Origin: a virus
Virus record (IMG/VR): IMGVR_UViG_3300005529_000013
Coordinates: 1 to 45,218 of that record
DNA length: 45,218 nt
Strand: one strand, 5' to 3'
The notes below the pieces were generated by a model, which saw nothing but the letters and a program-made list of their open reading frames with translations, did no database searches and was not told where the DNA came from. Shown piece after piece: positions 1 to 45,218 of this stretch; the stretch's first letter is position 1, and every line of letters begins with the position of its first letter. A program made the translations under genes and the position numbers.

Positions 1-100
1 CCAGGCGATTCCTGATCTCCTTCGGTACGCCGCGCTGAGCCAGCCAAGAGTTCCAGGTGTGGCGGAATGTGTGCCAGCAGACCCCATGCACCCGATCATC
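1..100. repeat. Left copy of 100-bp terminal direct repeat
   Basis: Bases 1-100 are identical to 45119-45218. The repeat lies inside the integrase coding sequence, and the integrase frame continues correctly across it, so the two ends join into one circle of 45,118 bp. An exact 100-base overlap is most simply a product of assembling a circular or circularly permuted molecule. True phage terminal repeats are possible but would not be expected inside int. Confidence 0.95.
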
Positions 101-931
101 TTTCGTAGACGGCAGTCCGGCCTTCTTGAGCGCACCATACCACCCATCATTCCAGCGCTGCATCGGGACGCCGCCGCGCGTGAACACGCGGAGGTGATGC
201 AGGAACTTGCTTCGCCGGATTTCTCGCAGGACATCCATGCATGTATCGTTCAGCGGGATCAGGTTCCCGAGCTTGTTGGCCGTGCCCTCGAACGCTAAGG
301 CGCGATCATTCATGCTGATTTGTGGCCACTCCGCACGGAACACCCTAGAGGCCCGCAACCCGGACCCCAGGTCGAACTTACCCGGGAGCCAGTAGTGCGG
401 GTAGTCACGCTGCAGCACCGGCTCCAGGGCTCTCCACTGCTCCAGCCTGAGCCATCCCTTCCTGCCGTCAATGATGGGATACGCCCGCAGCTTCGGGCTA
501 CGCTCGATCCAGTCCCACACCCGGCAAGCCGCATTCAGCATCGAAGTCAGGACCGAGATGTAGTGGTTCGCCGTGTTGTTGACCGGAGACGGCCCTTCGG
601 TGATCGCCCATTCCTTCTGCGCGATCTCGTCCACCTTCTCCCTATTGATGAGGCGAATATCGTTCAGGTTCCCGAAGTGCTGGTCCCAGAACGCTATAGA
701 CCTCACGTCGTCGTGCCACGTTACCTTGCCCTTCTTCTCCCGCGCCCACCGGACGCACATCTCCTTGAACGACTTCGCCGGCTTGATGCCCAACTGCTCT
801 GCGAGAAGCAGCTCTAGGTTCCTCTTGTGCTCGATGGCCTTCGCTGTCTCCGGGTCCGTCGTCCCAGAAGATTGTCGTACTCCTCCAACACGGATCTGGA
901 CGTATTTAGAATCTGGTCGCTTGTAAGGCAT
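1..931 (-). CDS. int: Tyrosine recombinase integrase, N-terminal 310 codons (gene continues across the contig join)
   Basis: Site-specific recombinase that integrates and excises the phage genome. Joined with 44973-45118 it is 358 aa. Seen directly: Arg193 in box I (GSGLRASRV), Lys220 in the beta-hairpin (ANKLGNL), and His287-x-x-Arg290 in box II (HTFRHT). In the second part are Trp313, replacing the third His as in Cre, and the nucleophile Tyr323 (DRYTHL). All catalytic positions are present, so the enzyme looks active. The N-terminal 60 residues look like a short arm-binding region followed by a core-binding domain. The start is fixed by a strong AAGGAGG six bases upstream of ATG 929-931. 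It is the last gene of the leftward operon and overlaps the excisionase-like gene, as int and xis do in lambda. Confidence 0.95.
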   Translation of the reverse strand, partial: MPYKRPDSKYVQIRVGGVRQSSGTTDPETAKAIEHKRNLELLLAEQLGIKPAKSFKEMCVRWAREKKGKVTWHDDVRSIAFWDQHFGNLNDIRLINREKVDEIAQKEWAITEGPSPVNNTANHYISVLTSMLNAACRVWDWIERSPKLRAYPIIDGRKGWLRLEQWRALEPVLQRDYPHYWLPGKFDLGSGLRASRVFRAEWPQISMNDRALAFEGTANKLGNLIPLNDTCMDVLREIRRSKFLHHLRVFTRGGVPMQRWNDGWYGALKKAGLPSTKDDRVHGVCWHTFRHTWNSWLAQRGVPKEIRNRL

Positions 932-1089
932 TGGTCCTCCTTAGGCCGCGCCAGCCCGGCCGGGATGCTATCATCAGGAAATCGCCAGCGTCCATTGGGC
1001 AGCTTGAAGCCGCCATAATCCTTCGCGTTCAGGCGCACGGTGTCCGGGTGCAGCTTCAGCTTCGCGGCGAGTTCGGCGGCGGTCAGCAT
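814..1089 (-). CDS. Excisionase-like small HTH protein
   Basis: 91 aa. The N-terminal 45 residues look like a winged-helix/MerR-like or HTH_17 domain of the kind found in phage excisionases (LTAAELAAKLKLHPDTVR, then a wing with NGRWRFPDDSI). It lies directly before int and overlaps it by 118 bp, much like xis/int overlap in lambda-like phages. The Arg-rich C-terminus is the overlapping part. It starts at ATG 1087-1089, within the end of the upstream HNH gene. The role as recombination directionality factor is inferred from domain and position; it could instead be a simple regulator of int. Confidence 0.7.
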   Translation of the reverse strand: MLTAAELAAKLKLHPDTVRLNAKDYGGFKLPNGRWRFPDDSIPAGLARPKEDQCLTSDQILNTSRSVLEEYDNLLGRRTRRQRRPSSTRGT

Positions 1090-1556
1090 CCAATCCTCGC
1101 AGGAGCCTCAGCCCAAGACTCGCCCCTGAGTATTTTTCCAATAGCGGTCTGGCTGACGCCAAACTTTGCCGCAATCTTAGACTGCGACATCGTTCCCTTA
1201 AGGCTCTTGATGATTTCTACATCCTTAACGGTAAGTTTAGCTTTACCATTCTTTTCGCCAGACAAGTGCCCTTTGCTTAAACGCCCTTTTCTGGAGGCGT
1301 CGATCATATTGTCCCGATTTGTCCCAATAAAAAGATGGCTTGGATTTACGCAGACACGGTTATCGCATTTATGGCAAACAAGCATTCCTATCGGAATGCT
1401 TCCGTATGCTAGTTGATAAGAAAATCTGTGAGCGGCAAAACTGTCGCACGTGCCTACTCGCAAACACCCGTATCCTTTCCCCCTGATGGCGCCCTTCCAA
1501 ATCCAACAACCATCCGTCTTTTCTACCTTCTTCCAGAATCGATCTTCTACCGACAT
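1083..1556 (-). CDS. HNH endonuclease with C-terminal HTH
   Basis: 157 aa. Residues about 40-80 carry the HNH_3 pattern: AAHRFSYQLAYG, then CHKCDNRVCVNPSHLFIGT and a following N. This is a zinc-finger beta-beta-alpha nuclease fold with the conserved His, Asp and Asn. The C-terminal 50 residues (LTVKDVEIIKSLKGT, QSKIAAKFGVSQTAIGKIL) form an HTH like the NUMOD-type DNA-binding tails of free-standing homing endonucleases. Probably a selfish or recombination-promoting nuclease. It overlaps both neighbours, so it is part of the operon rather than disrupting a gene. Codons look richer in A/T than neighbours, consistent with transfer. Confidence 0.88.
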   Translation of the reverse strand: MSVEDRFWKKVEKTDGCWIWKGAIRGKGYGCLRVGTCDSFAAHRFSYQLAYGSIPIGMLVCHKCDNRVCVNPSHLFIGTNRDNMIDASRKGRLSKGHLSGEKNGKAKLTVKDVEIIKSLKGTMSQSKIAAKFGVSQTAIGKILRGESWAEAPARIGC

Positions 1557-1693
1557 ATGAATGTCCTGTTGGCAGGGGCAGAGTACCGCCCGAGCGCGAG
1601 CCCGAAGGCATCTAGCAGCTCTTGGCGTCCCCGATCCTTACGGGTACGGGCACCCTGCGCGACTGGATTCTGCTGAGTGTCGATGGTAAACAC
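1547..1693 (-). CDS. Small hypothetical protein, 48 aa
   Basis: Starts with GTG one base after the stop of the preceding gene and overlaps the start of the HNH gene by 10 bases, so it completes the operon tiling. The product is basic and Gln/Arg-rich in the middle (TQQNPVAQGARTRKDRGRQE), with a short amphipathic helix (LLDAFGLALGRY). No family recognised. The start relies on coupling rather than a clear ribosome binding site. Confidence 0.5.
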   Translation of the reverse strand: MFTIDTQQNPVAQGARTRKDRGRQELLDAFGLALGRYSAPANRTFICR

Positions 1694-1694
1694 T

Positions 1695-1913
1695 TCAGTC
1701 CTTGCCGCTGCGCCGGTCGAACATCTCTTCCAGCTCGTGGGCATACTTCTCCGTCCACTGGCGCAGCACCGCCCTGGCGAGCCGCAGCGCGCCCTCGGCA
1801 GCAAGCGGGGCGTGATGAATCTCGTGGCAAATCGCCCCCATGACCGTGGACGGCACCCCAGACCTCACACAGATATGCCTGACGGTTTCGATCAATTCGT
1901 GGTTCGGGCTCAC
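1695..1913 (-). CDS. Hypothetical protein, 72 aa
   Basis: GTG start overlapping the upstream stop (GTGA) and preceded by a strong AGAGGAGG. Mostly helical, with several His and Cys residues (HICVRSG, AICHEIHHAPLAAEG) that could bind a metal, and a charged C-terminal helix (KYAHELEEMFDRR). No family recognised; the operon position suggests an accessory early function. Confidence 0.65.
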   Translation of the reverse strand: MSPNHELIETVRHICVRSGVPSTVMGAICHEIHHAPLAAEGALRLARAVLRQWTEKYAHELEEMFDRRSGKD

Positions 1914-2080
1914 ATTTCCTCCTCTTTCGCGCCTTCCATCCACGGCGCGTAGGGAACCTGCGTCGGCGTCTCCGGTGGGCTCACGCGCAGGACGACGTGG
2001 CAATAGAACGTCTCCCACAGCCACCAGCGAATCGTGTCACAGTAGACCTGCCGGCCCGGCACCTTGTAATAGCCTTTCAT
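1910..2080 (-). CDS. Hypothetical protein, 56 aa
   Basis: Starts at ATG 2078-2080 behind GGAGGGG. Aromatic-rich (RWWLWETFYCHVVLRV) with an acidic tail (GAKEEEM). It is the first leftward gene downstream of the rightward island, so it must be reached by transcription through that island or by its own promoter. No known family recognised. Confidence 0.6.
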   Translation of the reverse strand: MKGYYKVPGRQVYCDTIRWWLWETFYCHVVLRVSPPETPTQVPYAPWMEGAKEEEM

Positions 2081-2110
2081 CGCCCCTCCGTTCCGTCGTA
2101 AATGTGGCTC

Positions 2111-2139
2111 TTGACACAGGCACGGAATCCGTGCATAAT
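2111..2139 (+). promoter_or_regulatory. Sigma70 promoter with a perfect palindrome in its spacer
   Basis: TTGACA (2111-2116), exactly 17 bases, then CATAAT (2134-2139). The spacer carries a perfect inverted repeat, GCACGGA-A-TCCGTGC (2120-2134). A dimer bound there would sit between the -35 and -10 boxes and block the promoter. It drives the two-gene rightward island at 2170-2555, whose second gene encodes an HTH protein that may bind here. Confidence 0.8.
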
Positions 2140-2169
2140 GGAATCGTAGGTTAACCCAAGGAGACAACC

Positions 2170-2370
2170 ATGAAATCCTTCTACGTCACCACCAAACTCA
2201 CTCGCCGCGACATGTTCTGGCAGGACGCCATCCAGGCTGCGGACGCCATCAATGCGCGCCTCGGCGCCAACGGACGGACCGCCGATGCTAGGGACTCCGA
2301 GGCAGAAATAGAGCGCCTCAACGCGGAGCATCTTGCGCTGACGGTTGAAAGCATCGAGGCCGAGCAATGA
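2170..2370 (+). CDS. Small hypothetical protein, first gene of a rightward island
   Basis: 66 aa, behind a very strong AAGGAGACAACC ribosome binding site and the promoter at 2111. N-terminal beta-like segment (MKSFYVTTKLTRRD), then helices rich in Ala and Glu (AEIERLNAEHLALTVESIEAEQ). The stop overlaps the next start (ATGA), so the two products are likely made together. No family recognised. A gene pair with this layout could be an autoregulated accessory (moron) or toxin-antitoxin unit, but nothing in the sequence proves that. Confidence 0.75.
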   Translation: MKSFYVTTKLTRRDMFWQDAIQAADAINARLGANGRTADARDSEAEIERLNAEHLALTVESIEAEQ

Positions 2371-2555
2371 CCGAACCCCGCGCCTCCCGCGAGCAAGCGG
2401 GCCATACGCAAGAGCAGGCCGCCGAGCTGATCGATGTGGCTCGGCGGACTTGGCAGGACTGGGAGCGCGAAGTGGCGCCAATCCCGCGGGCAATGCTGCG
2501 CCTCTACCGGCATCTGGCCGGCATTGAGCGGATACCGTTTCGCAAATCACGCTGA
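2367..2555 (+). CDS. XRE-type HTH protein
   Basis: 62 aa. Residues about 10-50 (HTQEQAAELIDVARRTWQDWE, then PIPRAMLRLYRHLAG) match the short Cro/C1-type HTH found in many phage regulators, in which a tryptophan follows the recognition helix. Coupled to the upstream gene by ATGA. It probably binds the palindrome in its own promoter; that is inference. It converges on the Lar-like gene with a nine-base overlap. Confidence 0.8.
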   Translation: MTEPRASREQAGHTQEQAAELIDVARRTWQDWEREVAPIPRAMLRLYRHLAGIERIPFRKSR

Positions 2556-2780
2556 TTCCTTCGGATCGGCAGCGGTTCTTTTGTTCCACCGCTCAGCAAG
2601 CTCGCGCTTTACGTCGCCCTTCAACGGCCACATAAGAGCCGTGGCCAGATCACACGCTGCGCAATATACGAACTCCGCGTTGAAATCCACGTCGTCCGGG
2701 TTCGTCACGCGACCGAACAACGCCTCCCCGCCGCAGCACGGGCAGGGCAACAATTCGCCGTGCCCGGATGTCGTGTTCAT
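2547..2780 (-). CDS. Lar-like zinc-ribbon protein (possible restriction alleviation)
   Basis: 77 aa. N-terminal LLPCPCCGGEALFGRV followed by YCAACDLAT and a C-terminal ERWNKR. This is the CPxCGG...CxxC...WNxR plan of the Lar family (E. coli Rac prophage Lar relieves type I restriction). The start is chosen at ATG 2778-2780, which overlaps the upstream stop (ATGA); a longer frame to 2825 exists but adds a poor N-terminus. Anti-restriction activity is known only for a few family members, so the function here is tentative. Confidence 0.75.
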   Translation of the reverse strand: MNTTSGHGELLPCPCCGGEALFGRVTNPDDVDFNAEFVYCAACDLATALMWPLKGDVKRELAERWNKRTAADPKESA

Positions 2781-2971
2781 CCGTTCACCTGCATGCCGGC
2801 AAGACGCCGGTTTTCCTCGCTGCAATCATCAACGATCGCTTGGAGCATGATCTTGGCGTCCATCAAGCGCCCGCGCGTAACCGGGTCTTTCGGCGCCCAG
2901 CCCTCGGCGTTGCGGACGTGGATTTGGGCCTTCAGAACGTTGATCAGCATTTCGAACTCGGGATCATCCAT
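2777..2971 (-). CDS. Hypothetical protein, 64 aa
   Basis: Starts behind GGAGGGCGCTAA. All-helical prediction by eye (FEMLINVLKAQIHVRN, GRLMDAKIMLQAIVDDCSEENRR). It sits between a 276-aa unknown gene and the Lar-like gene, with an ATGA overlap downstream. No family recognised. Confidence 0.65.
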   Translation of the reverse strand: MDDPEFEMLINVLKAQIHVRNAEGWAPKDPVTRGRLMDAKIMLQAIVDDCSEENRRLAGMQVNG

Positions 2972-3802
2972 TTAGCGCCCTCCGTTCTCGATTCGGTTCA
3001 AGAGCTGCATGGCCTTGTTTGGCATCGACTCGCCGTAAGAGCCGTCCACCACGTCCTCGTGATCGCGCAGGAAGTCCACGATGTCCTCCCACAGGTCGTC
3101 GCTGCACGGCGCTGGCGGCACACTGCCCCGTTCGTGGGAGGCGGCGACTAGCGCCCGTAGCTTCTTGATCGCCTTCACCCCCTCCGCGTCTTTCAGCTCG
3201 CCGGGTGCGTAGTCCATGCGCAGCTCGTGCAACATGTCAATGGCGAGTTTCGCCCACGCCTCGCCGACGCTGTCCGGTATGGAGGACACAGCGGCGTCCA
3301 CCGGGATTGCGCCGGTTGCCGTCGCAGAGCCTTCGCTGCTACACCCGAGCGGGGCCGCTGTGTTCAGTTCGGAGGAGGGGGCAGCCCCCGCGTAACTATC
3401 CGCCCGAAGTCGCTCCGACGGCTCCGCGTTGCCGTTCGGGACGGGGGCTGCATTCGTGTGTTCTGAGGAAGGGGGAGCGTTCAGCGCGTCGAGCGCCACC
3501 TGTCGCATGTAGTCGCGCTCGCCGTTGCTGCCGTAGGCGGCGCCGTAGGGGCACGGCTTGCCATCGAGGTCCAGCGCCGGCGGGAACTCGCCGCGCCAGC
3601 GCGCGATCTTCTGCAACGCCGCGCGCATCGCGGTGACATTGCTCGGTTCGGCAGAGGGGGCGGCTAGCGCTTCCTCGGCGACGACATACTCGCGGCAGCG
3701 CCACGGCTGCCGCTCCAGCTCGGCCGGCGTGCAGAGCGAGCGGATGCGTCGCTCATAGGCGTCCATCATGTCCTTTAGAGCGACGCGCAGATCAGAAGCC
3801 AT
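2972..3802 (-). CDS. Hypothetical protein with Pro/Ala/Ser-rich linker, 276 aa
   Basis: Two structured parts flank a low-complexity linker. Residues 1-110 are helical with charged motifs (DMMDAYERRIRSLC, ALQKIARWRGEFPPALDLDGKPC). Residues 110-175 are rich in Pro, Ala, Ser and Asn (SSEHTNAAPVPNGNAEPSE). Residues 175-276 are helical again, with an acidic stretch (DDLWEDIVDFLRDHEDVVDG). Ribosome binding site GGGAG. Similar modular ead/Ea22-like proteins occur in early operons of temperate phages, but I cannot assign it firmly. Confidence 0.6.
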   Translation of the reverse strand: MASDLRVALKDMMDAYERRIRSLCTPAELERQPWRCREYVVAEEALAAPSAEPSNVTAMRAALQKIARWRGEFPPALDLDGKPCPYGAAYGSNGERDYMRQVALDALNAPPSSEHTNAAPVPNGNAEPSERLRADSYAGAAPSSELNTAAPLGCSSEGSATATGAIPVDAAVSSIPDSVGEAWAKLAIDMLHELRMDYAPGELKDAEGVKAIKKLRALVAASHERGSVPPAPCSDDLWEDIVDFLRDHEDVVDGSYGESMPNKAMQLLNRIENGGR

Positions 3803-4031
3803 GCAGTTTTCTCCCGCCCCAATCGACCGTGGGCTCTTTCGCGTTGGTCATGTCCACCTTGCCCCCGCAAATATTGCAGTCGGCCAGTACAGCACGCAGG
3901 CGCGCGATGACGCGCTCGGCGGCGATCTCAGCGGCCTTGGTCACATCGGCGCAATAACGACACGTCGCCGCGATGTTGTCGTGATGGCAGAACGCGGGGC
4001 CGTTCTTATCGAACTTCTGTTCGTCGCTCAT
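3792..4031 (-). CDS. Cysteine/histidine-containing hypothetical protein, 79 aa
   Basis: ATGA overlap with the upstream gene and GAGAGG as binding site. Contains CHHDNIAATCRYCADV and, further on, DCNICGGKVD. The four or more Cys plus two His could form a zinc knuckle. A helix (KAAEIAAERVIARLRAVLA) connects the two metal-binding ends. No known family recognised. Confidence 0.65.
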   Translation of the reverse strand: MSDEQKFDKNGPAFCHHDNIAATCRYCADVTKAAEIAAERVIARLRAVLADCNICGGKVDMTNAKEPTVDWGGRKLHGF

Positions 4032-4369
4032 TTGCCTCTCTTGGCAAGCGCTTCCCGAAATGTCGCCGCGTCAGGTCCGTTCCACCAAACCGTCCAGCGC
4101 GCCTCTCCTTTGATTTCCTCTCCGGTCCTGGCGTTGACCAGCGGCTCTTTCATGTAGGTCAGATTGTCGGCGAGCCATGCGGCGCCGATGCTGTCTCCTA
4201 TCTCCGACATGGCGGCTAGCGCCTCGCGCATCATGTCGGTCAGATACATCACGACGGCGGGGTTGCTGCCTTCGTATGACTCTTCGATCAGATGCGCGTA
4301 CTTGCACGCGAGAGACCCGACGAACGGTGGCAGCGATGGGGTACGAACGCTCTCTTCGCCGTTGCTCAT
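4028..4369 (-). CDS. Hypothetical protein, 113 aa
   Basis: Start fixed by GGAGGAAGAA before ATG. Helical N-terminal half (VMYLTDMMREALAAMSEIG) and a C-terminal region with tryptophans (EARWTVWWNGPDAATFREAL). Tightly packed in the operon between the HTH gene and a Cys/His protein. No known family recognised. Confidence 0.65.
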   Translation of the reverse strand: MSNGEESVRTPSLPPFVGSLACKYAHLIEESYEGSNPAVVMYLTDMMREALAAMSEIGDSIGAAWLADNLTYMKEPLVNARTGEEIKGEARWTVWWNGPDAATFREALAKRGK

Positions 4370-4581
4370 TTCTTCCTCCGAATGACGGTGGCGCGCTCCA
4401 AGCCGAAGTGGTCAAGCACAGAGGCGTAGGGCTCTTTCCTGCCGCTGATGATCCCGTTGATGTGCGAGCGCGAGAGGCCGAGCTTGCGCGCGAAGGCCGC
4501 CTGTCCACCGTGCAGATCACAGGCGTTCTTCACCATGATCCGCACGTAGTCCATGGAAACAAACAGGCAGGGCTTCTGCAT
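4366..4581 (-). CDS. Cro-like HTH protein, 71 aa
   Basis: Residues 19-60 read GGQAAFARKLGLSRSHINGIISGRKEP followed by SVLDHFGLER, a clear XRE/Cro-type HTH of about 60 residues with no extra domain. AGGAG lies eight bases upstream of the start. Within an early leftward operon it may act as a secondary regulator of phage or host genes. It is separate from the switch repressor and Cro at 12.5-13.2 kb, so this phage has at least three small HTH regulators. Confidence 0.8.
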   Translation of the reverse strand: MQKPCLFVSMDYVRIMVKNACDLHGGQAAFARKLGLSRSHINGIISGRKEPYASVLDHFGLERATVIRRKK

Positions 4582-4608
4582 CTAGCGTTCTCCTGAAGTA
4601 CGATGCCG

Positions 4609-5070
4609 CTATTCGGCTGCGGCCGGCGCTTCCTTGGATACGCTGGCCCAGTACGCGCCGAATTGCCGGATGAAGTATTCCCGCCGCTCCTGCAGTTGCT
4701 GGATCTCGCGCTCGTGGCTAGCGATTTGCCGCTCGAAGGTCGCCATCACATCGGCCTTGCTGACCTCGATGTCGTCATCCAGGGCCTTGATGATCTCGTG
4801 ACCTTCCTTCGTCTTGGCGTTGAAATGGAGGAACTTCAGATCGAACGATGCGTAGCCGATGATGGCGTAAGCCACGATGATGGTCGGCAGCGCGTTGAAG
4901 GGCTCGAATCCGACGACAATACCGGGGTGAACGGAATAGTCGTCGCCATAGTTCTTGACCAGCACTTTCACCTTGTCGCCGACGCGCAACTCTTCGATTC
5001 TCTTCGCGGTGCGAAGATCGACTTCAAGCTTGATACCGTTGATTTCGATAACCTTCATGTCCTTGCTCAT
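4609..5070 (-). CDS. Phage protein with N-terminal beta-barrel-like domain and C-terminal coiled coil
   Basis: 153 aa. The start is chosen at the second ATG because it lies seven bases from AAGGAG, whereas the first ATG is only one base away. Residues 1-75 alternate short beta segments (MKVIEINGIKLEVD, RVGDKVKVLVKNYGDD, HPGIVVGFEPF, TIIVAYAIIGYASFDLKFL). Residues 95-140 form a heptad-rich helix (ATFERQIASHEREIQQLQER) ending in REYFIRQFGAYW. I have seen this plan in uncharacterised phage proteins; no function is known to me. Confidence 0.75.
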   Translation of the reverse strand: MSKDMKVIEINGIKLEVDLRTAKRIEELRVGDKVKVLVKNYGDDYSVHPGIVVGFEPFNALPTIIVAYAIIGYASFDLKFLHFNAKTKEGHEIIKALDDDIEVSKADVMATFERQIASHEREIQQLQERREYFIRQFGAYWASVSKEAPAAAE

Positions 5071-5111
5071 GGTCATGCTCCTTTCGTTGGTGAATGTGTG
5101 GCAAACGCAGG

Positions 5112-5285
5112 CTAGCGATCCAGGATGACGCGCGGCGGGCGCTTCAGCCCGGGCGCATCCTTCAGCACGTCGGCCAGCCTGCGCTCGACGTCGGACAGAT
5201 CGCGTTCGTCCTTGTCCACCCGCGACGCCGGGCAGTACGGCCGGCAGTAGTAGATGACTCCGTCTTTGCCTACGATCTCAAGCAT
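5112..5285 (-). CDS. Small hypothetical protein, 57 aa
   Basis: ATG at 5283-5285 preceded by GGGAG at good spacing, stop at 5112. Starts as a small beta hairpin with two cysteines (GKDGVIYYCRPYCPAS) followed by a charged helix (DVERRLADVLKDAPGL). It lies 10 bases after the sliding-clamp gene, so it is probably co-translated with it. No family recognised. Confidence 0.65.
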   Translation of the reverse strand: MLEIVGKDGVIYYCRPYCPASRVDKDERDLSDVERRLADVLKDAPGLKRPPRVILDR

Positions 5286-5295
5286 TGGTGTCTCC

Positions 5296-6351
5296 CTAAA
5301 TCCGGTAGGGCATGGCGCCCATCAGCCGGTGCTTCGATTGGCAGAACATCGTTACCGTCTTCGGATCTCCGTCCCAGTAGAGCTCGATGTTCTCCTCCGC
5401 GCGCTTCACCACGTCGGCTAGCCATCGCGTTTTCATGCCGAAGGAGACCTCGCCGCCCGTCACGGTCGCTGGGCATGTGGCTTCGGCCGATTCGTCGTGG
5501 CCGGACAGCGAAAGCTTCAGGGCCTTCCCGTTCATCGCGAATTCGAGAACGTCGGCGCCTGCGCGCATCGGCTCGATGAGGTCCAAGGCGCCAAGCAAGT
5601 CCGCGCGTTTGACCCGAATGACGGTCTTGCGCTCGGCCTTCAGGATGCGGCTCACGTCGGGGAACTTGTCGGAGATGCAGTTCAGGCGCGCCGCGCAGCC
5701 CGGTCCGCTCAGCACGAGGGTTTGCCCGAACACCTGGAACTTAGTCAGCGCCTCGTGGGCGGCTATGGCCGTGTATCCGGTCGGGATGGTGACGTCCAGC
5801 CCTGGCGGCGCCGCTCCCTTGAGTGTGCCCTGGATGATCCCAACACCATCGGTGCAGGTCACCTCCACAGCGTCTCCGCTTGCTCGAACGTTGACGCCTT
5901 TGATCCAATTGCGCGTGTCGTCCTTGGGCGCGGCGAAGTCAGCGAAATCGACCTCCTTCCCGATCTCGGACCAGCCTCCCTCGGCCGATGGGTTGCCCTC
6001 GATCTTCATGGAAGGCGCATCGGTGCCCGGCAGGGTCGGCAGCCTGAACCGCCCGGCGCCCGAAGCGATAGAAACGCTCTCCTTGCCGATCTTCAACTCG
6101 ATCTGATCCGATGCGGCAGCCGCGATGGCGAGAAGTCGCTGGCCCGGGATGCAAACGTCAGCCTCCTCTTTCGCGTCCACGTCGGCGCGCCATTCCAGCT
6201 CGGCAACCAAGTCGCTGGCGGTCAGGATGATGCTCCCGCCCTCGGCGCGGAGACGGACGTGCTGAAGGATGGCCAGCGCTCCGGAGTTCGTCCGGATGGC
6301 AGGCTTCACGAACGCCAACCCTTCGCGCAGCAGCTTCGTTTCAAGCTTCAT
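5296..6351 (-). CDS. dnaN: DNA polymerase III beta subunit-like sliding clamp
   Basis: Ring-shaped processivity clamp that tethers polymerases and other proteins to DNA. 351 aa, close to the 360-380 of bacterial clamps. It begins MKLETKLLREGLAFVKPAI like E. coli MKFTVEREHLLKPL, shows three repeated clamp-like parts, and ends HRLMGAMPYRI, which parallels the E. coli C-terminus ending VVMPMRL. The start at 6351 follows GGAGGG and agrees with the family N-terminus. An in-frame ATG at 6417, also with GGGAG, would add 22 residues. No polymerase or clamp loader is seen in the phage, so it would have to be loaded by host proteins or replace the host clamp. Confidence 0.85.
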   Translation of the reverse strand: MKLETKLLREGLAFVKPAIRTNSGALAILQHVRLRAEGGSIILTASDLVAELEWRADVDAKEEADVCIPGQRLLAIAAAASDQIELKIGKESVSIASGAGRFRLPTLPGTDAPSMKIEGNPSAEGGWSEIGKEVDFADFAAPKDDTRNWIKGVNVRASGDAVEVTCTDGVGIIQGTLKGAAPPGLDVTIPTGYTAIAAHEALTKFQVFGQTLVLSGPGCAARLNCISDKFPDVSRILKAERKTVIRVKRADLLGALDLIEPMRAGADVLEFAMNGKALKLSLSGHDESAEATCPATVTGGEVSFGMKTRWLADVVKRAEENIELYWDGDPKTVTMFCQSKHRLMGAMPYRI

Positions 6352-6448
6352 CGGCCCTCCGTATAGCTGCTGGGCTTCACGCAGTTTCACGGCCGCCCCT
6401 TTTTTAAAGGCACTCATCTGTCTCTCCCGTCCGTGCTACGGGCGCTAG

Positions 6449-6799
6449 TCATTTGCGCTTCCCTCCGCACCGGACAGCCACGAGCGCGAGCGAATCCGCC
6501 ATTCGCCCGACATCCGTCTTGATGTCCTGCAAATACTGGACAGTCGGGTCCGGCTTCGAGTCGATCGGCTTCGCTTCGAAGAAGCGCCCCTTGTTGCCGC
6601 ATAGGTGGTCGAACATGCGAGCAGTCCCGCAAAATTGAAGGTCGCGGTCACTCGGGGTGCGAGTCACGAAGCGTTGGTTTTGAAGATCAGGCCTGGCGCA
6701 TTTGCTGAGTTCTGGACACGTTTCTTTGTAGAGACGGAACCATCGGCAGTCCTCGCACATCGGGACCGGGTGCGCTTCCTTCTTTTTCATCCAGAACAT
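6449..6799 (-). CDS. Cysteine-rich hypothetical protein, 116 aa
   Basis: CEDCRWF near the N-terminus, then CPELSKCARP, FCGTARMFDHLCG and GRFFEAKP. This arrangement of paired Cys with a closing CGxxGRxFE is seen in small uncharacterised phage proteins and suggests a structural zinc site. The start is taken at the third codon of the longer frame, because GGAGG is seven bases from that ATG but one base from the first. The C-terminal half is helical. Confidence 0.7.
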   Translation of the reverse strand: MFWMKKKEAHPVPMCEDCRWFRLYKETCPELSKCARPDLQNQRFVTRTPSDRDLQFCGTARMFDHLCGNKGRFFEAKPIDSKPDPTVQYLQDIKTDVGRMADSLALVAVRCGGKRK

Positions 6800-6814
6800 T
6801 TTCATTCCTCCGTG

Positions 6815-7273
6815 TCAGTCAGGGGTGACATTGATCTTCCTTATTGGACGGACCCGATCAGGGAACAACTTCTTAGCCCCCTTGGCTCGCCCCTTCGCAA
6901 CGCGATCCGCCATGTTTTCCTGATGCGTCCCCAAGAATAGGTGCGAAGGATTGCAGCATGGCGGGTTGTCGCACCTGTGCAGGACATGGAGACCATTCGG
7001 CACAGGCCCGTGCGCCAGAATCCAAGAGTAGCGATGCGCTGTCATGTAATGATCCTTGCCGTCCCTGTGCCGATTCAGCCAACCGTAACCGTCCCACTTT
7101 CTGAAACCTGTATAGAGCCAGCATCCGCCCGCGCCGCCTTTGTCCACCTTGGCCCAGAACGCAGCAATGCCGTCTATTTCCCGCTGAGAGCGCCGGCAAT
7201 CGCCTGAACAGTACAGTTTGCGATGGCTGCCGAAGAATCCGACGCCGCAGCAATGGCATATCCGCTGAGTCAT
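6815..7273 (-). CDS. HNH endonuclease
   Basis: 152 aa. N-terminal zinc knuckle (CHCCGVGF, then CSGDCRRSQ). A nuclease core of the HNH_3 type follows: YMTAHRYSWILAHG, LHVLHRCDNPPCCNPSHL, then GTHQENMADRV. It is a second, distinct HNH enzyme of the same superfamily as 1083-1556. It overlaps the YbcO-like gene by ATGA. Possible roles are homing endonuclease or helper in packaging or recombination; being within the early operon favours a selfish or recombination role. Confidence 0.88.
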   Translation of the reverse strand: MTQRICHCCGVGFFGSHRKLYCSGDCRRSQREIDGIAAFWAKVDKGGAGGCWLYTGFRKWDGYGWLNRHRDGKDHYMTAHRYSWILAHGPVPNGLHVLHRCDNPPCCNPSHLFLGTHQENMADRVAKGRAKGAKKLFPDRVRPIRKINVTPD

Positions 7274-7596
7274 CGTTGCGCCTGTCGCACGCTCACAAAC
7301 GCATATCGGAACATATGCAGCATCCAGCGCTCCCAGGCGTGCATGAACGCCTCGTCCTTCTCCTGCCGCGAGGCCGGCCCTTTATCCAACCAGTCGTGGC
7401 AGGGACCGCAGCCCGGCACCGTGTAAATGTCGTGGCTCTTGTGGGAGTGGCCGCGTCCATGACGTTGGAAGTTCGAATGGCAGGGCACCGAGGGGTTGAC
7501 GCCGTTTTGGCATACGCCCGGGATCTGCAGGAAGCAGGGCGCGTAGTGGCACAGGTCCAGGAGCTTCCGGTCTCGGTACATGCCGCGCTCGATCAT
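7270..7596 (-). CDS. YbcO/DUF1364-type nuclease-like protein
   Basis: 108 aa. The pattern CHYAPCFLQIPGVCQNG, PCHSNFQRHGRGHSHKSHD, then PGCGPCHDWLDKG follows the DUF1364 (YbcO) family: an IPGVC motif, conserved His residues and a CxxCHD motif. The E. coli YbcO structure resembles HNH-type nucleases. In lambdoid phages the gene sits in the nin region with recombination genes, which fits its place here near the SSB-like gene. Catalytic activity of this copy is inferred. Confidence 0.8.
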   Translation of the reverse strand: MIERGMYRDRKLLDLCHYAPCFLQIPGVCQNGVNPSVPCHSNFQRHGRGHSHKSHDIYTVPGCGPCHDWLDKGPASRQEKDEAFMHAWERWMLHMFRYAFVSVRQAQR

Positions 7597-7913
7597 CGGA
7601 TCATCGCCTCTGCTCGGCGCGTGCTTTCCTGACTCCTGCGAAGCTCGGCAAGAACCTTGATCGCGTCATATCGCACCCTCGCCCGATTCGCTTCCTTCCT
7701 CGCCGCGACCATACTTTTCAGGTGCAGCTTGTAAGCTGGATCGGCGAGTGCGCATTGTTCCTTGGACGCAACCGTAGAACCGGGAGCATCATTCACCAAC
7801 TCAGCCAGAATGGACTTCTTCGATTCCTCCAGAAGATCGGCAGCGGCTTCCTTATCGGCCCATTCCTCTCCGGCCTTTACGATTTCGTGATACATCTGGT
7901 CGGGATTAAGCAT
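7593..7913 (-). CDS. Hypothetical helical protein, 106 aa
   Basis: Charged helical protein (MYHEIVKAGEEWADKEAAAD, LEESKKSILAELV, ARKEANRARVRYDAIKVLAE), possibly a coiled coil. Its position next to SSB-like and nuclease genes suggests a recombination-associated role. The overlap with both neighbours supports translation as part of the operon. Confidence 0.65.
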   Translation of the reverse strand: MLNPDQMYHEIVKAGEEWADKEAAADLLEESKKSILAELVNDAPGSTVASKEQCALADPAYKLHLKSMVAARKEANRARVRYDAIKVLAELRRSQESTRRAEAMIR

Positions 7914-8205
7914 CTTCGGTCTCTACTTCCTTGCCCCACGCTTCCATTGATAGCTCGGCCTGTTCTTCGTGAATCGCTTTCATCCTCTCCGCTGACTGCT
8001 CAAGATTCTCCAGACAAGCCCTCATCGTTGCGACGTGGTGCGCGATGTCCTTGCGATCCTCCAGCCCCCGCAACGAGGCATATATGTTTGCCTGTAGCGT
8101 GTTGGATAGCTTCGCCACGCGCTTCAGGTGGTCCCTGCGCTCACCGCTCAGGGTGGAATACTTACCGCGAGCGATGAGCGTAGGGTTGTCGGGGAAGGTG
8201 CTCAT
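7906..8205 (-). CDS. Hypothetical helical protein, 99 aa
   Basis: Helical throughout (ERRDHLKRVAKLSNTLQANI, HHVATMRACLENLEQSAERM, EEQAELSMEAW). The C-terminal end is acidic (KEVETEDA). Starts just after the SSB-like gene with AGGT as a weak binding site. No family recognised. Confidence 0.65.
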   Translation of the reverse strand: MSTFPDNPTLIARGKYSTLSGERRDHLKRVAKLSNTLQANIYASLRGLEDRKDIAHHVATMRACLENLEQSAERMKAIHEEQAELSMEAWGKEVETEDA

Positions 8206-8208
8206 GAC

Positions 8209-8598
8209 CTAGAACGGGATGTCGTCGGCCATGTCATCGAATTTTCCGGCCTTCGCTACCGGCTTTTGCGGCGCCTTCTCCTGGCCCTTGAATCGCAAGC
8301 CCCCGACCAGCTCGCCGCCGAAGGTCACGTTGTCGTCGGTGAACAGGATGATTTCCCTCCCGGTCCAATCGTCGGTGTTATCGGAGCCGAACACCTTTTC
8401 CGCGATCTTGATGTTGGTCGAGTTCAGGACCATGGGTTTATTGAACTCGGCGAACTTGATCGCCCACTTGTATTCCGGGGCCGCATCTTCCTTCGCCATG
8501 TTCACCTTCCCCACCTTGACCACGGTCACGATGACCGGGTCTGGAACGTCGGCGGTCTTCAGGTACTTCGACTGCACCATTTCACTCGTGCGCGGCAT
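8209..8598 (-). CDS. SSB-like single-strand DNA-binding protein candidate
   Basis: 129 aa. The N-terminal 95 residues alternate beta segments (PVIVTVVKVGKVNMA, EYKWAIKFAEFNKPMVLN, GREIILFTDDNVTFGG) as expected for an OB-like fold. The C-terminus is a short linker and an acidic hydrophobic tip, DDMADDIPF, closely matching the DDIPF tip that bacterial SSB proteins use to recruit partners. The classic SSB core is not obvious, so it may be a functional analogue, as in several phages. It is in the cluster with the YbcO-like nuclease, supporting a DNA metabolism role. Confidence 0.65.
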   Translation of the reverse strand: MPRTSEMVQSKYLKTADVPDPVIVTVVKVGKVNMAKEDAAPEYKWAIKFAEFNKPMVLNSTNIKIAEKVFGSDNTDDWTGREIILFTDDNVTFGGELVGGLRFKGQEKAPQKPVAKAGKFDDMADDIPF

Positions 8599-8767
8599 GA
8601 CTTACCTTTCTGGTTTGATAGTTCGAAACTCCGCATTCGCGGGCAAAGTGCTTGAGGTACATTTCCTCAAGTCCCAATTCTTGAGCCCTCGCCAGAGCTT
8701 CCATGCTCAGCTCCCAGCGCTCGCGCTCTTGTTCCCGTTGCTCTTGCCAGTCGGCCCGGTCGTTCAT
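8582..8767 (-). CDS. Hypothetical protein, 61 aa
   Basis: Highly charged helix (MNDRADWQEQREQERERWEL, ALARAQELGLEEMYLKHFA) followed by RECGVSNYQTRKVSHAAHE. The start at 8767 is chosen because its ATG overlaps the stop of a tiny upstream frame (ATGA) and is preceded by AGGA. It overlaps the SSB-like gene by 17 bases. No family recognised. Confidence 0.55.
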   Translation of the reverse strand: MNDRADWQEQREQERERWELSMEALARAQELGLEEMYLKHFARECGVSNYQTRKVSHAAHE

Positions 8768-8835
8768 TTCGGTTCGTTCCTGTTCATGCACCACACGAAC
8801 GCAATCAGGATGACGATATCCACCAGCTTGTTCAC
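8764..8835 (-). CDS. Possible 23-residue membrane peptide
   Basis: GTG at 8833-8835 opens a frame for a peptide with a central hydrophobic stretch (KLVDIVILIAFVWCM) and a short basic/acidic tail (NRNEPK). Its stop overlaps the next start as ATGA. The hydrophobicity, length and tight coupling suggest a real small membrane protein rather than chance, but the binding site is weak. Confidence 0.35.
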   Translation of the reverse strand: MNKLVDIVILIAFVWCMNRNEPK

Positions 8836-8842
8836 TGACGGA

Positions 8843-9019
8843 TCACTTAGGATCACGTCCACCCAGTTTCCTCACCTTCTGGGCGGCCTCGGCCTTGATC
8901 GCCTCGGCCTTGTTCTTTTCTTCTTCCACCTGTTTGCGGTAGATCGCCATGCGCTTGGCGAGATAACCCGGCTTTTTCGCCTCTGCTGCGGTGATGTATC
9001 CGGAGGGCTTGAGCTTCAC
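8843..9019 (-). CDS. Small basic helical protein, 58 aa
   Basis: The GTG start overlaps the upstream stop as GTGA. Begins VKLKPSGYITAAEAKKPGYL, then a long Lys/Glu/Ala helix (YRKQVEEEKNKAEAIKAEAA). No known family recognised. Second gene of the leftward operon. Confidence 0.6.
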   Translation of the reverse strand: MKLKPSGYITAAEAKKPGYLAKRMAIYRKQVEEEKNKAEAIKAEAAQKVRKLGGRDPK

Positions 9020-9330
9020 CGGGGCCACGCGCTCTCGACGCCCAACTCTTCTGAGTAAGGCTCGCGCCGCCCCTCTCGCTCGGCCCTCAACTCGCGGCCC
9101 TTCTCTTCCCAGTAGCCGGTCTCGTTCGAGGAGGTCGCGGGCTTCGGACCGGGATACTTCTTGTCCCACCGAATCTCGGCTAGCTTCAGTTGCAGCGTGG
9201 CCGCGTGTGACTCGATCGCAGCGCGAATGAGGCTGTCCTCCTCCAGGGCGAGCCAGCATCCCAAGACGTGAAGCTGCTCGCGCCGCGTGCGCTCTTTCGT
9301 GTCGAGGTCTTCTTTCAGCATTGCGCTCAT
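9016..9330 (-). CDS. First gene of the leftward early operon, hypothetical, 104 aa
   Basis: The start at 9330 follows AAGGAG; a longer frame to 9441 would run through the promoter and is rejected. Helical, charged protein (EDLDTKERTRREQLHVLG, LEEDSLIRAAIESHAATLQ). Placed directly behind the candidate PL promoter and operators, it is likely among the first proteins made after induction. No family recognised. Confidence 0.65.
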   Translation of the reverse strand: MSAMLKEDLDTKERTRREQLHVLGCWLALEEDSLIRAAIESHAATLQLKLAEIRWDKKYPGPKPATSSNETGYWEEKGRELRAEREGRREPYSEELGVESAWPR

Positions 9331-9351
9331 TGGCGGCTCCTTGTGAGTACC

Positions 9352-9367
9352 GAGTATCACGATACTC
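9352..9367. promoter_or_regulatory. Repressor operator OL1 (perfect 16-bp palindrome)
   Basis: GAGTATCACGATACTC, with two perfect 7-bp arms around AC. It shares the GAGT-N8-ACTC frame with the site inside the rightward promoter (12999-13014), which strongly suggests that one protein, the switch repressor or Cro, binds both. Confidence 0.7.
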
Positions 9368-9387
9368 ATATAAGGCGCCCAGGTCAA
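9359..9387 (-). promoter_or_regulatory. Candidate leftward early promoter PL
   Basis: On the minus strand: TTGACC (9387-9382), a 17-base spacer, then TATCGT (9364-9359), giving 5/6 and 4/6 matches to the sigma70 consensus. The -10 box lies inside the palindrome 9352-9367 and the -35 box touches a second related site at 9386-9401, so repressor binding would shut it off. It would transcribe the whole operon 9330 to int. Confidence 0.65.
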
Positions 9388-9401
9388 GCACTTTAATACT
9401 C
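9386..9401. promoter_or_regulatory. Possible second operator OL2 (imperfect)
   Basis: Read on the minus strand as GAGTATTAAAGTGCTT, it matches the reverse complement of the OR site (GAGTACTAAACCACTC) at 11 of 16 positions. It overlaps the -35 box of PL. A left half-site is well kept, the right half is poor. Confidence 0.4.
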
Positions 9402-9441
9402 GACTCAAGAAAAATGCTGCCTGTAGGGCGATTCCCGACAC

Positions 9442-9776
9442 TGCCTCGGGGAATGCCTTAGCGGCGTCTCAGGGGGATGACGTTCAGGAAGGGGACAACG
9501 ATGCAGCGGAGCGCTGCGGTGATGGCGAAGTCGGAGATGTTACTTTTTTGGTATCTATACCCTAGCGACAAGTAAACCGCCCTGATCTCTGGCGCGCCAT
9601 TTTCGCAGGCTCCGGAATCCTCCGCCGAAGTCCCCTAGTACCCCCTCAGGACCCCCTCTACTGGCAACTACCCGGGGAGTAGGCTTACCGAAAAGGTAAC
9701 TTCCCCGGACTTGGGTAGTTGCCGAAGTCCGGAAATGCGCGGATAATCCGTGCAAATTTACCGGAGAGTGCGCTTT
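9442..9776. other. Non-coding control region between divergent early units
   Basis: 335 bp with no convincing gene. It contains a short palindrome GGTATCTATACC (9550-9561) just after a T-run. The second half folds into overlapping hairpins (listed separately) that form the leader of the rightward gene at 9777. No clear sigma70 promoter for that gene was found. Confidence 0.6.
9663..9732 (+). promoter_or_regulatory. Mutually exclusive hairpins in the leader of the 9777 gene
   Basis: Structure A: GGCAACTACCC (9663-9673) pairs perfectly with GGGTAGTTGCC (9713-9723), with an inner GGGGA/TCCCC stem and a TTACC-gaaaa-GGTAA tip. Structure B: CCGGACTT (9705-9712) pairs perfectly with AAGTCCGG (9725-9732), placing the right arm of structure A in its 12-base loop. 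Only one can form at a time. This resembles an attenuator or riboregulator; a DNA cruciform or replication origin is the alternative. Confidence 0.55.
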
Positions 9777-10136
9777 ATGAAACTCATAATCGACGGCAAC
9801 CCGCTGGAGTTCGAAACGCCCGAGGACGCTGCGCGTTTCTTCCGAGCGTACAAGGGCGCGCCTGCACAGCAAAAGATCACCCCGCGCCCGAAGACCAATG
9901 GCAATTCCGCAGCCATGAAAATCTTGCAGGACTTGCGCAAGCACGCGGGCACTGAGGTGGACGGCAACGAGCTGGCCAAGATCATCGGAGCCGCAAGCGG
10001 CAACGGCGTCGGCCCGAAGGTCTATCAGCTACGGAAGGCGCTTGAGGACGAAGATGTAGCGCTAGACGATTTCCTGACCAAGAGGACCGATTCAGACGGT
10101 TCTACGGTCTGGATGATCTCTGCGGGTGCTTCGTGA
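9777..10136 (+). CDS. Hypothetical protein, 119 aa, rightward
   Basis: The start at ATG 9777 follows CCGGAGAG. The N-terminus is a small beta unit (MKLIIDGNPLEFETPEDAAR), then a basic linker (ITPRPKTNGN), then a helical C-terminal domain with a winged-helix look (AMKILQDLRKHAGTEVDG, NELAKIIGA, VYQLRKALEDEDVALDD). It is isolated from other rightward genes: structured leader before it and a strong terminator after it, so it is a single-gene unit. It could be an early regulator or a moron; no family recognised. Confidence 0.7.
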   Translation: MKLIIDGNPLEFETPEDAARFFRAYKGAPAQQKITPRPKTNGNSAAMKILQDLRKHAGTEVDGNELAKIIGAASGNGVGPKVYQLRKALEDEDVALDDFLTKRTDSDGSTVWMISAGAS

Positions 10137-10149
10137 CCCCAGAAAAGGC

Positions 10150-10179
10150 GAAGGCCCCTTGCAGGGGGCCTTCTTTTCT
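10150..10179 (+). terminator. Rho-independent terminator
   Basis: GAAGGCCCC (10150-10158), a six-base loop, GGGGCCTTC (10165-10173) and then TTTTCT. A perfect 9-bp GC-rich stem with a T-tract, 14 bases after the stop of the 119-aa gene. Confidence 0.9.
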
Positions 10180-10293
10180 AAACCGCTCCGGTTGCGAGGC
10201 CGGACCAAAGGTCGCCATGGAAAGCGATCATGGAGGGCTCAGATAGGGCTAGTACCCCTATGCTATGAGGGCCTAACCGCTCCTCAGATTCTC

Positions 10294-10428
10294 CTACTTT
10301 TGCCCCTTCACGGCAAGGTCTAGCAGCGCCTCGAAGTCCTGTTTGTGCTTCGGGTTGGATTTGTTCGACTCTTGATTCCGCTTGCGCTTCGCCTTGCGAT
10401 GAGTGGGCTTCGGTTTCTGTTTTTTCAT
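10294..10428 (-). CDS. Very basic small phage protein, 44 aa
   Basis: ATG at 10426-10428, stop at 10294-10296. The first half is Lys/Arg-rich (MKKQKPKPTHRKAKRKRNQE), the second half is SNPKHKQDFEALLDLAVKGQ. Short phage proteins with a basic start and a NPxHxxDFxxLL ending are common in early regions, which supports a real gene although the ribosome binding site is weak. It is encoded opposite to the tRNA-like element next door. Confidence 0.5.
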   Translation of the reverse strand: MKKQKPKPTHRKAKRKRNQESNKSNPKHKQDFEALLDLAVKGQK

Positions 10429-10439
10429 GGTTTCACGAT

Positions 10440-10510
10440 GGGGGACGCAAGGGTGCCGCTCTGGTTTCCTAGTCCGGGTGCGCGGGGTCCGATACCCCGG
10501 TCCTCCACCA
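10440..10510 (+). tRNA. tRNA-like element, possible tRNA-Arg (CCU), with a reduced D arm
   Basis: Acceptor stem GGGGGAC (10440-10446) pairs with GTCCTCC (10500-10506) with one G-U pair. A perfect T arm CGGGG-TCCGATA-CCCCG spans 10483-10499. Anticodon arm 10461-10477 has loop TTCCTAG, giving anticodon CCT (10468-10470), with four pairs and one T-T mismatch. Discriminator A is followed by an encoded CCA (10508-10510). The D region is only 14 bases with at best a 3-bp stem, so the molecule is about five bases short. It may be a divergent phage tRNA, a decaying one or a tRNA mimic. Confidence 0.5.
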
Positions 10511-10527
10511 CCAATAGCAATTCTAGC

Positions 10528-10552
10528 TCTTTCGTGCGCCGATCACGAAAGA
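10528..10552 (+). repeat. 9-bp perfect inverted repeat upstream of the 287-aa gene
   Basis: TCTTTCGTG (10528-10536) and CACGAAAGA (10544-10552) around seven bases, 17 bases before the start of the next gene. No T-tract follows, so it is more likely an operator or a leader hairpin than a terminator. Confidence 0.6.
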
Positions 10553-10569
10553 CAGGGAAAAGGTGAAAC

Positions 10570-11433
10570 ATGGCTTCAGTTCGCGGTCGTGTGTTGCTCG
10601 GATGGCTTTCCCGCGATCAGGCAGTTCAATTCCTGCTGCAAGAATGCGTTTTCGATCCGCCCCTTGATGCAGCTGCCGCAGAAACACTGTGGCGTCCGTA
10701 TCGCAACAGAGCCATAGCTCTGCCTGAGCGAGCGCCAGCGACGTTGACCAGACTGCCGCAAACACCCGGAGAAATCGCGCACGCGAAAGCCTTCATGGGA
10801 TTTCTCAACGGCATGGGGAGCCACGACATCCTTGAAGTCATCAAGGTGGATCTGTCCGGGCTCGCGGTGATCCAGCATCACGTCGTTACCGAAAGGTGCG
10901 ACGATTATGCGAAGCGTGTCATGTCGGAATCTGGTTGGCTGACAGAATGCCTGCCTACCGCAGCGAACAATAGCTCAATCAGAATCACGCCGGTCCGGCA
11001 GGCACACCCGTTCAGCACAGGTGCTGATATCGATATTCCGCACGCGGAGTTCCTCTTCGCGGCAAACAAAATGACGGGCGCGTGGACTGTATCGGAACTG
11101 TTACGTCATGTCACCGCCGTCGAGTTCGGCGGCAGGACCTTCCTCAAGGGCGGCTATCACCGATCCTTCGCAAGGATTTCGGCAACGCCGACAGCGACTG
11201 TCCCGAGCGCCGTCGTCGCTCTTGCTTCGAACGCCTCAGTGGTCCTGCCCGTCCCGACCCAGCCAGCGGTGTCGGCAGCATTGACTGCGACAGCGGACTT
11301 GAGCCCCTTCGGCCGGCGCGCGGCGGTCTTGCGCGATTTCTTCACCGATGGCCTTTTCATGGACGTGAACCTCCGAAAAAGACGGTACCAGCTGCAAGTG
11401 CGCTCGACGTGGGTACCTGTGGACGATGCGTGA
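10570..11433 (+). CDS. Unrecognised 287-aa protein, possible moron
   Basis: ATG after AAAGGTGA. By eye: a helical N-terminal region (SRDQAVQFLLQECVFDPPLD, AETLWRPYRNRAIALPER), a central part with conserved-looking HVVTERCDDYAKRV and HAEFLFAANKMTG, a GGYHRSFARI motif, then a Val/Ala/Pro-rich linker of about 40 residues and a C-terminal domain (RRAAVLRDFFTDGLFMDVNL, RRYQLQVRSTW). It has its own upstream palindrome and lies between the tRNA-like element and a transposase, in a region facing the repressor. That suggests a prophage-expressed accessory gene. I do not recognise a family. Confidence 0.7.
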   Translation: MASVRGRVLLGWLSRDQAVQFLLQECVFDPPLDAAAAETLWRPYRNRAIALPERAPATLTRLPQTPGEIAHAKAFMGFLNGMGSHDILEVIKVDLSGLAVIQHHVVTERCDDYAKRVMSESGWLTECLPTAANNSSIRITPVRQAHPFSTGADIDIPHAEFLFAANKMTGAWTVSELLRHVTAVEFGGRTFLKGGYHRSFARISATPTATVPSAVVALASNASVVLPVPTQPAVSAALTATADLSPFGRRAAVLRDFFTDGLFMDVNLRKRRYQLQVRSTWVPVDDA

Positions 11434-11531
11434 CGACTATGCTTAGCCCCTGAGCAGGGACCAAGACAAGCTGGCGCAACAGCGTTATACCTATACCTTC
11501 CTCCTAGGGTCGCAACAATACTCCAACCGGA

Positions 11532-12446
11532 TCAGTCTTTGCAAATCATGCCCTTTCCGCGCGCGGGAGGGGCGATCTGGGTCAGCAACCTGTGGAACAT
11601 TTCCGCAGGCGCTTCGCGGTTGTTGTAGCGGAACGCGAATTCGTCCACGTACCGCTGAAGGTGTTTCCGGCTCACGGCAACGTGAGTGCTGGAAATACCG
11701 CGCTTCAGGTGTGACCAGAAACCCTCGATCCCGTTGGTATGGTGAATGCCATTCTTCCATTCCTCAGATTGGTGCTTGACGGTGCCGTGGATGTAGCCGA
11801 GTTGCGCGAGGCTCTTGTACGCGCGCCATTCGTCAGTTGAGACGGTAGACCCGGGCGCTACGTTGTCCATCACCTGAGGCACCAGCACGAGCACCGAGTT
11901 GTCCTTGATGACGCGGACCTTGAGCGGGCCGCCGCGCTGAAGCAGGCCCATAACGGGCGTCTTGTTGTCGAGGACGTGCTTGCCCTTGTTTGTGCGGCGG
12001 CGCTTCCCGCCTACCCAAGTCTCATCAACCTCTACGTGGCCCTCTAGAGGCCCGGGATTGATTGCCCTAGCCCTCTTAGCCATGAGGTCACGCAGCTGAT
12101 GCCCGATGCGCCACGCGCATTTGTAGGTCACGCCAAGCTGCCGTTGTAGCTCTTTGGCCGATACGCCATTCCGGGTCGCGGTCATCAGGTACATAGCGTG
12201 GAACCACAGCGTCAGGGACGTGCTGGAATGCTCGAAAACCGTCCCCGCGCACGGGAAGAGGTGATGGCCGCACTGAGCGCAGGCGTAGGCGCGGCGCTTG
12301 GTGATCTTGTGGAAGGTCGTGCCGATCACGCCACAGCCGGGGCAGGTCGGTTTATCCCCGAAGCGCCTTTGGAAGATGGCCTGAAGGCAGGCGTCGTCGT
12401 CCCGGTATTGGGCTTGAAACTGCTTGAAGGTGAACTTGTCGGCCAT
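11532..12446 (-). CDS. IS1595-family (ISXO2-like) transposase
   Basis: 304 aa, full length for the family. An N-terminal zinc ribbon (PTCPGCGVIG, then YACAQCGHHLF) is followed by an HTH-like middle. The DDE-type catalytic part of the ISXO2 domain follows: HVEVDETWVGGKRR, then STDEWRAYKSL, then HHTNGIEGFWSHLKRG. GGGAG is nine bases before the start. I find no matching terminal inverted repeats or target duplication in the flanks, so it is either an IS remnant or a domesticated gene. It is leftward, after the repressor, with its own promoter. Confidence 0.92.
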   Translation of the reverse strand: MADKFTFKQFQAQYRDDDACLQAIFQRRFGDKPTCPGCGVIGTTFHKITKRRAYACAQCGHHLFPCAGTVFEHSSTSLTLWFHAMYLMTATRNGVSAKELQRQLGVTYKCAWRIGHQLRDLMAKRARAINPGPLEGHVEVDETWVGGKRRRTNKGKHVLDNKTPVMGLLQRGGPLKVRVIKDNSVLVLVPQVMDNVAPGSTVSTDEWRAYKSLAQLGYIHGTVKHQSEEWKNGIHHTNGIEGFWSHLKRGISSTHVAVSRKHLQRYVDEFAFRYNNREAPAEMFHRLLTQIAPPARGKGMICKD

Positions 12447-12469
12447 GGTCGTTACTCCCTATGGCTCGA

Positions 12470-12498
12470 ATACTAAACTATGGCTTACTTGTTGTCAA
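12470..12498 (-). promoter_or_regulatory. Sigma70 promoter of the transposase gene, with a degenerate operator
   Basis: Minus strand TTGACA (12498-12493), 17-base spacer, TAGTAT (12475-12470). The stretch 12468-12483, read on the minus strand as CCATAGTTTAGTATTC, matches the OR site GAGTGGTTTAGTACTC at 11 of 16 positions and covers the -10 box. The transposase may therefore be partly controlled by the phage repressor. The promoter overlaps the end of the repressor gene. Confidence 0.6.
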
Positions 12499-12928
12499 GG
12501 GATACATCCCACTTTTTTGCTCGGGTGTGCAGCGTCGGAACGCTTGTAACAGCGCTCTCTCCTCGGTCGTCAGTCGCTCGTCTGGTTCCGGCTGCATCCT
12601 TGTGTACTGCTCGTCGCCGAGCGGTCTCAGCGGCAATCTCAAGCAACTCCCTCGCCACGTCGCCGAGATTGTACGCCTGAATAATCGGCAATAGAGATTG
12701 ATCTACGGAGGGGAGCAGAAGTTGATATGGCTCGAGCTTGAACGCTGCAGCAATCTTCTCAATTGTTGAGACTTGTGGATCGCTGCGCTCGGCCAAGACA
12801 TTACTGATTCCCTTTTGCGACACGTCGCATTTCTCAGCCAGCTTGCGTTGAGATTTCAGTTGTGGATCGCCCGCCATCAGCCTTTTCAGGTTGGCTGCGA
12901 GAATTCCGGCGGCACCCCCTTTTTTCAT
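12485..12928 (-). CDS. CI-like phage repressor, HTH only
   Basis: 147 aa. Residues about 10-70 are an XRE HTH (QRKLAEKCDVSQKGISNVL, then STIEKIAAAFKLEPYQLLLP). The remaining 75 residues contain a helix (ARELLEIAAETARRR) and a polar tail, with no Ala-Gly cleavage site and no Ser/Lys S24 peptidase domain. It is divergent from a Cro-like gene, the classic switch layout. No Shine-Dalgarno precedes ATG 12928; a TAATAC box 10 bases upstream would give an almost leaderless mRNA, as for lambda cI from PRM. Induction cannot use LexA-type self-cleavage. Confidence 0.85.
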   Translation of the reverse strand: MKKGGAAGILAANLKRLMAGDPQLKSQRKLAEKCDVSQKGISNVLAERSDPQVSTIEKIAAAFKLEPYQLLLPSVDQSLLPIIQAYNLGDVARELLEIAAETARRRAVHKDAAGTRRATDDRGESAVTSVPTLHTRAKKWDVSLDNK

Positions 12929-12989
12929 ACTGAGTAGGGTATTAGGTCGGCCGATTCTTATGGTGCTCGCCAGGGAGACAAGCGCCGCC

Positions 12990-13019
12990 TTGACAAATGA
13001 GTGGTTTAGTACTCACAAT
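12990..13019 (+). promoter_or_regulatory. Rightward early promoter PR with operator OR
   Basis: TTGACA (12990-12995), 18-base spacer, CACAAT (13014-13019). Inside the spacer lies TGAGT-N8-ACTCA (12998-13015), whose 16-bp core GAGTGGTTTAGTACTC (12999-13014) aligns with OL1 at 9352-9367. Transcription would begin close to the first codons of the Cro-like gene. Confidence 0.75.
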
Positions 13020-13027
13020 GACGGCCC

Positions 13028-13231
13028 ATGGAGACAATGCGCGAGTACGTCGTGCGCCGGGCGTTCGAAGTTAAGAACTATCGCCGCGTCGCGGAGCAGA
13101 ACAACGTGGGCTATTGGTGGCTGCGAAGCCTCGCCCTTGACCGCATCGGCCAGCCCGGTGTGGACAACGTCGAAAAGCTGCATCGGTTCTACCGCTCCCT
13201 CGAATCGAACGGCAAGAACCGCCGGCGCTGA
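13028..13231 (+). CDS. Cro-like HTH protein
   Basis: 67 aa. The central part NYRRVAEQNNVGYWWLRSLA followed by GQPGVDNVEKLHRFYRSLE fits the short Cro-type HTH of temperate phages, which typically reads RxxAxxxxVxxxWLxxxxxGxIxNPGVxTxxKL. First gene of the rightward early operon, opposite the repressor. Two starts are possible: ATG 13028, nearly leaderless, or ATG 13037 with GGAG three bases before it. The stop overlaps the next start (TGATG). Confidence 0.85.
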   Translation: METMREYVVRRAFEVKNYRRVAEQNNVGYWWLRSLALDRIGQPGVDNVEKLHRFYRSLESNGKNRRR

Positions 13232-13458
13232 TGTACTCCGATCCCTCCCAGATTCGAAAGCACAAGGTCACTCTGTACCTGAACGACGCGGAGGCCGATT
13301 TGGTCGAGGCGATCAACAACTATCGCGGTGGAGAGAAGGCGCCTCTGCTGCGTGAGTTGTTGATCGAATCTGCTCATCGTGCGCTCGCCGGTGACGTGAA
13401 TGTTCGCCCCGACGCGCAGCAAAACGAAGTCGCGCAGTACGCGCTTTTCAGAAGTTGA
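13231..13458 (+). CDS. Ribbon-helix-helix-like protein, 75 aa
   Basis: Begins with a beta strand (RKHKVTLYLNDAEADLVEAI) followed by helices (GGEKAPLLRELLIESAHRAL), a plan typical of RHH/Arc-type DNA-binding proteins such as CopG. The C-terminal tail is polar. Coupled to the Cro-like gene by a TGATG overlap, which suggests a second early regulator, perhaps acting like lambda CII or an anti-repressor. The exact role is unknown. Confidence 0.65.
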   Translation: MYSDPSQIRKHKVTLYLNDAEADLVEAINNYRGGEKAPLLRELLIESAHRALAGDVNVRPDAQQNEVAQYALFRS

Positions 13459-13483
13459 ATCGGCGTTATTAAACGGTTAACGA

Positions 13484-13669
13484 GTGACGAAATCCGAACA
13501 GCTCCCGCTCTCCGAGAAGGAGATGGAGCTAGTACAGCAGATTGCTAAGAGGGATGGCGTGACCGAGGACGAAGCCGCAACGCAGCTCGTGCAGAAGGAA
13601 ATCGCGAGGCGTGTGCGAAAGCGCACCGGCCGAGGTCCAGGCCGGATCTACCCGATCAGACGCAAATAA
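13484..13669 (+). CDS. Small charged protein, 61 aa
   Basis: GTG start at 13484. A helical segment (SEKEMELVQQIAKRDGVTED, EAATQLVQKEIARRVRKR) is followed by a basic Gly/Pro tail (GRGPGRIYPIRRK). The helical part could be a ribbon-helix-helix-like or simple dimerisation unit. It lies in the replication operon. No family recognised. Confidence 0.6.
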   Translation: MTKSEQLPLSEKEMELVQQIAKRDGVTEDEAATQLVQKEIARRVRKRTGRGPGRIYPIRRK

Positions 13670-13695
13670 AGCGCGGATCAAAAGGGAGAGAAAAG

Positions 13696-13911
13696 ATGAC
13701 GTACCGCCGCATCCACTGGACGATCGACGATCTGTTCGTCCTCTTGCAGTACCCCCGTAAGTCTTGCAAGGAAATCGCCGCCGAGCTCGGCATGCACCCG
13801 AAAACCGTGGCAGCCAAGCTGCGCGAGCAGGGACGTGCTGTTCTCCCCGGGGCCAACAGGAAGAAGCGCGGCGTCGCGCTCGAGCGGAGCTATGCGGACT
13901 TCTCCGGGTGA
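13696..13911 (+). CDS. Small HTH protein, 71 aa
   Basis: RBS AAGGGAGAG before ATG. Residues 22-45 (KSCKEIAAELGMHPKTVAAK) form an HTH followed by a basic tail (LPGANRKKRGVALERS). This is a homeodomain-like or sigma-factor-like HTH of the kind seen in phage regulators. The stop overlaps the start of the initiator-like gene as GTGA, so the pair is co-translated. Confidence 0.7.
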   Translation: MTYRRIHWTIDDLFVLLQYPRKSCKEIAAELGMHPKTVAAKLREQGRAVLPGANRKKRGVALERSYADFSG

Positions 13912-14699
13912 ACTTCTACAAGCACTATCTCGGGGACTACGACGGTGCCACGGCGCACCTGTCCTGGGATGAGGATATGGCCTACACGCGCCTCCTGAGG
14001 GCCTACTACCGCCGTGAGGCGCCTATCCCAGACGCGGAGAAGTACCGGCTAGCGCGAGCCAGCACTAAGGCGCAGCGTGCTGCTGTCGATAGCGTTCTGG
14101 GGGAGTTCTTCCAACGCGACGGGGACGTGTGGCGCAACAAACGTGCTGACGAGGAGATCGCGGCCTACTTGGAGAGCGAGGATGGGCGTGCGGCGAAGAA
14201 GGAGAATGAGCGCGAACGGCAGCGCCGGCATCGTGAGCGTCGTAAAGCCCTGTTCGAGGCATTGCGTGTTCATGGCAGCGTACCGTCGTGGGACTCCACG
14301 GTCGATGAGTTGCAGGCCATGTTAGACGCCGTGACGCAACGCGGAGGTAACGGTGCTGTCACGCCACCTGTCACGCGTGACACAACGGCTAACCAGAAGC
14401 CAGATACCAGAAGCCAGATACCAGAAAAAGCAAAGTCAAAAGCAAGCGCGCAGGCGCGCGCGACCCTCCTCCCAGATTCGTTTGAAGTCTCAGAGCGAGT
14501 CAAAACCTGGGCCGCATCTAAAGGCTTCGGGCAGCTGGAAAAGTATCTCGAATTCTTCGCCGGCCGCATGAAGGCGAACGGCAAGCGCTACACCGACTGG
14601 GACGAGGCGTTCATGAACTGCATTCGCGAGGACTGGCCGCAGTTCCGCAAGGCGACCGCTCCCGACTATTCCGAAGTCTACGCTGGGCTCAAGGACTGA
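13908..14699 (+). CDS. DUF1376/YdaU-like replication protein
   Basis: 263 aa from GTG 13908. The N-terminus FYKHYLGDYDGATAHLSWDE, then AYTRLLRAYYRREAPIP matches the DUF1376 (YdaU) family, found at the replication-initiator position of many temperate phages and prophages. A highly charged helix (KENERERQRRHRERRKALFE) and a Gln/Thr/Lys-rich linker follow. The C-terminal 80 residues (VKTWAASKGFGQLEKYLEFF, YTDWDEAFMNCIREDW) are a helical domain. It probably binds the origin and recruits host replication proteins; this is inferred from family and place. Confidence 0.85.
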   Translation: MNFYKHYLGDYDGATAHLSWDEDMAYTRLLRAYYRREAPIPDAEKYRLARASTKAQRAAVDSVLGEFFQRDGDVWRNKRADEEIAAYLESEDGRAAKKENERERQRRHRERRKALFEALRVHGSVPSWDSTVDELQAMLDAVTQRGGNGAVTPPVTRDTTANQKPDTRSQIPEKAKSKASAQARATLLPDSFEVSERVKTWAASKGFGQLEKYLEFFAGRMKANGKRYTDWDEAFMNCIREDWPQFRKATAPDYSEVYAGLKD

Positions 14700-14701
14700 C
14701 C

Positions 14702-15184
14702 ATGCAAAAGCTCGACGCGCCAGCCCTTGCTGCTGCGCTGAACGCCTTGGCCGAGACGTTCGATCGCAAGGTCATCCCGGCTAAGGCGCTCGAGATGTGG
14801 TTCGACACGCTGCGGGAATTTCCGACCGAGTCCGTGCTGTCGCTCCTGCATTCGTGGCCCAAGGTTCACGGGAAGATGCCGGTCCCGAACGAGGTCTGGA
14901 AGGCGCTGAACGAGCGCGCCATCGAGGAGCGAGAGCAGCGCAACCGCACCGAGAAGGCGAAGCGAGAGCGCGAATACTCCAACGTCTCGGCAACCCCGGA
15001 AGGCGAGCGCTGCCTGAGCGAAATCTACCGCATCGTTACGCTGCCGAAGCCTACGCCGCTTGAGCACTGGCGCAAGGTCGTGGACACGCCAGGATTGCCG
15101 TTCATCTCCTACGAATATGCGAAGGAGGCGATCACCAAGCTCACCCGCGGGCGCCGCACCGAACCGATGGAGGAGGCCGCATGA
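14702..15184 (+). CDS. Replication-associated protein, 160 aa
   Basis: Three bases after the initiator-like gene. Helical N-terminus (LDAPALAAALNALAETFDRK, KALEMWFDTLREFPTESV), a motif WPKVHGKMPVPNEVWKALNE and a charged middle helix (EREQRNRTEKAKREREY). The second gene after a phage initiator is often a helicase loader or its partner (like lambda P or DnaT), but no AAA+ or Walker motif is present, so only a general role in replication is proposed. Confidence 0.65.
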   Translation: MQKLDAPALAAALNALAETFDRKVIPAKALEMWFDTLREFPTESVLSLLHSWPKVHGKMPVPNEVWKALNERAIEEREQRNRTEKAKREREYSNVSATPEGERCLSEIYRIVTLPKPTPLEHWRKVVDTPGLPFISYEYAKEAITKLTRGRRTEPMEEAA

Positions 15185-15549
15185 CGCAGCTCGCCTTGAT
15201 CCTGGATCGCGTCGAGTCGAAGCGACTGAAGCGCGAGGGCATGGATCTCGCCCGGGTCAAGAACTCGGCCTGGATGCGCGAGCGGCTGTTCGATCTCAGG
15301 GAATACGCAGCCCACACCCGCAGGTTCCCAATGGAGTTCTTCCGCGCCTGGTGCGACCAGCACCACAAGCCCAGCCCGAGCTCGCCTAAGGCATGGGGCG
15401 CATTCGCCGGCTACGCGGTCGGGCAGGGCGTCATCACCCCTACTGGCAGCTTCACGCCAGCCGCATCGAAGAAGACGCACGCGCACCGCGTGATGATCTA
15501 CGAATCCCGGGTCGATCCTGAGCCTGTACCGTTCGCGGGGTATGTGTGA
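15181..15549 (+). CDS. Hypothetical winged-helix-like protein, 122 aa
   Basis: ATGA overlap with the upstream gene. N-terminal helices (MDLARVKNSAWMRERLFDLR), then FFRAWCDQHHKPSPSSPKAW and GAFAGYAVGQGVITPTGSF, and finally HAHRVMIYES. A helix-helix-turn plus WGA...G.I...G followed by a HA(H)R.RV motif is common in small phage proteins next to VRR-NUC genes. No biochemical function is known to me. Confidence 0.6.
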   Translation: MTQLALILDRVESKRLKREGMDLARVKNSAWMRERLFDLREYAAHTRRFPMEFFRAWCDQHHKPSPSSPKAWGAFAGYAVGQGVITPTGSFTPAASKKTHAHRVMIYESRVDPEPVPFAGYV

Positions 15550-15923
15550 GCGAAGCCCAGATCCTCAAGGACGTGCTCGAGCTGTGCCACGCCCATCCCG
15601 CAGTCAAGCGAGCCTGGCGCCAGAACTCAGGTATGGCGAACATAGGGGGCCGCTATGTCCGCTTCGGCGAAGAAGGCCATGCCGACGTCCACGGATTCCT
15701 CAAGTCCGGCCGCTTCTTCGCCATCGAGTGCAAGCGACTCAGAGAGCGAGCAACCAAGTCTCAACAGACTTTCCTCGATGACGTGAAGGCAGCAGGAGGC
15801 ATCTCAGGCATCGCCAGATCAGCCGAGGACGCCAAGGCAATCCTCGATAGCGCTGTTCCGCGTGAAACACTCCAGAACGCTCGGAAGAGCAGGAAGAGGT
15901 TAAGTAAAGCTCATGCGCGCTAA
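15546..15923 (+). CDS. VRR-NUC domain nuclease
   Basis: 125 aa, GTG start overlapping the upstream stop. VRR-NUC is a PD-(D/E)XK-type domain often found alone in phages. Seen here: an N-terminal helix (SEAQILKDVLELC), WRQNSGMA, the Asp in HADVHGFLKSG, then the FFAIECKR core with Glu-x-Lys, followed by QQTFLDDVKAAGG. All expected catalytic residues are present. It may process junctions or flaps in replication and recombination. Last gene of the rightward early operon. The C-terminal 25 residues are a basic tail. Confidence 0.88.
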   Translation: MSEAQILKDVLELCHAHPAVKRAWRQNSGMANIGGRYVRFGEEGHADVHGFLKSGRFFAIECKRLRERATKSQQTFLDDVKAAGGISGIARSAEDAKAILDSAVPRETLQNARKSRKRLSKAHAR

Positions 15924-16150
15924 CTGCGATTTAACATAATCCATGCCATCCAGCTCATGGACTTGATGGACTATCAAATCCAATGTCAGCGCAATCATGC
16001 ACTTACGTAATGAACGTGACGCGATCGTGACGATCCAGGCTCGCGAAAAGACCGGGGGTGGGTGCCGGGTGCCCCCGGGAAGCGCCGGGCGTGCGCGCGT
16101 TGACCTTCCCCTCCTCTTTCGCGCTGTGTTTCAAAAACGGGCTTACGGAT
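15924..16150. other. Intergenic region before the terminase genes
   Basis: 227 bp without a gene. Contains TTGAT-GGACT-ATCAA (an imperfect palindrome), repeated CGTGACG words around 16014-16037, and a GC-rich hairpin (listed separately). Being between early and late operons and just before TerS, it probably holds the late control region and possibly the packaging site. No clear sigma70 promoter was found. Confidence 0.5.
16052..16078. promoter_or_regulatory. GC-rich hairpin 73 bp before TerS
   Basis: CCGGGGG (16052-16058) and CCCCCGG (16072-16078) pair perfectly around 13 bases, GGGTGCCGGGTGC in effect extending the pairing. No T-tract follows, so it is not a typical terminator. It could be part of a pac/cos signal or a roadblock between early and late transcription. 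Confidence 0.4.
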
Positions 16151-16807
16151 ATGCCTAGCCCGAAGAAGTGCCTTGGGCCTGGGCAGGAGCACTTGAGAGC
16201 CGCGTTGCCGCCGGATGGGGAGTTGGGGCCGGCGATGAAGGCGTTGAACGAGCGGCAGCAGCTTTTCGTGCTCGCGTGCTTGAACATGGGGAGTCGGGTC
16301 GACCACACGCGGGCGGTGAAGATCGCGGGGTATCAGGGGACGAAGAACTCATACAAGGTCCAGGCGCATCGGCTCGCGCATGACGCGAAGGTCCAGGCGG
16401 CGATTCTGGAGGAGGCGGGCAAGCGGATACAGGCTGGGACGATTGCGGCGAGCGGGTTGCTGGTTGAGGTGATCGGGGCGAAGAAGGTTCCGGTCAAGGA
16501 CAAGCTCAAGGCGGCCGGGATGTTGCTCGACCGTGGGGGGTTGCCGGCGGCGAGCGAGCACCGGGTGACGGTGACGCATCCGGAAGACCGGGTGGCGAAG
16601 CTGCAACGGATGGCGAACCTTGCGAAGTCGCTCGGTCTAGATCCGAGACAGCTACTCGGGAACCTGTCGGACGCGATCGAGGGCGATTACGAGGTTCTGG
16701 TAGACGCGGGCGTAACTTCGGGTGCTGCAACATCCTCTGCCGCGCTGCCAATCCCTGAGCCGCTTCAGAGGGACATATCGGCGGCGGGGCGCGACGGACA
16801 TGGCTGA
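16151..16807 (+). CDS. terS: Terminase small subunit
   Basis: 218 aa from ATG 16151; the binding site is weak (ACGGA). DNA-recognition subunit of the packaging motor. Residues about 30-75 (ALNERQQLFVLACLNMG, RAVKIAGYQGTKNSYKVQAH, then HDAKVQAAI) are the typical small-terminase pattern of an NxRQxxFxxxyl helix, an AAxxAGY-like HTH and a helix carrying KVQxAI. The C-terminal tail is Ala/Ser/Pro-rich and likely contacts TerL. It overlaps TerL by eight bases. Confidence 0.88.
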   Translation: MPSPKKCLGPGQEHLRAALPPDGELGPAMKALNERQQLFVLACLNMGSRVDHTRAVKIAGYQGTKNSYKVQAHRLAHDAKVQAAILEEAGKRIQAGTIAASGLLVEVIGAKKVPVKDKLKAAGMLLDRGGLPAASEHRVTVTHPEDRVAKLQRMANLAKSLGLDPRQLLGNLSDAIEGDYEVLVDAGVTSGAATSSAALPIPEPLQRDISAAGRDGHG

Positions 16808-18317
16808 ATCCTTTCCGGCCACGGGCGCGCCCACTATCGCGGAGAAGAACGCAGAGATTGTCGGGCGAGCAACTGCAATCAAGAAGCTCACTCTCGACCA
16901 GACCCTTGCCGTCTTGGAGGAGGCGGTCAGGACTCGGGCGGAAAGCAGGATGTCGTTCTTCCGCCCCTACCCGAAGCAGGCCCGGTTCATCGAGCTCACC
17001 CGGATCAAGCGCGAGGTGATGCTGATGGCCGCGAACCAGTACGGGAAATCTGACGTCGGGGCGTTCATCGCCGCCTGCCACCTCACCGGGATCTACCCGA
17101 AGTGGTGGGCGGGGAAGAAGTGGACCCGACCGACCCGGGGATGGATCGCAGGAGAAACCTCCCTTGTCGTTCGCGACGTTCAGCAGAAGAAGCTCTGCGG
17201 GGAGCCCGGGGTGGTTTCCGCCCACGGCACCGGGATGATCCCGAAAGACTGCCTGGTCGACTATTCCCTGGCTCGTGGCATCACCGACGCCTTCGACACG
17301 ATCCAGGTAAAGCATGTTTCTGGCGGCATCTCGATCGGCCGCTTCAAGTCCTACGAGCAGGGAAGAACCAAGTTCCAGGGCGAAACCCTCGACTGGGGCT
17401 GGCCGGACGAGGAACCCGACGAGGACGTGTATTCGGAATTTCTGACACGACTATCCGAGGGCGGGTCGATGTTCATGACCTTCACGCCGATGAAGGGCCG
17501 CTCCAAGGTCGTGCTGCGGTTCCTCGAAGAGGCGTCTCAAGATCGATCGGTCGTGAACGCGACCCTGGACGAGGCGGAGCACTTCTCGGCCGAGGAAAAG
17601 AAACGCCGGCTCGAAGGCTACCTCGCGCATGAGCGTGATGCGCGCGCCCGCGGCATCCCGATCCTCGGGTCCGGGGCGGTGTACGGATTCGACGAGGCCC
17701 TGATCCGCGAAGATCCGATTCCGCTCGATCGCATCCCCCCGCAGTGGGCGAAGCTGTGGGGCATCGACATCGGCATCGACCACCCTTTCGCCGCCGTCCT
17801 GATGGCGCATGACCGCGACGTCGACTGCATCCACATCCTGCACGCCTTCCGGATGGTAGGCGCGATCCCGCTCATGCATTCCGCTGCGATGAAGAACGTG
17901 GCAGCTGCGGTCCCCGTCGCGTGGCCGCACGACGGGCACGTCCGGGATAAGGGCTCGGGCGAGGCGATAGCTGGGATCTACCGCAAGAACGGACTTTCGA
18001 TGCTGGCCGACCACGCGACGTTTCCAGACGGAAGCTACTCCCGAGAAGCAGCGGTCCTCGAGATCGATGAGAGAGCAAAGACCGGGAGGTTCAAGGTCGC
18101 GTCGCACCTGTCCGACTGGTTCTCGGAATTCCGGTTGTATCACCGCAAGGACGGCGTCATCGTTCCGATCGAAGACGACATCATGTCGGCTACCGAAAAA
18201 ATCATCATGGCGAAACGCTTTGCGAGACAGATTCCGCTCGGCTCGAAAGTGCTGAAACGCCGGGCGGTTAGCGTTGCCCAGGGTGCGGACTCAGAGTATT
18301 TTGGCCTCGACGCTTAG
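16800..18317 (+). CDS. terL: Terminase large subunit
   Basis: 505 aa. Packaging ATPase and nuclease. Walker A is ANQYGKS (residues 78-84), Walker B ends in WGWPDEEP with Asp203-Glu204, and a coupling motif FTPMKGRS follows. The C-terminal RNase H-like nuclease starts with GIDIGIDHPFAAV (Asp323 and Asp327), and a further acidic site lies toward the end. The start at 16800 lies inside the end of TerS. The enzyme resembles the TerL of P22/BPP-1-like headful-packaging phages, which would fit a circularly permuted genome. Confidence 0.95.
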   Translation: MAESFPATGAPTIAEKNAEIVGRATAIKKLTLDQTLAVLEEAVRTRAESRMSFFRPYPKQARFIELTRIKREVMLMAANQYGKSDVGAFIAACHLTGIYPKWWAGKKWTRPTRGWIAGETSLVVRDVQQKKLCGEPGVVSAHGTGMIPKDCLVDYSLARGITDAFDTIQVKHVSGGISIGRFKSYEQGRTKFQGETLDWGWPDEEPDEDVYSEFLTRLSEGGSMFMTFTPMKGRSKVVLRFLEEASQDRSVVNATLDEAEHFSAEEKKRRLEGYLAHERDARARGIPILGSGAVYGFDEALIREDPIPLDRIPPQWAKLWGIDIGIDHPFAAVLMAHDRDVDCIHILHAFRMVGAIPLMHSAAMKNVAAAVPVAWPHDGHVRDKGSGEAIAGIYRKNGLSMLADHATFPDGSYSREAAVLEIDERAKTGRFKVASHLSDWFSEFRLYHRKDGVIVPIEDDIMSATEKIIMAKRFARQIPLGSKVLKRRAVSVAQGADSEYFGLDA

Positions 18318-18327
18318 AGGACAAAAA

Positions 18328-18507
18328 ATGATTCCGATGCAGCAATACTCGCAGGCGGCAACCGACCTCGGCCTCTACGGTGGTCTCAAGTCGCAACTGG
18401 AAACCGAGGAGGAGCAGCGCAAGAAAAAGCTCCTCGCACAAGCGAACCGGCTCTCGTCCCCGATGGGCCTCGCCACCGCTACGTTGTTCCCGGGTCTCGG
18501 TGGCTGA
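18328..18507 (+). CDS. Small head-region protein, 59 aa
   Basis: The start at ATG 18328 follows GAGGA. Sequence MIPMQQYSQAATDLGLYGGL, a charged helix (SQLETEEEQRKKKLLAQANR) and a hydrophobic Gly-rich end (GLATATLFPGLGG). It lies between TerL and portal and overlaps the portal start. No family recognised; a structural or assembly role is inferred from position only. Confidence 0.6.
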   Translation: MIPMQQYSQAATDLGLYGGLKSQLETEEEQRKKKLLAQANRLSSPMGLATATLFPGLGG

Positions 18508-20245
18508 GACCAACAAATCACCGCGCCAGCCCACGGCGCGCGAGCAAGACATCCTCGACGAATCGTTCCGCGAGTTCGCGCAGCTGCAGACGTGGCGCCA
18601 CACCTTCGCCGCGCACTGGGAAGAAGTCGCGAACCTGATCCTGCCCGAGAGTCGCAATACTTTCGAGTACGGAAACTTCAACTGGCCCGGAGCGAAGAAG
18701 ACCGACCGCCAGATCGACGCGACCGGAATGATGGCGCTGCACAAGTTCGCCGCCATCTGCAATTCGCTCCTCACGCCGAAGAACATGATCTGGCACGGGC
18801 TGCGGGCCTCAGACGACTATGTGATGAAGGACCGCGCTACGAGGCTGTGGTTCGAGCAGGCGACGAAGATCCTGTTTCGCCTTCGCTACGCCCCATACTC
18901 CGGGTTCGCCGGCCAGATCACCGACTGCTACACGCAACTCGGAGCCTTCGGCACTAAAGGAATGTTCGTCGATGAATTCGACACGAAGCAACACCCCTTC
19001 CAAAAAGGGATTCGCTACAAGTCGATCCCGCTCGGGGAACTCTTCATCCGCCAGAACCACCAGGGGATAGTCGACGGCTTCATCCGCTGGTTCAGGCTCA
19101 CGGCGTTGCAGGCATACCAGCAATTCGGCGAGGAGAGCTTCCCGGAGATCCTGCGCGCTCCGCTCGCAGCGCAATCCCAGACGCCCTACAACTTCCTGCA
19201 CCGCGTCTGTCCCAGAAGCGATTACGACCGCGAACGCCTCGACGCCCGCGGGAAACCCTGGGCGAGCTACTACATCTCGATCGAGGGCAAGTCGCTTCTG
19301 TCCGAAGGCGGCTACCGCAAGTTCCCCGCGGCGATCTCGCGGTACTCGCAGGCTCCTGGGGAGGTGTACGGCCGCTCCCCGGCGATGATGGTGCTGCCGT
19401 CACTGAAGACCATCAACGCTCAGAAGCGCACGTTCCTGAAGCAAGGGCACCGCGCCGCAGACCCGGTGCTCCTCACCACCGACGATGGCATCTTGGACGG
19501 TGCCTCGATTCGGCCCGGATCGGTCAACAAGGGAGGGATGAGCCCGGACGGGAAGCCGCTGGTAGGCGTGCTCCCGTCCGGGAACATCCAGATCAACGAG
19601 AAGATGATGGAGATGGAAACCGCGTTGATCCAGGACGCGTTCCTCGTCAATCTCTTCCAGCTCGCTCTGAACCTGAAAGACCTACCGCAGATGACCGCCA
19701 CCCAGGTCATCGAGATCACGAACCAGAAGGGCATCCTCCTCGCCCCGACTGTCGGCAACCAGGAAGACGATTTGGGGCACATGATCGAGCGCGAGATCGA
19801 CATCGCCATGAACCTGGGGATGCTCCCGCCCATGCCGCCGAGGCTGCGCGAGGCGAAAGGGGAATACACAGTCGAGTACACCTCGCCCCTCTCGAAAGCA
19901 GCTCGTGCGCAGAATGCCTCGGGCTTCATGCGCGCGGTGGAGTTCTCGAAAGAGCTCATCAACATCACGCAGGATCAGTCCCACCTCGATTGGGCCGACA
20001 TGGAAGTCGCCATGCCGGAGATCGCCGACATCATGGGCGCGCCTCCCTCCTGGACCGCGAGCGAGGAGAAGATGCAGAAGAAGCGCGAGGCACGAGCCTC
20101 CGCCATGCAGGAGCAGATGCAGACCCAGCGCATGCCCGCAGAGGCCGCGATGATCAAGGCGAATGCGGTCGCCGCGAAGGCCGGGATGGTTCCGCCCGCT
20201 CAAGCTCCGGCACAACCCGGGCCGCCGCTCACGCAAGGGGCATGA
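18500..20245 (+). CDS. Portal (head-tail connector), podovirus type
   Basis: 581 aa from GTG 18500. Dodecameric ring through which DNA is packaged and ejected. Opening residues LDESFREFAQLQTWRHTFAA, HWEEVANLILPESRN, then TDRQIDATGMMALHKFAA and LTPKNMIWHGL match the head-to-tail connecting protein family (PF12236) of T7-like and BPP-1-like podoviruses. The C-terminal 60 residues are helical with Gln/Met-rich KKREARASAMQEQMQTQRMP, as in portal barrels. The length fits the 500-600 aa typical of the family. Confidence 0.92.
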   Translation: MAETNKSPRQPTAREQDILDESFREFAQLQTWRHTFAAHWEEVANLILPESRNTFEYGNFNWPGAKKTDRQIDATGMMALHKFAAICNSLLTPKNMIWHGLRASDDYVMKDRATRLWFEQATKILFRLRYAPYSGFAGQITDCYTQLGAFGTKGMFVDEFDTKQHPFQKGIRYKSIPLGELFIRQNHQGIVDGFIRWFRLTALQAYQQFGEESFPEILRAPLAAQSQTPYNFLHRVCPRSDYDRERLDARGKPWASYYISIEGKSLLSEGGYRKFPAAISRYSQAPGEVYGRSPAMMVLPSLKTINAQKRTFLKQGHRAADPVLLTTDDGILDGASIRPGSVNKGGMSPDGKPLVGVLPSGNIQINEKMMEMETALIQDAFLVNLFQLALNLKDLPQMTATQVIEITNQKGILLAPTVGNQEDDLGHMIEREIDIAMNLGMLPPMPPRLREAKGEYTVEYTSPLSKAARAQNASGFMRAVEFSKELINITQDQSHLDWADMEVAMPEIADIMGAPPSWTASEEKMQKKREARASAMQEQMQTQRMPAEAAMIKANAVAAKAGMVPPAQAPAQPGPPLTQGA

Positions 20246-20542
20246 TTGGGAGCGGCAGAATTCAACCGGGCTATCGCGTTCCTGTGGCGTCGCAAGCGTG
20301 CCTACAAGCTCACCTTCGGGTCGCTCTCGGGTCAGGAAGTCTTGATGGACCTCATCAAGTTCTGCCGAGCGACCACGACCTGCGCCGTTCCGGGGGATCA
20401 CGACAGGACCTTGATCGCCGAAGGCCGGCGCGAGGTGTTCCTGAGAATCACCGAGCATCTGCATCTGAATGCCGAAGAACTCTACGCGCTCTATGACGGG
20501 CGCAACGTGCAACGACTGATAGGAGAAACCGAAGATGCCTGA
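20246..20542 (+). CDS. Bbp19-like phage protein, 98 aa
   Basis: TTG start with AAGGGG upstream, directly after the portal stop. FLWRRKRAYKLTFGSLSGQE, VLMDLIKFCRATTTC, EGRREVFLRITEHLHLNAEE match the Bbp19 family, small proteins located after the portal gene in Bordetella BPP-1-like phages. Function unknown, probably in head assembly. Supports placing this genome with the BPP-1-type podoviruses. Confidence 0.75.
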   Translation: MGAAEFNRAIAFLWRRKRAYKLTFGSLSGQEVLMDLIKFCRATTTCAVPGDHDRTLIAEGRREVFLRITEHLHLNAEELYALYDGRNVQRLIGETEDA

Positions 20543-21425
20543 TCCGATACCAGCCCCTACGCCAGCCCCTACGCCAGCGCCAACCCCGACTACCCCGTGG
20601 TATCAGGGCGTCGATGGCGTCGACAGCGAGATGGTGGGCCACTGGACGAACGCCGGCTGGCACACGAAGTCCGCACCCGAGGTCGCGCGCGAAGCGACGA
20701 AAGCGTGGAAGGCTGCGGAAGCGTTCCGCGGCGTCCCCGCTGATCAACTGCTCCGCATCCCCAAAGACGCCTCCGATGAGGCCGGATGGAACGCCGTCTA
20801 CTCTCGCCTCGGCGCCCCGAAGGACGCAAAAGAGTACGACTTCTCAAGCGTCAAGTTCGCTGACGGCAGCGCTCTCGAAGGCGGCTTCGTCGAGCAGATG
20901 CGCTCGAAAGCCTTCGGTCTGCATCTGTCGAAGGATGCCGCCGTCTCGATGGCCCAGGAGTTCGCCAAATACCTGGACAGCGCCGAGACGACCGAGAAGA
21001 CCGAGCTCGCCGGCAAGCTCGCCGCGGAGAAATCCGCCCTCGCCAAGAACTGGGGACCGAACTTCGAGGCGAACAAGTTCGTCGCCACAAGGGCGGTTCA
21101 GGCCCTCGGCCTCGATCCAGAGATCGTGAACACGCTCGAGGGAGTGGTCGGCTACGCCAAGGTCATGGAGATGTTCCGCTCCATCGGCGAGCGGATCGGC
21201 GAGCACAAGTTCGTAACCGGCCAGCAGCCCGGGAACACGAACGGCGTGATGACCCGAGATCAAGCCGTCGCCCGCAAGCAAGACCTGATGAGCGATACCG
21301 TGTGGGCGAAGTCCTACATGGAGGGCGACAAGGCGAAGCAACGCGAGATGCTGGCGCTGAGCAGCATCATCTCCGGCATCGCCGTCCCGCCGGAGCTCAT
21401 GGAATTCGTCAACCAGCGGAGGTGA
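20535..21425 (+). CDS. Scaffolding-like head assembly protein
   Basis: 296 aa, starting after AGGAGA. A Pro-Ala-Thr repeat at the N-terminus (PDPIPAPTPAPTPAPTPT), encoded by two perfect 12-bp repeats at 20550-20573 plus a third degenerate one. A region WYQGVDGVDSEMVGHWTNAG then long charged helices (TTEKTELAGKLAAEKSALAK) follow. Acidic, helical and between portal and capsid genes, it fits a scaffolding protein. The five-gene cassette lies between it and the capsid gene. Confidence 0.7.
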   Translation: MPDPIPAPTPAPTPAPTPTTPWYQGVDGVDSEMVGHWTNAGWHTKSAPEVAREATKAWKAAEAFRGVPADQLLRIPKDASDEAGWNAVYSRLGAPKDAKEYDFSSVKFADGSALEGGFVEQMRSKAFGLHLSKDAAVSMAQEFAKYLDSAETTEKTELAGKLAAEKSALAKNWGPNFEANKFVATRAVQALGLDPEIVNTLEGVVGYAKVMEMFRSIGERIGEHKFVTGQQPGNTNGVMTRDQAVARKQDLMSDTVWAKSYMEGDKAKQREMLALSSIISGIAVPPELMEFVNQRR

Positions 21426-21426
21426 C

Positions 21427-21612
21427 ATGCCGAGCGTATCCCAGGCACAGCACGGATTCATGGAGATGTCGCGAACGGCTGCCGGGCGTCGTAAGCTCAA
21501 GACGCACGGCAAGACTCCGGCGCCCGCGAAGGTCGCTGACGAATACCACAAGGCCGACACCGGAAAGAAGGTCGGCAAGCTGGCGAAGCGCGTCAAGACC
21601 TACAAGTACTAG
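21427..21612 (+). CDS. Small basic phage protein, 61 aa
   Basis: Good binding site (CGGAGGTGAC). MPSVSQAQHGFMEMSRTAAG, then KVADEYHKADTGKKVGKLAK. Small proteins starting MPSxSxAQHxxM and ending in a V(A/G)xEFxxADxGKK motif are frequent in phage head regions; function unknown. Strongly basic, so it could bind DNA or the capsid interior. Confidence 0.65.
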   Translation: MPSVSQAQHGFMEMSRTAAGRRKLKTHGKTPAPAKVADEYHKADTGKKVGKLAKRVKTYKY

Positions 21613-22004
21613 TGCCGTTCAGCACTCACGCTGACGTTTTCGACCAGCACCGCGCGTGGCAATGGCGCGCCGTGCGCGCGTCCATCGGTACGACGTGCGG
21701 ACTAATCATCATGGCGATGCTTGCGAAACGACCCAAGATCGGTCCGGCATTCGGCGACGGCTGCGACATCCTGCTCGACCGCGAGTGCAACCACGGCGAT
21801 CACTGCTTCTGCAAGGTCGTGTCTCCTGTCAGAAGGAACGGCGTGTGGGGACGGGCCGAGGTGGTCGGGACTGTGATCTCGGTGCGCGACAACCTCCGCA
21901 GCCTCGCCGACCACCTGAAGCTCTCGGATGCGGACCGAGTAGCCCTGTTCACGGAATTCCAGAAGTGGATACACAAGGACTACCGAGCGAGGTCCGAGAC
22001 ATGA
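21612..22004 (+). CDS. Hypothetical protein with Cys/His cluster, 130 aa
   Basis: GTG start at 21612 shares a base with the previous stop; an ATG at 21711 is an alternative start that removes the first 33 residues. Contains a possible metal site in DILLDRECNHGDHCFCKVVS, then beta-like stretches (RNGVWGRAEVVGTVISVRDN) and a helix (LSDADRVALFTEFQKWIH). It lies just before the cassette. No family recognised. Confidence 0.6.
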   Translation: MPFSTHADVFDQHRAWQWRAVRASIGTTCGLIIMAMLAKRPKIGPAFGDGCDILLDRECNHGDHCFCKVVSPVRRNGVWGRAEVVGTVISVRDNLRSLADHLKLSDADRVALFTEFQKWIHKDYRARSET

Positions 22005-22198
22005 AATTCATGCGCGACAAGTCGGTATGGTGCGAGCGCTGCCAAGCGCTGCGCACGATCACGGTGGATCTTGGGAAAGGCGTCGTTACGAACGCAGATA
22101 TGCCGCAACCGTGTCTGTGGCCCGCGGTCTGCACGGAGTTGCTGAAGTCTGGCGTCTTCGACCGGCCCTTCGGCGAGAAGGGCAAGGAAATCGCGTGA
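22001..22198 (+). CDS. Small zinc-ribbon-like protein, 65 aa
   Basis: ATGA overlap with the upstream gene. WCERCQALRTITVDLG has a CxxC, and a second pair of cysteines is in PQPCLWPAVCTELL. It looks like a small structural zinc protein. Its stop overlaps the first gene of the TPP cassette (GTGA), so it may belong to the cassette or be the last head gene before it. Confidence 0.6.
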   Translation: MKFMRDKSVWCERCQALRTITVDLGKGVVTNADMPQPCLWPAVCTELLKSGVFDRPFGEKGKEIA

Positions 22199-22776
22199 CG
22201 AAAGAGGAGTTATTCGCCTTCGAGTTGCAGGTCGCGCGGGAGTTCGAGGCCGGGAATATACGGGCGCCTATCCATCTCTCCGGAGGTAACGAGGAGGCGC
22301 TGATTGATCTGTTTCGCCTGATCATCCCATCGACCGACTGGGTGTTCTCGACCTATCGCTCGCACTACCACGCACTCCTGCACGGCATCCCGAGAGACCT
22401 GGTGATGCAGCAGATTCTCGCCGGTCACAGCATGAACCTGTCCTTCCCTGAGTACCGCTTCTTCACCTCGGCGATGGTCGGCGGAATCCTTCCGATCGCA
22501 ACCGGGGTAGCCCTTGCGCTCAAGCGACTCGGAGGGGCGAACGTCTGGTGCTTCGTCGGCGACATGGCGGCCAGCATCGGCGCGTATCACGAAGCGTCGC
22601 GGTACGCGGCCTGCCAAGACCTGCCGATCACCTTCGTAGTCGAGGACAACGGGATGTCCTGCGACAGCCCGACGAGCGATTGCTGGGGCACGGGTAGGTT
22701 CATCAAAGAGCGTCGCTATACCTATGAGCGGCAGTGGCCGCATAACGGGACCGGCAAGTGGGTCAACTTCGTATGA
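22195..22776 (+). CDS. Minimal thiamine-diphosphate enzyme subunit, E1-alpha-like
   Basis: 193 aa from GTG 22195. TPP-binding half of a two-subunit ThDP enzyme. Motifs follow E1-alpha order: GNEEALIDLF (30s), WVFSTYRSHYHALLHGIP (49-66), ILPIATGVALALKRLG (98-113), and the ThDP/Mg motif GDM (122-124) with EDN (150-152) at the usual spacing. The second Gly of GDG is Met and the second Asn is Gly, but the Mg-binding Asp123 and Asn152 remain. True E1-alpha is 330-400 aa, so this is a stripped-down core. It acts with the next gene's product. Confidence 0.85.
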   Translation: MTKEELFAFELQVAREFEAGNIRAPIHLSGGNEEALIDLFRLIIPSTDWVFSTYRSHYHALLHGIPRDLVMQQILAGHSMNLSFPEYRFFTSAMVGGILPIATGVALALKRLGGANVWCFVGDMAASIGAYHEASRYAACQDLPITFVVEDNGMSCDSPTSDCWGTGRFIKERRYTYERQWPHNGTGKWVNFV

Positions 22777-23291
22777 GCGACTATGCCAACGCTCTACGCG
22801 ACGCGATGGGCATGCTGGCCGAGAATCCGAAGACCCTGTTCCTCGGGCAGTCGGTGAAGTATCCGGGGCAGGCTGCGTTCAAGACGTTCGAGCTCGTCCC
22901 CATGGAGCGCCGAATCGAGATGCCCGTCGCCGAGGATTTCCAGATGGGGCTATGCGCCGGGCTTTCCCTGGAGGGCTATATCCCGGTCAGCTTCTACTGC
23001 CGCTGGGACTTCCTCCTGCTCGCAGCGAACCAGCTCGTGAATCATCTCGACAAGCTGCCGATGATGGGTTGGAAGCCGAAGGTCATTATCCGGGTCGCCG
23101 TGGGCCGGACCGCCCCGTTCAACCCGGGTCCTCAGCACCTCGGGGACTATACCGATGCCTTTCGCATGATGCTGAAGACGGTCAAGGTCGCGCAACTCCT
23201 GACCGCCTCCGACATCGTGCCATGCTACCGGGACGCCCTAGAGCACGAGGGCTCGACGATCCTAGTTGAGCGCATGGATCGCTATGGATAG
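22773..23291 (+). CDS. Minimal thiamine-diphosphate enzyme subunit, E1-beta/transketolase-pyr-like
   Basis: 172 aa; ATGA overlap with the alpha-like gene. Pyrimidine-binding domain of a ThDP enzyme. The cofactor-activating glutamate is Glu54 in RRIEMPVAEDFQMGLCAG, followed by GYIPVSFYCRWDFLLLAANQ and the E1-beta-like IIRVAVGRTAPFNPGPQHLG. The C-terminal transketolase domain that binds lipoyl partners in real E1-beta (about 330 aa) is absent. Together with the alpha-like protein it would make one ThDP site, most likely for carboligation or decarboxylation of a small ketone rather than pyruvate dehydrogenase work. Confidence 0.85.
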   Translation: MSDYANALRDAMGMLAENPKTLFLGQSVKYPGQAAFKTFELVPMERRIEMPVAEDFQMGLCAGLSLEGYIPVSFYCRWDFLLLAANQLVNHLDKLPMMGWKPKVIIRVAVGRTAPFNPGPQHLGDYTDAFRMMLKTVKVAQLLTASDIVPCYRDALEHEGSTILVERMDRYG

Positions 23292-24321
23292 CCTGCGCAT
23301 CGACTCGCACAAGCTGCACTTCCATCCCATGCGGGTGGCGCAGTGGGTCGCCGACAAGGACGATTGGGAAACCGCTCGCCGCATCTACCCGATCTACATC
23401 GAGGTGTCGCCGATCGGTGGTTGCAACCATCAATGCACGATGTGTGGTGTCGACTACGTGATCGAGGAGCACGCGAAGGGCAGCATTCCGCAGCTCGACC
23501 CGTGGCTCTACGGCGAGCGCATCATGGAGATGGGCGCGCTCGGCATCCGCTCGGTGATGTTCGCAGGCGAGGGCGAGCCGCTGCTGCACAAGCGCATAAA
23601 CGATCTCGTGCGAGCCACGCATCACGCGGACGTTCGCTCCGCCTTCACGACGAACGGGACACTGCTGCACAAGCTCGACCTCGCCGGAGTCTCCTGGGTC
23701 AAGGTATCGATCAACGGTGGAACTCGCGAGACCTACGCCAAGGTCCATCGCACGAAAGAGTCGGACTGGGACCGCGTGTGGGCGAATGTGTCGGACGCAG
23801 TACGCCGCAGCAATGGTTGCCAGATCGGCGTGCAGATGGTGCTGCTTCCTGAGAACCAGCACGAGGTCGAAGCGTTCGAGCGCAAGGCCGAGGAGGCTGG
23901 GGCTCACTACGTCGTCATCAAGGCGGTGAGCCAGCAGAAGTTCTCGATCAATCGACAGTACGAGAACTTCATCCCGATCGTCCCAGAATCGAAGCGCGCG
24001 ATCGTGCGCGCGGACTCGATGCGGACGCAGGAAATTCCTTACGACAAATGCCAGGCCACGCCGTACTTCTGGGCGTACTGGATGTCGAGCGGCGACCTCT
24101 ATAGCTGCTCGGCGTACCTGCTCGACGAGCGCTTCAACCTAGGAAATCTGAATACGCATACGTTCAAGCAGATTTGGCAGGGAGAGAAACGCCGCCAGAA
24201 CTGGGAGTACGTGAGGAAGCACCTAGACATCCACGAATGCCGGCTGAACTGCCGCATGGACAAGGTGAACCGCTACTTGACCGACCTGGAAGGCGGCGTG
24301 CCGAATGTCGATTTCATCTGA
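23284..24321 (+). CDS. Radical-SAM enzyme with SPASM-like C-terminus (first)
   Basis: 345 aa from ATG 23284, overlapping the end of the beta-like gene. Cys47-x3-Cys51-x2-Cys54 (GCNHQCTMC) binds the catalytic 4Fe-4S cluster, and GEGEPLLH is the AdoMet motif. A TIM-barrel-like middle (VKVSINGGTRETYAKV, GVQMVLLPENQHEVEAFERK) follows. C-terminal cysteines (YDKCQATPYF, DLYSCSAYL, HECRLNC) and FNLGNLNTHTFKQIW match a SPASM/twitch auxiliary cluster domain. Such enzymes modify peptides or sugars. The substrate is unknown; its place in the cassette argues for a shared small molecule or target. Confidence 0.92.
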   Translation: MDSLRIDSHKLHFHPMRVAQWVADKDDWETARRIYPIYIEVSPIGGCNHQCTMCGVDYVIEEHAKGSIPQLDPWLYGERIMEMGALGIRSVMFAGEGEPLLHKRINDLVRATHHADVRSAFTTNGTLLHKLDLAGVSWVKVSINGGTRETYAKVHRTKESDWDRVWANVSDAVRRSNGCQIGVQMVLLPENQHEVEAFERKAEEAGAHYVVIKAVSQQKFSINRQYENFIPIVPESKRAIVRADSMRTQEIPYDKCQATPYFWAYWMSSGDLYSCSAYLLDERFNLGNLNTHTFKQIWQGEKRRQNWEYVRKHLDIHECRLNCRMDKVNRYLTDLEGGVPNVDFI

Positions 24322-25342
24322 GCGGATCATCTTCGCGCCGCGGCGCCTGCCGCAGCTACAGCTTCCTGCCTCGCTGAACTATATCGGCGCGTTCCTGACG
24401 ATGGACTGCAACCTGAACTGCTCGTACTGCATCAACGACCCGGAGCAGGCCGGGGACCGGCGAGCGATCTTCCACGACAGCAAGGTCTTGAGACCGGAGC
24501 AGTGGGCACAGATTTTCGGCCGCATCCCGTTCCGCTCCGATCTCCCGATCACCCTCCAGGGCGGTGAGCCGATGATGTACTGGAAGGGCAAGGGCATCGG
24601 CATGATCCTGGAGAGGAGCGATAACTACTTCGACCTGCTGACGAACTTCGCCCTACAGCCGGAGGTGTTCGTCCGCAACCTGAACAACCAGCAGCACAAG
24701 CTCCAGCGCGGGACGAACGTAGGAATGCCGTATCAGTCGATCCGCGTGAGCTACCACGCGAAGGAGATGAACCGCGTCTGGAGGACAGGGATCGACGAGC
24801 TTGTCAGACGGTGCGAGCGTCTTCGAGATTTCGGCTTCATGGTGTCCCGTGACAGGGACAAGAGCGACGTATGCATCTACATGGTCGGGCACCCTGAGAA
24901 CGAATTGCCGAAGGTCGACGCCGACGTGATGTTCGAGGTGAAGCCCTTCCTCGGGATGCACGACGGGAAGCTCTACGGCGATTACATGTACCCGCACTCT
25001 ACCGATCTCGTGGAGCGCGGCCTCCATCCGACCTCGCTCAAGTGCGAATGCCGGACGACAGAATTGCTGATCGACCCAGTCGGAGACGTGTGGGATTGCC
25101 ACTATCACCTGTATCAAGCGTGGCTCGGGCGCCGAGAATATCGCCCGGTCGGTAACATGCTCGATCCCGCCTTTTCGATGGACAAGCTGGCGGAATTCCA
25201 CGCCTGCAACGACTACGGCAAGTGCGTCGGATGCGACACCAAGATCAAGAATAACCGCTTCATGTCCCTCATGCAAGGAAAGCCGCATACGTCAGTCGAG
25301 ATCCGGAACATCCGATGGCCGAAAGGATTGCCGCGTGTCTGA
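24305..25342 (+). CDS. Radical-SAM enzyme with C-terminal cysteine cluster (second)
   Basis: 345 aa from ATG 24305, overlapping the first radical-SAM gene by 17 bases. Cys35-x3-Cys39-x2-Cys42 (CNLNCSYC) and TLQGGEPMMY mark the radical-SAM core. The C-terminal part has KCECRTTELLIDPVGDVWDC, GNMLDPAFSMDKLAEFHAC and KCVGCDTK, enough Cys for an auxiliary Fe-S cluster. Little similarity to the first enzyme beyond the motifs, so they probably perform separate steps. Substrate unknown. Confidence 0.92.
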   Translation: MSISSERIIFAPRRLPQLQLPASLNYIGAFLTMDCNLNCSYCINDPEQAGDRRAIFHDSKVLRPEQWAQIFGRIPFRSDLPITLQGGEPMMYWKGKGIGMILERSDNYFDLLTNFALQPEVFVRNLNNQQHKLQRGTNVGMPYQSIRVSYHAKEMNRVWRTGIDELVRRCERLRDFGFMVSRDRDKSDVCIYMVGHPENELPKVDADVMFEVKPFLGMHDGKLYGDYMYPHSTDLVERGLHPTSLKCECRTTELLIDPVGDVWDCHYHLYQAWLGRREYRPVGNMLDPAFSMDKLAEFHACNDYGKCVGCDTKIKNNRFMSLMQGKPHTSVEIRNIRWPKGLPRV

Positions 25343-27185
25343 CCAGTTCGTGCACCAGAGCGACTTCGACAAGAACGCCGTCAAGAACGCGAGGAAGGAC
25401 CGCTCCGCAGACGTGCGGATGAAGAAGCTGCAGGCGCTCTACAAAGCCGAGCGCTGGGCCGAGATGAAGGCGCTCGCCCATGCCTACACGAAGGCGAACA
25501 AGCGCGACGGCGTGGCGTGGAAGGCCCTTGCCACCGCTCTTGAGATGCTGAAGAAGGACTCGCTCCCGGCGATGAAGGAGGCGATCAAGCTCCTCCCGAA
25601 TGATGCTCAGGCACACTTCAACCTAGGCAACGCCTACAAGTGGCACGACAAGCTGGACGAGGCGGTGATCTGCTACCGCAAGGCGATCACGCTCAAACCC
25701 GACTACGCCGAAGCGTACAGCAACCTTGGTAATGCTCTGCAGAACATGGGTCAGCCTTACGATGCGCTGAGAGCGTATTTCGAGGGCATCAAGATCGCGC
25801 CGCACCTGTTGAACATTCAGCTGAACATGGGGAATTGCTACTTCACGATCGGGCAGCAGGAGCGCGGGGCGCGGATGTACCAGATGGCGCTCGAGATCAA
25901 GCCGGACTTCATGGAGGTCCACAACGCGCTCATGTTCGGCCGTGACCTAATGGAAAAAACGACCGTCCAAAGCGCCTACGAAGACCGCCTGTCCTGGTCC
26001 GCGAAGTTCTCCGACAACGTCCCCTGGATGGCGCACGACAACGACCCGGATGAGAACCGGCGCCTTCGGATCGGCTACGTGTCGGCGGATATGCGCCAGC
26101 ACTCGGCAGCCTGCGTGTTCGGTCCGGCGCTCCTCTACCACGACAAGGATCAATTCGAAGTCTTCGCCTACAACAACAGCCGTCGTCAGGAAGACGAGTA
26201 CATGAAGAAGTTCAAGGAAAGCGTCGATCACTGGGTCGACGTCGCCGATGTTACCGACGACGATTGCGCGAAGATGATCCAGAAGGACAAGATCGACATC
26301 CTCGTCGACCTGTCCGGGCACAGCGGCGGGAACAAGCTCCTAACGTTCGCGCGCAAGCCCGCCCCAGTACAGATCACCGCCTGGGGCTATGCCACCGGGA
26401 CCGGCATGAAGGCGATGGACTACTTCTTCGCCGATGCTGTAGTGGTCCCCGAGGGCGAGCGCCAATTCTACAGAGAGCGAGTAGTCGACCTGCCGTGCTT
26501 GGTCGGCTCGTACTGGATGAAGCCATTCCCTGGCGTCTCTGATCTTCCCGCGAAGTTCGACGGCAATATCACCTTCGGCTGCCTGAACCGCTACGTCAAG
26601 ATTACGGAGAACACCCTGCGTCTGTGGGCGCGGGTGCTACGAGCCGTGCCGAACAGCGGCCTCGTCATGCGTTCGACAGAGTTCGCGAGCGAGTCGCACC
26701 GGGCGAGGGTGACGACCTTCTTCAGCGCGCTCGAGGTGACGGGAGATCGGCTGATCCTCCTACCGGCCGCCGAATCCTGGCACCAGCATCTTGAGACTCT
26801 GCGCGAAGTCGACATCTGCCTCGACCCGTACCCGCATGGCGGAGGAGTGACGACGCTCGAAGCGCTGATGATGGGATGCCCCGTTCTCACCCTGCGCTGG
26901 CCGACCATCGTAGGAAGGCTCTCGGCGTCGACACTGACCACGCTCGGCATGACCGACTGGATCGCCGAGTCGTTGGACGAGTACGTGCAGAAGGCGGTGG
27001 AGAAGAGCGCGAATCTGGATGCGCTCGCCGAACTTCGTAAAGGACTGAGATCGCTCTTCCAGTCCTCAATCATCGGCGACGGCCCTGCGTATTGTAGGGC
27101 GGTCGAATCTCAGTACCGCAGGTTGTGGCGGGAGTGGTGTTCGACGCGGGCGGTTAGCGTTGACACTAGTGAACTGGCGGCATAA
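25335..27185 (+). CDS. TPR-containing GT41 (O-GlcNAc transferase-like) glycosyltransferase
   Basis: 616 aa from GTG 25335. Transfers a sugar from a nucleotide donor to Ser/Thr or Asn side chains in the known family. Residues about 90-191 are three TPR units (AHFNLGNAYKWHDKLDEAVI, AYSNLGNALQNMGQPYDAL, NMGNCYFTIGQQERGARMY). The GT41 core then follows: LRIGYVSADMRQHSAACVF with the conserved His256, DILVDLSGHSGGNKLLTFAR, then KPAPVQITAWGYATGTGMKA. Next are FGCLNRYVKITENTL with the conserved Lys422 (Lys842 in human OGT) and the donor site DICLDPYPHGGGVTTLEAL. Residues known to be essential are present. Last gene of the cassette, before the capsid gene. Confidence 0.92.
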   Translation: MSDQFVHQSDFDKNAVKNARKDRSADVRMKKLQALYKAERWAEMKALAHAYTKANKRDGVAWKALATALEMLKKDSLPAMKEAIKLLPNDAQAHFNLGNAYKWHDKLDEAVICYRKAITLKPDYAEAYSNLGNALQNMGQPYDALRAYFEGIKIAPHLLNIQLNMGNCYFTIGQQERGARMYQMALEIKPDFMEVHNALMFGRDLMEKTTVQSAYEDRLSWSAKFSDNVPWMAHDNDPDENRRLRIGYVSADMRQHSAACVFGPALLYHDKDQFEVFAYNNSRRQEDEYMKKFKESVDHWVDVADVTDDDCAKMIQKDKIDILVDLSGHSGGNKLLTFARKPAPVQITAWGYATGTGMKAMDYFFADAVVVPEGERQFYRERVVDLPCLVGSYWMKPFPGVSDLPAKFDGNITFGCLNRYVKITENTLRLWARVLRAVPNSGLVMRSTEFASESHRARVTTFFSALEVTGDRLILLPAAESWHQHLETLREVDICLDPYPHGGGVTTLEALMMGCPVLTLRWPTIVGRLSASTLTTLGMTDWIAESLDEYVQKAVEKSANLDALAELRKGLRSLFQSSIIGDGPAYCRAVESQYRRLWREWCSTRAVSVDTSELAA

Positions 27186-27240
27186 TGTTCGCATCGTAGT
27201 AAGTCTCGCTGGCCCCGATGGAAGGGTCGGCGGCCCCGAA

Positions 27241-27280
27241 AGGACAAGCCGCTCGGACCGCTGGAGGACAAGCCGCTCGG
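27241..27280 (+). repeat. 16-bp tandem direct repeat
   Basis: AGGACAAGCCGCTCGG occurs at 27241-27256 and 27265-27280, separated by ACCGCTGG (24-bp period). It lies in the 161-bp non-coding gap between the cassette and the capsid gene. Confidence 0.7.
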
Positions 27281-27317
27281 TGAGACTCAGCCCCCCGCGA
27301 GGGCCAAGGCACAGACG

Positions 27318-27337
27318 TTCTCAAACATTTTTGAGAA
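27318..27337 (+). promoter_or_regulatory. 8-bp hairpin at the capsid gene ribosome binding site
   Basis: TTCTCAAA-CATT-TTTGAGAA: a perfect 8-bp stem with a 4-base loop. The right arm runs into the AAGGG ribosome binding site six bases before the capsid ATG. It may stabilise the 5' end of capsid mRNA or tune its translation. Confidence 0.6.
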
Positions 27338-27346
27338 GGGTGCCTC

Positions 27347-28279
27347 ATGGCGAATCCAACAGACGCGGGACTGATCCCGCTGTACACCACGCAGTTCTCG
27401 ACCAACCTCGAGATGCTGCTCCAGCAGATGGGCTCCAAGCTCCGCGGCAAGACGCGCGAGGGCTTCCACGTCGGCAAGATGGCATCGCCGGTCAACCAGA
27501 TCGGCTCCATCGTCCTGAAGGCCCCCTCCGGCCGTTTCTCCCCGAAAGACCGCACCGATGCGAACTTCGTGCGTCGCTGGGTCTTCCCGCAAGAGGGTGA
27601 GATCGACCAGCTGATCGATGCCTTCGACGAGCTCCAGACGATCGTCGACCCGAAATCGCAGTACGCGCAGAACGCAGCCAACGCGGTGGGTCGCGCCTGG
27701 GACGACGCCCTGATCCTAGCCGCCACGGGCTCAGCCCAGATCGGCCAGGACGCGAACGGCCTGTCGACCGAGACCTTCAATACGACCAACTTCCAGATCA
27801 CCGCGACCTTCGGGGCTTCGGCCGCCAACGGCCTGACGGTGGCGAAGCTGATCGAGGCGAAGCGCGTCTTCCGCCACTACCACAACGACCTCGAGACCGA
27901 CATGCTGTGCGTCGTCATCGGGTCGCAGCAGGAGTCGGACCTGCTCAACCAGGTCCAGGTGGTGTCGACCGAGTTCAACGATCGGCCGGTGCTGACGGAC
28001 GGCAAGATTTCGCGCTTCCTCGGCTACGAGGTGGTCGTGTCCGAGCGCCTGCCGCAGACGACCGTGAACACGACCCGCGGCGTGCTGGCCTTCGTGAAAT
28101 CGGGCCTGTACCTGGGGATGTGGAAGGACGTCACGAACCGGGTCTCGATCCGAAACGACCTGTCGAGCGAGCCGTGGGATCTCTACACCTCGGTGATGTA
28201 CGGCGCGACCCGGCTGCAGCCCGGCAAGGTGCTGCAAATCCTCTGCGCCGATACCACCGGCGCGGACATCACGCCGTAA
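27347..28279 (+). CDS. Major capsid protein
   Basis: 310 aa, HK97-like fold expected. Begins MANPTDAGLIPLYTTQFSTN, LEMLLQQMGSKLRGKTREG, and later EIDQLIDAFDELQTIVDPKS, QNAANAVGRAWDDALILAA, which match the capsid protein family of BPP-1-like podoviruses. The C-terminal part (RGVLAFVKSGLYLGMWKDV) is typical of the capsid A/P domain end. Strong binding site AAGGG, with a hairpin just upstream. Followed by a cementing-like protein. Adjacent to the GT41 gene, so it is the nearest candidate glycosylation target, but this is inference. Confidence 0.9.
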   Translation: MANPTDAGLIPLYTTQFSTNLEMLLQQMGSKLRGKTREGFHVGKMASPVNQIGSIVLKAPSGRFSPKDRTDANFVRRWVFPQEGEIDQLIDAFDELQTIVDPKSQYAQNAANAVGRAWDDALILAATGSAQIGQDANGLSTETFNTTNFQITATFGASAANGLTVAKLIEAKRVFRHYHNDLETDMLCVVIGSQQESDLLNQVQVVSTEFNDRPVLTDGKISRFLGYEVVVSERLPQTTVNTTRGVLAFVKSGLYLGMWKDVTNRVSIRNDLSSEPWDLYTSVMYGATRLQPGKVLQILCADTTGADITP

Positions 28280-28288
28280 GGAGCGACC

Positions 28289-28933
28289 ATGGCCGAAAAC
28301 CTCAAAAGCAATCCAGTCACCAACCTCGATGCGTCGGTCATCGTCGTCGGCACCTCCGGCGAAGGCGCGACCGGCTACGAGAAGGCGCTCAGCGACTACG
28401 TGAGCCCCACGTCGAGCGCTGCGCAGTGGTCGACGTACCGGCTCTCGCGCTTCCCGACGAACGCCAAGGTCAAGCACGTCTGGACGTACCTGTCCGGGAT
28501 CGACACGACCACCGGCACGACCGCGGTGGCCGCGACGCTCGACTTCAACGTCGCGTTCTCCGACTCGACGACCGACGGCACGCAGGCGGTGCTCCAGGGC
28601 ACCATCCCGTCCTCGAAGCTGGACGGCACCTCGCTCGCCTTCGTCTCGGGCACGGGCTACAGCACGGCGTACAACTCGACCGGCACCGGCAACAAGATGT
28701 TCGGCTCGGGCATCGTGGTGTCGACCGCCGCGCTCATCACCGAGCTCACGTTCAAGAACTCGTTCACGCCGCCGATGCGCGAGGACGACCTGTGGAACTC
28801 ATTCGGGTTCGTGAACGCGCAAGGCACCGCGCAGGACCCTGGCGGCAAGTTCGACATCTTCGTCGTGCAGGCCACTGCGCTGACGAAGGCGACCGCTGGC
28901 GTGATCGGGGTGGAAGTCGACTACGTGCTCTGA
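28289..28933 (+). CDS. Capsid cementing/decoration protein
   Basis: 214 aa. Thr/Ser-rich beta protein (TSSAAQWSTYRLSRFPTNAK, IDTTTGTTAVAATLDFNVAF, GTGYSTAYNSTGTGNKMFGS). Position directly after the capsid gene and beta-rich character fit the cementing protein of BPP-1-like phages (Bbp16). Its many Ser/Thr residues make it another possible target of the cassette glycosyltransferase. Stop and next start overlap. Confidence 0.7.
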   Translation: MAENLKSNPVTNLDASVIVVGTSGEGATGYEKALSDYVSPTSSAAQWSTYRLSRFPTNAKVKHVWTYLSGIDTTTGTTAVAATLDFNVAFSDSTTDGTQAVLQGTIPSSKLDGTSLAFVSGTGYSTAYNSTGTGNKMFGSGIVVSTAALITELTFKNSFTPPMREDDLWNSFGFVNAQGTAQDPGGKFDIFVVQATALTKATAGVIGVEVDYVL

Positions 28934-29121
28934 TGGCGACGATCACGGTCACCGCAGCGATCGGGTCGCGGAGGCAGTCCGGGGAGCGCGACGTTCGCGT
29001 CGGGGATTCTGTCGCTGACGTCTCGATCTCGTTCGACAACACGAAGATCAAGCTGAAAAGCGAGCTTCTGGACGCTTGCAAATCGCTCATCGATCGGCTC
29101 GGCTCCGACCAACTGAAATGA
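28933..29121 (+). CDS. Small hypothetical virion-region protein, 62 aa
   Basis: ATG overlapping the stop of the cementing-like gene (TGATG). Beta segments (MATITVTAAIGSRRQSGERD, VADVSISFDNTKIKLK) followed by a helix (SELLDACKSLIDRLGSD). Similar in plan to its two downstream neighbours, which also end in a helix. No family recognised. Confidence 0.65.
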   Translation: MATITVTAAIGSRRQSGERDVRVGDSVADVSISFDNTKIKLKSELLDACKSLIDRLGSDQLK

Positions 29122-29130
29122 GGCCATGAC

Positions 29131-29349
29131 ATGGCGAGCAACTTCATCGGCATCAACCGCGGTCAGGACCAGGTCGGCCTCGTCGCAGTCAGCACCACGA
29201 CACCAGCAAGAGACATCGAGCTGCGAGTCGACACGGGCAAGGGCTCGACCAAGGAAGACTTGGTCAAGGCGCTGCGCATCTTCGAGCAGTACGTCCTCTC
29301 GAACGGCGTTCCGGGTATTGGCGCCGGCACGGACCTCCCGCCGCTGTGA
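29131..29349 (+). CDS. Small hypothetical virion-region protein, 72 aa (paralogue of 29721-29957)
   Basis: FIGINRGQDQVGLVAVSTTT, then IELRVDTGKGSTKEDLVKAL and RIFEQYVLSNG. It aligns along its length with the 78-aa protein at 29721 (YISINYGQEP..., DVYVAIGTGG..., LLQSIENYIRSD), indicating a gene duplication with a different gene between the copies. Probably decoration or head-completion proteins. Confidence 0.7.
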   Translation: MASNFIGINRGQDQVGLVAVSTTTPARDIELRVDTGKGSTKEDLVKALRIFEQYVLSNGVPGIGAGTDLPPL

Positions 29350-29717
29350 ATTCGAACGCCGTCTACTCGACGGGAGCGTCGGCGACGACCAGCACGACGC
29401 TCGCCGCCTCCCTCACGCACGACGGAGCGTCCTTCTGGTTCTGCTCCGGATTCGAGGTGACCTCGGGGGGTGCCACGGGCGGCGGTGTAGTCAACGCGAC
29501 CTTGTCCGGTATTCTGGGCGGGACGCAGACGTACAAGTTTCCTGTTCCTACCGGGGTGACGGTCGCGGCTGCACCGCTCACGGTGCAGTTCAATCCGCCT
29601 CTGCCTTCGGTGGACGTGAACACGGACATCACGCTGAACCTGGGCGCTCCCGGCGCCGGTAATACGGGCGTCGCGATTTCCCTGCACGGTTTCAAGGGTC
29701 AACGTCAGCTTGGGTGA
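29346..29717 (+). CDS. Beta-rich hypothetical virion protein, 123 aa
   Basis: GTG start overlapping the previous stop. Rich in Gly, Thr, Ala and Val with alternating hydrophobics (SATTSTTLAASLTHDGASFW, PTGVTVAAAPLTVQFNPPLP, DVNTDITLNLGAPGAGNTGV), suggesting a beta-sandwich. Lies between the two paralogous small genes. A decoration or tail-adjacent role is inferred from position. Confidence 0.65.
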   Translation: MNSNAVYSTGASATTSTTLAASLTHDGASFWFCSGFEVTSGGATGGGVVNATLSGILGGTQTYKFPVPTGVTVAAAPLTVQFNPPLPSVDVNTDITLNLGAPGAGNTGVAISLHGFKGQRQLG

Positions 29718-29720
29718 GCC

Positions 29721-29957
29721 ATGGCTTATTACATCTCGATCAACTATGGTCAGGAGCCAATGATCTCGAACGACGTCGAGGGTGGCTCTGCGCCTAGCGC
29801 CGCCGACGTCTACGTCGCTATCGGCACGGGCGGGCAGCCGGTCTCGAACATGAGCCGCGATTCGATCTGCCAGCTGCTCCAGTCGATCGAGAACTACATC
29901 CGCTCGGACGACCCGCACAAGGGCGGGGCGAACGTGCTCGCAGGGCTGACGCCTTAA
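29721..29957 (+). CDS. Small hypothetical virion-region protein, 78 aa (paralogue of 29131-29349)
   Basis: MAYYISINYGQEPMISNDVE, DVYVAIGTGGQPVSNMSRDS, ICQLLQSIENYIRSDDP. Same beta-then-helix plan as the 72-aa protein at 29131. Followed by a 47-bp gap and the tailspike gene. Function unknown. Confidence 0.7.
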   Translation: MAYYISINYGQEPMISNDVEGGSAPSAADVYVAIGTGGQPVSNMSRDSICQLLQSIENYIRSDDPHKGGANVLAGLTP

Positions 29958-30004
29958 CCAACAACAGTCTGCCGCGACGACACGGCAAAGCTTAAGGGGC
30001 AGCC

Positions 30005-31918
30005 ATGTCAGGAATCACCTATCCGATAGTCCTCCCAGAGGCGACTGTAATAGGACGTCTCTCTGGAGGTTCGGGTAACGCGGAAGCAATTCCGATGGAC
30101 TCTCTTTCTGCGGCGATAAATTACGTCATCTCATCAATTGCTGGGCTTCGCGCTCTCGACCCGCCAACGACGCTTGTCAGGGCTTCTCTGCTCGGGTATT
30201 ACGCCTCAGGTGATGGCGGCGGCGGAATATTCTGGTGGAACTCGACCGACGCGACTGCGGATAATGGCGGTACGGTCATCGCTCCGAACGCAGGCGGTAT
30301 AGGTCGATGGAATCTCGTCTACGACCGCATCGTCAGGGTCGATCAGTTCGGGGCGAAAGGCGATGGCGTCACGGACGATGCCGCAACACTGGCAACTGTG
30401 GCGACAGCAGTTGGCTCCTCGAACGCAGAGATCCATTTTTCCCCCAGGAAAACCTACGTAATAGGATCTGCCGGGCTTCTCGTCTCCAATAAAACAGACG
30501 TTCACTTCGTCGGACATCACGCAAAGATCCTTGGGGGCGCCAAGTCGAATTTGCTGAGCCTTACCGGGGCAGGGGGCAATTGTCTTATCAAGTTCGACAC
30601 GTGCACGCGCTGCTCGTGGTCCGGATTCGAGATGGATGGCGGCGGGTTCGCGCACGATTTGGTCAGCCTGAATACCTGTACCGACTGCGCCGTCAAGGAC
30701 AACACGGGAACGAACTGCGGTGCACAAGCCCTGCTGAACTCATTCGGCGGTACGCGCACATCGTTCATCGGCAACACCGTATTTACCAGCGTTGGCGCTG
30801 GCGTTGCTGGAATCAGATCAGGGAACTGCAGCGCCAGCCAGATCGAGACGGACGTCCTGTTCGCAAATAACGAAATAACGAGCATGAGCAGCGACGGCAT
30901 CGTCTGTAGCAGCGTAGGCGGCCGTGTTGTCGGCAACAAGGCAAGCGGATGCTTCTCTGGAATTATCTTCGGTGGGGCAAACGGGTTTTCCTCCAAGAAC
31001 GTAACAATCGTTGGTAACACCTTCAGGAGCAATACCGCCCACGGCATCCAGAGCGACGTGAGCTATACGACGATTGCAGACGTACCTGTCGGAATAGTCA
31101 TAGCGAATAACGTCTGCGAGCTGAACAACGGCAGCGGAATTTTCGGCGTGTACTTGAACGGTGCAACGATCAACGGCAACGTGTGCATCAACAACAACGC
31201 GGACGCTGTTGGTAACGCCTACGGCATTCAATGCGACGAGATTTCCGAGACTTCGATCACAGGGAACTACTGCTGCGATACGCGAGCCGGTGGTTCGAGG
31301 ACTCAGGTCGACGGCATCAACATTGTCGCCAATACCGGCAACAACAACATCAAGAACACCGCCATCGTCGGCAACATTTGCAGGAACAACACGAATGCCG
31401 GCATCACCGTTCAGCAGAATTCCACGTTCACCGTGGACAGCACCACCATCAACGGGAATGTGTGCAACGACAATTCAGCGCGAGGAATAATTATCGCGGA
31501 ATCGACCGCTGGCAAGATCACGCGAAGCTCTGTGGTCGGTAACGTTTGCAAGAACAATACGACGAATGATCTTCGGGTAGACAGTCTTGACGCTGCTATC
31601 GCCGACAATCTCTACTCGACCGAGTCCAATGTCTCCGCATTCGTATTCACGGATCAGGACACCACGCCATCAGTCCTCGGCGCTCGCAAGCTCTTTAAGT
31701 GCACCAACAGCGTGGGCACGACCATCACTGGCTTCGACGACGGCATACTCGGACAAGTCATAAAAATCTGGTTCAGCAACGGCAACACCACGATCAACAC
31801 TGGAGGCCACTTCTCCCTGAAAGGCGGCGCCAACCTCGCCCCCGTGCCGTCCGGGGCGTTTATCGAGTTCACGCAGACGAGCGGGAACTTTTGGACTGAG
31901 ACGGGGCGTAATTTCTAG
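30005..31918 (+). CDS. Tailspike with right-handed beta-helix (pectate lyase-like)
   Basis: 637 aa, binding site AAGGGGCAGCC. N-terminal 100 residues are the particle-binding part. At about residue 112 comes VDQFGAKGDGVTDDAATLAT, the standard opening of the pectate-lyase superfamily domain of phage tailspikes. Then about 400 residues of beta-helix rungs with N/G-rich turns (KNVTIVGNTFRSN, ATINGNVCINNN, NTAIVGNICRNN, STTINGNVCNDN). The C-terminal 100 residues look like a trimerisation/cap domain. Such spikes bind and usually cleave O-antigen or capsule. Active-site acids cannot be assigned by eye. Confidence 0.88.
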   Translation: MSGITYPIVLPEATVIGRLSGGSGNAEAIPMDSLSAAINYVISSIAGLRALDPPTTLVRASLLGYYASGDGGGGIFWWNSTDATADNGGTVIAPNAGGIGRWNLVYDRIVRVDQFGAKGDGVTDDAATLATVATAVGSSNAEIHFSPRKTYVIGSAGLLVSNKTDVHFVGHHAKILGGAKSNLLSLTGAGGNCLIKFDTCTRCSWSGFEMDGGGFAHDLVSLNTCTDCAVKDNTGTNCGAQALLNSFGGTRTSFIGNTVFTSVGAGVAGIRSGNCSASQIETDVLFANNEITSMSSDGIVCSSVGGRVVGNKASGCFSGIIFGGANGFSSKNVTIVGNTFRSNTAHGIQSDVSYTTIADVPVGIVIANNVCELNNGSGIFGVYLNGATINGNVCINNNADAVGNAYGIQCDEISETSITGNYCCDTRAGGSRTQVDGINIVANTGNNNIKNTAIVGNICRNNTNAGITVQQNSTFTVDSTTINGNVCNDNSARGIIIAESTAGKITRSSVVGNVCKNNTTNDLRVDSLDAAIADNLYSTESNVSAFVFTDQDTTPSVLGARKLFKCTNSVGTTITGFDDGILGQVIKIWFSNGNTTINTGGHFSLKGGANLAPVPSGAFIEFTQTSGNFWTETGRNF

Positions 31919-31920
31919 TG

Positions 31921-33243
31921 CTATTGAATCGCCAACCGTACTATCGAGCGCGCCACACGGAAGAACGCGCGGAGCGCGACATATCCTGCGGCTACAAACG
32001 CGAAGTCGCGCGCGAAGCCGAACGGCGTCATGTAGCTCTGCTCGAGGTTCAACGCAAGAAAGAGCGCGGCACCGAGAAGGAGCGCGCGAAGGAACGGGTC
32101 ACGCAGGCGCCGCTCTCCATGAGCGCAGGCCCACACGATCAGGAGGATGAACAGCGGCGCGATCACGATGCTCAGGAACCCAAAATCCGCATACGTGCTC
32201 GTAAAGATGTTTTCCGACTGGTCGACGCGCTCCAAACCGAAGGCTGCCTGAGTCTCGGCCTCGGTATCGAAGATCACTTTGTCTGGGTAGATCGCGGATG
32301 GAACGAGGTTCTGCAGACCACCAATGAGGATGCGACCCCATTGCGGGCTTCCCATTCCGCGCAGGTCCGCGTCCACGATACTGTAGTTGAAGCGCCACAT
32401 GGCTTGACGTTGCTCGATATTCGATATGGTCTCGTTTACGTCCGCTGCGCTCTCAAGCAGGGACTTTTCCTCAAGCATCTCGGCCATGTTCTCCATCGGC
32501 ACGCCGCGCACCGTCGCAAATCGGTACGCCTGATAGACGTTGCTGATCATCAGCATCATTGGGACGAACATGATTAGCAGCAGAAGCGGCAGCCAGAGCC
32601 GGCGTCGTGCCCGGAACTGCGTGAGCAGGTCCCAGCCAGTGATTACGAGGAGAGCGAAGATCGCGCGCCGGCCCATGCCCATGATGACGAGCGCGCAGAG
32701 CCCGGCGAGCGCGAACCAGTACAGTCGGCGCGGCCCTTGCGTGGCGCGCGCCTTGCCCCAACAGCAGAGCGCGGCCGGGAACACCGAGACGTTCACGATC
32801 ATGCCGAGTGAGGTGAACCAGTACGGCAGATCGCGCTCGTTACCAGACAACTCTTCGGGCCCCAACTCCGCGTACATCGTGGCCGTGATGATCCGATACA
32901 CGACGGCGAGACCGACCAGACCGATGATGGGCCAGCGAGACGCCCCTATCCAATCCGCACGCATGCGTGCGAGAGACGTTTCCTGTAGGAATTGGGAGGG
33001 GCGTCTCGCAAACCACCATAGGATCAGCGTCGCGCCCGACACGATGACGAACACCGAGGCGACCGCGACCGGCTCGAAGTTTGGCTGCTCGGCCGCCATG
33101 GTGTCGAGAATGGTGTACGCCCCGAAGAACATAGCGATCGCGAGCAGGAAGAAGTCGAGAAGCGTCAGTCGCGACAGTCGCATCCAGAGCGATGGCAGGA
33201 GCCACGCAAGCAGCACAAGTGCGAACAGGACAGAGAAGGCCAT
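31921..33243 (-). CDS. O-antigen polymerase-like membrane protein, likely serotype conversion gene
   Basis: 440 aa with about ten hydrophobic helices (for example AFSVLFALVLLAWLLPSLW, FFLLAIAMFFGAYTI, LPLLLLIMFVPMMLMIS). One large loop of about 100 residues lies near the C-terminal third, as in Wzy-type polymerases and oligosaccharide repeat-unit polymerases. It is the only leftward gene in the late region, tail-to-tail with the tailspike gene (two bases apart). A candidate promoter, TTAGCA-18-TAACAT, lies upstream at 33295-33266. Lysogen expression could change the host O-antigen linkage and block phages using the same spike, as phage D3 does in Pseudomonas. Function inferred. Confidence 0.75.
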   Translation of the reverse strand: MAFSVLFALVLLAWLLPSLWMRLSRLTLLDFFLLAIAMFFGAYTILDTMAAEQPNFEPVAVASVFVIVSGATLILWWFARRPSQFLQETSLARMRADWIGASRWPIIGLVGLAVVYRIITATMYAELGPEELSGNERDLPYWFTSLGMIVNVSVFPAALCCWGKARATQGPRRLYWFALAGLCALVIMGMGRRAIFALLVITGWDLLTQFRARRRLWLPLLLLIMFVPMMLMISNVYQAYRFATVRGVPMENMAEMLEEKSLLESAADVNETISNIEQRQAMWRFNYSIVDADLRGMGSPQWGRILIGGLQNLVPSAIYPDKVIFDTEAETQAAFGLERVDQSENIFTSTYADFGFLSIVIAPLFILLIVWACAHGERRLRDPFLRALLLGAALFLALNLEQSYMTPFGFARDFAFVAAGYVALRAFFRVARSIVRLAIQ

Positions 33244-33296
33244 AACGACAAAAGAGGTCGACCTGGGATGTTAGAGCATTCCAGTCCTGTTTGCTA

Positions 33297-34574
33297 ATGT
33301 CGTTCCTCGTACCACTCGACATCTACAACCGCGCCTGCCAGCACTGCGGCGCTGCTCGGATCAAGACGTTCGGTGAGGACACTGTCCAGTTCGGAGAGAT
33401 CGACTTCGCCTACGACAAGATTCGCCGCTCGGAGATGCGCCGCAACGTGTGGCGCTTCGCGATCCGCAGGGCGGTGATGCGTCCAATCACGGCAGGATCG
33501 ACGATGCTCCTGTCCCCGTCTTTGTGGTCGAGCACGACCACCTACCCGTTCGGCGCCATTGTGGCAGACGTGAACGGATACCTGTGGCAGTCGAAGATGC
33601 AGGACAACCTGAACCAGGGGCCGGGAACCTCAACCGCGTGGGACGCCTACTGCGGGCCGATGACCGTCGAGCCATACGATTCGACCGTGACCACCGGGTA
33701 CTTCGCTGGAGAACTCGTCTACAAGACGCCAGGGGATGGGACGTTCAAGGTCTACATGTCGCTCATCAGCGGCACGAGCGGAGACCCAGCAATAACGACT
33801 CCGTGGGTTGCTACAACCACGTACATGAAGGACCAGGTCGTGACCTACCTGTCGACGACCTACACGAGCTTGATCGACTTCAACCTCGCGCAGACGCCTA
33901 CATCTTCTCCAGCGCCGTGGTCGGCGAGCACTACATACGCGCTAGGAGCCGCAGTGAGCGGTTCTGACGGCGTGAACTACACGTCGGTCGGAAACGGGAA
34001 CCTCGGGAACAACCCGACCACGACGACCGGCCTGTGGACGAATACCGGCGTTCTGACGCCGTGGGTAGCTGCGAGCACGTTCGGCACCGCCGCGGACGAG
34101 TGGCTGCAGATCACCGCAGGGCTTACCGACCTGGACATCTTCTATCCGATCGGGGCGGGGCCGGTCATGCAAGATCCGCAGAGGAACGTGTTCCGTCTGC
34201 CGGCGAACTACCTGCGCATCGCCCCGCAAGATCCGAAGGCTGGGTCCGTGTCGTTCCTCGGGGCCCCATCGGGTCTTATGTACAACGACTGGAACCTCGA
34301 GGGCGACTACATCGTATCCCGGGAGTCGTTCCCGATCATGCTGCGCTTCGTTGCCGACATCCGCGACGTGAGGGCCATGGACGATATGTTCTGCGAGGGG
34401 CTTGCCGCCGAGCTCGCGCGCGCAGTCTTCCCGAAGCTCGCCGGCCCTTCGGCGAAATTGAGTGACATCGCAGGCGCCTACGCCCTCGCGATCACGAATG
34501 CACGAGTCGTCAACGGCATCGAGACTGGGCCGACCGAAGCGCCGGAAGACGACTACATCGCCACGAGGCTGTAG
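33297..34574 (+). CDS. Tail adaptor-like protein with CBM5/12-like modules
   Basis: 425 aa from ATG 33297. The start (SFLVPLDIYNRACQHCGAAR, DFAYDKIRRSEMRRNVWRFA) and end (GLAAELARAVFPKLAG, SDIAGAYALAITNARVVNG) resemble the gp11-type tail adaptor that docks to the portal. In between are about four repeats of the pattern W-x-x-x-T-T-Y-x-x-G-x-x-V...Y-x-S...N-x-x-P (SSTTTYPFGAIVADVNGYLW, VATTTYMKDQVVTYLSTTYT, SASTTYALGAAVSGSDGVNY), typical of chitin-type CBM5/12 modules. The modules are presumably on the outside of the neck and may touch cell-surface glycans. Confidence 0.75.
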   Translation: MSFLVPLDIYNRACQHCGAARIKTFGEDTVQFGEIDFAYDKIRRSEMRRNVWRFAIRRAVMRPITAGSTMLLSPSLWSSTTTYPFGAIVADVNGYLWQSKMQDNLNQGPGTSTAWDAYCGPMTVEPYDSTVTTGYFAGELVYKTPGDGTFKVYMSLISGTSGDPAITTPWVATTTYMKDQVVTYLSTTYTSLIDFNLAQTPTSSPAPWSASTTYALGAAVSGSDGVNYTSVGNGNLGNNPTTTTGLWTNTGVLTPWVAASTFGTAADEWLQITAGLTDLDIFYPIGAGPVMQDPQRNVFRLPANYLRIAPQDPKAGSVSFLGAPSGLMYNDWNLEGDYIVSRESFPIMLRFVADIRDVRAMDDMFCEGLAAELARAVFPKLAGPSAKLSDIAGAYALAITNARVVNGIETGPTEAPEDDYIATRL

Positions 34575-37500
34575 ATGCCCGTCTCCAACTTCGTGCAGGA
34601 CTCATTCCTAGGCGGGGAATGGTCTCCGTTCGCGCAAGGCAAGATCAAAGACCCGTCCTATACCCGAGGGATGAACGTCTGCAGGAACGGCTATCCCCTT
34701 GAGGAAGGGGCATGGGTCAGACGTTCGGGAACGCACTTCTCGGCTACCACCTACAAGGGGAAAGCTGGGCGTGTGATCCCGTTCTCATTTCAGGAAGACG
34801 CGCCCTACGTGATGGAGTTCACCGATGGGGTGCTGCGCATGTTCGCGGCTACCGACACGACCTCGGGCCTGCTCAACACACTACCGCACGACTTCCGTAT
34901 CGTCACGACGAACGACAACCAGCAAGTGTCGAGCGTATCGAGCGCAAGCCCTGCTGTCGTTGCCACCGCAGGAAATCATGGATGGATGACTGGCGATCAG
35001 GGCATGTTCCTGTTCGACTCGTCGGTAAATGCTGGATTTACGCCGCTCCTGCGCAATCGCCTGTTCACGATCACGGTATTGAGCGCGACGACGTTCTCGA
35101 TCGCTGACGGCATCACCGGGGAGGCGATCGACGGCAGCACGCTCGGATGGTCGGCACCGGCTGCGAACACCGTAATTTTCGCCCGCGCTCTGGCGATTAC
35201 GACGCCTTACACGGCCGGTGCCTGGACGGCGCTTCGCAAGGTTCAGGCGGAAACCGAGACCCTTCTTCTGCACGGTAGCGTGAAACCGCGGAGCCTGAGC
35301 GTTTCGTCTCTGCCGACTGCCAGCACGTTTGCAAGTTTCTCGCTCGCCACAGTTTCATTCAAGGACGGCCCGTACCTGGACGCTCCGAAGGACGGGACTG
35401 TTTTGTCCCCGTCGGTTACGGCCGCGACGCTCGGAACGCTGCCGAGTGCGGCCGGGTGGGCTGCGGTTGCGTGGAATGGGACAGTGTTCTGCGCCATAGG
35501 GAACGGCACTGCGGCGGCAACATCTGCAGACGGAGTTACATGGGTCGCGCGCACATTGCCGACTAGCGCGGACTGGCAGGCCATAGCGTGGAACGGGAGT
35601 GTGTTCTGCGCGATAGCGCTTGATACGTCGAATGCCGGCACAACGGTTGCCGCTACATCTGCTGACGGGATCACCTGGGTAGCAAGAACGCTTTCCACGT
35701 CAGGGAGCTGGTATTCGATCGCGTGGGACGGGACGGTGTTCTGCGTCGTGGGGGTTGCGCTGTCGGGCTCGGCGACCGTTGTTATGACATCCCCGGACGG
35801 GATAGCGTGGACGACTCATTCTGGCGCGCTGCCTAACGACCCTATTATAGGTGTCTCTGGATTCTGGACTGCTGTAGGAACCGACGGCGCGGGGAAACTC
35901 TGCGCGCTTTCGAAGGCGACATGGATAGACCTCGGTGGTCCGGTACAGGTCACTGCCAGCATTATGGCGACATCATCGGACCACGGAACGACATGGACGC
36001 AGCGCTCATTCCCAATCAACTCGTTCACCTCGACGGCGATAGGGTGGAACGGATCTGTCTTCTGCGCACTAGGGAGCGGAAACCAGGCTGTTACTTCTCC
36101 GGACGGGGTGACGTGGACGATTCGCGCGCTGCCATCGTCGCAAAGCTGGACGGCTATTGCCAAGAACGGTGCTGGGCTTTTTACCGCCGTATCGCTTGGC
36201 TCGGTATCGGCGACGTCTCCTGACGGAATCACATGGACTCAGCGTGCGATGCCGCTAAGCGCAAGCTGGGACAGTATCGCGTGCGACGGAACCAACTTCG
36301 TTGCAGTTGCGAGCGGAAGCACTATGGCAGCTGTCAGCGCGACAGGATCATTTTCCATAGTCAGCATCGTAGCGTCCTCTATTGTGTCGATCAACAACGG
36401 CAGAGGTTTCGTCAGCACGGACGTGGGGCGTCTCATCCGACTGTTCTCTGAGCCGCTTCCGTATGTTGCAGCGACGACCTATGCTGCGGGCAATACGGTT
36501 TCGTTCAACGGGGCGTTCTATGTTTCTCTCGTTGGGACGAACTCTGGAAATCAGCCTGACGTGTTCCCGTCGAAATGGGGGCTAAGCACTGCGGTTGCGG
36601 TGTGGACGTGGGGGACAATTTCCATCGTCACATCCACCTCGAAAATAGGTGTCGCCCTTTCCGGCCCTGATCTTCTCTACACGACGCAGATCAATACGTG
36701 GCGACTCGGAGTTTATTCCGACACGACCGGATACCCGACGAACGGCGTGTACTACGAGGGCCGCATCTGGCTCGCGGGGGCTGTGTCGAACCGAGTCGAC
36801 AGCAGCGTGGTGAATGGAATTACACCTACGCAACTCGACATGACGCCCACCGCTGAAGACGGAACCGTCTCCGACAGCAACGGTATCAGCTACACGTTCA
36901 ACTCGGACGACGTGAACCCGATCTTCTGGATGAAGGGAATGAACTCCGGCATCGTCTGCGGCACGCAGGCGGCAGAGTGGCTCATCTCTGCTCCGACTAC
37001 CGGGCCGATCACGCCGACGAATATCCAGGCGCACCGCGGCACGACCTACGGTAGTGCGAACATGGAGCCCGCCGATACGCAGCTGACGATCTCGTTCGTG
37101 CAGCGTCTCAATCGGACGATGCTCGAATATTTCCCAGATGTTTTCTCCGGGCGTTTCGTCGCGCCGAACCTGACGGAAACAGGAAAGCACCTCACAAAAT
37201 CCGGTATCTCGGAGGTCCGCTATCAGCAGGAATTGCTGCCGATCATCTGGAGCCGCATGGAAGATGGGTCGCTCGCCGGGGCCACTTACGAGCGCGAGAA
37301 TCTGTTTTCCTCGCAGCCGCCCAAGTTCATTGCATGGCACCGCCACGATCTAGGAAGCTCTCGAACCATCGAGAGCATCGCAATCGGACCTTCGGCTGAT
37401 GGAACTCTCGACACGCTGACGATGGTGACGAACGATCCCACCACGGGAATCCGTCACATTGAGCACACGGAGAGCATCTTCAACGTCGGAAACGCCATCA

Positions 37501-38165
37501 CATCGGGCTGGTTCTGCGACAACGCGGTCGCCCCGAGCGGCGGGGTGCTTACTGTTGCCGGAGCCAACTCGACCATCACGTTCTACGGGCTGTGGCACCT
37601 GAACGGGAAGACAGTCACCGCATTGATCGGAGGAGTGGACGTAGGAGATTTCACGGTCTCGAACGGCGCGATCACCGTGCCTGTCGACAACGACATCAAT
37701 GGTCCATTCACGACCGCGTATCTCGCCTCGATCTCATCGACCAGCGCCTACGGAGAGATGGCTTGCGCTATCGACGGCCCTGGTGTTCGCTATACCGTGC
37801 CGGCCTGCGTCGGCTTCACCTACACGTCGCAGGGGCAGCTGCTTCGCCCCGATGCGGTGGAGCAAGGTAGAAGCCCGACAGGCCCGGGAGCCGGGAAACC
37901 AAGACGGCAAGGGTTTTTCTCCGCGAACCTAGTTGCTACTCAGGGCATAAAGTTCGGGACCGACTTCTCGAATCTGCACCAAGCTCAACTCACAACCCCT
38001 GGGGGTGGGGTACTGCTAACCGTACTACAGCTATACACGGGCGTATACTCACAACCCATTGACGACTCGTGGGGATTGGACGGAATGCTGTGCTGGGAGA
38101 TCGATAGACCATACCCGGCATGCGTCGCATCGATCAGTGGCTTCATGACGCAGACGGATCGCTGA
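34575..38165 (+). CDS. Tail nozzle-like protein with inserted seven-repeat beta-propeller
   Basis: 1196 aa. The N-terminus (VQDSFLGGEWSPFAQGKIKD, RRSGTHFSATTYKGKAGR, VMEFTDGVLRMFAATD) and the later part (GIVCGTQAAEWLISAPTTGP, DTQLTISFVQRLNRTMLEYF) resemble gp12-type nozzle proteins of short-tailed phages. Residues about 282-600 (nt 35420-36370) contain seven copies of a 40-50 aa unit, core ADWQAIAWNGSVFCAI ... SADGVTWVART, with the S/T-x-DG-x-T/A-W motif of BNR/sialidase-like propellers. A CBM5/12-like piece (VAATTYAAGNTVSFNGAFYV) follows. It starts directly at the adaptor stop. Confidence 0.8.
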   Translation: MPVSNFVQDSFLGGEWSPFAQGKIKDPSYTRGMNVCRNGYPLEEGAWVRRSGTHFSATTYKGKAGRVIPFSFQEDAPYVMEFTDGVLRMFAATDTTSGLLNTLPHDFRIVTTNDNQQVSSVSSASPAVVATAGNHGWMTGDQGMFLFDSSVNAGFTPLLRNRLFTITVLSATTFSIADGITGEAIDGSTLGWSAPAANTVIFARALAITTPYTAGAWTALRKVQAETETLLLHGSVKPRSLSVSSLPTASTFASFSLATVSFKDGPYLDAPKDGTVLSPSVTAATLGTLPSAAGWAAVAWNGTVFCAIGNGTAAATSADGVTWVARTLPTSADWQAIAWNGSVFCAIALDTSNAGTTVAATSADGITWVARTLSTSGSWYSIAWDGTVFCVVGVALSGSATVVMTSPDGIAWTTHSGALPNDPIIGVSGFWTAVGTDGAGKLCALSKATWIDLGGPVQVTASIMATSSDHGTTWTQRSFPINSFTSTAIGWNGSVFCALGSGNQAVTSPDGVTWTIRALPSSQSWTAIAKNGAGLFTAVSLGSVSATSPDGITWTQRAMPLSASWDSIACDGTNFVAVASGSTMAAVSATGSFSIVSIVASSIVSINNGRGFVSTDVGRLIRLFSEPLPYVAATTYAAGNTVSFNGAFYVSLVGTNSGNQPDVFPSKWGLSTAVAVWTWGTISIVTSTSKIGVALSGPDLLYTTQINTWRLGVYSDTTGYPTNGVYYEGRIWLAGAVSNRVDSSVVNGITPTQLDMTPTAEDGTVSDSNGISYTFNSDDVNPIFWMKGMNSGIVCGTQAAEWLISAPTTGPITPTNIQAHRGTTYGSANMEPADTQLTISFVQRLNRTMLEYFPDVFSGRFVAPNLTETGKHLTKSGISEVRYQQELLPIIWSRMEDGSLAGATYERENLFSSQPPKFIAWHRHDLGSSRTIESIAIGPSADGTLDTLTMVTNDPTTGIRHIEHTESIFNVGNAITSGWFCDNAVAPSGGVLTVAGANSTITFYGLWHLNGKTVTALIGGVDVGDFTVSNGAITVPVDNDINGPFTTAYLASISSTSAYGEMACAIDGPGVRYTVPACVGFTYTSQGQLLRPDAVEQGRSPTGPGAGKPRRQGFFSANLVATQGIKFGTDFSNLHQAQLTTPGGGVLLTVLQLYTGVYSQPIDDSWGLDGMLCWEIDRPYPACVASISGFMTQTDR

Positions 38166-38166
38166 G

Positions 38167-38613
38167 ATGGCCGACTACGGCGCAGCGATAAGGGGAGTCG
38201 GCGGTGCAGTGAGTGACCTGTACGGAGCTGAAGGCGCTGCTGCTACGGCTGGCTCCTACGGAACAGCGGCGACGATCGCGGAGCGCAACGCGAAGATCGT
38301 CCGCGGCGCGACCGAGATCAAGAACATTCAGACGCAGCGGCAGATATTCCAAGCTATCGGAGCACAGAAGGCGCAGGTCGGAGGTGCCGGATTTGCAGAG
38401 AGCGGTAGCGCTCTAGACATACTGCGCTCGAGCGCTTCCCAGGGCGCCATCATGAAGGCCGTCAACGAAGAGAACGGCTTCATCCAAGAGCAGAGTTATC
38501 TCGAGCAGGCCAATATGTTTGGCGGCATGCAGAAGGCGGCACAAGCCTCTTCTAAGGGGCAGGAGGCCGCAGGCGTCATCTCTATCGTGGGCGCAATCGC
38601 GGCGCTATTCTGA
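38167..38613 (+). CDS. Internal virion protein (small), 148 aa
   Basis: Ala/Gly/Gln-rich helical protein (ERNAKIVRGATEIKNIQTQR, QIFQAIGAQKAQVGGAGFAE, SASQGAIMKAVNEENGFIQE), ending in a hydrophobic helix (GVISIVGAIAALF). In podoviruses such proteins (like T7 gp14) form part of the ejection channel. First of three consecutive ejection-type genes with one-base to four-base overlaps. Confidence 0.72.
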   Translation: MADYGAAIRGVGGAVSDLYGAEGAAATAGSYGTAATIAERNAKIVRGATEIKNIQTQRQIFQAIGAQKAQVGGAGFAESGSALDILRSSASQGAIMKAVNEENGFIQEQSYLEQANMFGGMQKAAQASSKGQEAAGVISIVGAIAALF

Positions 38614-40226
38614 TGCCCAACATCACTGAGCTGCGCGCCCCAGTCAATCTCGTTCCGGAGCCTACCGACCGTGCGGCGGATACAGCGCGCGAGGCCGGAT
38701 CTATCCAGAACCGACTCGCACGTCAGGCCGGGTCGGCGATGGGTAGCGCGATTGCGCGCACTGGCGGACAGATCGGCGACGAGATCAATCGCCACATCGC
38801 GAACCAGCAGATCAGCCAAGGGGCCGCGACTTACTCTTCGTTGTACGGGAACCTGACCCAGCAGTGGAACGAGATCGCCGCCAAGACCGACCCGAACGAC
38901 ACGTCGATCAAGCAAGGGTTCGAGGAGAGGGTTCTACGGCCGGCGCTGGATGCTTTCCAGAAACCGTTCGACGATAGCGGATCGCCTGAGGCGCAGCGCT
39001 GGGCACAGAGGCGCACTGAGGAATTGCGCCAGCATTTCTTCGAGAAGACCACGGCCGACATGGCGACGCGTGCAGGGGCCGCGGTCGAGAAGAATCTTTC
39101 CGACATGGAGCGGAACTACAGCAACGTCCTGGTGAACGATCCGTCGTCCTTGGCCCATGTCGCTGACTCGGTCAGGGGCGACGTGCAATCCATGATAGAA
39201 GCGAGCCCGTACATCACCTCTGGGCAGGCGGCGAAGATCAAGGACGAGCTCGTACCGAAGCTCCTGACCAACCTTGGCAAGAGCGCCGGATACGGGATGG
39301 CCCAAGCGAACCCGGACGAAACGAAGCTCGCCATCAAGCGCGGGGACTTCAACGGCTACCTGAACGCCGAGGAGCAGATCCGGCTCGGCAAATTCGCCGA
39401 CGAGGTGAAGACCCAGAAGAGGACGAACGAAACCTACGAGTACGAGCAGCAGAAGAGGAAGGAGCACGACACTGCAGAGATCGCCAAGAACGATTACGTC
39501 ACAAACCTCCTCGACGGGAAGCCCGCTGGCGATTACATCCACGATCCCAGGCTCATCAAGTTCCCGGAGGTGAAGGAGAACATTCGGTCTCTTCAGCACA
39601 CGCTGTCGATGCAGGCGATCGACCGTTCCGAGAACACGCCGCACCCGCAGGAGTGGCGCAAGCTCATCAACGACCTGCACGAGAAGGCGCGCACCGACCC
39701 GAACAACATCAGCGACCAGCCGATTTACGACGCCCTTAAGGCTGGCAAGCTAAACAAAGCCGAATTCGGGTCAGCTCTGAGCATCTTCAACGGCATCGAC
39801 AAGCCGCTGGAGCGAAACGTCCACAACCAAATCCTGACCGTGGAGCGGAACATCAAGGCGAGCATCCAAGGGCAGGTGTTGTTTCAGACCGACCCGGTGG
39901 ACTTCTCCGTGCGCATGAATCAGCTGGAGACCGATGCTCTCGCGAAGGTCAGGGCGGCCAAGGACAAGGGGCAGGACGTCACGCCGCTACTCGACCCGAA
40001 CAGCCCGAGCTACATCCTGTCGAAAGCGGCCGTCGCCCCCTACATGATCTCCGCGAAACAGGCGGTAGCGAACGAGGCTGCTGGTGTTCGTGCAACGGCT
40101 GGAAAGATCGGCGGCCCGACCACCAAGGTCAATAGCGCCGCCATCGCTGTCGGTACGGTGCAAAAGGGCTACCGCTTCAATGGTGGCGATCCAGCAGTAA
40201 AGGCCAACTGGGAAAAGGTTGAGTAA
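38613..40226 (+). CDS. Internal virion/ejection protein, 537 aa
   Basis: TGATG overlap with the upstream gene. Long helical protein with many Gln, Ala and Lys (SAMGSAIARTGGQIGDEINR, EQIRLGKFADEVKTQKRTNE). Conserved-looking segments include WNEIAAKTDPNDTSIKQGFE and SIFNGIDKPLERNVHNQIL. Position and composition match the second ejection protein (like T7 gp15). No enzymatic motif visible. Confidence 0.72.
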   Translation: MPNITELRAPVNLVPEPTDRAADTAREAGSIQNRLARQAGSAMGSAIARTGGQIGDEINRHIANQQISQGAATYSSLYGNLTQQWNEIAAKTDPNDTSIKQGFEERVLRPALDAFQKPFDDSGSPEAQRWAQRRTEELRQHFFEKTTADMATRAGAAVEKNLSDMERNYSNVLVNDPSSLAHVADSVRGDVQSMIEASPYITSGQAAKIKDELVPKLLTNLGKSAGYGMAQANPDETKLAIKRGDFNGYLNAEEQIRLGKFADEVKTQKRTNETYEYEQQKRKEHDTAEIAKNDYVTNLLDGKPAGDYIHDPRLIKFPEVKENIRSLQHTLSMQAIDRSENTPHPQEWRKLINDLHEKARTDPNNISDQPIYDALKAGKLNKAEFGSALSIFNGIDKPLERNVHNQILTVERNIKASIQGQVLFQTDPVDFSVRMNQLETDALAKVRAAKDKGQDVTPLLDPNSPSYILSKAAVAPYMISAKQAVANEAAGVRATAGKIGGPTTKVNSAAIAVGTVQKGYRFNGGDPAVKANWEKVE

Positions 40227-43200
40227 TGGATCGCGGCCCTTGGAACGATTTCCAGAAGACTGCTGACGAGGGTCCGTGGCAGGACTTCTCCAGGCCAACT
40301 GAGCCCGCGCGTACAGGGACCGGCGTGTGGGATGCGCTCGTGGCCGGGTATCAGGGCTCCGCGACAGGACTGCTAGCGCGCGGCAGGCTTCCCGACGTCG
40401 TACTCGATCAGTCTCATGCCAAGTGGTACGAGAAGGCGGTACAGGGGATCAGCAGCACGGTCTCCGACATCCCCGAGATGGCCGTGGGTGCTGTCGGAGG
40501 CGTGGCCGCCGGTACGGCCGTAGCTGGTCCACTGGGCGGGATCTTGGGTGGCGGCGCTGGAACATTCGCAGTCCCCACGCTGATACGCGAATCGCTCGTC
40601 CAGGCGTACAGCAAGGGCGAGGTAACGAGCGCAGCAGACTTCCTCAATCGCGCGAGCATCGTCATCAAGGAGACCGGAAAGAGCGCTGCGGTCGGAGCAT
40701 TGACCGCAGGAGCCGGAACGGTAGCCGCTCGAGCCGTAGGTGGTGCAGTCGTCGGCAGCCTCGGCACGACCGCGACAATGAGGGCCGCCAATGTGGCCGA
40801 GACTGTCGCGTCGGTCGGGACCATGACTGTAGCCCCGGCTGCGTTGGAGGGACGCCTGCCTGAACCCGAGGACTTCCTGAACGCGGCAATAGTCGTGGGT
40901 GGAATGAAGGCGGCCGGTGCAGTTGCCGGTCGTATCGCCAAGATATACGCGAAGACCGGAGTAGAGCCCGAGCAGGTCGTGTCAGATGCGAAGAACGATC
41001 CCGAGATCGCGGCCGATCTCAGCAAAGACGAACTGCCGAAAGCGTATCAAGGGCTCGCCCAGCAGGAGATGCTGCGCGGCGCTATGCCCGATCCGGTGAA
41101 GGTGCAGGAGATCATCGCCAATCCGAGGGGCGTAATCACCGATACCAAGCAGCCGAACCACATCAACTACAACTACGTCGAGGCTCCCGAGGACGTGGTG
41201 TCGCTCCGCGCTCGCATGAGCGAGGTGCTGAAGACCGAGATCGAGGCCGCCAGAGGAAGGGAGTCGTGGTCGGAAACGCAACTCAAGGCGCAGGAGATCA
41301 TCCGCAACCGACTCGCTGGAATGCCCGCAGAGCAGCAGGCGAAATTGTCCGGCATGGCCTTCGACGATCTTGCCGCTCAGAGCATGGCCGTCGAGGCGAT
41401 GGCGCAGAAGGCGGCGTTCGACGCTCGAGCCGCAGCTGCGAACATCGCTGCGAAGGGCGCTCTCGCCACACCGGAGGATATAGCGGCGCTCCCGAAGGCG
41501 ATCGAGACCGCGGCACTGTTGCATGCAATAGACCAGGGAAATGGCGCCGAGATTGCGCGGGCGTTGAACGCCAGGAAGGCGGCGAGTCAGCGGGCCGCGC
41601 TCTCGCAGAGCATGGCCGAGATAATGGCGAAGTACGGGGAAGACCCTCACATGCTCGCGCAGATGGTCCTCAGCCTGGACAACACTGCGCAGATCATGGC
41701 GTTCTCCAAGAACGCGTCCAAGGCGACGACGTTCGAGAAGGTGGTAGAAGCTTGGAAGGCGGGGATTGTCTCCGGCCCCATAACTCACGCTGCGAACATC
41801 GTCGGCAACGGGACATTCGTTGCTCTGCGCCCGATGATCGATTTACTCGCCTCGGCTGGGGGGGCTGTAACCGGAGCTCAGGAGCGCGTAGCCGCTATAG
41901 AACCGTTCTCGCGGGTATTTGGCAACCTGCAAGGCGCGAAGGACGCTCTGATCTTCGCTGGCCGGGCGCTGCGAGCCGCTTACGGCGATGGCGGGGTGAG
42001 GGGGTTGCTACGCGAGATAGCGGTCGGCAACGAGTCCGGACCGCAGAAGATGGAGCAATTCCGTAAGGCAATCGAGGGGACGAAGGGCGACATCATCCGC
42101 CTTCCATTTCGCGCCCTGTCTCTAGCGGACGATTTCTTCAAGATCGTGAACGACCAAGGCGAGCGGTATGCCCTGGCATCGCGCCAAGCTGCTAAGGAAG
42201 GCTTCAGCGTGATGACTCGCGAGTTCCGCGAGCGGGTTGCGGACTTGGTGCAGAACGACCAGAAGATAGCTGAAGCCGGAGAGGCGGCCGCATTGCGGTT
42301 CACCTTCAATACGCCTCTGGGGGAGAAGGGGCAGGCCGTGCAGAACCTCGTGCGTAAGGCGCACCTTCAGCTACTCGTGCCGTTCATCCGAACTCCGGCG
42401 AACATCTTCAAGGAGATGGTGCGCATGACACCAATCGCCCCGATCATCGGGGAATGGCGTGCGGACTACGCCGCGGGCGGTGTGAAGCAGGCGAAGGCGA
42501 TTTCCGAGATGGCGATGGGTACGGCGATCTCCGGTGTCGTTGCTTCCTTCGTCATGGACGGCACTATCACCGGGCAAGGGAGTCCCGACCCGAACAAGCG
42601 TCGCGTTGCAGCCGCAGCTGGATGGCAGCCGTACAGCATCAAGATCAACGGGGAATATTACAGCTACCAGAGACTTCAGCCGCTCGGGACGCTGATGGGC
42701 ATGGCCGCAGACTTGGCCGAAGTGTGGGAGCACGTCACCGAGGAGGAGGGCAACAAGGCGGCGACGATGCTGTCGGTGGCCTTCGCAAACGCGGTCACGC
42801 AACAGACGTTCCTCTCCGGCATCACGAACATCGTCCAGGTCCTCGCCGATCCGCAGCGCTACGGATCGAGCTTCGTGGAGCAGTACGCTGGGTCCGTCGT
42901 CCCGGCCGTCATCGCCCAGCCGGCTCAGATTTACGACCCGCTCCAGCGCGAGGTCCACGGGATTGTCGACGCGGTTAAGGCGCGAATCCCTGGGCTTCGC
43001 GAAACCCTCGAGCCGAAGATCAACCCCCTGACGGGCGAGCCTATGGAGGCCAAGGATCGCGTCGGCGTCATCGCTCCGATCATGACGTCCGAACCATCAC
43101 AAGACCCAGTGCTTAAGGAAGCGCTTCGCCTCGGGGTGAGCACGACCAAGGCGCCCAAGAGCCTCCAGCTGCCCGCGATGGGAGACAAAAGAGCCGGGAA

Positions 43201-43447
43201 GGTCGAGCTATCCCCAGAGCAGCAGACGCTATTCGCTACGGCATCCGGTCAACTCGCGCACCAAATCCTATCCGAGATCGTCGAGACAACTACTTGGAAA
43301 GCCGCCCCGGACCTTATCAAAAAACAGATATTCGCGAAGGTCTTTACCCAAGCTCACAAAGCTGGCGCCGCAGCTGCTCTGCCTGCGGAGGAGCGCGCGG
43401 TAATAGCTCAGGCGATTGCGGACAGCTTGATGGCGAAGATGCAATGA
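40226..43447 (+). CDS. Large internal virion/ejection protein, 1073 aa
   Basis: TAATG overlap with the upstream gene. Starts with a doubled GPWNDF / GPWQDF motif (residues 3-23), seen at the start of large ejection proteins of podoviruses. Gly/Ala-rich stretches (VGGVAAGTAVAGPLGGILGG, GAGTVAARAVGGAVVGSLGT) look membrane-active and may form a channel across the host envelope. The middle and C-terminal parts are helical (LLREIAVGNESGPQKMEQFR, QKAAFDARAAAANIAAK). No lysozyme or transglycosylase motif (for example ES...GxxQ) was found. Confidence 0.78.
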   Translation: MDRGPWNDFQKTADEGPWQDFSRPTEPARTGTGVWDALVAGYQGSATGLLARGRLPDVVLDQSHAKWYEKAVQGISSTVSDIPEMAVGAVGGVAAGTAVAGPLGGILGGGAGTFAVPTLIRESLVQAYSKGEVTSAADFLNRASIVIKETGKSAAVGALTAGAGTVAARAVGGAVVGSLGTTATMRAANVAETVASVGTMTVAPAALEGRLPEPEDFLNAAIVVGGMKAAGAVAGRIAKIYAKTGVEPEQVVSDAKNDPEIAADLSKDELPKAYQGLAQQEMLRGAMPDPVKVQEIIANPRGVITDTKQPNHINYNYVEAPEDVVSLRARMSEVLKTEIEAARGRESWSETQLKAQEIIRNRLAGMPAEQQAKLSGMAFDDLAAQSMAVEAMAQKAAFDARAAAANIAAKGALATPEDIAALPKAIETAALLHAIDQGNGAEIARALNARKAASQRAALSQSMAEIMAKYGEDPHMLAQMVLSLDNTAQIMAFSKNASKATTFEKVVEAWKAGIVSGPITHAANIVGNGTFVALRPMIDLLASAGGAVTGAQERVAAIEPFSRVFGNLQGAKDALIFAGRALRAAYGDGGVRGLLREIAVGNESGPQKMEQFRKAIEGTKGDIIRLPFRALSLADDFFKIVNDQGERYALASRQAAKEGFSVMTREFRERVADLVQNDQKIAEAGEAAALRFTFNTPLGEKGQAVQNLVRKAHLQLLVPFIRTPANIFKEMVRMTPIAPIIGEWRADYAAGGVKQAKAISEMAMGTAISGVVASFVMDGTITGQGSPDPNKRRVAAAAGWQPYSIKINGEYYSYQRLQPLGTLMGMAADLAEVWEHVTEEEGNKAATMLSVAFANAVTQQTFLSGITNIVQVLADPQRYGSSFVEQYAGSVVPAVIAQPAQIYDPLQREVHGIVDAVKARIPGLRETLEPKINPLTGEPMEAKDRVGVIAPIMTSEPSQDPVLKEALRLGVSTTKAPKSLQLPAMGDKRAGKVELSPEQQTLFATASGQLAHQILSEIVETTTWKAAPDLIKKQIFAKVFTQAHKAGAAAALPAEERAVIAQAIADSLMAKMQ

Positions 43448-43471
43448 AACGACTACAGGGAGAGTCGAAAA

Positions 43472-43714
43472 ATGGAAGGGTTCACCCCGACGTTCGTACT
43501 TGAGGTATTGATCGCTCTGTGCTCCGGGCTCGGGTCGTTCTTCGCCATGCGCGAGAACATGAAGACACTGTTTCGCCAGCAGGCGGAGGAGACACGTCTG
43601 CGAGAGCAACACGCGAAGGCTGACGACGAAAGCTTCCACGACATTCGGGAGACGATCGGCATGGTGAGCAATCGCGTCGCGGTCATTGAGGGGCGCCTGG
43701 AGCGAGCGCCGTGA
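43472..43714 (+). CDS. Single-span membrane protein with coiled coil, 80 aa
   Basis: Binding site GGGAGAG. N-terminal transmembrane helix (FVLEVLIALCSGLGSFFAM) and a long charged helix (ENMKTLFRQQAEETRLREQH, IRETIGMVSNRVAVIEGRL) typical of a coiled coil. First gene of the lysis cluster. It could be a pinholin-type holin, an i-spanin-like protein or a holin regulator; the coiled coil favours a spanin-like or antiholin role. Its stop overlaps the next start. Confidence 0.65.
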   Translation: MEGFTPTFVLEVLIALCSGLGSFFAMRENMKTLFRQQAEETRLREQHAKADDESFHDIRETIGMVSNRVAVIEGRLERAP

Positions 43715-43899
43715 AGGTTCTCAAGGTCACCGCGGTCCTGCTCCTCTCTGTCCCGATGACGCTCGCGATCGGGGTAGCGTTCCTCTTCGGCTCACTCATT
43801 CGTCTGATAAACCGGAAGCCTGAACCGGACCCGATCGAGGAAGGCGATAACGTCGTGCGGATGCATCCCAAGCCGGAGGACCGTCTATGGCCGTTCTGA
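43711..43899 (+). CDS. Small single-span membrane protein, 62 aa
   Basis: GTG start overlapping the previous stop. Basic start, transmembrane helix (VTAVLLLSVPMTLAIGVAFL), then a Pro-rich polar tail (RKPEPDPIEEGDNVVRMHPK). The location between the coiled-coil membrane protein and the lysozyme suggests a holin or spanin part. No family recognised. Confidence 0.6.
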   Translation: MKVLKVTAVLLLSVPMTLAIGVAFLFGSLIRLINRKPEPDPIEEGDNVVRMHPKPEDRLWPF

Positions 43900-43912
43900 T
43901 TCGTCTTGGCAT

Positions 43913-44326
43913 ATGAGCTACCGCGACATCGCCAAGTCGCAGCTACGGATCGACGAGGGCGTGCGCGGCAAGCCCTACCGCGACACGGTGGGGAAGCTCA
44001 CTATCGGCGTGGGGCGCAACCTTGATGACGTTGGGCTCTCCCCCGACGAGATCGACTACCTGCTCGACAACGACGTGACGAACGCCGAAATCGTGGCGCG
44101 CATCCTCTTCCCGAGCTTCAACTCGTTGTCGGACAATCGACGCGCCGCGATCATCAACATGGCGCTGAACCTCGGGCAAGAACGCTTGGCCGGCTTCCAC
44201 GATATGCGCGCCGCTGTGGAACGCCAGGATTGGGCAGGAGCCGCGACCGCGATGCTCGACTCTCGATGGGCCGGGCAGGTAGGAAAACGCGCCGATCGCT
44301 TGGCGCAGATGATCAAGGAGGGATAA
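43913..44326 (+). CDS. Endolysin, T4-type lysozyme (GH24)
   Basis: 137 aa. Cleaves the beta-1,4 bond of peptidoglycan. Glu15, Asp24 and Thr30 (RIDEGVRGKPYRDTVGKLTI, then GVGRN) have the same spacing as the E11-D20-T26 triad of T4 lysozyme. Later conserved segments are AAIINMALNLGQERLAGFHD and RAAVERQDWAGAATAMLDSR, with WAGQVGKRADRLAQMI at the end. No signal peptide or SAR helix at the N-terminus, so it needs a holin for release. Confidence 0.95.
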   Translation: MSYRDIAKSQLRIDEGVRGKPYRDTVGKLTIGVGRNLDDVGLSPDEIDYLLDNDVTNAEIVARILFPSFNSLSDNRRAAIINMALNLGQERLAGFHDMRAAVERQDWAGAATAMLDSRWAGQVGKRADRLAQMIKEG

Positions 44327-44815
44327 ATGGACTGGACTACGATCGCAAAGAAGCTCGCGGCCATCGGCCTGCCGCTTCTCGGTGGTGCTGTCGGTGGCCC
44401 CGGCGGCGCGCTGGTGGGCAAGGGCATCGCCTCAGCTCTCGGGCTAGCGGAGGACGCCACGCCGGAGCAGGCGGCGGCTGCCTTGGGCAATATCACCGGA
44501 GATCAGCTCCTCGCTTTACGCACCCTGGAGGCCGAGCAGGCCAAGGTGCAGATGCAGACGGCCGCTCAGCAGGTCGAGGCGGTGAACAAGACCCTTCAAA
44601 CCGAGGCGATGGGCGGCTCCTGGTTGCAGCGCAACCACCACGCTATAGAGTCGTTGCTGTTCGTGCTGTTCATCATTGGGGTGTACTTCGTCCTGCCGCT
44701 CTTGAAAATACAGGTGCCGACGATCCCGGAGTTCGCCTACATGGCGATAGCCGCGGTCTTGGGGGTCACGGCTTGGCAGCGCGGGGCGGCCAACGTGGCG
44801 ACGGCGAAGTCGTGA
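44327..44815 (+). CDS. Holin-like protein (3TM holin family)
   Basis: 162 aa, GGAGGG before ATG. An Ala/Gly-rich hydrophobic N-terminus (LPLLGGAVGGPGGALVGKGI), a charged Gln-rich middle (EAEQAKVQMQTAAQQVEAVN) and two C-terminal transmembrane helices (SLLFVLFIIGVYFVLPLL, FAYMAIAAVLGVTAW). This matches the 3TM-holin plan of gene transfer agents and many phages. Located right after the endolysin; a holin role is likely, with the two small membrane proteins upstream as alternatives. Confidence 0.75.
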   Translation: MDWTTIAKKLAAIGLPLLGGAVGGPGGALVGKGIASALGLAEDATPEQAAAALGNITGDQLLALRTLEAEQAKVQMQTAAQQVEAVNKTLQTEAMGGSWLQRNHHAIESLLFVLFIIGVYFVLPLLKIQVPTIPEFAYMAIAAVLGVTAWQRGAANVATAKS

Positions 44816-44972
44816 ACGTGACGAATCTGTGCTGGCCTTACCTCGTTTGCCCCTTGGTTGCATGGCAACAAAACAGGTGGGCTGGCGCTGCCATTGTTAG
44901 GTTAAGTCTATGAAACTTGTTTGTAATTTGCTGTTCCACGAACGCGGATAGTGTATCAGAAGGCGTGACGCT
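44816..44972. other. Non-coding gap between lysis genes and int, expected attP location
   Basis: 157 bp between the convergent holin-like gene and int. It holds GTTGC-ATG-GCAAC (a small hairpin without a T-tract) and an AT-rich stretch at about 44896-44936. Phage attP usually lies beside int, so this is the best place for it, but no tRNA-derived sequence or repeated arm sites are visible. Confidence 0.45.
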
Positions 44973-45218
44973 CTAAGCTATTGCTGCAGCCGCGTTCTCT
45001 TCTCTGCCGTCAACTCCCTGTGACAGGATCGTGTCGATAACCGCTGCATATGGGCGCAGGCTGTCGATGTCGAGATGCGTGTACCTGTCTGCGTTGTCGT
45101 CGCTGACGACCCACCCGCCCAGGCGATTCCTGATCTCCTTCGGTACGCCGCGCTGAGCCAGCCAAGAGTTCCAGGTGTGGCGGAATGTGTGCCAGCAGAC
45201 CCCATGCACCCGATCATC
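44973..45218 (-). CDS. int: Tyrosine recombinase integrase, C-terminal part (same gene as 1-931)
   Basis: This is the end of the integrase gene, cut by the contig ends. It reads through HTFRHT, the Trp that replaces the third catalytic His, and the nucleophilic Tyr of DRYTHL, then ends in a short Ala-rich tail (ENAAAAIA) at the stop 44973-44975. Bases 45119-45218 duplicate 1-100, so only 44973-45118 add new sequence. The gene converges on the late lysis genes, with 157 bp of non-coding DNA between them, where attP would be expected. Confidence 0.95.
   Translation of the reverse strand, partial: DDRVHGVCWHTFRHTWNSWLAQRGVPKEIRNRLGGWVVSDDNADRYTHLDIDSLRPYAAVIDTILSQGVDGREENAAAAIA
45119..45218. 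repeat. Right copy of 100-bp terminal direct repeat
   Basis: Exact copy of bases 1-100. Removing this copy gives the unit genome. The reading frame of int is unbroken when 45118 is joined to 1. Confidence 0.95.

Follow-up and report, generated by a model that had tools for sequence, protein, structure and literature searches.

The window analysed here (45,218 nucleotides, IMG/VR record IMGVR_UViG_3300005529_000013, positions 1 to 45,218) carries five uninterrupted open reading frames (ORFs) as an insertion flanked by a small backbone ORF and by the gene for the major capsid protein (MCP). Together they encode the alpha and beta subunits of an E1-type ThDP enzyme, two radical SAM enzymes with auxiliary cysteines and a glycosyltransferase of the TPR-GT41 type. 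The record is bounded by exact 100-bp terminal repeats, and therefore the genome is probably complete. The features of the locus are as follows.

1..100 and 45119..45218, no strand: exact 100-bp direct terminal repeat
18380..20245, + strand: portal, or head-to-tail connector (PF12236, 1.4e-94)
20535..21425, + strand: scaffold-like head gene that marks the left side of the cargo slot (matches to phrog_3742 and phrog_458)
22001..22198, + strand: 65-aa Cys-rich backbone ORF that bounds the insertion (also found in sister phages, whether or not they carry the cassette: L159, L165, L103, L105)
22195..22776, + strand: ThDP alpha subunit (PP domain), minimal E1 type, 193 aa, GTG start (Pfam E1_dh, 1.5e-14; NCBIfam PDH_E1_alph_y, 1.7e-22)
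22773..23291, + strand: ThDP beta subunit (PYR domain), 172 aa, ATG start (Transket_pyr, 2e-5)
23284..24321, + strand: rSAM1, radical SAM enzyme with a reduced SPASM domain, 345 aa, ATG start, or TTG at 23266 (Radical_SAM, 2e-17; SPASM, 2e-7)
24305..25342, + strand: rSAM2, second radical SAM enzyme (Radical_SAM, 7e-7)
25335..27185, + strand: TPR-GT41 protein glycosyltransferase, SPINDLY/OGT-like (Glyco_transf_41, PF13844, 1.2e-49, and several TPR models)
27347..28279, + strand: MCP of the Phage_capsid_2 type, proposed acceptor (PF19821, 4.6e-52), directly 3ʹ of the GT41 gene here and in sister phages

The coordinates and domain matches of each gene confirm the five intact ORFs described in the first-pass annotation. 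Its claim that every junction overlaps also stands, with small corrections: the overlaps measure, from 5ʹ to 3ʹ, 4 (ATGA), 8 (26 if rSAM1 starts at the TTG), 17 and 8 bases, such that the overlap quoted as 18 bases is 17 and the order differs slightly. The ThDP-alpha start additionally overlaps the upstream 65-aa ORF by 4 bases (GTGA). Chance ORFs are ruled out because homologues of the cassette genes, at 35-60% identity, occur in many contigs. Both total and third-position GC content of the cassette genes are about the same as those of the neighbouring head genes. The assignment to a podovirus late operon likewise holds, given that a terminase, a podovirus-type head-tail connector, the scaffold-like gene and the Phage_capsid_2 MCP flank the unit.

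The gap between the scaffold-like gene and the MCP gene spans 5,922 bp here, whereas it is usually 100-700 bp in relatives. Among sister phages that share the same MCP, this pre-MCP slot is usually empty. Where filled, it holds a GT41 gene, a methyltransferase gene with one for a TPR-GT9 protein (L234), or DUF2827. In one sister phage (L103), an acetolactate synthase (ALS)/YerE-type ThDP enzyme is encoded upstream of GT41 and the MCP, in the equivalent slot.

ThDP-alpha keeps the GD-X28-N ligands for Mg/ThDP and the YRxH motif; relative to the E1 motif GDG-X26-NN it reads GDM...DN, in which the Asp and the last Asn are kept whereas the second Gly and the first Asn are changed. The catalytic PYR-domain Glu of ThDP-beta is invariant, within MPVAE or TPVAE, and the chain ends after this domain. 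Membership in a pyruvate dehydrogenase (PDH) complex was considered and rejected, as the beta C-terminal domain of E1 is missing and no E2 lipoyl-like partner gene was found among the genes around the cassette. Split E1-type alpha/beta pairs in an activated-sugar context, likewise with no E2 partner, are represented by AviB1/AviB2, Pau11/Pau12 and KbDH-alpha/beta (alphaKADH2; PMC12247030, PMC4425429, PMC10338323). However, Pau11/12 comprise 325 and 345 aa, whereas the phage pair (193 and 172 aa) is shorter, lacks the beta C-terminal domain and occurs linked to genes for radical SAM enzymes and GT41.

Relatives of ThDP-alpha are present in more than 520 viral contigs. A radical SAM gene lies within 4 kb at 25 of 98 ThDP loci, a Zn-alcohol dehydrogenase gene takes its place at five, and no locus has both. 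One family, which includes a gene annotated as dTDP-4-dehydrorhamnose 3,5-epimerase (RmlC-type), is common to 45 loci, and a DegT aminotransferase to 22.

Both radical SAM enzymes carry the CX3CX2C cluster motif, which is invariant in their two families. At its C-terminus rSAM1 has auxiliary cysteines arranged as CX13GX4C...CX3C (PF13186, 2e-7); compared with the seven-Cys SPASM pattern (CX9-15GX4C...CX2CX5CX3C...C), only the CX13GX4C and one CX3C are present. The best solved relative of rSAM1 is the sugar-nucleoside enzyme BlsE, and the rSAM1 family recurs beside the ThDP pair. For rSAM2 there is no SPASM Pfam match, and a 17-member family alignment shows five invariant C-terminal cysteines. 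Its predicted model (pLDDT 80.6) matches many radical SAM structures at low TM-score and points to no particular substrate.

The GT41 protein finds its best PDB match in SPINDLY (2.7e-104), and it shares with SPINDLY and OGT both the TPR repeats and the GT41 catalytic domain. In SPINDLY (SPY), K665 is the essential catalytic Lys and S496 is also catalytic (PMC9715652). The catalytic Lys and the N-lobe His-Ser are conserved in the phage enzyme, where Lys422, His256 and Ser257 are invariant among 24 phage GT41s. The catalytic residues are thus intact, and transfer to a protein side chain is predicted. The SPY active-site residues Tyr744 and Thr748 (roles from PMC9715652) align with His and Val, respectively, and therefore the donor sugar may differ.

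Alignment-based searches were needed to find relatives of GT41 and rSAM2, single-sequence scans having returned nothing or one weak match. Eleven phages have a GT41 gene directly 5ʹ of the MCP gene, and their capsids belong to two unrelated types, Phage_capsid_2 and HK97. The GT41 gene of L014, like that of L144, is located between portal/protease-type genes and the MCP gene. Other GT41 genes (in L110, L112, L113 and L239) follow one family of long fibre-like genes. One phage has two GT41 copies, of which one is linked to the MCP gene and the other to a fibre-like gene. MCP-adjacent GT41s form one clade (local support 0.998) apart from the fibre-linked enzymes; four of its other members lack a demonstrated MCP neighbour. 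Matches to GT41 in the L099 and L096 genomes were confined to the TPR region. A phage-encoded glycosyltransferase gene is thus linked to the MCP gene at this locus, as would be expected of a phage capsid glycosylation system. Position near the MCP gene may nevertheless reflect a permissive cargo slot rather than function. As a candidate glycosite, Thr positions in a QTT..TT loop of the MCP are common to six GT41-bearing sister phages; L159 and other relatives that have no GT41 share these positions too, and no site is claimed.

In relatives, GmhA/HldE-like kinase, nucleotidyltransferase and isomerase genes accompany the ThDP pair, and in L110 they are contiguous with GT41. These matches score below curated equivalog cut-offs, and therefore the sugar may differ from a standard heptose. 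Profiles from 27 kinase, 48 nucleotidyltransferase and 29 SIS relatives matched none of the window ORFs. With GmhA and the HldE kinase/nucleotidyltransferase absent, an ADP-heptose pathway is not encoded in the window, and a host nucleotide sugar is therefore presumably used. The likeness to the ADP-heptose pathway and its heptosyltransferases thus resides in the homologues found beside ThDP, rSAM and GT41 genes in related phages.

One of the conditions under which the first-pass annotation would have given up the pathway idea, that the genes never occur together elsewhere, does not hold. Parts of the cassette recur widely, although no second copy of the complete five-gene arrangement was found. 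An rSAM1-rSAM2-ThDP sub-block is present in another viral contig and an rSAM2-rSAM1-ThDP sub-block on Desulfobacterota contigs, and in phages, bacteria and archaea alike, rSAM genes are found with the ThDP pair. In several phages, GT41 is accompanied by ThDP and rSAM genes together with heptose-type genes for a kinase, a nucleotidyltransferase and an isomerase. Literature searches of open-licence papers did not find this gene combination.

We consider it probable, with moderate confidence, that the unit is a virion-protein glycosylation cassette in the podovirus pre-capsid slot, which would place a C2-branched or otherwise unusual sugar on the MCP. Gene position suggests the capsid as the target, whereas the sugar chemistry is suggested by gene context. 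In the proposed mechanism, the host would supply a nucleotide sugar; one of the ADP-heptose kind is probable, given the GmhA/HldE-like genes that are found in relatives but not in this genome. The radical SAM enzymes would then oxidise or epimerise a sugar carbinol to give a keto group. Next, the minimal E1-type ThDP enzyme would decarboxylate a 2-oxo acid and add the two-carbon unit to the ketone, yielding a branched sugar. Finally, the TPR-GT41 enzyme would move this sugar to a side chain, most likely Ser or Thr, of newly made MCP encoded directly 3ʹ. All of these steps are predictions from sequence and context; the last is the best supported, and the second and third represent the most likely chemistry.

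Gene positions in unrelated phages lend support to the earlier proposal of an unusual group that is made and then attached to a virion protein, but the five genes are not self-sufficient, given that the sugar-activating genes of relatives are absent here. The two-carbon-branch component of that proposal is strengthened by the E1-like ThDP pairs described to attach C2 units as branches on ketosugars (PMC12247030, PMC4425429), by the RmlC-type ketosugar neighbours and by the ALS/YerE-type enzyme in the slot of the sister phage. YerE, which in yersiniose synthesis uses ThDP to attach a two-carbon branch to a nucleotide ketosugar, resembles the predicted activity in this respect and is of the same broad domain type as the L103 enzyme. 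However, YerE is of the decarboxylase/ALS type whereas the window pair is of the E1 type.

The same glycosylation cassette could operate with no branch if the ThDP pair were a minimal transketolase making a longer-chain ketose phosphate (heptulose or octulose) as the first step of a heptose-type nucleotide-sugar pathway. GmhA/HldE/HddA/HddC-like neighbours are frequent, GT9 heptosyltransferase-like genes adjoin the ThDP pair (L124; L003 and L098 by motif), and a fold search with a fused ThDP homologue ranked transketolase first; this rank may simply reflect the single-chain PP-PYR form common to both and is not decisive. We regard the transketolase role as unlikely, since PDH E1 scores 80 bits in sequence-profile comparisons against 24 bits for transketolase, the downstream heptose genes are missing from the window, and many large-phage loci carry RmlC/SDR/DegT ketosugar genes where heptose genes were not detected. 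Moreover, an ALS-type enzyme occupies the equivalent place in L103, and in L031 a true split transketolase pair adjoins the E1-type pair. Peptide chemistry, in which the radical SAM enzymes modify a RiPP-like peptide or the capsid protein, with the sugar genes as unrelated passengers, is brought to mind by rSAM2, whose weak sequence matches are to SPASM/RiPP maturases, as are several of its fold matches. It appears highly improbable given that the overlapping ORFs leave no room for a precursor gene, the best solved relative of rSAM1 is BlsE, a sugar-nucleoside enzyme, and rSAM and ThDP genes keep together in all three settings noted above. The upstream 65-aa ORF was rejected as a precursor, being a backbone gene also present in cassette-free phages.

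Two further alternatives concern the target, and we assign a low probability to each. Alteration of host surface glycans (LPS/O-antigen) that blocks superinfection has been proposed for large marine phages; pelagimyophage glycosyltransferase and rfaE genes are read in this way in PMC7029224, where radical SAM cassettes are also noted, and bacteria, cyanophages and a 735-kb phage all have homologous ThDP/rSAM genes within polysaccharide-type loci. However, GT41 enzymes are soluble protein glycosyltransferases, the cassette has no polymerase, flippase or membrane glycosyltransferase, and the unit sits in a head operon, with GT41s tracking capsid or fibre genes across phages. Eukaryotic TPR-GT41 enzymes act on intracellular substrates (PMC9715652), and the phage enzyme might similarly remodel the host late in infection by modifying cytosolic proteins as OGT and SPINDLY do. 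Dedicated acceptors better fit both the recurrent pairing with one structural gene and the phage whose two GT41 copies have different partners. The earlier suggestion of a change to a host protein during lysis found no support.

Phage capsid glycosylation is already known, and the enzyme set predicted here to achieve it is new. We know of no GT41, ThDP enzyme or radical SAM sugar chemistry in the system of mycobacteriophages Che8 and Rita, which resembles the favoured capsid-glycosylation reading in having a phage glycosyltransferase and the MCP as acceptor (here predicted from the genes). In those phages, phage-encoded glycosyltransferases glycosylate the MCP (Freeman et al. 2023, as cited in PMC11256854). 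The glycosyltransferase genes of the related phage Maravista lie near the 3ʹ end of its genome (PMC11256854), whereas here they adjoin the MCP gene.

More tentatively, and with somewhat less than an even chance of being correct, unrelated phages might share modular coat-glycosylation kits. Each would set a dedicated TPR-glycosyltransferase next to the virion protein that it serves, would add exchangeable sugar-tailoring enzymes (radical SAM, two kinds of ThDP enzyme, Zn-dehydrogenase), and would put custom branched sugars on capsids or fibres during infection. If true, pairs of GT41 and MCP genes directly testable in E. coli would be available, and a function would be offered for a ThDP family that is found in more than 500 viral contigs, mostly without a functional name. 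The known means of virion glycosylation would also be widened: some small phages would spend several kb on sugar chemistry for their own coat, using an OGT/SPINDLY-type enzyme paired with the capsid protein.

The five genes of the cassette are intact and are organized as an operon, in that every open reading frame (ORF) is uninterrupted and successive junctions overlap by 4, 8, 17 and 8 bases. Pfam matches to the predicted products, in cassette order, are E1_dh (ThDP-alpha), a weak Transket_pyr (ThDP-beta), Radical_SAM plus SPASM (rSAM1), Radical_SAM (rSAM2), and Glyco_transf_41 plus TPRs (GT41). Sequence comparison reveals that the cofactor and catalytic residues of these enzymes are mostly conserved, including the ThDP-binding Asp and last Asn in ThDP-alpha, the PYR-domain Glu in ThDP-beta, the CX3CX2C motif in both radical-SAM enzymes, and Lys422, His256 and Ser257 in the GT41 enzyme. 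The cassette is flanked on its 5ʹ side by a 65-amino-acid Cys-rich ORF and on its 3ʹ side by the major capsid protein (MCP) gene, with the terminase, connector and scaffold-like genes all located upstream. A tail-spike-like gene (window 30005-31918; phrog_7458, phrog_19253) resides a few genes 3ʹ of the MCP gene. The record carries an exact 100-bp direct terminal repeat (window 1-100 = 45119-45218), which suggests that it is probably a complete genome.

Relative to sister phages, the cassette is an insertion. Among 80 contigs with related MCPs, the gap between the scaffold-like gene and the MCP gene is usually 100-700 bp, versus 5,922 bp in the window. In sister phage L159, whose MCP is 83% identical, the small ORF is followed directly by the MCP gene with nothing between. 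The same interval is occupied by a GT41 gene in five other sister loci (L103, L104, L105, L165, and L158 of the L087 phage); at L165:4598-5209, an additional ORF that by eye resembles a GIY-YIG endonuclease separates GT41 from MCP. Other contigs carry different genes in this pre-MCP slot:

L234:6521-9302, methyltransferase and a TPR protein matching GT9 (heptosyltransferase)
L213:5388-6518, DUF2827 gene
L216:3975-5108, DUF2827 gene
L217:2356-3492, DUF2827 gene (assigned by sequence similarity)
L160:3941-4591, ORF of ~220 amino acids with a ‘DADMG’ motif (an ORF with this motif is also in L161 and L162)
L198:6215-6877, ORF of ~220 amino acids with a ‘DADMG’ motif

The uncharacterised DUF2827 family could represent a virion-protein glycosyltransferase. 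The ‘DADMG’ ORF of L160-L162 and L198 yields no Pfam match, and to the eye its sequence looks like a small GT-A enzyme.

GT41 genes are paired with virion genes well beyond these sister phages. A scan with a GT41 alignment returned 21 loci in 20 contigs, and 24 GT41 genes in total were compared. For eleven of the 24, an MCP gene follows immediately or almost immediately on the 3ʹ side, and the associated capsids belong to either Phage_capsid_2 (six) or the HK97 type (five; L014, L144, L118, L121 and L122). In another contig (L120), the major head protein is encoded one gene before GT41. Four further GT41 genes (L110, L112, L113 and L239) are located 3ʹ of long fibre-like genes, most of which share a common N-terminal pattern, and the L087 phage carries two GT41 genes, one of the MCP type and one of the fibre type. 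The MCP-adjacent enzymes fall within a single clade (support 0.998) that also contains four GT41s without a demonstrated MCP neighbour. Because two of the three seed sequences in the scan alignment were reached via ThDP, the co-occurrence of GT41 with ThDP genes is not independent for those two seeds, and independent cases are provided by L110, L113 and L114.

Sub-blocks of the cassette also recur elsewhere. Relatives of ThDP-alpha were found in 523 viral stretches, and among 80 loci that were read, almost every one also has ThDP-beta. A radical-SAM gene resides within 4 kb of the ThDP genes in 25 of 98 loci and a Zn-alcohol dehydrogenase gene in five; no locus has both, and 68 have neither. 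Many of these 68 are from large phages, where the family 5ʹ of ThDP-alpha is dTDP-4-dehydrorhamnose 3,5-epimerase (a family present in 45 loci) and SDR and DegT genes are also present. In small phages, the ThDP genes are accompanied by GmhA/HldE-like genes for an isomerase, a kinase and a nucleotidyltransferase, which in L110 are contiguous with GT41. rSAM1-rSAM2 precedes ThDP in L124, and the order beta-rSAM-alpha is observed in a 735-kb phage. On a 155-kb phage contig (L031:12130-13328), a true split transketolase pair is situated between radical-SAM genes and adjoins an E1-type ThDP pair.

Contig L096, from a Deltaproteobacteria MAG, and contig L099, from a Desulfobacterales MAG, both carry the order GT2-rSAM2-rSAM1-ThDP; contigs placed in MAGs may be misassigned. 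The L099 block is near genes that by sequence are look-alikes of lptA, lptB and rpoN. One run there (L099:3853-10935) comprises a TPR protein, GT2, rSAM2, rSAM1, the ThDP pair and a third radical-SAM gene and is a cellular version of the cassette block.

Since no E2 partner is seen for the E1-type pair, whose beta subunit also lacks the C-terminal domain, some other acceptor must receive the activated C2 unit. The E1-like pairs AviB1/B2, Pau11/12 and KbDH have been proposed or shown to place a C2 unit on ketosugars (PMC12247030, PMC4425429, PMC10338323). In sister phage L103, the E1-type pair is replaced by a split ThDP enzyme with TPP_enzyme_N/M/C domains (L103:2-1440), the layout of YerE/acetolactate synthase, encoded shortly 5ʹ of GT41 and MCP. 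Taken together with the ketosugar-related neighbours, these features favour branching over transketolase action, and in our judgement the former is considerably the more probable function. The ThDP pair would then transfer a C2 unit to a ketosugar to produce a branched sugar.

The radical-SAM enzymes might generate the necessary keto group. This guess is based on the mutual exclusivity of radical-SAM and Zn-dehydrogenase genes and on sugar-active radical-SAM relatives, as the best PDB match of rSAM1 is the sugar-active BlsE. No sugar-activating genes are present in the window, and so the donor nucleotide sugar is presumably drawn from the host. We infer that the cassette product is a branched sugar and that the MCP would be its acceptor. 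Capsid glycosylation is already described for phages Che8 and Rita (PMC11256854), and thus the cassette would extend a known kind of virion modification as a variant.
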